Assembly (NCBI GenBank): GCA_919902765.1
Contig: CAKKRP010000091.1
Location: forward strand, 1-47,223
DNA from: Gammaproteobacteria bacterium
Lineage (GTDB): Bacteria > Pseudomonadota > Gammaproteobacteria > S012-40
DNA length: 47,223 nt
Direction: 5' to 3'
In this document: positions 1 to 47,223 of the stretch, piece after piece
Position numbering within the stretch: the first letter of the stretch is position 1
Layout of the letters: every line of letters starts with the position of its first letter
Notes under the pieces: model-generated
Told to the model about the DNA's origin: nothing
Database searches by the model: none
The model's input: the letters and a program-made list of their open reading frames with translations, nothing else
Program-made: the position numbers and the translations under genes

Positions 1-144
1 CAACATATATTTTTAACTAGGCACTACAAATCAACTTTTTAAACGCCCCCAGTAAATCCGGGCGCTCTAGGCCGATCAAGGGGAAAATTCGCCGAAGTCG
101 GGAAGAGCTCGATGGCCCCCGCATGGTCACGGGTGGGGAATAAG

Positions 145-168
145 CCCCCGCAGCGATTCTGCAAGGGG
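145..168 (-). terminator. Possible intrinsic terminator after mutS
   Basis: Immediately downstream of the mutS stop codon, read on the minus strand, CCCC-TT-GCAG can pair with CTGC-GGGGG around a five-base loop. The following bases (CTTATT) are only weakly T-rich, so this is a terminator-like hairpin rather than a textbook example. A second minus-strand hairpin (CGCCC/GGGCG, about positions 43-65) followed by TTTAAAAAG lies further out and could serve as a backup. Nothing else recognisable is seen in bases 1-144. Confidence 0.35.
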
Positions 169-2772
169 TTAGTCTTGTGCCAACATCTTCAGGCGATACA
201 AACTCTCTAAGGCCTCGCGTGGCGTGAGCTGATCGGGGTCTAGCTGCGCTATCGCCTCGCGTAGCGCGGTGTCCGGCGCGGCAACGGTGGGGGGCGCAAA
301 GAGCGGCAATTCCGCTTGCGGCGAGAGTTGTGTTTGGCGATTGGCCGCTTCCAGTTCACTTAGGCGTTCGCGCGCGCGTTGTATCACCTGCGCAGGTACG
401 CCCGCCAACGCGGCAACATGCAGGCCATAGCTGCGGTTCGCCGGCCCCTCCTTAACGTGGTGCAAAAATACAATTTTTTGTTGATGTTCGCGCGCACCCA
501 AATGTGCATTGGCCACTGTTGAAATCAAGCTGGGTAACACGGTGAGTTCAAAATAATGCGTAGCGAACAGGGTGTACGCCTGGACATGTTCGGCGAGATG
601 TTCCGCGCATGCCCAGGCCAGCGCTAAACCATCGAATGTACTGGTGCCGCGCCCGATTTCGTCCATTAACACCAGGCTGAGGGCCGTGGCGCTGTGTAAT
701 ATATTGGCGGTTTCGGTCATTTCCACCATGAAGGTCGAACGCCCTCCGGCCAAATCGTCGGCGGCGCCTATGCGCGTAAAAATGCGATCAATCGGGCCAA
801 TGACAGCGGCTTGCGCGGGCACGTAACTACCTAAATAGGCCAGCAGCACGATCAGCGCCGTTTGGCGCATATAGGTCGATTTTCCGCCCATGTTCGGGCC
901 GGTTATGAGGAGCATGCGGCGCTGCGGGTGGAGCAATAACGAGTTAGGTACGAACGGTTCGCTGGACACGTGCTCGATCACCGGGTGGCGGCCGCCGGTG
1001 ATGTTAATGCCGGGCGTCGCGACTAATTCCGGAGCCACCCAGTCCAGCGCCGCCGCGCGTTCCGCTAAATTATTTAACACGTCGAGTTCGGCGAGCGCCG
1101 CGACGCTTTGTTGCAACGCTGGAAGGACCGCGACCAGGCGTTCGATCAACGCTTCATACAGGTGTTTTTCGCGCGCCAAGGCGCGCTCGCGTGCGCTGAG
1201 CGCCTGGTCTTCATAACGCTTTAGTTCCGGCGTGATGTAGCGCTCAGCGCCCTTGAGCGTTTGGCGTCGAATATAATCGGCCGGGGTCTTGGCCCCATGG
1301 CTGTTGGTGATTTCGATATAAAATCCATGTACCCGGTTATAACCTACCTTGAGATTGGGAATGCCGGTGCGTTCGCGTTCACGCAGCTCCAGTGCAGTTA
1401 AAAATGCCCCGGTGTCGGCGCTCAAGGTGAGCAATTCGTCGAGTTCGGCGTCGTATCCAGGGGCGATGACGCCGCCGTCGCGCACGACGACAGGGGGCTG
1501 TTCGACCAGCGCGCGCACCAGCAAATCCAAGGTTTGCGGGTGTTCGGAAAGCGCCTCGGACAGTGCCGCCAACAACGCGGCGTCACGCGGAATTTGCAGT
1601 TGTACGAGGGGTAGGCGGGCCAATGTTTCGCGCAATGCGACCAGATCGCGTGGGCGTGCCGTACGCAGTGCGATGCGTGCCAGTACGCGTTCTACATCGC
1701 CGATGCCCTGCAGCGTGGTGCGTAATTCTTGATAATGGCGGTCTTGCAGCAAGCGCGTGAGGGCGGCTTGGCGGTGCTGCAAGATTTGCACATCGCGCAA
1801 CGGGCGGGCCAGCCAGCGGCGCAATAAGCGTGCGCCCATCGCGGTCGCGGTGCGATCTATGACGGCCGCCAATGTGTGTGCACTGCCGCCGCCGAGATTG
1901 GTGACCAATTCGAGATTGCGTCGCGTGGCGGCATCGAGTATCAAACTCTCTTCGCGGCGTTCAGTGCGTAGCGCGCGTACATGCGGCAGCACGCAGCGTT
2001 GGGTGTCATTGACATATTGCATCAGCGCGCCTGCCGCACCGATGGCCAACGGCAAATCTTGTACACCAAAGCCGGATAAATCGCGCGTACCGAATTGGGT
2101 GGTGAGCAGGCGTTGTGCGGAATCGTATTCAAAGAACCACGGGGCCATCGCGCGTACCCCACGGCGGGTCGCAAGCAAATCCTTATGTGGGTGTTGAAAA
2201 TCTTCGCTAACCAATAATTCCGCCGGATTTAAACGCTCCAATTCGCTTAGCAGGGGTTCAATTCCAGTGACCTCCAAGACGCAAAAGCGACCTGCGGAGA
2301 GTTCCAGATGCGCGATGCCAAAATGGCCGGCGCGCGCGCTGACGGCGACGATGAGATTGTCTTGGCGTTCTTCAAGCAAGCCTTCGTCGGTCAGCGTACC
2401 GGGCGTGATGACCCGCACGACTTTGCGTTCTACCGGCCCTTTTGAGGTTGCCGGGTCCCCGATTTGTTCACAAATTGCGACCGACTCGCCGAGTTTGACG
2501 AGTTTGGCGAGGTAGGCCTCCACCGCGTGTACGGGTACGCCCGCCATCGCTATGGGTTGCCCCGCCGATTCGCCGCGCGAGGTCAGTGTGATATCGAGCA
2601 TGCGCGCGACGCGTCGCGCATCGTCGAAAAACAATTCGTAAAAATCGCCCATGCGATAAAACATCAGCGTGTGCGGAAACTCCGCTTTGATGCGCAAATA
2701 TTGCTGCATCATGGGCGTATGTGGGGCCGTGGTCGTAGCTCGCCCAACGGGAATGACAACGGTATCGCTCAT
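169..2772 (-). CDS. mutS: DNA mismatch repair protein MutS
   Basis: MutS binds base mismatches and small loops and, with MutL, starts methyl-directed repair in the cytoplasm. The 867-residue product has the full family layout. The N-terminal mismatch-binding region contains the Phe-x-Glu motif in GDFYELF that stacks on the mismatch. Connector, lever and clamp regions follow. The C-terminal ABC ATPase has Walker [10 protein letters not shown], a Walker B ending [11 protein letters not shown], and the H-loop FATHYFEL. Length matches E. coli MutS (about 853). The start chosen is the ATG at 2772, whose ATGA overlaps the TGA of the upstream sulfurtransferase gene; an in-frame codon 14 positions further upstream lies inside that gene and is unlikely. 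The overlap suggests translational coupling. No missing motif is seen. Confidence 0.97.
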
Positions 2773-3578
2773 ACGACGACGGGCGTATCGCTTTGATTGC
2801 CCCAGTCCGACCACGCGCCAGGGTAACCCCGCACGCGCTGATAGCCTAGACTTTTGAGCACGATAAAGCTGAACGCCGAGCGGTGGTGGCTATGGCAATA
2901 CAGCACCACGTCTTTTTCCAGCGTAACGCCTTGCGCGGTGTATATGCGGGTGAGATCGAGCGCGGGTTTTAATTGTAGATGTTTGGCGCGATTCATCGCC
3001 TCGGTCCATTCGATATTGACCGCGCCAGGGATGTGTCCACCGCGCGCCGCGCGCACTTGGCGGCCGTGAAATTCGTCAGGGGTGCGGGTATCGACAAATG
3101 TGACTTCGGGGTTGTGTAAGTTTTTTTGGATAAAGGCGCGGTCGGCGATGACTTCCAGATGCCAGTGGGCGCGATAATGCACGGGGGCTACTTTGGGTAC
3201 GTGTTGTTCGAGTCGGCGTTGTTCGGCGAGCCAGGTGTGTAGGCCGCCATTGAGCAAGGAATAACGCGTGTGGCCGGTGGCGTCTAGCGTCCACAATAAA
3301 CGAGCGGCCTTGCCGCCCCCTTCATTGTCATAGGCGATGACATGGGTGTCCGGCCCTATGCCGAGTTGGCTGAACAGGCGTTCCAAATGGGCCAGGTCAG
3401 GCATCAATCCCATTACTGGCGGGCGATGTTGCACAATCAACGCATAGTCAAGGAATACGGCACCTGGTAGGTGGCTTTCTTGATAGTTTGCCGGACTGGT
3501 TAAATCAATAATGCGCAAATTTGGGTGGTCGAGGTGCGCCTCTAGGGTGTGGGCATCCACCACTAACGGAAAAACCAT
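2769..3578 (-). CDS. Rhodanese-family sulfurtransferase (thiosulfate/3-mercaptopyruvate type)
   Basis: The 269-residue protein has two tandem rhodanese domains, as in SseA-type enzymes that move sulfur from thiosulfate or 3-mercaptopyruvate to an acceptor such as cyanide or a thiol. The N-terminal domain (about residues 5-125) lacks the active-site cysteine. The C-terminal domain carries YCHSHHRS near residue 230, with the cysteine that would form the persulfide. This loop is rich in histidine and differs from the CGSGVT of E. coli SseA and the CRxGx[RT] of classic rhodanese, so the donor is uncertain. The ATG at 3578 is preceded on the minus strand by GTGAGGATTAT, a good ribosome site. The stop overlaps the mutS start (ATGA), so the two genes probably form an operon. 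No signal peptide is seen. Confidence 0.85.
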
Positions 3579-3719
3579 ATAATCCTCACGTGTTTGCTGT
3601 GCCTTAGTTTACGTACTAGGCATCTCGTCGTCCAGACTGGTGCCGCGCGCCGCGTATGTCGAGCATGTGTATTGTATATGTAAGACCCTCCCCGAGGCGA
3701 CTGCCGCAAGGACAAAAAT

Positions 3720-4808
3720 CTACACGCTGCTGACGGCGGGGGTGGTATTCAGGCGCATGCGCAGGCGCATATTGCGAAACGATTCGGCATATTCCAACGC
3801 CGTTTGTTGCGATATCAGTTGTAGGTCGAGCAGATTGTACAAGGACTGATCCAGGGTTTGCATCCCCACGGTAACGCCCCTTTCGATGGCGTCGTTGAGT
3901 TCGCCGAATTCACCTTTGCGGATCAGGTCGGCGACGCGTGGAGTCTGCAACAATAATTCGGTTGCCGCGACCAGTTCACCCGCCAGGGTCGGGATCAGGC
4001 GTTGCGACAGCACCGCGCGCATATTCAAAGAGAGCCCTAATAGGATTTGGTCCCGACGCTCGGCTGGGAAGAAATTGATAATGCGCTCAAAGACTTGCGT
4101 GGCATTGTTGGCATGCATGGTGGCCAGGCAGAGGTGGCCTGTATCGGCAAACAACAGGGCTTGTTCTAAGACATCGCGGGAACGGATTTCGCCTAAGACC
4201 AAGACATCCGGCGATTGCCGCAACACATTCTCCAGGGCTTCTTGATAGGAATGGGTGTCGATGCTGACTTCGCGTTGATTGATAATGGATTGATGATGCG
4301 GGATCTCATATTCAATAGGGTCTTCGATGGTAACGATGTGTGCCGCATCATGAATATTGCGATAATTTACCAGCGAGGCCATGGTGGTGGATTTGCCCGC
4401 CCCGGCGGGGCCGATCAACAACACCAAGCCGCGTTTGAGCATGGCGATTTCTTTTAGTATGGGCGGCATGCCCAGCGCGTCTAAATCTAAAATCGCCCGT
4501 GGTACCGCGCGCACGACCATACCTATTTCGCGTTTTTGGCGAAACAGATTGACGCGAAAGCGCCCGGTTTGCGGGAGGTTATAGGCGACGTTCGCCTCAA
4601 GATGTCGCACGAATAGCGCTTGTTGGGTGTCATTTAAGACGGTTGCGCTGATTTGCTGGAGGATGTCGGGTGTTAATAGCGGTTCGGCAAAACTGCGCAC
4701 CCGGCCCTTGATGCGCATAGCGGGCGTGCGTCCAGAGCTTAGAAATAAGTCCGAGGCGTCTGCGTCTATCATCAGGCGCAACAGCGTATCAAATAAGGGT
4801 GTGCTCAC
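3720..4808 (-). CDS. pilU: PilT/PilU-family type IV pilus retraction ATPase, PilU-like
   Basis: A hexameric secretion ATPase of the PilT branch, which powers type IV pilus retraction at the inner face of the cytoplasmic membrane. Visible motifs are Walker A GPAGAGKST, Asp box, Walker B DVLVLGEIR, and His box LCLATMHANN. The tail (IRKGEFGELNDAIERG, GMQTLDQSLY, then basic RLRMRL) resembles PilU rather than PilT, which has a shorter C-terminus. The GTG at 4808 is preferred because GGAGG lies 11 bases upstream and the protein (362 residues) then begins like the family. A longer reading frame back to 4892 adds 28 residues without similarity. No pilT or other pilus gene is adjacent, so the gene stands alone between ybiT and the sulfurtransferase gene. 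Confidence 0.85.
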   Translation of the reverse strand: MSTPLFDTLLRLMIDADASDLFLSSGRTPAMRIKGRVRSFAEPLLTPDILQQISATVLNDTQQALFVRHLEANVAYNLPQTGRFRVNLFRQKREIGMVVRAVPRAILDLDALGMPPILKEIAMLKRGLVLLIGPAGAGKSTTMASLVNYRNIHDAAHIVTIEDPIEYEIPHHQSIINQREVSIDTHSYQEALENVLRQSPDVLVLGEIRSRDVLEQALLFADTGHLCLATMHANNATQVFERIINFFPAERRDQILLGLSLNMRAVLSQRLIPTLAGELVAATELLLQTPRVADLIRKGEFGELNDAIERGVTVGMQTLDQSLYNLLDLQLISQQTALEYAESFRNMRLRMRLNTTPAVSSV

Positions 4809-4986
4809 TGCGGTGGTGTCCTCCACGATACTTGGTTTAGTATAGCGGGTGAAATTCAATGTAGGAGCCCGCCACAACGCTTTGCCTAGCAAAAATCGTA
4901 GCGTCTAGCGTAGTCCGTGTTTCTGTATTGGAACTTAAATTGCGGCACTTACATGGGCACCGCTGCGTGAGGCGCGGCAAAGCTGC

Positions 4987-6573
4987 CTAGAACACGCCCT
5001 TGGAGCGCAAATATTCGTCGTAAGTACCGGAAAAATCGGTGCTGCCCGTGGTATCGATTTCGATGATACGGGTGGCCAAAGACGACACGAATTCGCGGTC
5101 GTGACTGACAAAAATCAGCGTGCCGGGATAGTTTTCCAGTGCCAGGTTTAACGCTTCTATGGATTCCATATCCAAATGATTGGTGGGTTCATCCATCAAC
5201 AGCACATTGGGGCGCTGCAAGGTCAGTTTGCCGAACAACATCCGGCCTTGTTCGCCGCCCGATAACACCTTCACCGGCTTGCGTATATCGTCGTTGGAAA
5301 ACAGCATGCGGCCGAGGGCGGCGCGGATAGTTTGCTCGCCGCCTTTGGTCCATTGCGCCATCCAGTCGTAGACGGTGGAGTTTTCGGCGAAATCGGCCGT
5401 GTGTTCTTGCGCAAAATAGCCGATTTCGGCGGCATCCGCCCATTTGACTTCACCGCTGTCTAAGCGTAAATCGCCGACCAATGAACGTAGCAACGTGGTT
5501 TTGCCTATGCCATTGGGTCCGATGATGGCAATGCGTTCGCCAGCCTCAATTTGGAGGTTGAGATTTTTAAATAACGCCTTATCGTCATACGCTTTGCTGG
5601 CATTGACGAGGGTGACCGCTTGACGGTGCAGTTTTTTATTTTGCTCGAAAATAATATACGGGCTGACGCGGCTGGAGGGTTTCACTTCCGCCAGCTCGAT
5701 TTTATCGATTTGGCGCGCGCGTGAGGTCGCTTGTTTGGCCTTGGAGGCATTCGCCGAAAAACGGCTGACGAAGGATTGCAGTTCGGCGATCTGGACTTTT
5801 TTCTTCGCATTATCGCTCAGCAGGCGTTCGCGGGCCTGCGTCGAGGCCAGCATGTAATCGTCGTAATTACCGGGAAATAGGCGTAATTCGCGGTAATCCA
5901 AGTCGGCCATGTGCGTACATACACTGTTTAAAAAGTGACGATCATGGGAGATGATGACCATGGTGCTGGTGCGCGCATTTAAGACGCCTTCCAGCCAGCG
6001 TATTGTGTTGATATCCAAGTGGTTGGTCGGTTCGTCGAGCAGCAACACATCGGGATTGGAAAACAAGGCCTGCGCCAATAAGACGCGCAATTTCCATCCC
6101 GGGGCGACCGCGCTCATGGGGCCTTCATGTTGTGTTAGCGGGATGCCCAAGCCCAATAATAAATCGCCCGCGCGCGCCTCGGCGGTATAGCCATCCAATT
6201 CGGCAAAATGCATTTCCAATTCAGCGGCGGCGATGCCATCGGCCTCGCTCATCTCAGGCAAGGAATAAATGCGATCACGCGCGGCCTTAACGCGCCACAA
6301 CTCGGTGTGGCCCATGATCACCACATCCAAAACGCGCAACGTTTCGTAGGCGAATTGGTCTTGGCGCAGTTTGCCCAACCGCGCATGTGTATCCAGCATC
6401 ACTTGGCCGGAGGAGGGGGCCAAGTCGCCGGTTAAAATCTTCATAAAGGTCGATTTGCCGCAACCATTGGCACCGATCAAGCCATAGCGGTTGCCATTGC
6501 CGAATTTAACGGAGACGTTCTCGAACAGCGGCTTGGGGCCGAATTGCATGGTGATATTGGCGGTGGCGATCAT
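4987..6573 (-). CDS. ybiT: ABC-F family ATPase YbiT
   Basis: ABC-F proteins have two ATPase domains and no membrane part; they act on the ribosome. The 528-residue product matches E. coli YbiT (530) almost throughout, including the N-terminal [18 protein letters not shown] opening, Walker [10 protein letters not shown] and GPNGIGKTT, and two Walker B regions ([24 protein letters not shown]). The linker between domains has the charged helix with [21 protein letters not shown], typical of this subfamily, and the protein ends in YLRSKGVF like its relatives (YLRSKGI). The role of YbiT in E. coli is only partly known, in translation under stress. It is transcribed away from the LysR gene; the 286 bases between them hold a promoter candidate for the LysR gene and no other gene that I can support. 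Confidence 0.95.
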
Positions 6574-6799
6574 TGACGGCTACTACGGTAAAAGGGACGC
6601 AATTGTACAGGTAATCGCTGCGCGACGCGACCCTTATTATTGCGGATTTTGCGCGGGATATTGCGCGCCGCGCCTCTTGCAGCCAGGGCCATTCCTCGCG
6701 TAGTAGTGCAAGCCCCACTTCCCCCATCGAGCACACTGGCATAGGTTTCACCACATCCCAAAAGGCCTAGTGATTAATAATGTTTTTCATGATACGCTC

Positions 6800-6827
6800 T
6801 TGCAATGTGGGGATAAGTTGTTATTAT
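6800..6827 (+). promoter_or_regulatory. Candidate sigma-70 promoter of the LysR gene
   Basis: TTGCAA at 6800 and TATTAT at 6822 are separated by 16 bases, about 33 bases upstream of the LysR start codon. The spacer and -10 region contain an imperfect inverted repeat (GATAA ... TTATC, 6812-6828), the kind of place where a LysR protein may bind its own promoter. This is pattern matching only. Confidence 0.35.
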
Positions 6828-6859
6828 CAATACTATAAGCTGGATTGAAGGGTAAAATT

Positions 6860-7771
6860 ATGGCGGATCGGCGTCTGCAAGTATTTTATACAGTGGCGAA
6901 ATTATTGAGTTTCACTAAGGCGGCGGAATCGCTGCACATGACCCAACCTGCAGTGACCTTCCAAGTACGCCAGCTCGAAGAACATTTCAATACCCGCCTC
7001 TTTGACCGCACTCACAATCGAATCAGCCTGACCGATGCCGGGCGTCGCGTGTATGACTTTTCAACCCGCATCTTTGAACTCTATAGCGAACTCGACAATG
7101 CGGTACGCGAACTGACCGGAGAGGTCAGCGGCGTGTTAATGGTCGGCGCGAGCACGACCATCGCCGAATATATGTTGCCCGCCTTGTTGGGTGATTTTAA
7201 GGCGAAATATCCCGATGTCAGCGTACGCCTAAAGGTTTCCAATACCGACGGCATCGTGCATATGGTGGAAAATAACATCATAGACCTCGGTGTAGTGGAG
7301 GCGCACGTGACGAATAAAAATCTGGCCGTCGAACTGTGTCGTCTGGATCAACTAGTCGCCATCGTCTCGCCCAAACATGTGCTGGCCAAGGTCGGGAAAG
7401 TCGGGCCTAGAACTTTGTTGGAATATCCCTTTATCTCGCGGGAAGAAGGCTCTGGCACGCGTGAGGTGATCAACGAATATTTAGAAGCCGCCGCGATCCA
7501 TCCGTCGGAACTTGATATTATAATGGAACTGGGTAGCCCGGAGGCGATCAAGGGCGCGGTGGAGGCGGGTATAGGCATTTCGGTATTATCGCGCGCCACG
7601 ATCATAAAGGAACTCAAATTATCCACCCTGGTGGCGGTTGAATTGGATCCGCCCATCGAACGGCCGTTTTCATTTGTGCATCAAAAACATAAATTTCGTC
7701 AGCGCGCGATGGATGAATTGCTGCAATTCGCGCGTCAATATTGCTTAGATCACCCGACGGCCGGTGGCTAG
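6860..7771 (+). CDS. LysR-family transcriptional regulator
   Basis: A 303-residue LysR regulator. The N-terminal winged helix (about residues 1-65) contains the classic helix-turn-helix, with LSFTKAAESLHMTQPAVTFQ followed by RQLEEHFNTRLFDR. The rest is a periplasmic-binding-protein-like effector domain (about 90-300) that starts with the usual ASTTIAEYMLP strand. The domain resembles CysL/CbbR-type members more than CysB, but the effector and targets cannot be named. ATG at 6860 is chosen because AAGGG lies seven bases upstream; an in-frame TTG at 6845 overlaps that site. The neighbouring divergent gene is ybiT, more than 280 bases away, and downstream is a small unknown gene after 33 bases, so the regulon is not obvious from context. 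Confidence 0.9.
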   Translation: MADRRLQVFYTVAKLLSFTKAAESLHMTQPAVTFQVRQLEEHFNTRLFDRTHNRISLTDAGRRVYDFSTRIFELYSELDNAVRELTGEVSGVLMVGASTTIAEYMLPALLGDFKAKYPDVSVRLKVSNTDGIVHMVENNIIDLGVVEAHVTNKNLAVELCRLDQLVAIVSPKHVLAKVGKVGPRTLLEYPFISREEGSGTREVINEYLEAAAIHPSELDIIMELGSPEAIKGAVEAGIGISVLSRATIIKELKLSTLVAVELDPPIERPFSFVHQKHKFRQRAMDELLQFARQYCLDHPTAGG

Positions 7772-7804
7772 GCCAGGGCGCGGTGTTTCCGAACCAGCGC
7801 TGTC

Positions 7805-8152
7805 GTGAAAATTAAACGCAAACTATTACACGTGTTTGATGAGTTAAGCGCGCAAGACCGCGCGACGCTATTGAGTTTTGCAGAGTTTCTGCATGCGCGC
7901 ACCGTCCCCGTCAGCACACACATAGACGCCCAACCCCAATTAATCGCGGCCAGTCCGGATGAGAGTGTGATAGGCGCGCTTAAGCGTTTAGCGGCGAGTT
8001 ATCCGATGTTGGATAAAAGCAAACTATTGGATCAAACGTCGATGTTGATCGCGCAACACACCTTGCAAGGGCGTTCCAAAGCCGAGGTCATTGCAGACTT
8101 GGAGGCGATTTTTCAGCGCAGTTACGCCAAGCATCGGGCGGACGAGGGTTAG
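7805..8152 (+). CDS. Small conserved-looking protein of unknown function
   Basis: I do not recognise this 115-residue protein. It starts with GTG and follows the LysR gene after 33 bases in the same direction, so the two may be co-transcribed. It is soluble, with no signal peptide or membrane segment. The N-terminal part (residues 1-35: LLHVFDELSAQDRATLLSFAEFL) is an amphipathic helical region followed by a short proline-rich linker. The C-terminal half looks fully helical and charged and ends in a basic segment. Its stop codon shares bases with that of the convergent DsrE-like gene. Codon use matches the neighbours, which supports it as a true gene. Confidence 0.7.
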   Translation: MKIKRKLLHVFDELSAQDRATLLSFAEFLHARTVPVSTHIDAQPQLIAASPDESVIGALKRLAASYPMLDKSKLLDQTSMLIAQHTLQGRSKAEVIADLEAIFQRSYAKHRADEG

Positions 8153-8625
8153 CGCACACGCACATGGCGAAAACCGCGTGCGATGTATTCGCGTACGGCC
8201 TCCGGGCCTTGTTCTACCACCTCTACAGCCGCCGGAAATTGCGATTTGTCCACGCCATTCATGCGCGCGTAGTTACCGCATACCTGCACTTTTACCTGCT
8301 GATTCGCAATCAACGCATGGATACGCGCCTGCATTGCGCCGAATTGCGGGGCCTGGGCCGTGGTCAGGCTGAATTGTTCATCGCCATGGCTGACCACCAC
8401 GATAGGCAGCGCCGGAAAACGCGTGCGTAATGTCTGGATATCACGCTGCAAGGCCGGTAATAGGCGTTCCAAGGCCGCGTTTTGAGCGGTCGCAACCTCA
8501 AAAACGACCCCGGGTGGCGCGGATTTCCCGGCCATAATCTGCGCTATCGTATTAGCGGGCTCGGCCCATGTCTGCGCGGCGTAGCTGCCGACCACCCATA
8601 ACAAGGTCAAAAAAGCGTGTTGCAT
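8149..8625 (-). CDS. Exported DsrE/DsrF-like protein
   Basis: A 158-residue protein with a likely signal peptide (residues 1-21, ending YAAQTWA) and a DsrE/DsrF-like fold: a strand-rich region with PIVVVSHGDEQF near 74-85 and the conserved segment VQVCGNYARMNG with Cys116. Cytoplasmic DsrE proteins carry or transfer sulfur through this cysteine. Periplasmic members are common in gammaproteobacteria and mostly uncharacterised. There is no other sulfur-oxidation gene beside it. The only loosely related neighbour is the sulfurtransferase gene 4.6 kb away. It converges with the preceding small gene, the two reading frames overlapping by three bases at their stop codons. Confidence 0.75.
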   Translation of the reverse strand: MQHAFLTLLWVVGSYAAQTWAEPANTIAQIMAGKSAPPGVVFEVATAQNAALERLLPALQRDIQTLRTRFPALPIVVVSHGDEQFSLTTAQAPQFGAMQARIHALIANQQVKVQVCGNYARMNGVDKSQFPAAVEVVEQGPEAVREYIARGFRHVRVR

Positions 8626-8715
8626 TGGGTTATTGTAGGAGCGGTTTCGTTTGGGGTAAAGAAATTAACGTGGGTTGCCGATTAAATTTATATTGGAACG
8701 CCTCGAGTAGCGAGC

Positions 8716-10077
8716 ATGGCCGCTGATACCCCGCCCACTTCTAACGAAGCATGGAAGCAAAAATATCTGGAAGCGCTTGACCGGCATGAACGCGAGGTTA
8801 AGGCGTGGGACAATGAACGCGATGTGCTAAAAAAGGCCGTGCAGCGCTTGACGCACGCAGCCGCCAGCGAAGACGCCGAGCTCAATAAAATATTAGGCCA
8901 AGTGCGGGAGGTAGTGCGCGACCAAGTGGATGTCGCCAAATTGGCTAAATACGTTAGCAGTGTCGCGGATCGCGTCGTGCAGCGCAATGAAAACCCCGTG
9001 TCGCAGGGCGGCGATATGGATTCTACGCGCATTTGCGCCTTGCTCGTTTCGGAAATGCTATACCAATTGTTAGAGCGCGTCAGTTTACCCGGCGAGCTGG
9101 CGGAACGCTTAGGGCGTTTACGCCAACGCGTCGATGAGGGCGTGCAGTCGGGCGTGTGGTCGGGCATCATGATCGAAGTTTCGGATATTGCGGCCGAAAT
9201 ACGCGCCAAAATCAACCAGGAACGCCTCGATACGGAAAGCTTTTTACGCTTGATTACCGAACGCTTGGCGGATTTGGACGGCTTTTTTCGCAACGATCTG
9301 CAAGCGCGACAGGTATCGCGCGAAGAAAGTTTGGCCTTCGGGCGCAAGGTGCAGGAACACGTGCATGGTATCGCCAGCGGTATGCAACAAGTGGGAGATA
9401 TCCAAGCCCTCAGGACGTTGATAAGCGAGCGCATGTCGGAAATACAACGTCACCTGGAAGAATTTCGACGCGGCGAAGATCAGCGCAACCACGGTGCTGA
9501 TGCACAAATTAAAACCCTCAATGAACGGCTGGCGCATGTCGAGGCCGAGGCCGATGAATTGCGCGAACGTGTGGTTAAAGCGCGTGTCGAAGCCCTGGTC
9601 GATGCGCTGACCGGGTTGCCCAATCGTTTGGCTTATGATGAGCGGATGGCCTTAGAGCATGCGCGTTGGCGACGGTTTAATACGCCGTTGACGTTGGTGG
9701 TGTGGGACATCGACCATTTCAAACAAATCAACGACAACTACGGCCATCTGGCCGGTGACAATGCGCTCAAAAGTATCGCGCAATTGCTTGCCGGTAAGAT
9801 CCGCGAGACGGATTTTATCGCGCGTTACGGAGGCGAAGAGTTCGTGTTAGTCATGCCGGGGGCGACGGCGCGCGACGCATTGCTTGTAGCGGAAAAAATG
9901 CGCGGGGTAGTCGAGGCCTCGCATTTTATGTATCGTGACGTGAAGGTCAAAATCACGATTTCCTGTGGGGTCGCGGAATTCCACGGCCACGATCAGCCGA
10001 CCGGGGTGTTCGCGCGCGCGGATAAGGCCTTATATAAGGCCAAGCAACAAGGGCGCAACCGTTGTATCTTGGCTTAA
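8716..10077 (+). CDS. Diguanylate cyclase (GGDEF domain, GGEEF active site)
   Basis: The 453-residue cytoplasmic protein makes the second messenger c-di-GMP from GTP. The C-terminal GGDEF domain (about residues 290-453) has the active-site GGEEF at 372-376 and an RxxD product-inhibition site (RETD, 363-366) five residues before it. It should therefore be active and feedback-controlled. The N-terminal part (about 1-285) has no membrane segment and is highly charged and largely alpha-helical, including a long predicted coiled coil just before the catalytic domain (residues 225-290), which would drive the dimerisation needed for activity. The N-terminal sensor module is not one I can name. It is a single gene, divergent from the DsrE-like gene. 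Confidence 0.93.
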   Translation: MAADTPPTSNEAWKQKYLEALDRHEREVKAWDNERDVLKKAVQRLTHAAASEDAELNKILGQVREVVRDQVDVAKLAKYVSSVADRVVQRNENPVSQGGDMDSTRICALLVSEMLYQLLERVSLPGELAERLGRLRQRVDEGVQSGVWSGIMIEVSDIAAEIRAKINQERLDTESFLRLITERLADLDGFFRNDLQARQVSREESLAFGRKVQEHVHGIASGMQQVGDIQALRTLISERMSEIQRHLEEFRRGEDQRNHGADAQIKTLNERLAHVEAEADELRERVVKARVEALVDALTGLPNRLAYDERMALEHARWRRFNTPLTLVVWDIDHFKQINDNYGHLAGDNALKSIAQLLAGKIRETDFIARYGGEEFVLVMPGATARDALLVAEKMRGVVEASHFMYRDVKVKITISCGVAEFHGHDQPTGVFARADKALYKAKQQGRNRCILA

Positions 10078-10207
10078 TTATTATTCGGATTTATTTTATC
10101 TCATTGAAAATGCAATGATTCAACTCTAAATGAGCGTTTCCACCGTTCAAGTAGCCGGCGCTTTCGGCAGATATATAAACGGATAACATTCCAATTATAG
10201 ATGTGGT

Positions 10208-11578
10208 ATGTCAGAGCCGCTGAGTCAAGATCCGGTCGTAGATAGAACCCTGCGTCATTCCGTAAAAGATGGCGTGGCGTATTCCGTGATGTCGGGCGCC
10301 GGCGAGACCTATTTTTCCGCATTTGCTATTTTTCTGAAGGCATCGACATCGCAAATCGCCTTACTTGCGTCGCTGCCGCCGTTGATCGGCTCCATCGCGC
10401 AACTCGCCTCCGCTTGGTTGGGGCGACGCACCCATCGTCGTCAAAGTATCATCTTGGGCGGGGCTTACGCGCAAATTGTTGTGTGGGCCCCGATGTTGTT
10501 GCTCCCGTTATTATTTCCGCGTTGGAGCGTCGATTTATTATTGGTCTGCGTAATAATTTATTACGCCGCCGGCAATTTAATCGCGCCGCAGTGGAGCAGT
10601 ATGATGGGCGATTTAGTGCCCGAGGACCGACGCGGGCGTTTTTTCGCCATGCGTACGCGCTTGGCGAGTATTACCAGCTTTCTGGCCATCGTCGCGGCCG
10701 GATCGGTGCTGCATTATTTTGCCGGTCAAGGCAATACATATGTGGGCTACGCAGTGTTATTTTTGGTCGCGGCGGCGGCGCGTACGGTCTCGACGTTTCA
10801 TCTCTCGCGCATGTATGATCCGCCCGGCAAAGTGGCGGCGTTGGAAATGCCGTCCTCGCAAGATTGGTTGCAGCGCATAACTGGCGCGCACGCGCCGCGT
10901 TTTTCCGCCTATTTCGCCTTAATGATGTTCGCGGTAAATATTGCATCGCCATTTTTTACGGTGTATATGTTGCGCGATTTACATTTTACGTATTTGCAAT
11001 TTATGGTGATGACCGCCGCATCGGTAGTGGTGCAGTTTTTGTGTTTAAATACCTGGGGCAAGATCGGCGATGAATATGGTAACCGCGTGATATTAATGCT
11101 GACCGGTGCATTAGTGCCGTTTTTGCCGTTGCTCTGGTTGGTATCGCAAGAATTTTATTATTTGTTAAGTCTGCAAATTTTGAGCGGCGTGGCGTGGGCC
11201 GGGTTTAATCTCAGCGCCGCCAATTTTCTTTATGATTTAGTGCCCGCGCCGAAACGTGTCACCTATCTTGCGATGCACAATATGATGAGCAATATCGCGG
11301 TTTTCTTGGGTGCTATGTTAGGCGGCTTGCTCGCCACAGTGTTACCCGCAGCGGTGGCGTTGGGTGGCTATGAACTGCGTTGGTTCAGTCCCTTATTATG
11401 GGTGTTTTTATTGTCCGCCATCGTGCGCGCGGCGGTCGCGGTGATGTTTTTGCCGCATTTAGTAGAAGTCCGCGAGGTGCGTGAAACCACGATGTCCGCA
11501 GTGGTGTTTAGGTTCATACGTTTTGACAGCCTCTCCGGGCTTATTTTAGAAATCGTCGGCTATCGCCGCCGCCCTTAG
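10208..11578 (+). CDS. MFS transporter
   Basis: A 456-residue inner-membrane protein with about twelve hydrophobic segments in two groups of six, as in the major facilitator superfamily. The loop after the second segment has LGRRTHRRQ, a basic version of the MFS signature between helices 2 and 3, and EDRRGRFFAMR fits the cytoplasmic loop between helices 4 and 5. The N-terminus starts with a short hydrophilic stretch (SEPLSQDPVVDRTLRHSVKDG). Substrate cannot be told from sequence. The gene is flanked by the diguanylate cyclase (130 bases upstream) and the DAHP synthase gene (91 bases downstream) on the same strand, but no functional link is evident. A small GC hairpin (GCCG ... CGGC, near 10155-10170) lies in the upstream gap. 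Confidence 0.9.
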   Translation: MSEPLSQDPVVDRTLRHSVKDGVAYSVMSGAGETYFSAFAIFLKASTSQIALLASLPPLIGSIAQLASAWLGRRTHRRQSIILGGAYAQIVVWAPMLLLPLLFPRWSVDLLLVCVIIYYAAGNLIAPQWSSMMGDLVPEDRRGRFFAMRTRLASITSFLAIVAAGSVLHYFAGQGNTYVGYAVLFLVAAAARTVSTFHLSRMYDPPGKVAALEMPSSQDWLQRITGAHAPRFSAYFALMMFAVNIASPFFTVYMLRDLHFTYLQFMVMTAASVVVQFLCLNTWGKIGDEYGNRVILMLTGALVPFLPLLWLVSQEFYYLLSLQILSGVAWAGFNLSAANFLYDLVPAPKRVTYLAMHNMMSNIAVFLGAMLGGLLATVLPAAVALGGYELRWFSPLLWVFLLSAIVRAAVAVMFLPHLVEVREVRETTMSAVVFRFIRFDSLSGLILEIVGYRRRP

Positions 11579-11669
11579 CCCATACCCAATAACGTGATTT
11601 CCAGGCATAATAACCCTCTTTGCCAGGCCGTTGCATCGCGGCCCCGGCCGAGCTTCAGAGAGGCACTGC

Positions 11670-12743
11670 ATGGGTGACGAATTAGTTAATAATATCAATG
11701 TATTATCGCAAGAACTGTTGCCCACTCCGGAACAGATCAAGCGCCAATCTCCGCTGTCCGCGCAAGCGGAGCAAACCGTATTGGCGGGGCGGCAGGCCGT
11801 GCGTAATATCCTTGATCGCCGGGACCCGCGCTTGTTTGTCGTGGTCGGCCCATGTTCCATACACGATCCTGAGGCGGCGTTTGAATACGCGAGTCGCCTA
11901 AAAACACTCGCGCAGCAGGTGTCGGAGACGCTTTTTCTGGTCATGCGGGTTTATTTTGAAAAGCCGCGCACCACTGTGGGTTGGAAGGGCTTAATCAACG
12001 ACCCCGATATGGATGATTCCTTTCATATTCAAAAAGGCTTGTCGTTGGCGCGCCAACTCTTATTGCAGTTGGCCGAGCAGGGCTTGCCCACGGCGACCGA
12101 GGCGTTGGACCCGATTACGCCACAATATATCGGCGATTTAATCACTTGGACCGCGATCGGCGCGCGCACGACCGAATCCCAAACGCATCGTGAAATGGCC
12201 AGTGGCCTATCCACGCCGGTGGGATTTAAAAACGGCACCGACGGTGGCTTGGAAGTTGCGATCAATGCGTTGCACTCGGTGTCGCGCCCGCACCATTTCT
12301 TGGGGATCAACCAGGCAGGGCAGTGCGCGGTGTTTAGGACGCGCGGTAACGCCCATGGGCATATCGTGTTGCGCGGTGGCGGTGGGCGCACGAATTACGA
12401 TGCGGCGAGCGTCACACAATGCGAGCAGGCGCTGATCACGGCGCGTTTGGCACCCAATATCGTCGTCGATTGTAGTCATGGAAATTCCAATAAAAATCCC
12501 GCCTTGCAGCCGCAAGTCGTCGAAAATTGCGTTGCTCAACTGGAGGTCGGCAACCGCTCGTTGGCCGGGTTGATGCTGGAAAGCCATTTATACGCAGGTA
12601 ACCAGCCCATTTCTGCGGGGCGCGCCAATCTCAAATACGGCGTGTCGGTCACCGATGCCTGTATAGGCTGGAAAGACACCGAAGAAACCTTATTGCGCGC
12701 TCATGAACGCCTTGCCAAGGTATTATTGAAGCGTGTGGAATAA
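11670..12743 (+). CDS. aroG: 3-deoxy-7-phosphoheptulonate (DAHP) synthase, AroF/G/H type
   Basis: This enzyme joins phosphoenolpyruvate and erythrose 4-phosphate, the first step of the shikimate pathway to aromatic amino acids. The 357-residue product has the class I signatures: GPCSIHDP, RVYFEKPRTTVGWKGL, TEALDP, SAIGARTTESQTHR-like TAIGARTTESQTHRE, GFKNGTDG, GINQAG and DCSHGNSNK. These include the metal and substrate ligands (cysteine of GPCS, the late HGNS histidine). Length matches E. coli AroF/AroG (about 350). ATG at 11670 follows GAGAGG; a longer frame to 11631 adds unrelated residues. Whether it is feedback-inhibited by Phe, Tyr or Trp cannot be decided, so the symbol is a family label. 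No aromatic leader peptide is evident in the short upstream gap. Confidence 0.95.
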   Translation: MGDELVNNINVLSQELLPTPEQIKRQSPLSAQAEQTVLAGRQAVRNILDRRDPRLFVVVGPCSIHDPEAAFEYASRLKTLAQQVSETLFLVMRVYFEKPRTTVGWKGLINDPDMDDSFHIQKGLSLARQLLLQLAEQGLPTATEALDPITPQYIGDLITWTAIGARTTESQTHREMASGLSTPVGFKNGTDGGLEVAINALHSVSRPHHFLGINQAGQCAVFRTRGNAHGHIVLRGGGGRTNYDAASVTQCEQALITARLAPNIVVDCSHGNSNKNPALQPQVVENCVAQLEVGNRSLAGLMLESHLYAGNQPISAGRANLKYGVSVTDACIGWKDTEETLLRAHERLAKVLLKRVE

Positions 12744-12780
12744 CCGCTCCACTCTCCAGGCGAAGTAAACCGAATAATAG

Positions 12781-12809
12781 TTGACTGTTTTCCTGGACAA
12801 CACGATATT
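12781..12809 (+). promoter_or_regulatory. Candidate sigma-70 promoter upstream of the GGDEF-EAL gene
   Basis: TTGACT (12781-12786) and GATATT (12804-12809) are separated by 17 bases. This is the best promoter-like pair in the 247-base gap and would give an untranslated leader of roughly 170 bases for the PAS-GGDEF-EAL gene, which contains the two competing inverted repeats described separately. Confidence 0.45.
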
Positions 12810-12850
12810 TTTCTACTTTAATGTAGGATATTCCTAATAACTCGCAATTT

Positions 12851-12890
12851 GACATATCCCTCCAAGTGAGTATGAGATATGTCCTCATAC
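12851..12890 (+). promoter_or_regulatory. Two mutually exclusive perfect inverted repeats in the leader of the GGDEF-EAL gene
   Basis: GACATATC (12851-12858) is a perfect complement of GATATGTC (12876-12883). GTATGAG (12870-12876) is a perfect complement of CTCATAC (12884-12890). The second partner of the first pair lies in the loop of the second pair and shares base 12876, so both stems cannot form together. In RNA this looks like a switchable leader; in DNA the repeats could be operators. It does not match the c-di-GMP riboswitch classes I know. Confidence 0.4.
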
Positions 12891-12990
12891 GCCAACAATG
12901 TACAGTTGATATACCAATGGTCGGATGTTCCGGCCGCGCCCTGTCAGGGAGGGCCATCGTGTAGCGAATTAGGGTTCGCAAGGGCGGCTT

Positions 12991-15387
12991 ATGTCAAACG
13001 ATAGGTCTCAAGTTGGGATCATAGTTGGTTTTAGTGCAGTCTTAGGCTTGATGATACTCACCATCGTGGCGGCGATCATGGCCATGGCGGCTAACCAGCG
13101 TAGCCTCGAGGCGGTGGTGCAAGATCACATGGCCAAGATCGCGCTGGCGACGCGCATGCACAATGCATCGCGTGAAAGCGCGGTACGCGTCTATCAAATG
13201 GCGTTGGATAACAGCGCGAGCCGGCGCGATGAATTGTCGCGGCAATATATGCAATTCGACGAGGAATTTTCGGTAGCGCGCAGTGCGCTATTGGCAATGC
13301 AATTGAGTCCGGAGGAACAAGCTCTATTAGAAGAGCAGTATGCCGCGACGCAACAAGCGAATTTTTATCAAGCGGAAGCGATGCGGCTATTGGCTCAGAA
13401 ACATTCGACGCCTACGCGCAATGCCGTGCTCGCGAAGATGGTGGCGGCGCAAAGCAATGTGCTGAATTCGCTGCAGCGAATCTACGCTTTACAAATACGT
13501 TCTTCCATAATTACGACCGAAAGCGCGACCGATGTTTATCAACAAACGCGACTATTCAGTATTGTGTTGGCATTCATGGTGACTATCTCAGGCGCGGCGA
13601 TCGGCGCGTGGGTGATACGCTGCACGCGACAAGCGCGTGTGGCGTTGTATACCGAAAAAGAAAAGGCCCAGGTCACGCTCGATTCTATGGTCGAAGGCGT
13701 GTTGGTGGTGACGGCCGAGGGACGCGTAGATTTTGTAAACCCGGTCGCCGAACGGTTGTGCGGTTGGCGCGAAGGCGAGGCGCGCGGGCGTCTCGCAGGT
13801 GAAGTTTTAGGCGGCGCGACGCAGCCGCAAGACGGCCAAAATCCTTTGTTGGATGCCTGTGTCGCGGTGTGTTGCGACGGTGAGGCGGTCATCAATACCA
13901 GTGGCATCGGCTATCGCTGCATCGACAATAGTGAAAAAATTATTGAATATACGGTATCGCCTATGCGCGATCCCTCCGGGTCGGTATTGGGTGCGGTCAT
14001 CCTATTGCGCGATGTCACCGAAATGCGCGCTCTTGGGTTCGAGTTGAACTTCCAGGCGCGGCATGACCTATTGACCGGCGTATTGAACCGTAGCGAGTTT
14101 GAAAATCAATTGTTGCTGGCGTTGGAAGGCGCGCGCGGCGGCATGTTGATGCACGCCTATCTGCATATCGATATCGATTGGTTTAAGCGTATCAATGACA
14201 CGATGGGCCGCCCGGCGGGCGATGTAATTTTGCGGCAAATCGCCGCTGTGCTGTCCGGGCGCACGCAGGAAACCGATTTAATCGCGCGCTTGGGCAGCGA
14301 CGAGTTCGGGGTGTTGCTGGTCGGCTGTTCGGAACAACGCGCGGAGCTGGTGGCCGAGGAGATACGCGCGGCCGTGCATTACAGCAACTTCATGTGGAAC
14401 GACAAAAATATCAGTATGACGATCAGCATAGGCATCGCACCCATCGGGGCGGATTGCGGCGGTGTTTACGACGTGTTGCGGGCGGGTGACTTCGCCTGTG
14501 TGGCGGCCAAAGAGCGCGGGCGTAACATCGTGCATACGTTCAAGTCGGACGATCGTTCGTTGGTGCTGCATCAGTCGCGTGTGCATTGGATGCAGCGTGT
14601 GAATAGGGCATTGGAGAATAATAGGTTCTGTTTATATGCGGAACCGATCAAACCCTTGGCCGATTACACGCAAGGGTCTGCGGGTTACGAGTTATTGTTG
14701 CGCATGATCGACGATGACGGCCGATTGGTGTATCCGATGGCGTTTTTGCCGGCCGCCGAGCGCTACGAAATGATGCCGGCGATAGACCGTTGGGTGGTTG
14801 AGCATGCGTTCTCGCAATTGAGTACGCTGAGCGAGCAAGAATTCGCGCAGGTCAGTTGTTTTAATATCAATCTGTCCGGTCAGTCGATATGCGAGCGGTC
14901 GTTTGCCGCGTTTTTGATACGCACATTGCGCAGCGGCAATGTACCGCCCGAAAAAATTTGTTTTGAAATCACCGAATCCACCGCAGTTACCAATATATCG
15001 CAGGCCATGAATCTGATGACCTCATTGCGCAAATTGGGGGTACGTTTTGCGCTCGACGATTTCGGTCGCGGCACCAGTTCGTTTGAATATCTGAAAAATT
15101 TGCCGGTGGATTACATCAAGATCGACGGCATATTCGTGCGCAACATCTTCCGCGATCAGACGGATTATGAGTTGGTCAAATCGGTCGGGCAGATCGCCAA
15201 AATAATGGGCATTAAGACCGTCGCCGAATATGTAGAAAACGATCGTGTCCGCAACACCCTGATAGAGTTAGGCATACACTATGGGCAAGGGACAGGCATC
15301 GCGCAGCCCGAGTCGTTTAATGACGTAATCGCCGGATTGCGCGCCAACGCCCAGTCGGCATTGCTGATGGTGCCGTTGAGCGCCTAG
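12991..15387 (+). CDS. Membrane PAS-GGDEF-EAL protein, probable c-di-GMP phosphodiesterase
   Basis: A 798-residue inner-membrane signalling protein. A first membrane helix (about 9-33) and a second (about 187-209) enclose a helical periplasmic sensor region. Then come a PAS domain (about 225-345), a GGDEF domain (about 350-515) and an EAL domain (about 535-790). The GGDEF motif is GSDEF (435-439) and the inhibition site is QETD instead of RxxD, so cyclase activity is doubtful. The EAL motif reads ELL (567-569), but the other catalytic segments are kept: the Asn of NINLS, EITES, the Asp pair of LDDFG (689-690), YIKIDG and the late AEYVEN. The likely role is hydrolysis of c-di-GMP. It is a single gene with a long leader; an 8-base inverted repeat follows its stop codon. 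Confidence 0.92.
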   Translation: MSNDRSQVGIIVGFSAVLGLMILTIVAAIMAMAANQRSLEAVVQDHMAKIALATRMHNASRESAVRVYQMALDNSASRRDELSRQYMQFDEEFSVARSALLAMQLSPEEQALLEEQYAATQQANFYQAEAMRLLAQKHSTPTRNAVLAKMVAAQSNVLNSLQRIYALQIRSSIITTESATDVYQQTRLFSIVLAFMVTISGAAIGAWVIRCTRQARVALYTEKEKAQVTLDSMVEGVLVVTAEGRVDFVNPVAERLCGWREGEARGRLAGEVLGGATQPQDGQNPLLDACVAVCCDGEAVINTSGIGYRCIDNSEKIIEYTVSPMRDPSGSVLGAVILLRDVTEMRALGFELNFQARHDLLTGVLNRSEFENQLLLALEGARGGMLMHAYLHIDIDWFKRINDTMGRPAGDVILRQIAAVLSGRTQETDLIARLGSDEFGVLLVGCSEQRAELVAEEIRAAVHYSNFMWNDKNISMTISIGIAPIGADCGGVYDVLRAGDFACVAAKERGRNIVHTFKSDDRSLVLHQSRVHWMQRVNRALENNRFCLYAEPIKPLADYTQGSAGYELLLRMIDDDGRLVYPMAFLPAAERYEMMPAIDRWVVEHAFSQLSTLSEQEFAQVSCFNINLSGQSICERSFAAFLIRTLRSGNVPPEKICFEITESTAVTNISQAMNLMTSLRKLGVRFALDDFGRGTSSFEYLKNLPVDYIKIDGIFVRNIFRDQTDYELVKSVGQIAKIMGIKTVAEYVENDRVRNTLIELGIHYGQGTGIAQPESFNDVIAGLRANAQSALLMVPLSA

Positions 15388-15392
15388 TTGTG

Positions 15393-15414
15393 TGGTTATT
15401 CCGCCTAATAACCA
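15393..15414 (+). repeat. Inverted repeat after the GGDEF-EAL gene
   Basis: TGGTTATT (15393-15400) and AATAACCA (15407-15414) are perfectly complementary around a six-base CCGCCT loop, just after the stop codon at 15387. It has no T-run, so it is a weak terminator at best; an operator for the following protease gene is the alternative. Confidence 0.35.
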
Positions 15415-15502
15415 TATGTTATAAATTGTTAATTATAAGGTTTCCCTCCAAAATTACCCGCGCCAGGCCGATGCATAGTCATCACCTCTGCGGGAGTTGC
15501 CG

Positions 15503-17368
15503 GTGGCGTTTGGTTGCGAAAATAGTCGTGAGCGTTTTAGAATTGGCGCGCATACCTTATTGTTAATATTGGGGATAATGATAGCGGGCGCCACTGGTTG
15601 CAGCACCAATGAAGCCGCTACCGCGCGTTTACAAGTTTCTCCTTCCAGTAAATTGCTCACTCAATTGGGCGCGACGGTTGCGCTACAAGCGACGATCATG
15701 GGGGACGACGGCGCGGCCGGGCAAACCACACTGTGGCAAAGTTCCGATAGCAATGTTGCAAGAGTGGATAATACGGGCGTTGTGACCGCCGTCACCGAAG
15801 GCGTGGTCGCCATTACGGCGGTCTCCGGCAACCTGCAGGGCAGCGCCAAAATCACAGTGAATACACACGTCAGCGCCCTCAGCGCGGTGGTGCGCTATCA
15901 AGATAAGCAATATAGCGGCAGCGGGTTCACTGGGCTTACCCAGTATAAGCCGGTACGTTTTGCACTGATTGAACTCATCGATGCGACCGGCACAATCGTG
16001 CAAACGACAGCGACCGACGCGACGGGCGCGGTAGTATTTGATCCGCAGCCTACGCTGGCGGTATACAAGCTACGCGTATATGCGGATACCGATGTCACAA
16101 CAGGCCTCGCGTTAAGCGTACACACTAATTCCGGTGCGCGTTATGCGGCCGTGTTAGATATCGCGGATCTAACGACGAGTCCCCTCGCGATGGATATTTC
16201 CATTGCGGGCGGTGCGGCGGGGGCATTTAATATCCTGGACGTATTTACCGACGGGGCGCAATTTATTTACGCATTGGAGGGGCGTTATCCGGCCAAGCTC
16301 ACCGGCTATTGGCAGGCGAGCAGTACCTATGGCACCTATTTTTGTAATTATTATTATTACGGCCTCTGCGATCGGGGCGCGGGCATTTATGTATACAGCC
16401 AAGGTGACACCGACGAATTCGATGACGACGTTTTATGGCATGAATTCGGCCACTTCGCGGCCAGTCAATTTTCGCGCGACGATTCACCCGGCGGTTGTCA
16501 TTATTTGAGCTCCAACGATCAAGATTTGCGTTTAGCATGGAGCGAAGGCTGGGGGGATTTTTTCCCGGCCGCAGTCAAAACTTGGTTGGCGTCGAGCGCT
16601 ACGCCCAATGTGTTGTCGCAGACCGCCGCGACACCGCTCTCGGCATATATAGACACCTCGGGCAATGCGGTCGCCGTGTATTTTGATTTAGGCGCGTTCA
16701 ACGCCACGCAATATATTTACGCATCCAATGAGCTCGCGGTGGCGCGCGTCTTGTGGCGCGCGTCCGTGACCCTGAGCATGCAGAATTTATGGCAGGTGTT
16801 TACTCAGCAAATGACCGGCGCGCCGGGATACGTCAATCTTGAGTCCTTGTGGGACGGCTGGCGCGCGACCAATCCGAGCGCGTTAGATATCTCTACATTG
16901 AACACGATCTTGAATGATAGGCAAATCTATTATCAAGACGACGCTTATGAGCCGGACGATGCCTCGGCGACACGCACGCTCGCGTTCAATACGCCCGAAG
17001 TGCACTATTTATATAACAACGCCGCCGCTGACATAGATAAAATGGATATTGCGGTCGCGGCAGGCAAGACTTATACGCTGGTGACCAGTAATTTACGCAA
17101 TGGCACGGATACCTATTTGCGTCTGCGCGACACCAATGGTTCTGTGGTTGCGGAAAACGATGATTACAACAATACCCACTATCGGATGGATAACATGTGC
17201 GGCGAAATGCGATATTTTAATGATGGCACGTCATTAGCTTCCAAGATTGTGTTTAGCGCGCCCGGCAATGGGGTGTATACCTTGGAGGTCTCGCATACAT
17301 TAGATCCCCAAGCCTATCCATCAACCGGGCGTTATGGTACGTATACCCTGACGGTGACCGAGCAATAG
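15503..17368 (+). CDS. Exported lipoprotein metalloprotease, HEFGH type (paralogue 1)
   Basis: A 621-residue exported protein. The N-terminus has a basic start, a hydrophobic core (LLLILGIMIAGATGC) and a lipobox cysteine near residue 33, so it is probably a lipoprotein. Next come a bacterial Ig-like Big2-type domain (about 45-120, with SSDSNVARVDNTGVVTA) and a beta-rich region (125-230). The protease-like domain holds the zinc motif HEFGH (313-317) and SEGWGDFF 31 residues later. Its Glu348 is a good third zinc ligand, as in M36 fungalysin-like enzymes (EGWSDFF). The C-terminus (about 480-621, starting DAYEPDD) resembles a pre-peptidase C-terminal domain. GTG at 15503 follows CGGGAG. It is closely similar in layout to the gene at 17972, and the adjacent T2SS suggests secretion by it. 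The substrate is unknown. Confidence 0.8.
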   Translation: MAFGCENSRERFRIGAHTLLLILGIMIAGATGCSTNEAATARLQVSPSSKLLTQLGATVALQATIMGDDGAAGQTTLWQSSDSNVARVDNTGVVTAVTEGVVAITAVSGNLQGSAKITVNTHVSALSAVVRYQDKQYSGSGFTGLTQYKPVRFALIELIDATGTIVQTTATDATGAVVFDPQPTLAVYKLRVYADTDVTTGLALSVHTNSGARYAAVLDIADLTTSPLAMDISIAGGAAGAFNILDVFTDGAQFIYALEGRYPAKLTGYWQASSTYGTYFCNYYYYGLCDRGAGIYVYSQGDTDEFDDDVLWHEFGHFAASQFSRDDSPGGCHYLSSNDQDLRLAWSEGWGDFFPAAVKTWLASSATPNVLSQTAATPLSAYIDTSGNAVAVYFDLGAFNATQYIYASNELAVARVLWRASVTLSMQNLWQVFTQQMTGAPGYVNLESLWDGWRATNPSALDISTLNTILNDRQIYYQDDAYEPDDASATRTLAFNTPEVHYLYNNAAADIDKMDIAVAAGKTYTLVTSNLRNGTDTYLRLRDTNGSVVAENDDYNNTHYRMDNMCGEMRYFNDGTSLASKIVFSAPGNGVYTLEVSHTLDPQAYPSTGRYGTYTLTVTEQ

Positions 17369-17473
17369 CCCCCCTGGGTGTGTAGCCCTGGGTGCAAAAT
17401 CGCTAGGGAAATCTAAGGTTAATCCTCGTTAGGTAATATCGCGGGCAACAATGAATATTTTGTAGGAGTAGGT

Positions 17474-17950
17474 ATGCTAAAGAGTAGGATAGCCGTAGGG
17501 ATGTTGGTTGCCGGCGTAAGCGTGGTTAGCCCGGCGTGGGCCGCCAAACCGATGGCACCCATCACGCTGGGTTTGACAACCTCTGCGCCGCCCCTGCCGG
17601 GCGCCGTGGTCGATTTAACCCTGAGCGCCACGCCACACCTAGAGGCAGATCAATTAGAGTTAGATATCTCAGTGCCCGCACCTATCGTGCTGGTGTCGGG
17701 CATACCCCATTGGTCGGGGCCGGCGGGTGCGCAGACGACGCAAACCTTGACCGTGCGGATACGCATTCCGAATGCAGGTCATCAGCGTGTCCACGCTGCC
17801 GCGTCGGTTAAGAGCGGAACGTCGCGGTTTGCCGTGCATCAATCGTTGGATACGGGTGTTCCCATGCCTGAAAATCGCAAACCGGCGGCGGGCGTCATGC
17901 GTGCGCCCGGCGCGAAAGCCAATAATGTCGTTGAATTTCCGTTGCAATAG
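17474..17950 (+). CDS. Small exported protein of unknown function
   Basis: I do not recognise this 158-residue protein. It has a clear signal peptide (residues 1-23, hydrophobic core GMLVAGVSVV, cleavage after AWA). The mature part is beta-rich (VDLTLSATPHLEADQLELDISVPAP) like an Ig-type or chaperone-like domain, and ends in a basic, proline-rich tail (residues 135-158). The start ATG has a strong site (TAGGAG) upstream. It lies between the two metalloprotease genes and stops 21 bases before the second starts, so they are probably co-transcribed. Candidate roles are inhibitor, chaperone or accessory factor of the proteases, but this is inference from position only. Confidence 0.65.
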   Translation: MLKSRIAVGMLVAGVSVVSPAWAAKPMAPITLGLTTSAPPLPGAVVDLTLSATPHLEADQLELDISVPAPIVLVSGIPHWSGPAGAQTTQTLTVRIRIPNAGHQRVHAAASVKSGTSRFAVHQSLDTGVPMPENRKPAAGVMRAPGAKANNVVEFPLQ

Positions 17951-17971
17951 TCGGTGCGTCCGGGGATTGCA

Positions 17972-19873
17972 ATGAGAGCTTGGTGGGCCTGGATATTTAT
18001 CCAGGTTACACTCGCGGCCGGATGTGGCGGTGCCGGTGAGTCACCTCCACTAGTGCCACCACCACAGCCGCAATTGATTGTGTCGCCGAATCCTATCGTG
18101 CTGCGTGTACAAGAAAGCCTAAGCGTAAATGTCGTCGTGCGCGCGTCTGATGGCGCGCCACACAAGCTCACTCTTACGCCGCGTTGGAGCCTGGGGGATC
18201 GCGCGATTGCGAATATTACGAGCAATGGCGTGTTGACCGCCGCCGCGTTAGGGCAAACAGTCTTGTCCGTAGAGGCGGACGGATTGTCTGCAACTGTGCC
18301 GGTGACGGTGGCGGATGTCACCACCGTCACCGGGAATGTGCGTTACACAGATCGTTTATACGGCGCGAATGGTTACAGCGGTACCGCGCTAAGAAGCGTG
18401 CGTTACGCATTGATAGAAGCATATAGCGATGATCAGCGCCTATTGGCGCGAACCGCCAGCGACGGGCAAGGACATTATCGCATTAACGTGCCTATCGGTT
18501 TGAGTTTTCGTCTCCGCGTGTTAGCCGCCACTGACGAGACCGTGGGCTTAGGGCTCAGTGTGCGTAATCGTGTGGGATCAGGCGAGGTGTATGCGGTCGC
18601 GAAGACCGGTTTACAGGCTCCACGCGCGGGCCTGGTCGCGGATATCGATATCCCGTTGGACAACCCCGCAGACGGCGCGTTTAATATTTTAGATGTGCTA
18701 ACCGTCGGCGCATTGTTTGCGCGTAGCTTTGAAACGCGCGCGTTGCCGGCGCTAAATGCGTATTGGGCGCTAGGGGACGAGGGGACGTTTTATTGCCCCG
18801 GCAACGGCGGATGCCCGCCGCAAGGGGGCGGGATATATGTGTTACAAGAAGATGCGCAACCCATTGGACCCATGCCGCATGGTGACAACGATGAATTTGA
18901 CGACGACGTGTTATGGCACGAATTTGCGCATTTCTTAATGGACGTGTATGCGCGCGACGATTCGCCCGGCGGGGATCACACCTTCTCCGACCATACGCTG
19001 GATTTACGTTTGGCGTTTAGCGAAGGGTGGGGGGATTTCTTCCCGGTGGCGGTGAAGACAGGGTTGTTGGACGCGCAAAACAACGGTGCCGAGGCGCGCT
19101 TGTCGGTGGATGACACGATAGGCGTGACATGGTATGTCGATATCAAAAATTATTTTGGTGCGCTTAAATTTACCGCACTCTTAGACATCGCACAGCCCGG
19201 CGGCCAATTTGTTTATTCTTCAAATGAAATCGCGGTGGCCAAGGTGCTCAACGAATTTATGCGCCGCGAAGGTATGGCCGTCATGTGGCCGGTGTTGGCG
19301 GTATATTTCACGAGCGCCGAATCCACCGACCTGGAAGCGTTCTGGGACGGTTGGCGTGGCCAACGCTCGCCCGATTTTGCGACCCTGCGCTACATGCAAG
19401 CGATATTGAGCGAACGGGAAATATATTATCGGCAAGACGGCTTGGAGCCGGGCACCGATGAAACTTTTCCCTCCAGCGCGGTGCGCACGGTCGCGGTGTG
19501 CCCGGCAGGCGCGCAGTGTCTCGCAGAACGGCATACGTTGTATCGTGATGACAACGCTTCCGACAGCGACGTGATACGGTTCTCGGCGGTTGTCGGTAAA
19601 GTCTACCGGGTGGATACGAAAAATCTCAGCAATGGCGCAGACACCTTTTTAGAACTATTCGATAGCCATAGAAATCGCCTCAGGTATAACGACAATGACC
19701 GGGTGTATACCTCTTTACGTGTTAACGACGCGATCGGTTTTGCATCGTCCATTACGCTGTTTCAGCCGCTTGCAGATGGTGAATATTATGTACGCGTCAG
19801 CACCACCCAGCCGCGCGCGCCAGGCACGGGTCGTTATGGTACGTATCAATTGATCGTGCAGGAAGGTACATAG
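17972..19873 (+). CDS. Exported lipoprotein metalloprotease, HEFAH type (paralogue 2)
   Basis: A 633-residue paralogue of the gene at 15503, with the same order of parts. It has a lipobox (LAAGC; Cys near 18), a proline-rich linker, an Ig-like domain with NITSNGVLTAAALG, and a transthyretin-like beta domain (ASDGQGHYRINVP). The metalloprotease-like domain contains HEFAH (316-320) and SEGWGDFF with Glu351, again 31 residues after the last histidine. A late segment SEREIYYRQDG aligns with NDRQIYYQDDA of the first, followed by a PPC-like C-terminus ending GRYGTYQLIVQ. The ATG at 17972 follows GGGGA by seven bases. The motif change G to A inside HExxH does not remove a ligand. It is probably an outer-membrane-attached or secreted protease; no propeptide family is recognised. 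Confidence 0.8.
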   Translation: MRAWWAWIFIQVTLAAGCGGAGESPPLVPPPQPQLIVSPNPIVLRVQESLSVNVVVRASDGAPHKLTLTPRWSLGDRAIANITSNGVLTAAALGQTVLSVEADGLSATVPVTVADVTTVTGNVRYTDRLYGANGYSGTALRSVRYALIEAYSDDQRLLARTASDGQGHYRINVPIGLSFRLRVLAATDETVGLGLSVRNRVGSGEVYAVAKTGLQAPRAGLVADIDIPLDNPADGAFNILDVLTVGALFARSFETRALPALNAYWALGDEGTFYCPGNGGCPPQGGGIYVLQEDAQPIGPMPHGDNDEFDDDVLWHEFAHFLMDVYARDDSPGGDHTFSDHTLDLRLAFSEGWGDFFPVAVKTGLLDAQNNGAEARLSVDDTIGVTWYVDIKNYFGALKFTALLDIAQPGGQFVYSSNEIAVAKVLNEFMRREGMAVMWPVLAVYFTSAESTDLEAFWDGWRGQRSPDFATLRYMQAILSEREIYYRQDGLEPGTDETFPSSAVRTVAVCPAGAQCLAERHTLYRDDNASDSDVIRFSAVVGKVYRVDTKNLSNGADTFLELFDSHRNRLRYNDNDRVYTSLRVNDAIGFASSITLFQPLADGEYYVRVSTTQPRAPGTGRYGTYQLIVQEGT

Positions 19874-20036
19874 TCCTGACGGGAACCGTTCACCGAGTCC
19901 GGGGTCATAAATATCCTAACGCGTCGCAATCTAAATAACGCCCTTTAATACTGTAATACTGTATGTTGTACCGATTTTTAAGTATGATACGCGATACTTT
20001 CGCATCACACACAGCTAATAGGCTGAGGATACCCGC

Positions 20037-21002
20037 GTGGCAGGTTTACCAGGCACCGTAAAACAAATCGATTGGGTGCAGATTAATAAGCGCGTATTAG
20101 AAATCCTGCGCATGGCATGGTCGCGTTACCACCAGCGCTTGCCGCCAGTGGTTAATGTCGTATTGGTGATCGCCTTGGCGTCTTATCTTGCCAAATTGAC
20201 ATGGTTGGCTATCCCCCTGCCCCAGGAGCAAGGTCCGCCGCGTGCGGCGCCGGTATTGTCGCAGGTGACCGTCAATCAGGCCCCGGCCGGGGGCAGTCGT
20301 AGTTTGGCCGGTTTGCATATCTTCGGTCAGGCGACCATGGCCCCGCCAGCGGACCAATTGTTAGCGCCCTATACCGCCCCGGAGACGCAATTGCGCTTGA
20401 CCTTGCTGGGGGTGTTCGCATCAACCAGCAAAAACAGCGCGTGGGCCATCATCGGCGACCAGGGCGGCGGCGAGGAGACATACGGCGTGGGTGCTAACGT
20501 GCCTGGTGGGGCGACGGTACATGAGATTATGCCGGATCGAGTTGTATTATTGCGCAATGGCCGCTACGAGACCCTGCGTTTGCCTAGAGATGGCGCAGAA
20601 GGCGACATCTCCACGGGGGGCATCAATCGCGCGCCCCCCAGCCCTATGGGCATGAACGGCAATCGCGTCTACGTCACCCCCGAAGTGGCCGCCAGTTTAC
20701 GCGAATATCGCACCGCCTTATTGAATGATCCGCAAAGCGTGATGGACGTGTTGCGCGCCGAACCGTATCGAGATGGCGGCGGGCGTTTAGTGGGTTATCG
20801 GGTATTTCCCGGGCGGGATAAGCAAATCATGGATAGGGTGGGCTTGCGGCCGGGCGATGTGGTGACCTCGGTGAACGGCGTGCCTTTGGATAATCCCATT
20901 AAAGGCTTAGAAGTGATGCGCGATCTGGCCAATGCCAGCGAGGTCGCGGTGCAGGTGCTGCGCAACGGCGCAGTCCAATCGCTGGTCGTGCCGGTTAACT
21001 AG
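20037..21002 (+). CDS. gspC: Type II secretion inner-membrane protein GspC
   Basis: GspC links the inner-membrane platform to the outer-membrane secretin. The 321-residue product has a short cytoplasmic N-terminus, one membrane helix (about 37-59, VVNVVLVIALASYLAKL), a periplasmic HR domain (about 80-190, with LTLLGVF and AIIGDQGGGEETYGVG, binding the secretin N0 domain), and a C-terminal PDZ domain (about 240-321: YRVFPGRDKQIMDRVGLRPGDVV, then SVNGVPL). The GTG start at 20037 has TGAGGA eight bases upstream. It is separated from gspD by 187 bases containing a GC-hairpin and a promoter-like pair, so it may be its own transcription unit. Confidence 0.95.
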   Translation: MAGLPGTVKQIDWVQINKRVLEILRMAWSRYHQRLPPVVNVVLVIALASYLAKLTWLAIPLPQEQGPPRAAPVLSQVTVNQAPAGGSRSLAGLHIFGQATMAPPADQLLAPYTAPETQLRLTLLGVFASTSKNSAWAIIGDQGGGEETYGVGANVPGGATVHEIMPDRVVLLRNGRYETLRLPRDGAEGDISTGGINRAPPSPMGMNGNRVYVTPEVAASLREYRTALLNDPQSVMDVLRAEPYRDGGGRLVGYRVFPGRDKQIMDRVGLRPGDVVTSVNGVPLDNPIKGLEVMRDLANASEVAVQVLRNGAVQSLVVPVN

Positions 21003-21022
21003 CGTCGCACAACGCGCCTGCC

Positions 21023-21042
21023 GCCCGGGTTTTCCGGGCTTC
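21023..21042 (+). terminator. Terminator-like hairpin between gspC and gspD
   Basis: GCCCGG (21023-21028) and CCGGGC (21034-21039) pair perfectly around a GTTTT loop, followed by TTCGTTT, a broken T-run. It sits 20 bases after the gspC stop codon and could end or attenuate gspC transcription. Confidence 0.4.
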
Positions 21043-21061
21043 GTTTCAGCAGCATGTTTCA

Positions 21062-21089
21062 TTGTTATTTCAATGAGTTGCTCTATAGT
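21062..21089 (+). promoter_or_regulatory. Candidate promoter for gspD
   Basis: TTGTTA (21062-21067) and TATAGT (21084-21089) are 16 bases apart, about 100-130 bases before the possible gspD start codons. A small hairpin (CCGCC ... GGCGG, about 21139-21160) lies between this and the ribosome site. Together with the upstream hairpin this suggests that gspD can be transcribed separately from gspC. Confidence 0.35.
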
Positions 21090-21216
21090 TTATACATATC
21101 GAGCTATCCGCCTTGCGCGATTTGTGGTAATGTTCTCCCCGCCGGATTGGGTAGGCGGTTGTAGGTCTGAAACAAAAAATAGGGTTGACATGGCGGCGAG
21201 CAATAGAGGGCACAAA

Positions 21217-23259
21217 ATGAAGTGTGGCGGCTTTTTGGGCGCAGGGTTGATCATGTTGGGAAGCTTGTTTGCGGGCGCTGCGGCGGCCAAGACCGTGACC
21301 CTCAATATGAAAGGCGCGGACATCAGCGCCGTGATCTCCACGGTATCAGAAATCACCGGCAAGAATTTCATCGTCGATCCGCGCGTCAAAGGCAAAATCA
21401 CCCTGATCTCATCCAAACCGCTGGATGAATCGGCGCTTTATCAAGTCTTTTTGACCGTGTTAGAAGTCCACGGTTACGCCGCCGTACAGGTCGGACAAGT
21501 GGTCAAGATCATCCCGGATGCCGATGCCAAACATCAAAGTCTGGCGATAGACGGCAGCGGCGAAGACATCGTGACGCAGGTGTTAGATATCAAACACATT
21601 TCTGCGGCGCAGTTAGTGCCTATCATTCGCCCCCTGGTACCCCCGCAAGGCCATATGGCGGCGCATACCCAGACCAATACGCTGATCATTTCGGATCATG
21701 CCAGCAATATTCAACGGCTGGTCAAATTAATCGAACGCATAGATCAACCCAGTGGTGGCGAAATCGAGGTCATACCGCTTAAATTCGCCTCGGCCTCAGA
21801 CGTGGTGCGCACGCTGACCACCTTGCAGCAACAGCAAAAGAAAGACCCCCAGCAAGCCGGCACCACCTTGGTGGCGGACGAACGTACCAATAGCATTTTA
21901 TTGGGTGGCGATAAGGCCGATCGGCTGCAAATTAAAACCATCATCGGCTATTTGGACACGCGTAGCGGCACGTCGGGCGATACCCACGTGATTTATTTGC
22001 GTTTTGCGCAGGCCAAGGATCTGGTCCCGGTATTGACCGGCGTGGGTAAGAGCGAGGCGCAAGACAAGACCAAGGCCCTTCCGCAAGGCGGTGGCGCGGC
22101 GCGCGCCGGTGAGGCGTTCATGATCCAAGCGGATGAGTCGACCAATGCCTTGGTGATTACCGCGCAACCGGATATTTTTCGCTCGCTAGAGGCGGTGATC
22201 AAACAATTGGATGTACGCCGCGCCCAGGTGTTGGTGGAGGCCATCATTGCCGAGGTGTCGAATTCCAAGGTCAACGAAATGGGCGTGGAATGGGGCGCCG
22301 TGGATAGGACGCCGGGCACCAATGCCCCGTTGACGATACAAAATTTCGGGCGCATGTCGGCCATTGGGTCCGCTGCTGCGGTGGCGGGTAGCAACCCGGC
22401 CACCGCAGCGCAAGGTGCCGGTGCGATTTTGGGCAATGGCTTGACCTTGGGCGTAGGGCGGCTGGCCGAGACCGGGTTTAACTTCATTGCTATGATCAAT
22501 GCAATGTCCAAAGACGGGTCGGTAAACGTATTGTCTACGCCCAATATTTTGACCATGGACAACCATGAAGCGGAAATTTTTGTCGGTAAGGAGGTCAACA
22601 TCCCTAGCGGCAGTTACACCGTGACCGCCGGCGCGGGCGGTTCAATTTCTAACCCTTTCACGACCTTCAAATCTAAGCAAGTCGGTATACGTTTGAAGGT
22701 GAAGCCGCAAATTAGCGAGGGCAAGTCCATCAAAATAGACTTGGAAGCGACCATCGACGGCATTTCATCGGGCGACGCGGGGACGGCCAACCTCGTGACC
22801 AGTCAACGGACTATAAAAACCGCAGTCATCGTCGATGATAGCGATGTCGTGGTGTTAGGCGGTTTGATTACCGATGAAAACAATGAGACCTATGCCAAAG
22901 TGCCTATTTTGGGCGATATTCCATTAATCGGTTATTTGTTCCGTTATAAACGCGACGCTAAAGATAAAAGCAATCTGATGGTCTTTTTGCGCCCCGCGAT
23001 CTTGCGCGACGAAATGGGCAGCGACCGCGTGACGCGCGAGAAATACAATTTTATGCGTGATCGTCAGGACGAGGAGCAACGCAAGGGTCGTTGGTTCTTC
23101 CGTAACGACACGCCGATCTTGGAACAACTCGATACGCTACGTGGCGATCGCGCCAAATCATCGCCTAAACCGGGTGATAAAGGCGCTGACGCGGCACCAG
23201 CGAAGCCCGAGGCCAAACCCAGCAAGCCTGAAGACCTCGGCATACCTTCTGCACCATAA
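21217..23259 (+). CDS. gspD: Type II secretion secretin GspD
   Basis: GspD forms the outer-membrane channel of the T2SS. With the ATG at 21217 the product is 680 residues: a signal peptide (to about AGAAAA), N0 (VTLNMKGADISAVISTVSEITGKNF), the repeated N1-N3 modules (DVVRTLTTL, NSILLGGDKADR, NALVITAQPD), and the secretin core. The core has VNVLSTPNILTMDN, the SGD-type central gate region and the late VPILGDIPLIGYLFR motif. A basic, proline- and alanine-rich tail follows (about 625-680). GAGGG lies seven bases before 21217. An upstream in-frame ATG at 21190 (AGGG six bases before) is a real alternative that adds nine residues before the signal peptide. No pilotin gene is nearby. It is followed after a 12-base gap by gspE. 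Confidence 0.96.
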   Translation: MKCGGFLGAGLIMLGSLFAGAAAAKTVTLNMKGADISAVISTVSEITGKNFIVDPRVKGKITLISSKPLDESALYQVFLTVLEVHGYAAVQVGQVVKIIPDADAKHQSLAIDGSGEDIVTQVLDIKHISAAQLVPIIRPLVPPQGHMAAHTQTNTLIISDHASNIQRLVKLIERIDQPSGGEIEVIPLKFASASDVVRTLTTLQQQQKKDPQQAGTTLVADERTNSILLGGDKADRLQIKTIIGYLDTRSGTSGDTHVIYLRFAQAKDLVPVLTGVGKSEAQDKTKALPQGGGAARAGEAFMIQADESTNALVITAQPDIFRSLEAVIKQLDVRRAQVLVEAIIAEVSNSKVNEMGVEWGAVDRTPGTNAPLTIQNFGRMSAIGSAAAVAGSNPATAAQGAGAILGNGLTLGVGRLAETGFNFIAMINAMSKDGSVNVLSTPNILTMDNHEAEIFVGKEVNIPSGSYTVTAGAGGSISNPFTTFKSKQVGIRLKVKPQISEGKSIKIDLEATIDGISSGDAGTANLVTSQRTIKTAVIVDDSDVVVLGGLITDENNETYAKVPILGDIPLIGYLFRYKRDAKDKSNLMVFLRPAILRDEMGSDRVTREKYNFMRDRQDEEQRKGRWFFRNDTPILEQLDTLRGDRAKSSPKPGDKGADAAPAKPEAKPSKPEDLGIPSAP

Positions 23260-23271
23260 GCGAGATTGGGG

Positions 23272-24894
23272 ATGAGTAAATTACTGACATCCGTCTATTC
23301 GTCCCCCGCGACCGCTGCCTTGTTCGCGTCTGAACCGCTTATGGAATCGACATTGCCTGACAATGCCGCAGCCCTACCGACCGCCGATGTGCCGCCTACG
23401 CTTAACGCAGAAGTGGCGCAGACCTTGCCGCGTCTCAATTATGCCTACGCCAAGCGCCATCAGGTGGTGTTGGCATCGGACAGCGTAGCGGGCCTGGTGG
23501 CCTTTTGCGGCCCCGACGTAAGTAGTGCGAGCTTGTTGGAAGTGCGGCGTTTTGCGGCCATCCCTATGCGTATCGCATTACTCGATGGCGCGGCGTTCAA
23601 TCAAATTTTGCAACAAACCTACGAGACCAACTCCAACCAGGCCATGCAAGTGGCCGACGATTTAGGTGAAGAATTAGACCTTTTCAGCGTCGCCCAACAG
23701 CTTGCCGAACCGGAAGATCTGTTAGAAACGCAAGACGATGCGCCCATCATACGTTTGATCAATGCCTTACTCACCGAGGCCATTAAAGAAAACGCCTCGG
23801 ATATCCATATCGAACCGTTTGAAAATCGCCTCGTCGTGCGCTTGCGCGTCGATGGCGTATTGCGCGAGGTGTTGGAACAAAAACGCGCCTTGGCGCCGCT
23901 GATCGTGTCGCGCATCAAGGTCATGGCCAAACTCGATATCGCCGAAAAACGCTTGCCGCAGGATGGACGCATATCATTGCGTATTGCGGGCCGTGCGGTC
24001 GATGTACGTGTTTCCACGATGCCCTCCGGCCACGGCGAGCGTGTGGTGTTGCGTTTGCTCGACAAACAGGCCGGGCGCTTGGATCTCGAACAACTGGGTA
24101 TGGAACGCGTCTCGTTTGAAATTATGAATCGCATGGTGCAGCATCCGCACGGCATCATCCTCGTCACCGGACCGACCGGTTCCGGTAAGACGACGACTTT
24201 ATATGCGGCGCTGACACGTTTGAATGATCGCAAACGCAATATTCTGACCGTCGAAGACCCGATCGAATATTTTATGGATGGCGTGGGGCAAACCAACGTC
24301 AATCTAAAGGTCGATATGACCTTTGCGCGTGGTCTGCGCGCTATTTTACGGCAAGATCCGGATGTCGTGATGGTCGGTGAAATTCGCGATCTCGAAACGG
24401 CGGAAATCGCCGTGCAGGCGAGCTTAACCGGTCACTTGGTGTTGTCTACGTTGCACACTAATACCGCCGTCGGCGCGGTCACGCGCTTGCGCGACATGGG
24501 GGTAGAACCCTTCCTATTATCCTCCACGCTGGTGGGCGTAGTGGCGCAGCGCCTAGTGCGCGTGTTGTGCCCGGATTGCAAAAAACCCGTGCCAGCGTCT
24601 GCGGCCGACAGCGCATTATTGGGTGTACCCGCGCACAGCAAACCGCCCATCATCTACACGGCGCAGGGTTGCAAGGCGTGTAATTTCCAAGGCTATCGCG
24701 GCCGCAGCGGTATCTACGAAGTCGTTGAAATGGACGATGTGTTGCGCGACATGGTGCATGAAGGGGCCAGTGAGCACGTGATGGAGACCCATGCGCGCAA
24801 ACATTCGCCCGGCATACGTCAAGACGGTATACGCAAGGTTTTGGCGGGCGAAACCACGCTCGAAGAAATCGTGCGCGTGACGCGCGAAAATTAA
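23272..24894 (+). CDS. gspE: Type II secretion ATPase GspE
   Basis: GspE is the cytoplasmic hexameric ATPase that drives pseudopilus growth. The 540-residue product has an N-terminal domain (about 1-150) followed by the catalytic part with Walker A GPTGSGKTTT, the Asp box (ILTVEDPIEYFMDG), Walker B VVMVGEIRD and His box (TGHLVLSTLHTN). The zinc module has two CxxC pairs (CPDC and CKAC, about residues 430-465) spaced as in GspE rather than in PilB. The start ATG at 23272 lies two codons after an in-frame TTG. The N-terminal domain lacks the MshEN c-di-GMP binding pattern as far as I can judge. It is followed after a nine-base gap by gspF. Confidence 0.96.
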   Translation: MSKLLTSVYSSPATAALFASEPLMESTLPDNAAALPTADVPPTLNAEVAQTLPRLNYAYAKRHQVVLASDSVAGLVAFCGPDVSSASLLEVRRFAAIPMRIALLDGAAFNQILQQTYETNSNQAMQVADDLGEELDLFSVAQQLAEPEDLLETQDDAPIIRLINALLTEAIKENASDIHIEPFENRLVVRLRVDGVLREVLEQKRALAPLIVSRIKVMAKLDIAEKRLPQDGRISLRIAGRAVDVRVSTMPSGHGERVVLRLLDKQAGRLDLEQLGMERVSFEIMNRMVQHPHGIILVTGPTGSGKTTTLYAALTRLNDRKRNILTVEDPIEYFMDGVGQTNVNLKVDMTFARGLRAILRQDPDVVMVGEIRDLETAEIAVQASLTGHLVLSTLHTNTAVGAVTRLRDMGVEPFLLSSTLVGVVAQRLVRVLCPDCKKPVPASAADSALLGVPAHSKPPIIYTAQGCKACNFQGYRGRSGIYEVVEMDDVLRDMVHEGASEHVMETHARKHSPGIRQDGIRKVLAGETTLEEIVRVTREN

Positions 24895-24903
24895 TCATCC
24901 CCG

Positions 24904-26118
24904 ATGCCAGCCTTCGAATACACCGCCCTCGATACCACGGGCCGCCAACACAAAGGCGTGTTGGAAGGCGATACGCCACGGCAAATTCGTCAACTCTTGC
25001 GCGACAAAGGTTGGGCGCCGCTGAGTGTAGAAGAAGTGCGCCAGCGCGAGCAGCGCGCCAGCACCGGCTTTATGGTGCGACGTGGCGTCAGTTCCGGCGA
25101 CCTGGCCTTGATTACACGCCAATTGGCGACCTTGGTGCGTTCCGGCATGCCGGTGGAAGAGGCCCTGCGCGCGGTGTCGCAACAAACTGAAAAGCCGCGT
25201 TTACGCAGCATGACCATGGCGGTACGTTCGCGCGTGTTGGAAGGGCATTCCATGGCCACCGCGTTGAATGATTTTCCTTATATATTTTCTGAACTCTATC
25301 GCACCACCGTCGAGGCGGGCGAACACTCCGGCCATCTCGAGGTGGTGCTCGAACGCCTTGCCGATTACACCGAGCGGCGTCAACAACTGCAACAAAAAAT
25401 GCTGGTGGCGTTAGTCTATCCCATCATTTTAACGATAGTCGCGACGGCCATCGTGACGTTTATGTTGGCCTATGTGGTGCCGCAAGTCGTGCAGGTGTTC
25501 GATCACCTGGGTCAAAAACTGCCGTTACTGACGCGCATGATGATCGGCCTTTCCAACATCGTCGCGAGTTATGGAATACTCATCGTGCTGGCGGTGGCCG
25601 GTGGCGTGATGTCGTTTAACTATGCGATGAAAAAAGAGGCCTTTCGCAGGCGCATGCATGCGCAATGGACGCGCCTGCCACTGGTCGGCCGCTTTGTGCG
25701 CGGCACTAACACGGCGCGTTTTGCGCGCACCTTTAGCATCCTGACGGCCAGCGGCGTACCGGTCTTGGAGGGGATGCGTATCAGCGCGCAGGTGATGGGT
25801 AATATCCCGATGCGCGAGGCCGTGGTCGAGGCCGCCAGACGCGTGCGCGAAGGTACGCCTATTAACACCGCGCTTGAGCATAGCGGTTATTTCCCCCCCA
25901 TGACCATCCATCTGATCGCCAGCGGCGAATCCAGTGGCAAATTAGAGGAATTGCTGGAGCGCGCGGCCATCGCCCAGGAGCAGGAAATCGAGACCGCGTT
26001 GACCGCCATGACCAGCGTGTTCGAGCCCTTGATGCTGCTGGTCATGGGCGGCATCGTGACCCTCATCGTATTTTCGATTATGCTGCCAATTCTTGATATG
26101 AATCAATTGGTTAAATAG
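24904..26118 (+). CDS. gspF: Type II secretion inner-membrane platform protein GspF
   Basis: GspF is the polytopic centre of the inner-membrane platform, which is believed to couple GspE to pseudopilin assembly. The 404-residue product starts with the family's MPAFEYTALDTTGR opening. It has two homologous cytoplasmic helical domains (about 70-170 and 270-370) and three hydrophobic segments near 168-193, 220-240 and 372-395. The repeated LTRQLATLVRSGMPVEEALRA and FARTFSILTASGVPVLEGMR segments are the two copies of the T2SSF domain. It is followed by a 174-base gap that holds a small hairpin (GTCGC ... GCGAC at 26255-26270) just before the ribosome site of the next gene. Confidence 0.96.
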   Translation: MPAFEYTALDTTGRQHKGVLEGDTPRQIRQLLRDKGWAPLSVEEVRQREQRASTGFMVRRGVSSGDLALITRQLATLVRSGMPVEEALRAVSQQTEKPRLRSMTMAVRSRVLEGHSMATALNDFPYIFSELYRTTVEAGEHSGHLEVVLERLADYTERRQQLQQKMLVALVYPIILTIVATAIVTFMLAYVVPQVVQVFDHLGQKLPLLTRMMIGLSNIVASYGILIVLAVAGGVMSFNYAMKKEAFRRRMHAQWTRLPLVGRFVRGTNTARFARTFSILTASGVPVLEGMRISAQVMGNIPMREAVVEAARRVREGTPINTALEHSGYFPPMTIHLIASGESSGKLEELLERAAIAQEQEIETALTAMTSVFEPLMLLVMGGIVTLIVFSIMLPILDMNQLVK

Positions 26119-26254
26119 TGCCTCGCGGCCCCTTACGGCGCATTCGATGAGTTTTTAAGTGAGTATTTTCGATCAGACTGTGACGCCCATCCGTATTTTA
26201 TAGTGAGCCAGTGCCCCAAATCAGCCGATAGTGTGAACAGACGCACTGATTAAT

Positions 26255-26270
26255 GTCGCTACCTGGCGAC
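26255..26270 (+). repeat. Small hairpin before the propeptide-like gene
   Basis: GTCGC and GCGAC pair around a six-base loop (TACCTG), ending seven bases before GGAGG at 26278-26282. It has no T-run and lies close enough to the ribosome site to affect translation of the next gene. Confidence 0.3.
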
Positions 26271-26292
26271 AGGGTATGGAGGTGCAGCGCAG

Positions 26293-26646
26293 GTGACAAC
26301 GCAGTTGACAGGATTACGCCCACGGCCATGGTTGTTAGCGCTGCTATTAGCGCTGGTCAGCGTTTTTTCTAATGCCGAATCCACGCGTACATTGAGTGCG
26401 CATGTCGTGGTGCAGTTTACCGAAGGCGTGGCGGACCCGAACGCGCCTGAATTTATCGAAAATCTAGCCGTACGTGTGGGCGCGCCGTTGGCGTACGTAC
26501 ACCCTGCGGGGGTGAACGGGCATTTAATTTTGATACGCCATCTCACCAGCGCCGCGCAATTCGCTCAGGTGATGGCCGCGTTGACCGCCGATCAACAGAT
26601 CGTAACCGTGCGCCAGCGCGGTGTATTAGCACCGGAGCGCCGCTGA
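26293..26646 (+). CDS. Small exported protein resembling a protease propeptide (I9-like)
   Basis: A 117-residue protein with a signal peptide (residues 1-29: RPRPWLLALLLALVSVFSNAES). The mature part (about 35-105) has the pattern of an inhibitor-I9/subtilisin-propeptide fold: a strand VVVQFTEG, a helix NAPEFIENLAVRVGAPL, a strand YVHPAG, a hydrophobic strand HLILIRHLTSAAQFAQVMAAL, and a final strand IVTV. No protease domain follows; the frame stops at 26646 within the ribosome-distal gap, so it is not a truncated gene with a visible remainder. The GTG at 26293 follows GGAGG. It sits inside the T2SS cluster between gspF and gspG, ahead of a strong terminator. I give the I9 likeness as a pattern judgement; no family assignment is certain. 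Confidence 0.6.
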   Translation: MTTQLTGLRPRPWLLALLLALVSVFSNAESTRTLSAHVVVQFTEGVADPNAPEFIENLAVRVGAPLAYVHPAGVNGHLILIRHLTSAAQFAQVMAALTADQQIVTVRQRGVLAPERR

Positions 26647-26693
26647 CGCGCAGCGTCAATAGTTTGTAGTAGGGGTGATCGACGAAGAGAGAT

Positions 26694-26721
26694 ATGGGCA
26701 ACTTAGGTTGCCCATTTTTTT
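26694..26721 (+). terminator. Strong intrinsic terminator between the gspDEF unit and gspG
   Basis: ATGGGCAAC (26694-26702) and GTTGCCCAT (26707-26715) form a perfect nine-base-pair stem around a TTAG loop, directly followed by a T-run (to 26721). This is the clearest intrinsic terminator in the window after the one at 41125. It closes the gspDEF-small-protein unit, so gspG and the genes after it need their own promoter. Confidence 0.85.
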
Positions 26722-26758
26722 GGTAAAATCGTAACCATTTAGAAACACCCGATTTCTG

Positions 26759-26783
26759 GTATTATTACCCGTGGTGATAATAC
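26759..26783 (+). promoter_or_regulatory. Long near-perfect palindrome upstream of gspG
   Basis: GTATTATTACC (26759-26769) and GGTGATAATAC (26773-26783) are complementary at 10 of 11 positions (the exception would be a G-U pair), with a three-base CGT centre. It lies between the terminator and the gspG start codon (26860), so it is well placed as an operator at a gspG promoter; the right half also contains GATAAT. No T-run follows. Confidence 0.45.
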
Positions 26784-26859
26784 TGGGCGCGGAACGCTTC
26801 TTGCGTCTAGGGGTCGAAGACACATACGCCGGACATAACGCATTGAAGGACAGCAACTA

Positions 26860-27297
26860 ATGAATCGAGCGCAACAACGCATGACAGGTTTTACCTTGAT
26901 TGAAGTCATGGTGGTATTGGTCATTCTGGGGATACTCGCCGCCGTGATCGTGCCGCGTGTGATGGACCGTCCCGATGTCGCACGGGTGACCAAGGCCAAA
27001 CAAGACATACGCACCCTGGAAAGCTCCTTGAGCCTGTACAAGCTCGACAATTTCAACTATCCCAGCACCGACCAAGGCCTGGACGCCTTAGCCAAGAAAC
27101 CCAGCGGCAGCCCCGAACCGCGCAATTGGAAGGAAGGCGGTTATATCGACCATTTACCCAAAGATCCTTGGGGTAACCCGTATCAATATCTAAACCCCGG
27201 TACGCACAGCGCTGTCGATGTGTTCAGTTATGGTGCCGACGGTCATGAAGGCGGCGATGGCATCAAAGCGGATATCGGTAATTGGAATCTCGAGTAA
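26860..27297 (+). CDS. gspG: Major pseudopilin GspG
   Basis: GspG is the main subunit of the short periplasmic pseudopilus that pushes substrates through the secretin. The 145-residue product has a prepilin leader cut by the prepilin peptidase between Gly10 and Phe11, with Glu15 at the conserved +5 position and the usual hydrophobic helix (FTLIEVMVVLVILGILAAVIVP). The C-terminal globular part contains YPSTDQGLDALAKKP and DPWGNPYQYLNPG, and the calcium-binding region with SYGADGHEGGDG. ATG at 26860 follows AAGGA by several bases. The prepilin peptidase gene (gspO/pilD) is not in the window. The frame of gspH overlaps the last 16 bases of this gene. Confidence 0.97.
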   Translation: MNRAQQRMTGFTLIEVMVVLVILGILAAVIVPRVMDRPDVARVTKAKQDIRTLESSLSLYKLDNFNYPSTDQGLDALAKKPSGSPEPRNWKEGGYIDHLPKDPWGNPYQYLNPGTHSAVDVFSYGADGHEGGDGIKADIGNWNLE

Positions 27298-27890
27298 CAC
27301 CCGTTAAGCGCACGCCTGGGTTTACGCTGATTGAAGTGCTGGTCGTGATGCTGATTATCAGCATCATGACCAGTTTTGCAGTGATCGCGATAGGCAAGAG
27401 CAAAGACCGCGCGTTAGAAGAAGAGGCCAAGCGCCTGACCGCATTGTTGCGCATGGGGTCTGAAGAGGCGGTGCTGCGGTCTACCGATTATGTATTGACC
27501 GTCGCGCAGGACGGTTACCGGTTTTATGAATGGAGCGTCAAAGACCATAATTTCATCCCGTTAGACGCGGAAGACGGCGTGTTTCGGCCGCGTCAATTGC
27601 CTAAAGATATGTTATTGGGGGGCGAGATCAACGGTACGCCTATCGTATTCCCAAAAGAGAACAAAGAAGATAAGAAAGGCGCACAAGACAGTGCGTTGGA
27701 CGACATAGACGTGACAGACAAAAAAAAGAAAAAATCGCCTATAGAAAATAAACCCGTCATCTATTTCTTTTCGAGTGGAGAACGTATCCCCTTTGCGCTG
27801 GAAATACGCCAAGATTTCGGGGCCACGTATAAAATTTTAGGCGGCATCAATGGCAAAATCGACTATCAAGCCCCCGAACGCGGCGTATAA
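27282..27890 (+). CDS. gspH: Minor pseudopilin GspH with a charged low-complexity insert
   Basis: A minor pseudopilin near the tip of the pseudopilus. The 202-residue product has a prepilin site between Gly13 and Phe14, with FTLIEVLVVML and Glu at +5. TTG at 27282 is the only start-type codon before that site, overlapping gspG by 16 bases, so translation is probably coupled. The globular part shows the family elements EEEAKRLTALLRMGSEEAVLRS and late IYFFSSGERIPFALEI. Between them is an acidic and lysine-rich insert (about residues 125-157), longer than in common GspH proteins. Its coding DNA has A8-G-A6 (27720-27734), noted as a finding. Confidence 0.9.
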   Translation: MESRVTPVKRTPGFTLIEVLVVMLIISIMTSFAVIAIGKSKDRALEEEAKRLTALLRMGSEEAVLRSTDYVLTVAQDGYRFYEWSVKDHNFIPLDAEDGVFRPRQLPKDMLLGGEINGTPIVFPKENKEDKKGAQDSALDDIDVTDKKKKKSPIENKPVIYFFSSGERIPFALEIRQDFGATYKILGGINGKIDYQAPERGV

Positions 27891-28275
27891 AACGCGCGGG
27901 TTTACGCTGATCGAGGTGCTGGTCGCGCTGGCGGTGTTGGCGATTGCGTTGGGTGCCATCATCCGCAGCGTCGGCCAAACCGTGTCTAATCTCGCCTATA
28001 TACGCGACAAAACTTTTGCCAATTGGGTGGCGATGAACCGCTTGGCCGAGATCCAGGTGTTGGGGCTCTCATTGTCGGGTTCCGATACCGGGTCGGAACA
28101 AATGGCGGGCCAAGAGTGGTACTGGAAGACCACGGCGACGGATTTAGACAAGTCGTATCCCGATGTCAAACAAATCCAAATCGAGGTGCGCCGTGATCGC
28201 AATGCCAAGGATGCGATGGTCAAAATGATCGGTCTAGTGGCAAAAAACGATAAATTAGCCGCCACTGGGCGGTGA
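27850..28275 (+). CDS. gspI: Minor pseudopilin GspI
   Basis: GspI nucleates the tip complex with GspJ and GspK. The 141-residue product has the prepilin site between Gly17 and Phe18 in RGFTLIEVLVALAVLAIA with Glu at +5, and the family's later pattern NRLAEIQVLG. ATG at 27850 lies inside gspH, overlapping it by 41 bases; no other start codon occurs before the cleavage site. The overlap suggests coupled translation. Confidence 0.93.
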   Translation: MAKSTIKPPNAAYKTRGFTLIEVLVALAVLAIALGAIIRSVGQTVSNLAYIRDKTFANWVAMNRLAEIQVLGLSLSGSDTGSEQMAGQEWYWKTTATDLDKSYPDVKQIQIEVRRDRNAKDAMVKMIGLVAKNDKLAATGR

Positions 28276-28299
28276 TGCGGGTGTATAACTAATACGCAC

Positions 28300-29025
28300 A
28301 TGGCGACATCCGCGTTCAACCCAAAACAAGGCGGGTTTACCCTGCTTGAACTGCTCATTGCGATGACGATCTTCGCGATCTTATCGACCATGGCCTATAG
28401 CGCCTTGCGCAATGTGTTGGAGACGCGCAACCATGCCGAGGCCCAGGCCGATCGATTGGGCCAGATGCAAATGGCGTTTTTATATTTAGGCCGCGATATC
28501 GAAGAGACCCTGGGGCGTGATATTCGCGACAGTTACGGCAGCTCGATTCCGGCGTTTCGTGCTGGGGGCCAGGGCACAACGGTGTTAGAATTGACGCGCA
28601 CCGGCTCGCGCGCGGGCATGGCCATGGGCACCGGCACCCTGCAACGCATCGCATATAAATTGCAGGATGAAAAACTCTCGCGCCTGGCGTGGCGGGTGTT
28701 GGATCAAGCCCCGGACAGCCAGCCGATGGAGAATGTGTTATTAGAAAAAGTCAAAAAATTTGACATACGTTATTTGAATGATCAAGGCATGCAGTGGATG
28801 TATTATTGGCCACCGCAAGATATCCAAAACACCCCGCAAAAGGCCTTGACGAAATTGCCGATGGCGGTGGAGTTGACGTTGGAAATCGCCGAGGTGGGCA
28901 AGATACGGCGCGTGTTTCGCGTGCCTTCGGGGGAATATGGGCGGCCTGCGAAGGACAGTCAAGCAGCGCCCGGAACGTCGGGTGGAGGAGTCAATAATGG
29001 CTTTAAATTCCCCGGGCAATTGTAA
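28300..29025 (+). CDS. gspJ: Minor pseudopilin GspJ
   Basis: GspJ is a minor pseudopilin that forms the tip with GspI and GspK. The 241-residue product has the prepilin site between Gly12 and Phe13 (GFTLLELLIAMTIFAIL) with Glu at +5. Family segments follow: QMAFLYLGRDIEETLGRDIRDSYG, and a late VELTLEIAEVGKIRRVFRV with a flexible Gly/Ser-rich tail. It ends directly before the gspK start codon (TAA-ATG with no gap). Confidence 0.94.
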   Translation: MATSAFNPKQGGFTLLELLIAMTIFAILSTMAYSALRNVLETRNHAEAQADRLGQMQMAFLYLGRDIEETLGRDIRDSYGSSIPAFRAGGQGTTVLELTRTGSRAGMAMGTGTLQRIAYKLQDEKLSRLAWRVLDQAPDSQPMENVLLEKVKKFDIRYLNDQGMQWMYYWPPQDIQNTPQKALTKLPMAVELTLEIAEVGKIRRVFRVPSGEYGRPAKDSQAAPGTSGGGVNNGFKFPGQL

Positions 29026-30084
29026 ATGACGAGTTGCAAGGTAAATAGAAATTATAAAACTTGTATGGCGGGCGGCGTCGCGCAGCGCGGCGTCGCCTTG
29101 CTGACGGCCTTGTTGATAGTCTCGTTGGTGACGATCGTGGCGGTCGATTTAGTCGTGCGTCAGCATTTCGATATCCGCCGCACCGCGAATATTTTAGAAA
29201 CCGATCAGGGATATCTTTACGCCTTGGGGGTGGAATCGGCGTTGACCAAGCTGGTGCAGACCTATGAGCAAAACAAAAAATATACCGACCCCAAAGATTT
29301 GGAAATGCTGAATGCCTCCTCGCCGTTTCCGGTGGAAGGCGGTGTGGTGGCCTTTCATGTGGACGATATGGAAGGCTTGTTTAACATCAATAATATCGTG
29401 AATGACAACGGCGTCAAGGATGAAAAACAATTTACATTGCTGATCAAAATTTTTGGAAAAGTAGGCATGCCTTTAGAGGTCGCTGGCGCGGCTTTGGATT
29501 GGATCGACAAAGACAGCGATGTCACCTTTCCCGGTGGTGCGGAAGATGGCGAATATTTGGGTATGCAACCCGCCTATCGTCCACCGAATCGCCGCATGGC
29601 GAGCGCCAGCGAGTTGTTATTGGTGAAAGGGTTTAAAGATAAAGATCCTGATTTAATGAAGCAGCGTATGGAAATCTTTCATTGGGTGACAGCCTTGCCG
29701 GAAAGCGGAACAAAATTGAATATCAACAGTGTATCGGCCGATGTGTTAACGGTTATTTTGGACACCTATGCGCCTGCTGCCGTCGCCAATGTGCAAACAT
29801 TTTTAACGGACCGCAAGGCGAAGCCGGTGCAAGATGTGACCGATAAAGCGGCGTTCCAACAATTGTCGCTATTTAATTCACTAAACGCGAATGACGTTAC
29901 AACGGCTGCCAATAAATTGGTAGAGGCGCAACTTTTCGATATTAAAACCAATTATTTTATGGTCTCGGCCAATTCCGCAGTCGGGCAATCGAATACGCAG
30001 TTGAGCAGTTTAATTATGTGCGCGGCCAATTGCGCAAGCACCGTCGTCATCGCACGTTCGCAAGGCACCCCGGGGATGTTTTAA
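29026..30084 (+). CDS. gspK: Minor pseudopilin GspK
   Basis: GspK caps the pseudopilus tip. The 352-residue product is larger than the other pseudopilins, as in the family. The leader is longer than usual, and the expected cleavage is after Gly22 (RGVALLTALLIVSLV); the +5 residue is Thr rather than Glu, which is normal for GspK. The large alpha-helical domain carries FNINNIVNDNG, ALDWIDKDSDVTFPGGAEDGEY and KLNINSVSADVL, and the late region contains the cysteine pair CAANC. It is followed by gspL two bases after its stop codon. Confidence 0.94.
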   Translation: MTSCKVNRNYKTCMAGGVAQRGVALLTALLIVSLVTIVAVDLVVRQHFDIRRTANILETDQGYLYALGVESALTKLVQTYEQNKKYTDPKDLEMLNASSPFPVEGGVVAFHVDDMEGLFNINNIVNDNGVKDEKQFTLLIKIFGKVGMPLEVAGAALDWIDKDSDVTFPGGAEDGEYLGMQPAYRPPNRRMASASELLLVKGFKDKDPDLMKQRMEIFHWVTALPESGTKLNINSVSADVLTVILDTYAPAAVANVQTFLTDRKAKPVQDVTDKAAFQQLSLFNSLNANDVTTAANKLVEAQLFDIKTNYFMVSANSAVGQSNTQLSSLIMCAANCASTVVIARSQGTPGMF

Positions 30085-30086
30085 TT

Positions 30087-31328
30087 ATGCATCGACAACT
30101 CATTATACGTCTAAAAACTACGCCCAATTTACAAGGCGAACCACAAGTGCGCTGGTTGCGTTTGGAAGAGGCGCAAGCCGAGCCCTCCATTGTCAATCTG
30201 GGCACCTTGCGCGAGGCGGCGGCGCAGGCCATGGGCTGTCAAGTCGTGGTGTTGGTGCCCGCCACCGAGGTGTGGGTCACGCGCACCAAGCTGCCGACGC
30301 AAAGCCGTCAAAAAATGCTCAAGGCCATACCCTATATGTTGGAAGAGCAATTGGCGAAAGACATCGAAGATTTGCATTTTGCCGTCGGGGAACGCGCCGC
30401 CGACGGCACGGTGACGGTGGCGGTGGTGGATCGCGCGCGTATGCGCTATTGGCAGCAATATCTGGCGGACGCAGGCCTACAGGCGGACGTCATTATGCCC
30501 GACGCGATGATTTTGCCGTGTAAAGAACATGAATGGGCGTGGTTGCGCGAGGCTGATCAATCGTTAATTCGCACCGATAAAAATGTCGGTTTCGGCGTAG
30601 ACGCCGCCAATGATGCCGCCGTGTTGGAATTGGTGTTGCGCGAAACCAAAGAAGATAAGCCTGCGCATATGCGCGTCGTGGATTGCCGGGGTGACACGGC
30701 GACCCCGCCTCCGATCTTGTCGATGCCGGATATCGATATTAAACAAGAGTCTTGTCACGGCGGCTTGCTCAACTGGCTGGCGACGGCCGGACATGAATTT
30801 AAATTGGCGATCAATTTATTGCAGGGCGATTTTAGCAAACGCGAACAATGGCAGCGCATTTTACGTCCGTGGCGCATGCCGGCGGCGTTTTTCGGCATTT
30901 GGATGGCGTTTTATCTGGTGGGCGCATTGATAGAAGCCTGGCGTTACGGCAAACAGGTGGATGTGGTCGCGGCGCAAGTGGAAACCGTGTTTAAAGAAAC
31001 CTTCCCGGATGTTAAAAAAATCGTCAGCGTGCGTACTCAAATGGAACGCAAACTACTGGAAATGCGCGGCGGTGGTGCGCAAGGGCCGGGGTTTTTGAGC
31101 ATGTTGACCGATATTACACCGGATTTTCAACAAGCGGGCGGCATCAATTTCCGGGCGTTGCGGTTTCGTCCCGGCGTGTTGGAGGTGGAACTCGATGCCC
31201 CCAGTTTGCAGGTGTTAGACCAGCTTAAAAAGCGTTTGAGCGAAGGCAAAGGTATGAATGTGGAAATCCAAGCCGCGACCAATAAAGACAACAAGGTCGA
31301 GAGTCGATTAGTCATCAAGAGTAAATAA
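30087..31328 (+). CDS. gspL: Type II secretion protein GspL
   Basis: GspL recruits GspE to the membrane. The 413-residue product has a large cytoplasmic actin-like domain (about 1-240; LPTQSRQKMLKAIPYMLEEQL is the family's motif), one membrane helix near 268-288 (AFFGIWMAFYLVGALIEAW), and a periplasmic ferredoxin-like domain (about 330-413) preceded by a coiled-coil-like stretch. ATG at 30087 is preferred over an upstream GTG-type frame because it lies two bases after the gspK stop and the protein then begins like the family (HRQLIIRLKTTP). Confidence 0.93.
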   Translation: MHRQLIIRLKTTPNLQGEPQVRWLRLEEAQAEPSIVNLGTLREAAAQAMGCQVVVLVPATEVWVTRTKLPTQSRQKMLKAIPYMLEEQLAKDIEDLHFAVGERAADGTVTVAVVDRARMRYWQQYLADAGLQADVIMPDAMILPCKEHEWAWLREADQSLIRTDKNVGFGVDAANDAAVLELVLRETKEDKPAHMRVVDCRGDTATPPPILSMPDIDIKQESCHGGLLNWLATAGHEFKLAINLLQGDFSKREQWQRILRPWRMPAAFFGIWMAFYLVGALIEAWRYGKQVDVVAAQVETVFKETFPDVKKIVSVRTQMERKLLEMRGGGAQGPGFLSMLTDITPDFQQAGGINFRALRFRPGVLEVELDAPSLQVLDQLKKRLSEGKGMNVEIQAATNKDNKVESRLVIKSK

Positions 31329-31329
31329 A

Positions 31330-31833
31330 ATGTTTGATCAAATTAAAGAGACCGTGCGTAATTTTTACCAACAATTGGCCCCGCGCGAACGCATATTAGT
31401 GCTGTGGGGCGGAGCGATCGCGGCCATCATGTTGTTTTATGTCAGCGTGTGGTATCCCATCGTGGGCTATCGCGATGAAACCGCGCAAGCGGTGAAAGAG
31501 CAGCAAAATTTATTGAATTGGATGCGCCAGTCCGCCGCCGAGGTTAAACAATTGGGTGGCGGCGCGCGCGGCGGTGTGACCGGTGAGTCCTTGCTGAGTG
31601 TCGCGGATCGCACGGCGCGTATGAATAAACTCGCTGACGCGCTCAAACGCGTCGAACCGGAGGGCGAAAATCGCGTCCGCGTGTGGTTGGAACAAGCGGC
31701 CTTTGACGACCTGGTGGCGTGGTTGGAGCGTATCCAAACGGAGAATCGTATACGCATAGACACCGCCTCCATAGACAAAGAAAATGCGCCTGGGCGGGTG
31801 ACGGCGCGCTTAGTCTTGGAGGGTGGACGATGA
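31330..31833 (+). CDS. gspM: Type II secretion protein GspM
   Basis: GspM is the small partner of GspL in the inner-membrane platform. The 167-residue product has one membrane helix near residues 21-42 (LVLWGGAIAAIMLFYVSVWYP), a coiled-coil-like stretch with QSAAEVKQL, and a periplasmic ferredoxin-like domain (residues about 80-167, with LAGWLERIQ-like LVAWLERIQTENRIRID). It begins one base after the gspL stop codon and its TGA overlaps the gspN ATG, so the three are translationally coupled. Confidence 0.92.
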   Translation: MFDQIKETVRNFYQQLAPRERILVLWGGAIAAIMLFYVSVWYPIVGYRDETAQAVKEQQNLLNWMRQSAAEVKQLGGGARGGVTGESLLSVADRTARMNKLADALKRVEPEGENRVRVWLEQAAFDDLVAWLERIQTENRIRIDTASIDKENAPGRVTARLVLEGGR

Positions 31834-32621
31834 ACAAGGCTTGGAAACCGTATGCCATTTTAGGCGGTGTGGTGTTCGCCGTTTTTTTGCTGGTTGAAAT
31901 TCCAGCGGCATTGGTTTACAACACGACCAAAAGTCTGTGGGCCAACCCTGCAAAGCCGGTAAAAATTTTTAATATCGAAGGCAGTTTGTGGGGCGGACAA
32001 GCGGGGCCTGTGGAAACGCCAAATCAAATTATTCAAAACTTCGTTTGGAATTTGCATCCGTGGGCGTTGTTGATAGGGCGTTTTGAAGCGGATATTTCGC
32101 TCAACAATAATCAAAGCCGCGCTAAGGCGGTGGTCGGAAAAACCTTCACCGGCCAGATTTATTTCGCGCAAGCCGAGGCGCGTGTGCCCGCCAATGAATT
32201 ATTGACCGCATTGAAGTTACCGGCCTTTCCTGTCAGCGGGGAATTTCGCGCGAATCTCAAAAAACTCGCCTTATCCAACCAAACCATAGCGCGTGCGGAA
32301 GGCACGTTAACCTGGTTTGGCGCGGGCGTACAGTTTCCGCAGCGCTTGAATTTTGGGGATATTTCGGCGCGTTTCGAGACCACCGACGAGGGCATTAAAG
32401 CTGTAGTCGCCGATGGCGGTGGAGTGTTGGAACTCAACGGACAACTCGCCATTAAAACCAATGGACAATATCAATTTAACGGTGTGATGGCGGCGCGCGA
32501 TGGCGTCGATAGCCCGTTAGCGAATTCGTTGAAGTTCTTGGGTCAGCCTACCCCGGAAGGCAAGGTGGCGGTGGTTTATAGCGGAAAAATGCAGGATTTA
32601 GGGCTGGTGGCGGCGAATTAA
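31830..32621 (+). CDS. gspN: Type II secretion protein GspN
   Basis: GspN is an accessory T2SS protein present only in some systems; its exact role is unclear. The 263-residue product has an N-terminal membrane anchor (residues about 8-31, AILGGVVFAVFLLVEIPAALVYN) and a beta-rich periplasmic domain that includes LWGGQAGPV-type and ARVPANELLTALKLP, and a late NSLKFLGQPTPEGKVAVVYSGKM region. The ATG at 31830 overlaps the gspM TGA. The gene is followed by a 118-base gap and a PilZ gene on the same strand. Confidence 0.88.
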   Translation: MNKAWKPYAILGGVVFAVFLLVEIPAALVYNTTKSLWANPAKPVKIFNIEGSLWGGQAGPVETPNQIIQNFVWNLHPWALLIGRFEADISLNNNQSRAKAVVGKTFTGQIYFAQAEARVPANELLTALKLPAFPVSGEFRANLKKLALSNQTIARAEGTLTWFGAGVQFPQRLNFGDISARFETTDEGIKAVVADGGGVLELNGQLAIKTNGQYQFNGVMAARDGVDSPLANSLKFLGQPTPEGKVAVVYSGKMQDLGLVAAN

Positions 32622-32637
32622 CTCTGATTTTACTCAG

Positions 32638-32688
32638 CCGGTTAAAATTACAGAATTGCGCCAGTGTGCCGACATTCAATTTAACCGG
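32638..32688 (+). repeat. Inverted repeat between gspN and the PilZ gene
   Basis: CCGGTTAAA (32638-32646) and TTTAACCGG (32680-32688) are perfectly complementary nine-mers separated by 33 bases. No T-run follows, so it is more likely an RNA processing or regulatory structure than a terminator. Confidence 0.35.
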
Positions 32689-32739
32689 TGAAATTGCCGC
32701 GCGCACGGACAAAAGTGTTGGATGGAGTCAGCCTAGGTC

Positions 32740-33342
32740 ATGACCGAAGGAAAAGAACGGCGTAGTTTTTATCGCGTAGACGACACGGTAATTTTAGAAT
32801 ACCGGCAGGTCAGCGCCGACGAATTGGTGCGCCAGGGGATAGATCAGGGCGCACCGCGTCCGCCGCGTACGGCAATGATAGAGCAGTTTTCCAATATAAA
32901 TCGGCACCTCGCCCCCATCCTCGGCGAAATTCGCCGCGATGAACCGCATATCGCCCAATACCTAGAGGCGCTGAATAAAAAAATCGATTTATTAGCGAGC
33001 AATGTGCATGTTGCGGGGGCGCTGGGCGATGACGGCATCAAAATGGAAAGCATTACCACCGCAGCGAATTTAAGCGAAGGAGGCATGGCCTTCAGTTGCA
33101 AGGCGGCCATCGGTGCGCAAAGTTACTTGCATGTCCGCGTGACCAGCAAAATTTCCGGCGTGATTTTAGAAACCTATGCGCGGGTGATTGCAGTCGATAG
33201 AGATGCACGCGCCAATGCAAAATTGCCCTATAAGTTGCGCGTGGAATTTCCGTACCTAGACGACACCGAAAAAAAACAACTAATCAAACACTTACGCACA
33301 TTGCAACGCGAAGAATTGCGGCGGCGCAATCAAGATAGTTAA
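32740..33342 (+). CDS. PilZ-domain c-di-GMP-binding protein
   Basis: A 200-residue cytoplasmic protein. The binding signature of PilZ domains is complete: an RxxxR (Arg8 and Arg12 in RSFYR) and NxSxxG (Asn110 to Gly115, NLSEGG), so it should bind c-di-GMP. A helical segment (about 45-90) is inserted between the two, making it longer than a minimal PilZ. The C-terminal part is a basic helix (QLIKHLRTLQREELRRR). It follows gspN after 118 bases on the same strand with no terminator seen, so co-transcription with the T2SS genes is plausible and would link secretion to c-di-GMP. Confidence 0.87.
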   Translation: MTEGKERRSFYRVDDTVILEYRQVSADELVRQGIDQGAPRPPRTAMIEQFSNINRHLAPILGEIRRDEPHIAQYLEALNKKIDLLASNVHVAGALGDDGIKMESITTAANLSEGGMAFSCKAAIGAQSYLHVRVTSKISGVILETYARVIAVDRDARANAKLPYKLRVEFPYLDDTEKKQLIKHLRTLQREELRRRNQDS

Positions 33343-33431
33343 TCCCGCAATCTGTACCAATCGGCAAGATGCGCAAAATTTCTCCGGCTTTTGGATGTAA
33401 AATAGCTATAACATAGTGTTGGATTAAGCGT

Positions 33432-34112
33432 GTGCCTACCTATATTTTGATCATCGTGCATTTGTTGCTGGTATGCCGGCCGGCCTTGGCGGCGGAACCG
33501 GTGAGTAAGGAAACGCGCCAAGCGTTGATGCGCGAAGGGCTTTTTTTGCGTTCTGTGCCCACGGACGATCAACCCGGCGCCACCGCGATAGACCTCGAAA
33601 CACCGATTGTTTCTCGCGGGCTGGGATCGACGGCCTCTGACGCCAATCCGCAATATCAGCAAGGCTTGTTGGCGTATTTTTCGCGCGATTATCCTCAGGC
33701 CATTGCCCTATGGCGACCCCTCGCCGAGCAAGGTCATGCGCAGGCGCAGGCCAATTTGGGTTGGATATATCAACAAGGTATAGGTGTGCCGGCCGATCAA
33801 CAGGCCGCATTGTTATGGCTGGCGCGCGCCGCCGAACAAGGTCACGTAGTCGCCCAAAATAATTTAGGGGCCAGCTATGAAAACGGTTGGGGTATAGCGC
33901 AGAATTATTTAATCGCGGCGCAATGGTATAGGCGCGCGGCAGCGGCCGAATATGGGAATGCGCAATATAATTTGGCGTTACTTTTGATGCATGGTAAAGG
34001 CGTAAAAAAAGATCCCGCCGAGGCGCAGCTATGGTTTGTCAAAGCCGTAGCGCGAGGTGTCGCGCAGGCGCGCGATTATGTGCAGAAAATAGATTCCGAT
34101 AAAGATAACTAG
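33432..34112 (+). CDS. Exported Sel1-repeat protein
   Basis: A 226-residue protein with a signal peptide (residues 1-20, LIIVHLLLVCRPALA) and a run of about four Sel1/TPR-like repeats from residue 75 to 220. They are marked by A(x)6G(x)4Y and LGxxYxxG-type segments (NLGWIYQQGIGV, NLGASYENGWGI, NLALLLMHGKGV). Such proteins act as scaffolds in the periplasm or outside the cell. The GTG at 33432 has only a weak ribosome site, but no better start is present ahead of the signal peptide. It converges with the HD-GYP gene 18 bases later, with no obvious terminator between them. Confidence 0.85.
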   Translation: MPTYILIIVHLLLVCRPALAAEPVSKETRQALMREGLFLRSVPTDDQPGATAIDLETPIVSRGLGSTASDANPQYQQGLLAYFSRDYPQAIALWRPLAEQGHAQAQANLGWIYQQGIGVPADQQAALLWLARAAEQGHVVAQNNLGASYENGWGIAQNYLIAAQWYRRAAAAEYGNAQYNLALLLMHGKGVKKDPAEAQLWFVKAVARGVAQARDYVQKIDSDKDN

Positions 34113-34130
34113 AGGTTCTTTAGCGGTGGT

Positions 34131-35345
34131 TTATAGAAAATCGTATGGATTCAAGCGATATTCCGCTGGTGTAACCGCGCCGATCACTTTATGGTCTGTG
34201 TAGCGCGTCCCGACGGCGGATAGATCGACGGCATGCGGTTGTACATAGCGTTTCTTGTTGATGTCATAGAAAATGCGCACCCACGGACGCAACAGTTTGG
34301 CGGATTGTTCGATGACGACGCCGACCAATCCGTTGTCGAGCTGTATCAATGAAGCGACCGGATATATGCCCATGGCCCGAATAAATTGTTGGGCCAATTG
34401 TTTGTCGAAATGATGATCGCTCCATTCGAGTATTTTTTTAAGCGCGACCGCAGGTTCGGCGGCGGATTTGTAGGGGCGATTGGCGGTGAGCGCATCGTAG
34501 ACATCGACGATGGCGGCCATGCGTCCTTCTAAAGGGATCTGATTTTCCTTGAGGCTATTCGGATATCCGGTACCGTCCCAGCGTTCATGGTGGTGCGATG
34601 CGATATCGATCACGCACTTGGGGATATCGTTCAATTCAAGCAGGATCTGCCTGCCGAACGCCACGTGTTCGGCCACTATCGCGAATTCATCGGCGGTCAA
34701 TTTGGCGGGTTTTTGCAACAAATTTAATGGCACTTGCGTTTTACCAATGTCGTGTAATAAACCACCCATTACAAGATCGCGGATGGTATCGACGGGGAGT
34801 TGCATTGCCCGCGCAAACGCGCCCATGATAACGCCGGATGCCACGGAATGTTGGAATAAATACTGGTCTTTTTGTTTGATACGGCTGATGCTCAACAACG
34901 CATCCGGATTGCGGGCGAGAGAATCGGCGATCCGTTCGACTAAAACACTCGCGTCATCAAGGCGCGGTATGTCATCGGCGCGTGCTTGGGCCAGAATATT
35001 GTGCAACACGGACTGGGAATCCTGTAAGATTTTTTTGGCGGTGCCCAGCTCATTGGCCATGTCTGTCTTTTTTTCCGGTCGAGCGTCGCCGCTGTTGGCG
35101 ATGTCCCGCTTTTTTTGCTCTAGTTGCCGATCGACCTCTGCAAGCGTAGGTGCGTCGCTAACATCGTTGCCCTTAGCGGTGTCAATCACCAGTTTTTTGA
35201 TCCCGGCCGCGACGATTTTTTCTATAATTCCATGATTGGCGACTTTGAAACTTGAGGACAAAAATGGATGCACCATCCAGCCACAGTCTAAGTCATGGAC
35301 ATACATCCCCACCTCTAACTGAGATATAGCGATTTTTTTTAACAT
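34131..35345 (-). CDS. HD-GYP domain c-di-GMP phosphodiesterase
   Basis: A 404-residue cytoplasmic protein. The N-terminal region (about 1-60, with LEVGMYVHDLDCGWMVHPF) matches the small DUF3391-type module common before HD-GYP domains. A charged linker follows. The HD-GYP domain (about 160-330) has the HD pair His198-Asp199, GGLLHDIGK, and HHERWDGTGYP (252-262), the signature of enzymes that hydrolyse c-di-GMP to GMP. A beta-rich tail (about 340-404) follows. The ATG at 35345 has a weak ribosome site. It is the fourth c-di-GMP-related gene in the window and the second predicted degrading enzyme. Confidence 0.93.
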   Translation of the reverse strand: MLKKIAISQLEVGMYVHDLDCGWMVHPFLSSSFKVANHGIIEKIVAAGIKKLVIDTAKGNDVSDAPTLAEVDRQLEQKKRDIANSGDARPEKKTDMANELGTAKKILQDSQSVLHNILAQARADDIPRLDDASVLVERIADSLARNPDALLSISRIKQKDQYLFQHSVASGVIMGAFARAMQLPVDTIRDLVMGGLLHDIGKTQVPLNLLQKPAKLTADEFAIVAEHVAFGRQILLELNDIPKCVIDIASHHHERWDGTGYPNSLKENQIPLEGRMAAIVDVYDALTANRPYKSAAEPAVALKKILEWSDHHFDKQLAQQFIRAMGIYPVASLIQLDNGLVGVVIEQSAKLLRPWVRIFYDINKKRYVQPHAVDLSAVGTRYTDHKVIGAVTPAEYRLNPYDFL

Positions 35346-35811
35346 AAATGATTAGGCTATCCATCCCACGCTAAGACATAGAAATGAAGCACTGTCGTAT
35401 GACTCAATAGCGACATAATGGGGCGCTTCTGAAGAGGATTAACGTCGCCATACCATGGGTAAAAGGCGCGGAATAGCGCTATTGAACAAGGGAGTATCGA
35501 ACTAATTTGTCGAATGTAATGGGCGGCGAATAGCCAAACCCTTGCACCGCGTCGCACTGGTTTTTATTTAAAAAATCAATATGATGTGAGTGCTCTGCGC
35601 CTCCCAATTTTGCTCACTAAATATTGTTGATTCCAGGCATGTTTAACTGGGCGTGAAATGTGGTCAAGGCGCTGGATGGACGAGGGTGCCCAACGGGCGG
35701 CTAAAACTTAATTTTAGGATGCGGTGTAATTATTGAATCCCCGAATCGCCTCGCAAGCTACCTTTATGTGGCTAATGAGATCGTGTAGGGCTATGATATT
35801 AAAGCGATTAA
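35346..35811. other. Intergenic stretch between the HD-GYP gene and tRNA-Glu, nothing recognised
   Basis: These 466 bases hold no reading frame with convincing family likeness and no obvious RNA gene or repeat. The stretch must contain the HD-GYP promoter and the 3' end of the tRNA transcript. No intrinsic terminator with a T-run is seen after the tRNA. Confidence 0.5.
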
Positions 35812-35887
35812 TGGCGCTCCCTAGGGGGTTCGAACCCCTGTTCTCGCCGTGAGAGGGCGATGTCCTAGGCCTCTAGACGAAGGGAGC
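35812..35887 (-). tRNA. tRNA-Glu (anticodon CTC)
   Basis: A complete 76-base tRNA with encoded CCA (35814-35812). On the minus strand it starts GCTCCCT, pairs with AGGGAGC at the 3' end, and has a typical D arm (TCTAGAGGCCTAGGA) and a T arm with GTTCGAA. The anticodon loop is CTCTCAC with CTC at 35853-35851 (five-pair stem TCGCC/GGCGA). The layout follows E. coli tRNA-Glu, which has TTC. CTC reads the GAG codon only. Confidence 0.95.
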
Positions 35888-35919
35888 GGGTCTGTTGGTG
35901 CATGGCATTTCCGTGTAAA

Positions 35920-35948
35920 ATTATAAACATGCTTGATCACAAAGTCAC
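35920..35948 (-). promoter_or_regulatory. Promoter of tRNA-Glu
   Basis: On the minus strand GTGACT (35948-35943) and a perfect TATAAT (35925-35920) are separated by 17 bases, about 33 bases before the mature tRNA 5' end. It lies in the divergent region shared with pcnB. Confidence 0.7.
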
Positions 35949-35993
35949 CTTCTTAATGGAAACACTATATGGGGCAGCCGTCTGAGTAACCCT

Positions 35994-37313
35994 ATTGTCA
36001 TACCGCGTGCGGAGCACGCCATTTCGCGTTCCAACATCAGCAAAAACGCCCTGCGGGTCTTGTACCGCTTGCACGACGCCGGTTTCCAGGCCTATTTGGT
36101 GGGAGGGGGCGTGCGCGATCTATTATTGGGGCGCGAGCCCAAGGATTTCGATATTGTCACCGACGCCCTGCCTGCGCAGGTCAAGGAGCAATTTCGCAAC
36201 GCGCGCTTGATCGGGCGGCGTTTTGTCTTGGCGCATGTGCAGTTTGGTTCCGAGGTCGTCGAAGTGGCGACATTTAGGGGCCAATCGGCGGGTGCAGATA
36301 ACGCTGATCGCGTCACCCAAGACGGGATGATTTTGCGCGACAATATCTATGGCACTATGGAAGAGGACGTGTGGCGGCGCGATTTTACCGTCAACGCCTT
36401 GTATTACAATATCGCCGATTTTTCGGTGGTCGATTATGTCGATGGCCTTGCCGATCTCAAGGCCGGGGTGTTGCGTTTGATCGGCGACCCCGATCAGCGT
36501 TATCGCGAAGATCCGGTGCGCATGTTACGCGCGGTGCGTTTTGCGGCCAAACTAGGGTTTCGCATTGAGGCCGATTGCGAAAGGTCGCTCATCGAATTGG
36601 GTCATTTATTAGAGGCGGTGCCGCCCGCGCGTTTGTTTGAAGAAGTGTTGAAGCTGTTTTTGGCGGGCGACGCGCTCAAGAGTTTTGAATTATTGCGTCA
36701 TTATGGGCTATTCGGGCAGTTATTTCCCGCCACCGAGGCCGCGCTGGCGAATGAATCGCAGGGCTTTCCGAACGTGTTGGTCGCCAATGCCTTGCGTAAC
36801 ACGGATGCGCGCATCGTCGAAATGAAACCGGTCACGCCCGCGTTTTTATTTGCGGCATTAATATGGCCGGCCGTGCTGCGGCGCAAGGAGTCGCTGATCG
36901 GTCATGGTGTGTCAGCGGTTCCCGCATTACAACAAGCGGCCGCCGAGTGCATACGTGAGGTGGTAGACCGGGTGTCGGTGCCCAAGCGATTTGCGATTCC
37001 GATGCAAGAGATTTGGAGTTTGCAAGACCGCTTCATGCAGCGCAACGGCAAACGCCCGGCGCGTTTGTCCGCACACCCGCGTTTTCGCGCCGCGTATGAT
37101 TTCATGTTATTGCGCTCCGAAGCGGGTGAAGTCGATGCGGAAACGGCGCGCTGGTGGACCGAATATCAAGCGAGTGACGAGCACGCGCGTATCAAATCCG
37201 GCGAAATTGCGGTCGAAGACGCTGAGGATGCAGAGCCAACGCCCGGTCAACGTCCACGCCGTCGGCGGCGCGGGCGGGGGCGTCCGCGCCCACCTGGGGC
37301 GAACGTAGCGTGA
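35994..37313 (+). CDS. pcnB: Poly(A) polymerase I, no standard start codon
   Basis: PcnB adds poly(A) tails to RNA 3' ends and so marks them for decay; it is a class II nucleotidyltransferase like CCA-adding enzymes. Visible motifs are LVGGGVRDLL and DFDIVTDA (catalytic Asp pair), RRDFTVNALYY, and EDPVRMLRAVRFAAKL, then the helical body and an arginine-rich C-terminus (about residues 415-430). The reading frame stays open upstream of the usual TTG at 36060. Residues read IPRAEHAISRSNISKNALRVLYRL, which match the E. coli N-terminus, but no ATG, GTG or TTG occurs between the frame's stop at 35934 and 36060. I give the ATT at 35994 as the most likely start by analogy with the AUU start of E. coli pcnB; ATA at 35967 is another option. 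Confidence 0.93.
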   Translation: MVIPRAEHAISRSNISKNALRVLYRLHDAGFQAYLVGGGVRDLLLGREPKDFDIVTDALPAQVKEQFRNARLIGRRFVLAHVQFGSEVVEVATFRGQSAGADNADRVTQDGMILRDNIYGTMEEDVWRRDFTVNALYYNIADFSVVDYVDGLADLKAGVLRLIGDPDQRYREDPVRMLRAVRFAAKLGFRIEADCERSLIELGHLLEAVPPARLFEEVLKLFLAGDALKSFELLRHYGLFGQLFPATEAALANESQGFPNVLVANALRNTDARIVEMKPVTPAFLFAALIWPAVLRRKESLIGHGVSAVPALQQAAAECIREVVDRVSVPKRFAIPMQEIWSLQDRFMQRNGKRPARLSAHPRFRAAYDFMLLRSEAGEVDAETARWWTEYQASDEHARIKSGEIAVEDAEDAEPTPGQRPRRRRRGRGRPRPPGANVA

Positions 37314-37392
37314 CGGTTGCGCGTAGTGTTGCGCGCGTATGCGCGGATAGTCAGGTGCGCCGGGTGTTGTGTGGTGCATGCATTATAGTGTT

Positions 37393-37881
37393 ATGACGGT
37401 AAGCTGTTTCATAGGGTTGGGTAGCAATGTGGGCGATAGCAGGGCCTGGGTGCGGGCTGCATTGCGCGCGCTGGAGGCCTTGCCGGACACCCGCATACTC
37501 CAAATATCGCGGCTGGTGCGCAGCAAACCCTTGGGCAATCTTCCGCAAAACGATTATATTAATGCCGTTGCGCACCTTGAAACCGCCTTGGCCGTCGAGG
37601 ATTTGCTGGGGCAGTTACACCGCATCGAGACCGCGCATGGGCGGGTGCGTGAACAGCGCTGGGGCGCACGCACCTTAGACCTGGATATCTTGTTATATGG
37701 GGATGCGATGATAAATTTGCCGAATCTGACCATCCCGCATGCCGGTATCGCGGCACGGAATTTCGTGCTTTACCCATTGCGCGAATTGGTTGGGGACGCC
37801 TTTGCGGTGCCGGGCCTGGGGCGTTTGGATGCCTTGATCGCGCAATGTTCGGCGCAGGGCATGGAAGCGGTGGAGGATTGA
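37393..37881 (+). CDS. folK: 2-amino-4-hydroxy-6-hydroxymethyldihydropteridine pyrophosphokinase
   Basis: FolK transfers pyrophosphate from ATP to the pterin in folate biosynthesis. The 162-residue product has the family motifs: FIGLGSNVGD near the N-terminus, the KPLGNLPQNDYINAV segment, and RWGARTLDLDILLYG, followed by IPHAGIAARNFVLYPL. ATG at 37393 starts the protein at the usual place; upstream in-frame GTG/ATG codons (37369, 37378) are possible but have weak sites. The TGA shares its last base with the next ATG (TGATG), so deoxynucleoside kinase translation is coupled to folK. Confidence 0.94.
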   Translation: MTVSCFIGLGSNVGDSRAWVRAALRALEALPDTRILQISRLVRSKPLGNLPQNDYINAVAHLETALAVEDLLGQLHRIETAHGRVREQRWGARTLDLDILLYGDAMINLPNLTIPHAGIAARNFVLYPLRELVGDAFAVPGLGRLDALIAQCSAQGMEAVED

Positions 37882-38525
37882 TGTCCACGTCGCGCTTGAT
37901 AGTCGTTGAAGGTCCGATCGGGGTAGGTAAAACCACCTTGGCGCGGCGTTTGGCGCAGACATTCGGCTGCGAGCCCATGCTCGAACGCGCCGCAGAAAAT
38001 CCGTTTTTAGAAAAATTTTATCGTGATCCAAACACCTCGGCCTTGCCCGTGCAATTGTATTTTTTATTGCAACGCGCGCGTCAGTTGCAAAAATGGCGGC
38101 AAGACGATTTATTCCAGCGTGTACGTATCGCCGATTTTTTATTGGATAAAGATCGCTTATTCGCGCGTTTAACCTTGGACGACGACGAATATCGCCTCTA
38201 CGAAACGGTATATCAGTCCTTGGCTATAGATGCGCCGCGCCCAGATTTAGTGGTGTCTTTGCAAGCCCCGTTGCCGGTATTGTTGGAACGCATCAATCGT
38301 CGCGGCATAGACTACGAGCAGCAAATCAATGCCTCTTATTTGCAGCGTGTAGTAGATGCCTACACGCAATTCTTCTACTATTTCGATGCAGCGCCGCTGT
38401 TGGTGGTGAATACAGCGGAAATCAATTTAGTCGATAATGAGCAAGATTATCAATTATTGCTTGAGCACATTATGCGCATCAAAAGCGGTCGTCACTATTT
38501 TAATCCTATTCCGGCGGGTTTTTAG
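37881..38525 (+). CDS. Deoxynucleoside kinase (deoxyadenosine/deoxyguanosine type)
   Basis: A 214-residue dNK-family enzyme of purine deoxynucleoside salvage. It has P-loop GPIGVGKTT at residues 11-19, the helix-strand with EENPFLEKFY-like AAENPFLEKFYRDP, DRLFARLTL, and LVVSLQAPLPVLLERINRRG. The start ATG is fused to the folK stop (TGATG) and preceded by GGAGG. The gene commonly lies between folK and panB in gammaproteobacteria, as here. Which deoxynucleoside is preferred cannot be told. Confidence 0.87.
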   Translation: MSTSRLIVVEGPIGVGKTTLARRLAQTFGCEPMLERAAENPFLEKFYRDPNTSALPVQLYFLLQRARQLQKWRQDDLFQRVRIADFLLDKDRLFARLTLDDDEYRLYETVYQSLAIDAPRPDLVVSLQAPLPVLLERINRRGIDYEQQINASYLQRVVDAYTQFFYYFDAAPLLVVNTAEINLVDNEQDYQLLLEHIMRIKSGRHYFNPIPAGF

Positions 38526-39332
38526 ATGTCTACAGCAACCATGATTACACTGAATACGTTGCGCCAACGCAAAATGGATGGCAAAAAATTCACCTGTTTG
38601 ACCTGTTATGACGCGAGTTTCGCGGCGATTTTAGATCAAAACGGGGTCGATGTATTGTTGGTCGGAGACTCCTTGGGCATGGTCGTGCAAGGTCACGACA
38701 GCACCGTGCCGGTGAGTATGGACGATATGGTGTATCACACGCGCATGGTGGCGCGCGGGCGTAAAAACGCGCTGGTGATGGCGGATATGCCGTTTTTAAG
38801 CTATCGCGACCCCGCCACGGCGATTGCAAATGCAGGGCGCTTAATGGCCGAAGGCGGTGCGCATATGGTCAAGCTGGAAGGCGGTTGGGTAATGTTGGAA
38901 ACCGTCGAAAAATTGGCCGCACTAGGCATACCGGTGTGCGCCCATTTGGGATTATTGCCGCAATCCGTGCATAAATTAGGCGGATACCGTGTACAAGGTC
39001 GTGAGCCAGACGCGGCAGAGGCGATACTGTCCGATGCCTTGGCGATGGAGCGTGCAGGCGCGGACATGGTTTTGTTGGAGTGCGTGCCGACGGCCTTGGC
39101 GCAACGTATAACGCAAAGTTTGCACATCCCGACTATCGGTATAGGCGCGGGACCGCACTGCGATGCGCAAGTCTTGGTGTTGTACGATATGTTGGGCATC
39201 ACACCGGGTAAACGGCCGAAATTTTCGCAAGATTTTTTGCATGGGCGAACTGGGATTGCTGAGGCGGTGCGCGCCTATGTCGAGGCAGTGATTAGCGGCC
39301 AGTTCCCCGATAGCGAACATAGTTTTAGTTGA
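38526..39332 (+). CDS. panB: 3-methyl-2-oxobutanoate hydroxymethyltransferase PanB
   Basis: PanB makes ketopantoate, the first committed step of pantothenate (coenzyme A) synthesis. The 268-residue product has TCYDASFA near the N-terminus, the metal-binding LLVGDSLGMVVQGHDSTVPV, MVKLEGG, and the catalytic-region GADMVLLECVP, followed by IGIGAGPHCDAQVLVLYDMLG. It starts immediately after the kinase stop (TAG-ATG) and is followed by panC three bases after its stop codon. Confidence 0.96.
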   Translation: MSTATMITLNTLRQRKMDGKKFTCLTCYDASFAAILDQNGVDVLLVGDSLGMVVQGHDSTVPVSMDDMVYHTRMVARGRKNALVMADMPFLSYRDPATAIANAGRLMAEGGAHMVKLEGGWVMLETVEKLAALGIPVCAHLGLLPQSVHKLGGYRVQGREPDAAEAILSDALAMERAGADMVLLECVPTALAQRITQSLHIPTIGIGAGPHCDAQVLVLYDMLGITPGKRPKFSQDFLHGRTGIAEAVRAYVEAVISGQFPDSEHSFS

Positions 39333-39335
39333 ACG

Positions 39336-40202
39336 ATGCAAACCTGTATAGACATCGCTGACGTTCGGCGCGTGCGCGACGCCTGGCGCGCGCAGGGCGA
39401 ACGTGTTGCCTGCGTGCCGACCATGGGCAACCTGCACGCCGGGCATCTCGATTTGGTGCGTCACGCACGCGCAGCGGCGGAACGGGTGGTGGTCAGCATC
39501 TTTGTTAATCCACTGCAATTTGGTCCGCAGGAAGACTTCCAGCGCTATCCGCGCACCGAACAGGCCGATGCCGAGGCCTTGCGCGCCGCCGGGGTAGACG
39601 TATTGTTTCTGCCGAGTGTGCAGGTGATGTATCCGCGCCCGTTGGAGGCCACCACGCGCGTCGAGGTGCCCGGAATTTCTAACGACCTGTGTGGTGCCTT
39701 TCGACCCGCGCTATTCCGGGGTGTTGCCACCGTTGTGGCGCGATTGTTCAATATCGTGCAGCCAACGGTGGCGATTTTCGGAGAAAAGGATTTTCAACAG
39801 CTTTTTATCATTCGGCGCATGGTTGAGGACTTGGCGTTTGCGGTCGATATCGTTGGGATACCGACCGTGCGTGAGCCGCATGGTTTGGCCTTGAGCTCGC
39901 GCAATGGCTATTTGGATGCGGCCCAGCGCCAACAGGCGGGTATATTGTATCAGACCTTGACCCGGCTTGCGCAGCGGCTCGCAGGCGGCGCGCGCGATTA
40001 TGCGGATATGCAGGCGCGCGCAACCGAGGACTTGAAATCAAGCGGTTTCCGCCCCGATTATGTAGCGATACGGCGGGTCTCGGATCTGGGCCAGCCACGC
40101 CAAAACGAGGTGGAAGAACTGGTCATCTTGATCGCCGCATGGCTGGATCAAACGCGGTTGATCGACAATTTGAGGGTCGTGCCAGGGGCGGCGTCGAAAT
40201 GA
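39336..40202 (+). CDS. panC: Pantothenate synthetase PanC
   Basis: PanC joins pantoate and beta-alanine with ATP. The 288-residue product has the HIGH-like motif (MGNLHAGHLDLV), the FVNPLQFGPQEDFQRYPR segment, the family strand VAIFGEKDFQQL, and the KMSKS-like ALSSRNGYL. It follows panB closely in the same transcription unit; panD starts 47 bases later. Confidence 0.96.
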   Translation: MQTCIDIADVRRVRDAWRAQGERVACVPTMGNLHAGHLDLVRHARAAAERVVVSIFVNPLQFGPQEDFQRYPRTEQADAEALRAAGVDVLFLPSVQVMYPRPLEATTRVEVPGISNDLCGAFRPALFRGVATVVARLFNIVQPTVAIFGEKDFQQLFIIRRMVEDLAFAVDIVGIPTVREPHGLALSSRNGYLDAAQRQQAGILYQTLTRLAQRLAGGARDYADMQARATEDLKSSGFRPDYVAIRRVSDLGQPRQNEVEELVILIAAWLDQTRLIDNLRVVPGAASK

Positions 40203-40205
40203 ACA

Positions 40206-40214
40206 TGATATACT
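40206..40214 (+). promoter_or_regulatory. Candidate extended -10 promoter before panD
   Basis: TGATATACT contains TGn plus TATACT, just after the panC stop codon and about 36 bases before the panD ATG. It has no good -35 element, so it is a weak candidate. Confidence 0.3.
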
Positions 40215-40249
40215 TAAATAACTGTAACCTTTGATATCGTAGGTGAGTT

Positions 40250-40630
40250 ATGCATAATCACATGCTAAAGGCCAAACTACACCGGGTGCGCGTCACGCAT
40301 GCCGAATTACACTACGAGGGTTCGTGTGCCATCGACAGCGTATTGTTGGAGGCCAGCGGTATACGTGAGTATGAGCAAATCCATATCTACAATGTGACGA
40401 ACGGTGAGCGTTTTGTGACCTATGCGATTTGTGCCGAACCGGGTTCGGGCGTGATCTCCATCAATGGCGCGGCCGCGCATAAGGCGAACCCCGGCGATAT
40501 CATCATTATTGCGGCGTTCGCCATGTATGACCAAAAAGAAATGGCGAGCTACCAGCCCACGCTCATCTATGTGGATGAGAAAAACCGTATCGTTCGTAAG
40601 AGCAACCAGATTCCAGTGCAGGCCGCCTAA
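40250..40630 (+). CDS. panD: Aspartate 1-decarboxylase PanD
   Basis: PanD makes beta-alanine from aspartate for PanC. The precursor (126 residues) cuts itself between Gly24 and Ser25 (YEGSCAID), where the serine becomes the pyruvoyl group. The family's [19 protein letters not shown] and [11 protein letters not shown] segments are present. AGGTGAG precedes the ATG at 40250. A second ATG at 40262 is a possible start, since the usual N-terminus ([14 protein letters not shown]) begins there. Confidence 0.96.
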
Positions 40631-40753
40631 GGTGGTAGGCGCGTAGCGCACGCAGTTTTGTTCTTGTAAACTTCAATCTGTGTATGGATATCGCGACAGG
40701 TGCGGCCCCAGCGGCGTTTTTAGCGCGGGGTATGGTGTTGTCGCGTGCGCGTT

Positions 40754-40762
40754 TGTGATAAT
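40754..40762 (+). promoter_or_regulatory. Candidate extended -10 promoter of the Lpp-like gene
   Basis: TGTGATAAT carries TGn followed by GATAAT, about 75 bases before the start codon, without a clear -35 element. A GC-rich hairpin (CGCC ... GGCG, about 40766-40792) lies in the resulting leader. Confidence 0.4.
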
Positions 40763-40837
40763 ATGCCCGCCGAACCGTTATTTTTGGCGGCGATTCAGAG
40801 TCGTCACAAGTCATCTTTTTTTTCGGAGTGGAAGGTT

Positions 40838-41104
40838 ATGAAACAGATTCTTGGTTTGGCCGCAGTAGCGGCAGTCGTAATAGGTTTGAGTGGTTGTGGC
40901 GCAGCGAAAGAAGTGGAAGCCTTAAAGGCGACCGTTGCCGAGTTGCAAAAGAGCGTTGCCCAGGCGCAACGCGTGGCCGACGAAGCCGGTCGCGTCGCCA
41001 ATCAAGCCAACGCCGCCGCCAACGCCGCGCGCGCCGCCGCTGAACAAGCCGGTCAAAAAGCGGATCAAGCGATTGCCGCGACCGCCAGCAAGAAAAAGAA
41101 ATAA
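40838..41104 (+). CDS. Lpp/OprI-like alanine-rich outer-membrane lipoprotein
   Basis: A small 88-residue lipoprotein. The signal peptide ends in a lipobox (LSGC, cysteine at about residue 20). The mature protein is a heptad-rich, alanine-rich coiled coil (LKATVAELQKSVAQAQRVADEA and on) that ends in a run of lysines. The layout resembles Pseudomonas OprI and E. coli Lpp, which tether the outer membrane; covalent attachment to peptidoglycan through the terminal Lys is an inference. GGAAGG lies in front of the ATG at 40838. It is followed by a strong terminator. Confidence 0.85.
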   Translation: MKQILGLAAVAAVVIGLSGCGAAKEVEALKATVAELQKSVAQAQRVADEAGRVANQANAAANAARAAAEQAGQKADQAIAATASKKKK

Positions 41105-41124
41105 TCTGATCGCAAGATCGGAAC

Positions 41125-41156
41125 AACAAAGGGTCCGTAAGGGCCTTTTGTTTTTT
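41125..41156 (+). terminator. Intrinsic terminator of the Lpp-like gene
   Basis: AACAAAGGGTCC (41125-41136) pairs with GGGCCTTTTGTT (41141-41152) in a 12-pair stem (two G-U pairs) around GTAA, followed by six T. Clear and strong. Confidence 0.85.
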
Positions 41157-41294
41157 GTATGACCGCCGTGCGGGAGGCGAACCGCCTAGCGCATCAGCAA
41201 TTTCGTATGGGCTTCCATTTATACTGCGCGATAACTAAATTTCAATAGTATCACCATGTTTTGCGTACGGCGCAACGCTTGGGGTTGTCGCGCC

Positions 41295-44105
41295 TTACAC
41301 CACTACAACCTCAGGATGCGGTTCGCGCGCAGAATCCTCCAAGAAATCCAACGCGTTTGCGCCAAATGCGGGTAGAACCGCGCGCATTAATTTGACATTG
41401 AGGGCGTCTTTAAAATCCAACCATTGATCGCCAACGCGCATTTTGATATCCGTATTAAAAAAATAATGTCCGTACACAATTCTTTTAAATAAAAAACGGT
41501 TATAACGATAGTCGCGATTTATCTCGTTGCGCGACAGGAGTGACGTGATGTATTGACGCGACTTGCGTTCCGGCGGCAATACCGCATCGGGTATAGCGTT
41601 CAAAAAAGGCTCCAGCACGGCGGCGGAATAACCGGAGTTAAAGCGTATTTCAATATGGTTGATGCTGGTTTTAAGCAGTGCGATCATGGCATGCAGCAAG
41701 AAAAATTCGCCGATACGGTTATCGATTCGGATTAATTTTCCAAAGGCTTGCACGTCGGTATGTGCAGGCGCCAATAGCGGGTATGCTGCAGGAAATACGT
41801 TTTTTGCGTAGGCCTGATCGAGAATCGCGCGCCAGATGGCGATGTGGAAGGCGCTACGTCCATAATTATCCACGGCATCTTTATTCGCGCCCCGTTCAAG
41901 CAGGGCGCTTATCAATGGCAGATTACCGGTGCGCGCGGCCAACATCAAAGGCGTATGATTGAAGCGATTGCGGAAGTCGATGCCGTAACGTTCGCTTTCC
42001 GCTAACACGTCTTTAAAGTTTTTGCGTTCATAGGCTTGCACGTATTTAGTGATCGAGCCTATGTTCAAGTTCTTTTCCGACGGTCGATTGTAATATTGAT
42101 CCACCTTGCCGGTCAGTTTGCAATGCAGATAGGGATCATCGTAAAAATTGGCGTATTCAACGAGAATCTGATGATTCTTTCCGAAGGATTGGTGTGCGTC
42201 CAAGGTTTTCTGTTTCATCGTTAAAAACACCGGAGTGTCGATGACTTCCCACGGCACTTTCACCGTGTGCAGTAAATTGGCGCGTATCGCGTCGGCTTGT
42301 TCCTGTTTGCCTTGAAGTTCCAATTTCCGCGCTTCTTTTTGCCACTCATCCAGACTGGAATTCTGCGCTTGTAACGCTATTTGTTCCTTGGCACTGTTTA
42401 GATTCAACAAACTCAATATCGGGTGGCGGGTATCGCGCTCTACGATATATAAATTTTCCACCGCGCGGGTGATCGCCACATAAAACGCGTTAATATAAAA
42501 TTTATACGCCTCCATGGATTTGTCGGATTTATCCTTCGCGCGCGCATAGGTCAAATCGCCATGCAGGTCTTGCGCGTCAATGACACCGGTGATTTCCTGG
42601 AATTTTTCCCTCTCGGCGCTGACGATATTGAATAATACGATATTGTCATATTCCAGCCCTTTCGCCTCCTGCACGGAAAACACCAGGGGAGTGTGAAAAA
42701 CGCGCTGCGCCTCGGCTTTGTGATCGTCGCGCAATACGAGCACAGCGAAACGGGCCGATTTTCGGGTTTTATCATTCAGTTCCTTGATTACGTTGTCTTT
42801 GGCGCTTAGCAATTCCACCACGCCCGTCCGTTCGGCACGCGATTCGATCAAATAGTTGCTTTCCTGATCTATCGACCCGAAACGCGCGATTTTAATGCGC
42901 AGCAAACGGTTGGCGATATCGGTGACGGTGGACGAGTTACGATAATTATTGACCAGCAGGCGTATCAGTTGGTCGCCACGCAAGGCGTCGTCACCGTAAA
43001 ACCACGATTTAATCTTGGACCACGAAAAGAAATTGGGGTGTACGATTTGATTGGCGTCGCCGCACATCATAAACTGGCGAGTGGCGTGCAGGCTGCGCAT
43101 AATCAGCGCAAGCTGGATATTGGTGAGGTCTTGCACCTCGTCAATCACCGCGTAATCATATTTTGGTTTGCATAATTCGAGCGTATTGTGCGCGGCGATA
43201 TTGATGTCGTATAGGTTGGATTCTTTGAGCCACGCCAAGTATTTTTCAAACAAATCATACGTCAATGGGCGTTCGTCGGCGAGGAAAATCGATTGCCTGA
43301 CCCCCAACGCCAGATAGTCCGCGCGGTCAAGATAGACGTTGTCCTGCACGGCGCCGGTGAGCACGCCTTTGAATTCTTCGAATACGCGATGCGCATCGCC
43401 GAGTTTCGATTTTAACGGTTGACGGTTGTACCACCCGCGAAACTGCGGAAAATCGACTTCGCGGCCTGCAGGTACATGAATCGACTCCAGGTAGTCGCGG
43501 AAACTTAAAAAATCCACATTTTGTTTTTCATTTTCGAAGTGATTGCTATAGTAAACATTGCGTGAATTTTGTGCGAGAAAATCCGAGTGTGTGACATATA
43601 GCACATCGCCGTGGAGGAGTTTCATTTTTTCCAGCGTGAGTGCGGTTTTGCCGCTGCCGGCGGAACCGATGATGATCAGCGGAAGAGGCCATTGGTAAAT
43701 GGCGTTTTGCGCGTCATCGAAGGAGATCGCTTTGTCGAGAAAATGAAAACGCGTCCCGGCGGCGTTGACGTATTTCAATTCCGGGAGCGGCGCTTGTTTC
43801 AGATCGCCTGCGCTGATGTCTATGACCTTGTCTTCGTCGATGCGCGCGCCGCGCAAAAATCGCGACTTGTTGTAGGCGTGGTTGGCGATAACCTCCAGCG
43901 CCAACGCATAAGTTTCGTCACGGTAACGCATAAACTTCAGCAACAAGCGATTGGCGTAATCCAGCTTGACACGGTAATAATCGGTCTCGCCGAGCTTTTT
44001 CACCTCCGCCGATTTGAAATCATCCGACTCAAGAAACCGTCGCACCTTGTCGTATTGCGGTTTTAAGCCTGTGGTGTCCAGGCTGGAATACTCTAATATT
44101 TTCAA
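41295..44105 (-). CDS. RelE/ParE-like + UvrD-type helicase + ankyrin-repeat fusion protein
   Basis: A 936-residue protein of unusual architecture. Residues about 15-85 resemble a RelE/ParE toxin fold (VKKLGETDYYRVKLDYANRL, then YALALEVIANHAY). Residues about 125-560 are a superfamily I (UvrD/Rep) helicase core: Walker A GSAGSGKT (147-154), IDEVQD (321-326), GDANQ (349-353), NNYRNS (386-391), EAKGLEYDNIV (about 480-490) and FYVAITRAVENLYI (541-554). Residues about 685-770 hold at least two ankyrin-like repeats (NRFNHTPLMLAARTGNLPL, GANKDAVDNYGRSAFHIAI). The tail (to 936) is unassigned. The TTG start at 44105 has AAGGAG 11 bases upstream. The N-terminal call is a judgement from pattern. Function is unknown; a role in antiviral defence or DNA-linked toxicity is plausible. 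Confidence 0.8.
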   Translation of the reverse strand: MKILEYSSLDTTGLKPQYDKVRRFLESDDFKSAEVKKLGETDYYRVKLDYANRLLLKFMRYRDETYALALEVIANHAYNKSRFLRGARIDEDKVIDISAGDLKQAPLPELKYVNAAGTRFHFLDKAISFDDAQNAIYQWPLPLIIIGSAGSGKTALTLEKMKLLHGDVLYVTHSDFLAQNSRNVYYSNHFENEKQNVDFLSFRDYLESIHVPAGREVDFPQFRGWYNRQPLKSKLGDAHRVFEEFKGVLTGAVQDNVYLDRADYLALGVRQSIFLADERPLTYDLFEKYLAWLKESNLYDINIAAHNTLELCKPKYDYAVIDEVQDLTNIQLALIMRSLHATRQFMMCGDANQIVHPNFFSWSKIKSWFYGDDALRGDQLIRLLVNNYRNSSTVTDIANRLLRIKIARFGSIDQESNYLIESRAERTGVVELLSAKDNVIKELNDKTRKSARFAVLVLRDDHKAEAQRVFHTPLVFSVQEAKGLEYDNIVLFNIVSAEREKFQEITGVIDAQDLHGDLTYARAKDKSDKSMEAYKFYINAFYVAITRAVENLYIVERDTRHPILSLLNLNSAKEQIALQAQNSSLDEWQKEARKLELQGKQEQADAIRANLLHTVKVPWEVIDTPVFLTMKQKTLDAHQSFGKNHQILVEYANFYDDPYLHCKLTGKVDQYYNRPSEKNLNIGSITKYVQAYERKNFKDVLAESERYGIDFRNRFNHTPLMLAARTGNLPLISALLERGANKDAVDNYGRSAFHIAIWRAILDQAYAKNVFPAAYPLLAPAHTDVQAFGKLIRIDNRIGEFFLLHAMIALLKTSINHIEIRFNSGYSAAVLEPFLNAIPDAVLPPERKSRQYITSLLSRNEINRDYRYNRFLFKRIVYGHYFFNTDIKMRVGDQWLDFKDALNVKLMRAVLPAFGANALDFLEDSAREPHPEVVVV

Positions 44106-44170
44106 GAGACTTTAAGCTCCTTTGTTCCGTGGCCGGTCGGCACCGGCGCGGGATTCGATGTGAACGCCGA

Positions 44171-44338
44171 TTACAAACCGCCGGTGCCCCAACACTTTTT
44201 GAACTTCTTGCCGCTGCCGCAAGGACAGCGATCATTTCTACCGGCCTTTTCCGACGTGGCTGGGATGGATGGGTTTCGCATTGTTTCCAGATCCGAGATG
44301 TCTACTGGCATATCGGGTTCTAGTCCTAATTTCGCCAT
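44171..44338 (-). CDS. Short SEC-C motif protein, apparently shrunken
   Basis: A 55-residue protein with a C-terminal SEC-C zinc motif [16 protein letters not shown]. From the ATG at 44338 (GGGGG six bases upstream) it begins [18 protein letters not shown]. In the family I remember (PBPRA1643-type SEC-C proteins) the same MAKLG opening and the EPDxPxDISDLE segment are about 30 residues apart, so this looks like an internal in-frame deletion. The final motif position is W (KKCW) where a fourth Cys or His ligand is expected. The frame stays open up to 44431, but those upstream residues have no likeness. A remnant or a minimal functional variant are both possible. Confidence 0.55.
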
Positions 44339-44646
44339 TGACGCCCCCATCCTCGCTTGACGCGGATACGCGCAAACATAGAACACACGCCCTATGAGGT
44401 GGAATAATACCCCACTTTCGGCCCGCTTCATAATTTATCACTCACGCCAGATTCACGCTAGACATTGAATTGTTATATCTATCAAATTCATTTTTTGTGT
44501 AGCAAAAACAATGACTAATGACGTCATCTCCCATGGTCATGGTGGCGCAGCACCCCGGCCCGGTGAGAAAAACGTGAATTCATCGCTAGAAATTCCGAGG
44601 ATCATACCCCATAAATACCTTGCATATTGATGATGGCGTCACTAAA
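44339..44646. other. Intergenic region between the SEC-C and DUF4143 genes
   Basis: About 300 bases, A+T-richer than the genes around it, between two divergent genes. It should hold both promoters. A perfect ten-base palindrome ATGACGTCAT lies at 44518-44527 and CCATG/CATGG repeat arms shortly after; a weak TTCACG-16-TATATC pair lies near 44451-44478. I see no clear RNA gene. Confidence 0.4.
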
Positions 44647-45885
44647 ATGTCAGATATGTATCGTCACCGCCTACTTTCTCATCGCTTGAAACAACTTTAT
44701 GCCGCGTTTCCGGTGGTGGTGGTGAGTGGCGCGCGGCAGGTGGGTAAAACGACGCTATTGCGTCATCATTTTCCGAATCTCGATTATGTGGTATTCGATG
44801 CAAGCCTAGATCGGGAGGATGCACGACGCGAACCCGAACTGTTCCTCAAAAATCACCCGCCACCGGTCATCCTCGATGAAATTCAATACGCGCCCGAAGT
44901 CGTCGCAGCCATTAAGCGCGCGGTGGATCGTAGCGGGGCGAGGCCCGGCCAATTTCTGTTGACTGGCTCACAGCAATGGCAGGTAATGAAATCATTGGCC
45001 GAGAGCCTTGCGGGACGCGCGGCGTTTCTCGATCTTTTTGGCTTCTCGTTGCAGGAAATCAGCAATACGCAAGATTGTTGGCTCCAGCGTTGGTTGGATA
45101 CACCGCGCGAGTTTTTAACTTGGGGCAAACAAGCGCCGCGTTACCCCGGCGCGCTGCAGGAATGGTTATGGCGAGGCAGTCTGCCGCGCGCGACCGACAT
45201 CGACATCAACCTCATCCCCGATTTCTGGAACGGCTACCATCGTACTTACGTGGAACGCGATGCGAGATTAGCGGGCGGCGTGGGTGATTGGCAGGAATTC
45301 GGGCGGTTTGTCCAACTCATGAGCGCGTTGACCGCACAGGAAATCAACTATAGCCAACTCGGTCGAGAAATCGGCGTCACGCCGCAGACCGCGCGACGTT
45401 GGTTGAACATCATGACGGATACCTTTCAGTGGTTCGCGTTAGCGGCGTTTTCAGCCAACCAAACCAAACGTGTATCTGCGCGACCGAAAGGATATTTGGC
45501 CGATACTGGTTTAGCATGTTACCACGCGCAGATTTCATCGCCCATGGCGTTGGGCGGGCACCCGTTGTACGGTGCGTTATTTGAAACCGCCGTCGCGTGC
45601 GAACTTTTGAAGCAGGCCAGTACTTTTTACACCCGTCCCGCGTTTTATCACTGGCGCGCCGCAGGCGGTGCCGAAGTCGATTTGATTTTAGAACGTGATG
45701 GCGTGTTGTATCCGGTCGAAATTAAACTCACCGCAAACCCGAACCGGCGTCACGGTTCAGGCATCGACGCCTTCCGCAAGGCCTATCCGCAACGCAATAT
45801 TGCGTTAGGTGCGGTGATTTGCGCCGTGGAAGAACCGCGCTGGTTATCGGATAATATTGTGGCGATTCCTTGGAATTTGTTGTAG
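44647..45885 (+). CDS. AAA ATPase with DUF4143 C-terminal domain
   Basis: A 412-residue AAA_14/DUF4143 ATPase. It has Walker A GARQVGKTT (28-36), Walker B VILDEIQ (74-80), and the sensor motif LLTGSQQ. The C-terminal DUF4143 domain has YLADTGLACY, GALFETAVACELLKQ and a nuclease-like segment, AEVDLILERDG followed by PVEIKLT. This has the D...ExK pattern of PD-(D/E)xK nucleases. Such proteins are widespread and often lie in mobile or defence regions; their substrate is unknown. ATG at 44647 is chosen over an in-frame TTG at 44620 and an ATG at 44656 with low confidence, since no ribosome site is good. Confidence 0.88.
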   Translation: MSDMYRHRLLSHRLKQLYAAFPVVVVSGARQVGKTTLLRHHFPNLDYVVFDASLDREDARREPELFLKNHPPPVILDEIQYAPEVVAAIKRAVDRSGARPGQFLLTGSQQWQVMKSLAESLAGRAAFLDLFGFSLQEISNTQDCWLQRWLDTPREFLTWGKQAPRYPGALQEWLWRGSLPRATDIDINLIPDFWNGYHRTYVERDARLAGGVGDWQEFGRFVQLMSALTAQEINYSQLGREIGVTPQTARRWLNIMTDTFQWFALAAFSANQTKRVSARPKGYLADTGLACYHAQISSPMALGGHPLYGALFETAVACELLKQASTFYTRPAFYHWRAAGGAEVDLILERDGVLYPVEIKLTANPNRRHGSGIDAFRKAYPQRNIALGAVICAVEEPRWLSDNIVAIPWNLL

Positions 45886-45929
45886 TGTAAAGCTATAATA
45901 CAAGGGCGTGTAATGTCTGTTGGTTATCG

Positions 45930-46014
45930 CGCCTTACGTCAATACGCCTTACGCGCGTTATGATCCCAACGCCTTAAGCTGCGTAGCGTCCATGAGTTTG
46001 AACGTTGGGCCTTA
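45930..46014. repeat. Short GCCTTA repeats and inverted repeat before the DUF262 gene
   Basis: CGCCTTACG occurs at 45930 and 45945, CGCCTTAAG at 45970, and GCCTTA again at 46009. A seven-base inverted repeat (CCCAACG at 45965 and CGTTGGG at 46003) encloses the last pair. All lie in the 157 bases between the DUF4143 and DUF262 genes. They may be binding sites; the spacing is irregular. Confidence 0.35.
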
Positions 46015-46042
46015 CCCGTAACAAAACATAAGAGACGAGCTA

Positions 46043-47223
46043 ATGGAAGCGAATCCAGTCAGAATTGTTCAGTACTTTGATGGTGAAAAACAAAGTATCA
46101 TACCTCTTTTCCAGCGGCCTTATACATGGAATAAGCGGAATTGGCAGTCGTTGTGGGATGACATCATGAGCTACTACGAGGATGAGGATTTGGCTTCATC
46201 CCACTTTATGGGGGCTGTCGTATCAATCCCAGCAAAGACCGTTCCGGTCGGTGTGACGAAGCATCTTGTTATTGATGGGCAACAACGTTTAACCACGATT
46301 GCAATTGTGCTTTGTGCTCTTCGTGATAGCTGTGACGAAAGGAAATCAGATCAAATTCAAGATTACCTAGTTAATCGCCATTATGATAATTCAGAAGATC
46401 ATTTAAAGCTTTTGCCTACGCAAAGCGATCGCGCCGCATATCTTTCAATTGTGAATCGAAGACCCGAAAACCATGTAAGCAAGCATTTGATTATTAATTG
46501 CTACGAGTATTTTAAAAAAGCCATCGCAGAAAAAGATGAAAATGAACAACCAATTGATCCAGGTAGAATTCTAGATATAGTCAAGTCGCTGCTTCAGGTT
46601 GTAATGATCAATCTTGGCGAAGCAGACGACCCATACTTGATTTTCGAGAGCTTAAACTTTAAAGGCGAGCCGCTTTCTCAAGGCGATCTTGTTAGAAATT
46701 ATATTTTGATGCGATTTCGATACTCGCTTGGCGAAGGCGGGGAGCAAGAGCGCATATATAGAGAAATATGGCATCCAATGGAATCAAGGCTTGGAGAGGC
46801 TTTCGAGGATTTTTTATGGCACTACGCTATCAAAGATGGTGCCAACGTAAAAAAACCAAAAGTATATTCATCAATAAAACATAATTTTAGCGAACTAAAA
46901 ACAGCAAATGATGTGGAATTTCATATCGGGGAAATGAATAAAGCCTCAATTAACTATGTACGATTCTTAAATCCCGGAAAAGAGACTAACACCAAAATAC
47001 AGAAAGAATTGGCTCTGTTATATCGCCTTGAGGCAACGATTTCGTACCCACTTCTTCTTAAGTTATTTTCAGCCTGCGATAATAATCAATTCGATGAAGA
47101 TGTGTTGCTGAATTGTTTGCGGAATATAAATTCGCTCATGGTAAGAAGAGCAGTATGCGATGAAAAAAGAAGTGCTCTTAATAAGTTGTTTGTAGGCATT
47201 GCCTCACGTATACCAGTGGATAT
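46043..47223 (+). CDS. DUF262 (GmrSD-like) protein, cut by the window edge
   Basis: The frame runs open from the ATG at 46043 to the end of the window (393 codons) and continues beyond. The product begins with the DUF262 signatures: IPLFQRPYTW (20-29), VIDGQQRLTT (about 76-85, ParB-like nucleotide-binding motif) and later DDPYLIFESLNFKGEPLSQGDLVRNY. These are typical of the N-terminal half of GmrSD-family type IV restriction proteins and of other DUF262 proteins; an HNH nuclease half (DUF1524) would lie outside the window, if present. The gene is visibly richer in A and T than most of the window, with many AAA and GAT codons, which suggests horizontal transfer. The target and activity cannot be decided. 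Confidence 0.85.
   Translation, partial: MEANPVRIVQYFDGEKQSIIPLFQRPYTWNKRNWQSLWDDIMSYYEDEDLASSHFMGAVVSIPAKTVPVGVTKHLVIDGQQRLTTIAIVLCALRDSCDERKSDQIQDYLVNRHYDNSEDHLKLLPTQSDRAAYLSIVNRRPENHVSKHLIINCYEYFKKAIAEKDENEQPIDPGRILDIVKSLLQVVMINLGEADDPYLIFESLNFKGEPLSQGDLVRNYILMRFRYSLGEGGEQERIYREIWHPMESRLGEAFEDFLWHYAIKDGANVKKPKVYSSIKHNFSELKTANDVEFHIGEMNKASINYVRFLNPGKETNTKIQKELALLYRLEATISYPLLLKLFSACDNNQFDEDVLLNCLRNINSLMVRRAVCDEKRSALNKLFVGIASRIPVD

Follow-up and report, generated by a model that had tools for sequence, protein, structure and literature searches.

RelE-superfamily domains act on ribosomal mRNA, and in the toxin YoeB the residues R65, H83 and Y84 have a catalytic role; ParE toxins have the same fold and bind gyrase, with no cutting of RNA. 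The toxins of the YefM-YoeB, RelBE and YafQ-DinJ pairs are free proteins of 85–95 aa with the antitoxin encoded adjacent to them, whereas in Cami1 (PDB 8phj) a RelE-type domain and a sensor, namely a cyclic-oligoadenylate-binding CARF domain, reside in one polypeptide and no separate antitoxin is present. UvrD-like SF1 motors are found in the housekeeping helicases UvrD, PcrA and Rep and also in defence proteins such as GajB of Gabija and the RTasHel helicase of DRT. The two components have already been reported in fused form, since the anti-phage system ARMADA type II contains a RelE-UvrD fusion, ArmD; all four genes of this system are required for defence, and an ArmD mutant in the Walker A motif loses protection (PMC12458937).

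Here we compare with these systems a 936-aa protein in which a RelE-like domain and an SF1 motor are followed by ankyrin repeats and a further C-terminal domain. Its gene lies in a stretch of 47,223 nucleotides, called the window in the following, which is the entire contig CAKKRP010000091.1. Like Cami1, the protein combines a RelE-type domain and a candidate sensor in a single chain, the candidate in this case being the SF1 motor together with the ankyrin repeats. The features of the gene and its surroundings are as follows (positions of the window; evidence in brackets).

41295–44105, minus strand: whole gene, encoding the 936-aa protein with RelE-like, SF1 helicase, ankyrin and C-terminal domains (open reading frame, homologues, AlphaFold)
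43821–44105, minus strand: predicted RelE/YoeB-fold domain, residues 1–95 (AlphaFold, Foldseek, profile-profile comparison, conserved residues)
42438–43748, minus strand: SF1 helicase core of the UvrD/PcrA/Rep type, residues 120–556 (Pfam, motifs, Foldseek)
42036–42428, minus strand: middle helical region (linker), residues 560–690 (conserved SSLDEWQxEAxKLELQGKQEQAxAIR; AlphaFold)
41781–42023, minus strand: ankyrin part of about two repeats, residues 695–775, with Pfam Ank_2 at 705–758 (Pfam, AlphaFold)
41391–41780, minus strand: conserved C-terminal domain, residues 776–905 (motif RKKRxYISSxLSRNEV...YNRKLFxRV..GxY..NP)
44171–44431, minus strand: short open reading frame with a SEC-C zinc motif at its end, 65 bp upstream of the gene and on the same strand
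44620–45885, plus strand: AAA_14/DUF4143 ATPase (PADLOC candidate PDC-S01)
46043–47221, plus strand: DUF262/GmrSD_N protein (PADLOC Orf5 / HEC-06 models), truncated where the contig stops

Architecture of the protein and its helicase core

The gene begins with a TTG codon, 5' of which stands a Shine-Dalgarno-like AAAGGAG, and this start is supported by the homologues, since those that reach the N-terminal end begin at the same position or no more than two residues away from it, mostly with ATG. The AlphaFold model of the full-length protein is confident throughout (pLDDT 89, pTM 0.89); its best Foldseek matches in the PDB are UvrD, Rep and PcrA (E 8e-12), and a search of a viral structure library returned generic SF1 helicases only. 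The initial annotation had read the protein as a complete SF1 helicase with a toxin-like N-terminus and a C-terminal ankyrin part. The first of these points is borne out, as motifs I, II, III, IV, V and VI are all intact, namely GSAGSGKT (Walker A, 147–154), DEVQD (322–326), GDANQIVH (349–356), NYRN (387–390), EAKGLEYD (480–487) and VAITRA (543–548), and the Pfam profiles UvrD-helicase (PF00580, 1.5e-9) and UvrD_C_2 (PF13538, 4.1e-7) both score above cut-off. The ankyrin part is likewise present (Ank_2, 1.2e-8), but it comprises only about two repeats (~705–758), and the conserved domain behind it (776–905) had been overlooked. For this domain of ~130 aa, searches of Pfam and the PDB gave no convincing relative.

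Between motif IV (387) and motif V (482) lie 95 residues. The same interval measures 123 residues in ArmD and ~280 in the UvrD of E. coli and a PcrA of Virgibacillus, and the helicase is therefore compact, with no room for a 2B domain. As such, although UvrD, PcrA and Rep are the best fold matches of the full model, the protein differs from these housekeeping helicases in the missing space for 2B, in the domains added at both ends and in its sporadic, accessory distribution. The PADLOC models that match the helicase are RTasHel (2.7e-12) and GajB (2.9e-11), and with GajB and other defence UvrD-like helicases of Gabija and DRT it has the SF1 UvrD-like motor in common. Unlike in Gabija, the family carries additional RelE, ankyrin and C-terminal domains and has no GajA-type nuclease partner; no GajA ATPase/TOPRIM nuclease was found among the recurring neighbours of 80 members or in those flanking genes of the window that the scan covered.

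All enzymatic parts are under strong purifying selection. Mean pairwise identity amounts to 60% in the motor, 55.5% in the RelE part, 47% in the ankyrin part and 42% in the C-terminus, and the near-motor conservation of the RelE part argues that the latter is probably a working enzyme. Many phage sensors are hypervariable, but the ankyrin part and the C-terminal part of this family are not, which counts against a function in defence.

The N-terminal domain

Residues 1–111, folded by AlphaFold with 57 homologues, gave a model with a pLDDT of 90.3 in which the elements follow each other in the order E-H-H-E-E-E, as in the RelE fold. The top Foldseek matches of this model in the PDB are nearly all RelE-superfamily toxins (probability up to 1.00, E 3e-3 and weaker), among them YoeB/ParE 6n90, Sa2YoeB 7v6w, HP0892, E. 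coli YoeB, RelE1, YafQ, RelE and HigB2, and they also include Cami1, the CARF-RelE ribonuclease. A RelE/YoeB fold of the N-terminal domain is hence supported by the predicted structure, while the moderate Foldseek E-values (3e-3) count against certainty about its homology.

Sequence comparison by itself is no more than suggestive of this kinship. Profile searches with Pfam, NCBIfam, PADLOC and the PDB returned nothing above threshold for the domain; below threshold, ParE_like was the best Pfam match (E 0.057 for the window protein, 0.01 for a relative), followed by YoeB. When a profile of the domain was run on loci that carry YoeB, the YoeB/Txe frames ranked above nearly all other open reading frames. 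An hhalign comparison of a narrow alignment with YoeB was not significant (E 0.036, probability 1.4%), whereas the same comparison with three distant paralogues added reached E 2e-4 and a probability of 46%, while the control, an antitoxin with no relation to the domain, gave E 0.027 and 1.8%; as a benchmark, the RelE-like domain of ArmD was compared with this YoeB profile and scored E 2e-5 and 77%. Taken with the confident model and its PDB matches, this agrees with the earlier proposal of a RelE/ParE-like N-terminus, for which a comparison of the predicted fold with RelE, ParE and HigB had been put forward as the check; the predicted fold resembles theirs, and the proposal withstood this check.

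Among the 57 homologues K37, Y44, R53, E71, H76, Y78, S81 and F83 are invariant, and R53, H76 and Y78 are also kept in distant paralogues that are 18–23% identical in this domain. The likeness to the YoeB/Txe, RelBE and YafQ-DinJ toxins extends from the fold to an aligned arginine in strand 3 and a His/Tyr where the last strand ends: in the alignment R53 falls on R65 of YoeB, and by eye H76/Y78 stand at the C-terminal His-Tyr of YoeB (H83/Y84). The position of the catalytic glutamate of YoeB is occupied by lysines. From these residues we infer that R53, H76 and Y78 are probably catalytic rather than merely structural.

It is at this point that a different reading has to be considered, namely that the protein is a helicase for plasmid or genome maintenance in which the RelE/ParE-like domain merely binds a target such as gyrase or DNA and is no nuclease. 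ParE toxins bind gyrase with this very fold, ParE_like is the name given most often by the weak Pfam matches, and both the UvrD/PcrA-type motor and the plasmid copies described below would suit such a task. The survival of R53, H76 and Y78 at 18–23% identity, in line with R65/H83/Y84 of YoeB, speaks against a mere binding module, and we regard this explanation as distinctly unlikely.

When the N-terminal domain alone was searched for in 398 phylum genomes, every strong match lay within a long frame and none was free-standing; two of these frames were shorter (618 and 689 aa), and the one exception was a marginal match (E 0.007). The domain is therefore not a free toxin that was captured once.

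Comparison with ArmD

For comparison with ArmD we used the sequence of E. coli ATCC 8739 (NC_010468.1, 4239557–4241671). In both proteins a RelE-like domain at the N-terminus precedes a UvrD/GajB-like SF1 motor in which motifs IV and V stand close together, and both are located on mobile islands and plasmids. The motors are 24% identical over 305 aligned positions (E 1e-9). ArmD, on the other hand, has 704 aa and neither ankyrin repeats nor the C-terminal domain, both of which are present in the 936-aa protein; its RelE domain is separated from Walker A by ~160 aa instead of 50; and it works together with ArmA, ArmB and ArmC, while the family described here has no constant partner.

The common domain order and the similarity of the motors could be taken to mean that the gene encodes the ArmD equivalent of an ARMADA-like multi-gene system. 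In a tree of the helicases, however, the family and the paralogues of one genome (G041, see below) split from all ArmD-like and UvrD/PcrA rows with 100/100 support, and no homologues of ArmB or ArmC were found in the window or in 83 homologue loci (1.28 Mb). A search for ArmA in the same loci gave four weak matches, spread over three loci, which is what generic SNF2 helicases would be expected to give. Membership in ARMADA was rejected on account of the separate helicase clade and the missing ArmB and ArmC in the searched loci, and the idea of such a subunit is largely refuted and can hardly be credited. By analogy, the family may nevertheless work like ArmD.

The searches also returned proteins close to ArmD itself. 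At three loci (L171, L173, L176), ArmD-like RelE-UvrD proteins have as neighbour a restriction-modification pair, a phospholipase D-like gene, or a DEAD/DEAH helicase gene whose far side lacks the rest of ARMADA; a complete ARMADA operon thus does not seem to be the only setting of ArmD-type helicases. On a plasmid of Streptomyces sp. Alt3 (L175:2998-5058), a protein with the annotation serine/threonine kinase matches at its start the first ~245 residues of ArmD, and the module of RelE-like domain and linker may be combined with other enzymes as well.

Distribution and mobility

A scan of GTDB genomes for relatives of the 936-aa protein yielded at least 573 loci, and the best 80 of these cover essentially the whole query at 46–51% identity. 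These 80 belong to the Pseudomonadota, Nitrospirota, Bacteroidota, Kiritimatiellota, Lentisphaerota, Thermodesulfobacteriota, Myxococcota, Bacillota and other phyla. The parts, initially described as rarely seen together, are hence those of a conserved family, and a fusion of the first two kinds of part is already published for ArmD (PMC12458937). The family is distinct from that fusion, large and uncharacterised. In the literature, no fusion of RelE, UvrD and ankyrin parts was found described, although the coverage of this search is incomplete and so gives no proof of novelty.

The occurrence of the gene is sporadic: it is present in 17 of the 369 class genomes, and of 11 relatives listed for the same family only one has it; a relative of the same genus also lacks it. 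Copies are found on plasmids of Methylosinus, Deinococcus, Piscirickettsia, E. coli and Shigella, and no match to the family exists among 50,697 phage records that would point to a phage origin. The cluster pcnB-folK-panB-panC(-panD) of related genomes contains no helicase, SEC-C, AAA/DUF4143 or DUF262 genes, and the absence of these four genes from the pan locus of the relatives identifies them as an accessory insertion after panD in the window. Overall, the family is a sporadic, accessory and mobile single-gene element that is inherited as one unit.

A full-length homologue (~44% identical) is widespread on large plasmids of Shigella and E. coli, with 103 Shigella plasmid records; the E. coli copy that was inspected is flanked by genes on the virK/lpxM side and by insertion sequences, and the homologue is annotated merely as a UvrD-helicase domain protein. 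One genome (G041; loci L017, L020 and L117) encodes three diverged paralogues with the RelE-like and SF1 module, whose C-terminal parts are longer (frames of 1143 to 1664 aa) and of which two have recognisable ankyrin repeats. The trio suggests an expansion or an effector-like use.

Genomic neighbourhood

The DUF262 gene to which the initial annotation had pointed as part of an accessory-looking region is indeed there, as a GmrSD_N gene truncated at the contig end, and together with the DUF4143 ATPase gene it forms an accessory segment (44620–47221). The short SEC-C open reading frame was rejected as a partner, as it does not recur beside homologues and is probably not part of the system.

To look for partners, all open reading frames of at least 50 aa within 6 kb of 80 members were clustered. 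No neighbour was constant among these members, and the largest cluster, with members at 10 loci and at varying distances from the gene, seems to consist of generic ABC-transporter ATPases. The adjacent genes were on the same strand in 37/70 and 38/70 cases, as by chance. With neither a recurring neighbour nor a preferred flanking orientation, the gene is therefore autonomous and has no antitoxin partner; no cognate antitoxin gene, as in type II toxin-antitoxin pairs, recurs within 6 kb of the 80 members. This sets it apart from YefM-YoeB, RelBE and YafQ-DinJ, where the toxin is a protein of its own and not a domain of a 936-aa chain. The genome from which the window stems (L120, G000:C122) also has an ordinary YefM-YoeB toxin-antitoxin pair.

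One could speculate that the gene is a selfish, addiction-type element that combines toxin and antidote in one protein and so keeps plasmids or islands stable. The plasmid copies and the toxin fold would agree with this, yet a separate, less stable antidote gene is missing and the whole enzyme is strongly conserved, which makes this explanation very improbable.

As to the suspected defence context, for which homologues and their neighbours had been named as the test, the outcome is divided: the family is accessory and mobile and has a few defence genes nearby, but many of its neighbours are housekeeping genes and none of them recurs as a partner. The defence-type neighbours comprise genes for Cas1, RmrA, ZorC, AbiEi, DUF262 and DUF4143 proteins, and in the window itself the gene adjoins the PDC-S01 and DUF262 genes. 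The number of PADLOC models hit was 81 and 99 in 128 and 126 neighbour genes, compared with 43 in 127 control genes, which were arbitrary genes mostly from family-carrying genomes, the counts being of models and not of proteins. Many of the models hit near members are generic SNF2 or methyltransferase models. The enrichment is weak and not decisive, because models were counted and several of them are generic, and the family is thus weakly linked to defence genes.

The housekeeping neighbours, among them gyrA, aconitase and glutamine synthetase, raise the question whether the protein serves its host. It could act in quality control of RNA or translation, with the RelE-like domain binding or cutting mRNA at stalled ribosomes and the SF1 motor pulling the mRNA or remodelling the complex, in a logic (not a homology) as in Upf1-type decay or the ribosome rescue by HrpA/SmrB. 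The general action of RelE-superfamily domains on ribosomal mRNA, the strong purifying selection on the enzymatic parts, the lack of hypervariability in the ankyrin part and the many copies that stand singly amid housekeeping genes are all in keeping with this. A core process, however, is ill-suited to a gene found in only 17 of 369 class genomes and on plasmids, and the helicase resembles the DNA-translocating UvrD, PcrA and Rep, so that we consider such a function unlikely.

Proposed function and significance

From our point of view, the protein is best read as a single-gene, auto-inhibited RelE-type ribonuclease that is gated by its motor and serves most likely in defence, a reading to which we tentatively assign a probability of about 0.42. 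The N-terminal domain would be a RelE-type ribonuclease that cuts mRNA or other RNA, with R53, H76, Y78 and the lysines K36/K37 as its probable active residues. The motor, ankyrin and C-terminal modules would keep this nuclease inactive and thereby replace the antitoxin of a RelBE or YefM-YoeB pair; the initially proposed control of the toxin domain by the helicase fits the absence of any antitoxin. Release could be triggered when the SF1 core engages foreign or aberrant nucleic acid with ATP, or when the ankyrin part binds a protein. The most likely purpose would be to defend the cell against phages or other mobile elements, a role that the ArmD-containing ARMADA type II has been shown to have, and by this analogy a defence role of the family is plausible.

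A more far-reaching proposal, which we hold to be doubtful, is that the gene represents the founding family of one-gene immune or stress effectors, distinct from ArmD, present in hundreds of species of many phyla and never described, in which the SF1 motor (for DNA or RNA) and the ankyrin repeats would act as built-in antitoxin and trigger for a RelE-type ribonuclease.

If the proposed function is true, a widespread family that goes by the names 'AAA family ATPase' or 'UvrD-helicase domain-containing protein' would consist of nucleic-acid-triggered ribonucleases that need no separate antitoxin. An SF1 motor would then join the antitoxin and the CARF domain as the known ways to control RelE nucleases, and ArmD of ARMADA would be tied to a larger, stand-alone class. 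It would further account for a conserved gene that many plasmids carry as cargo.
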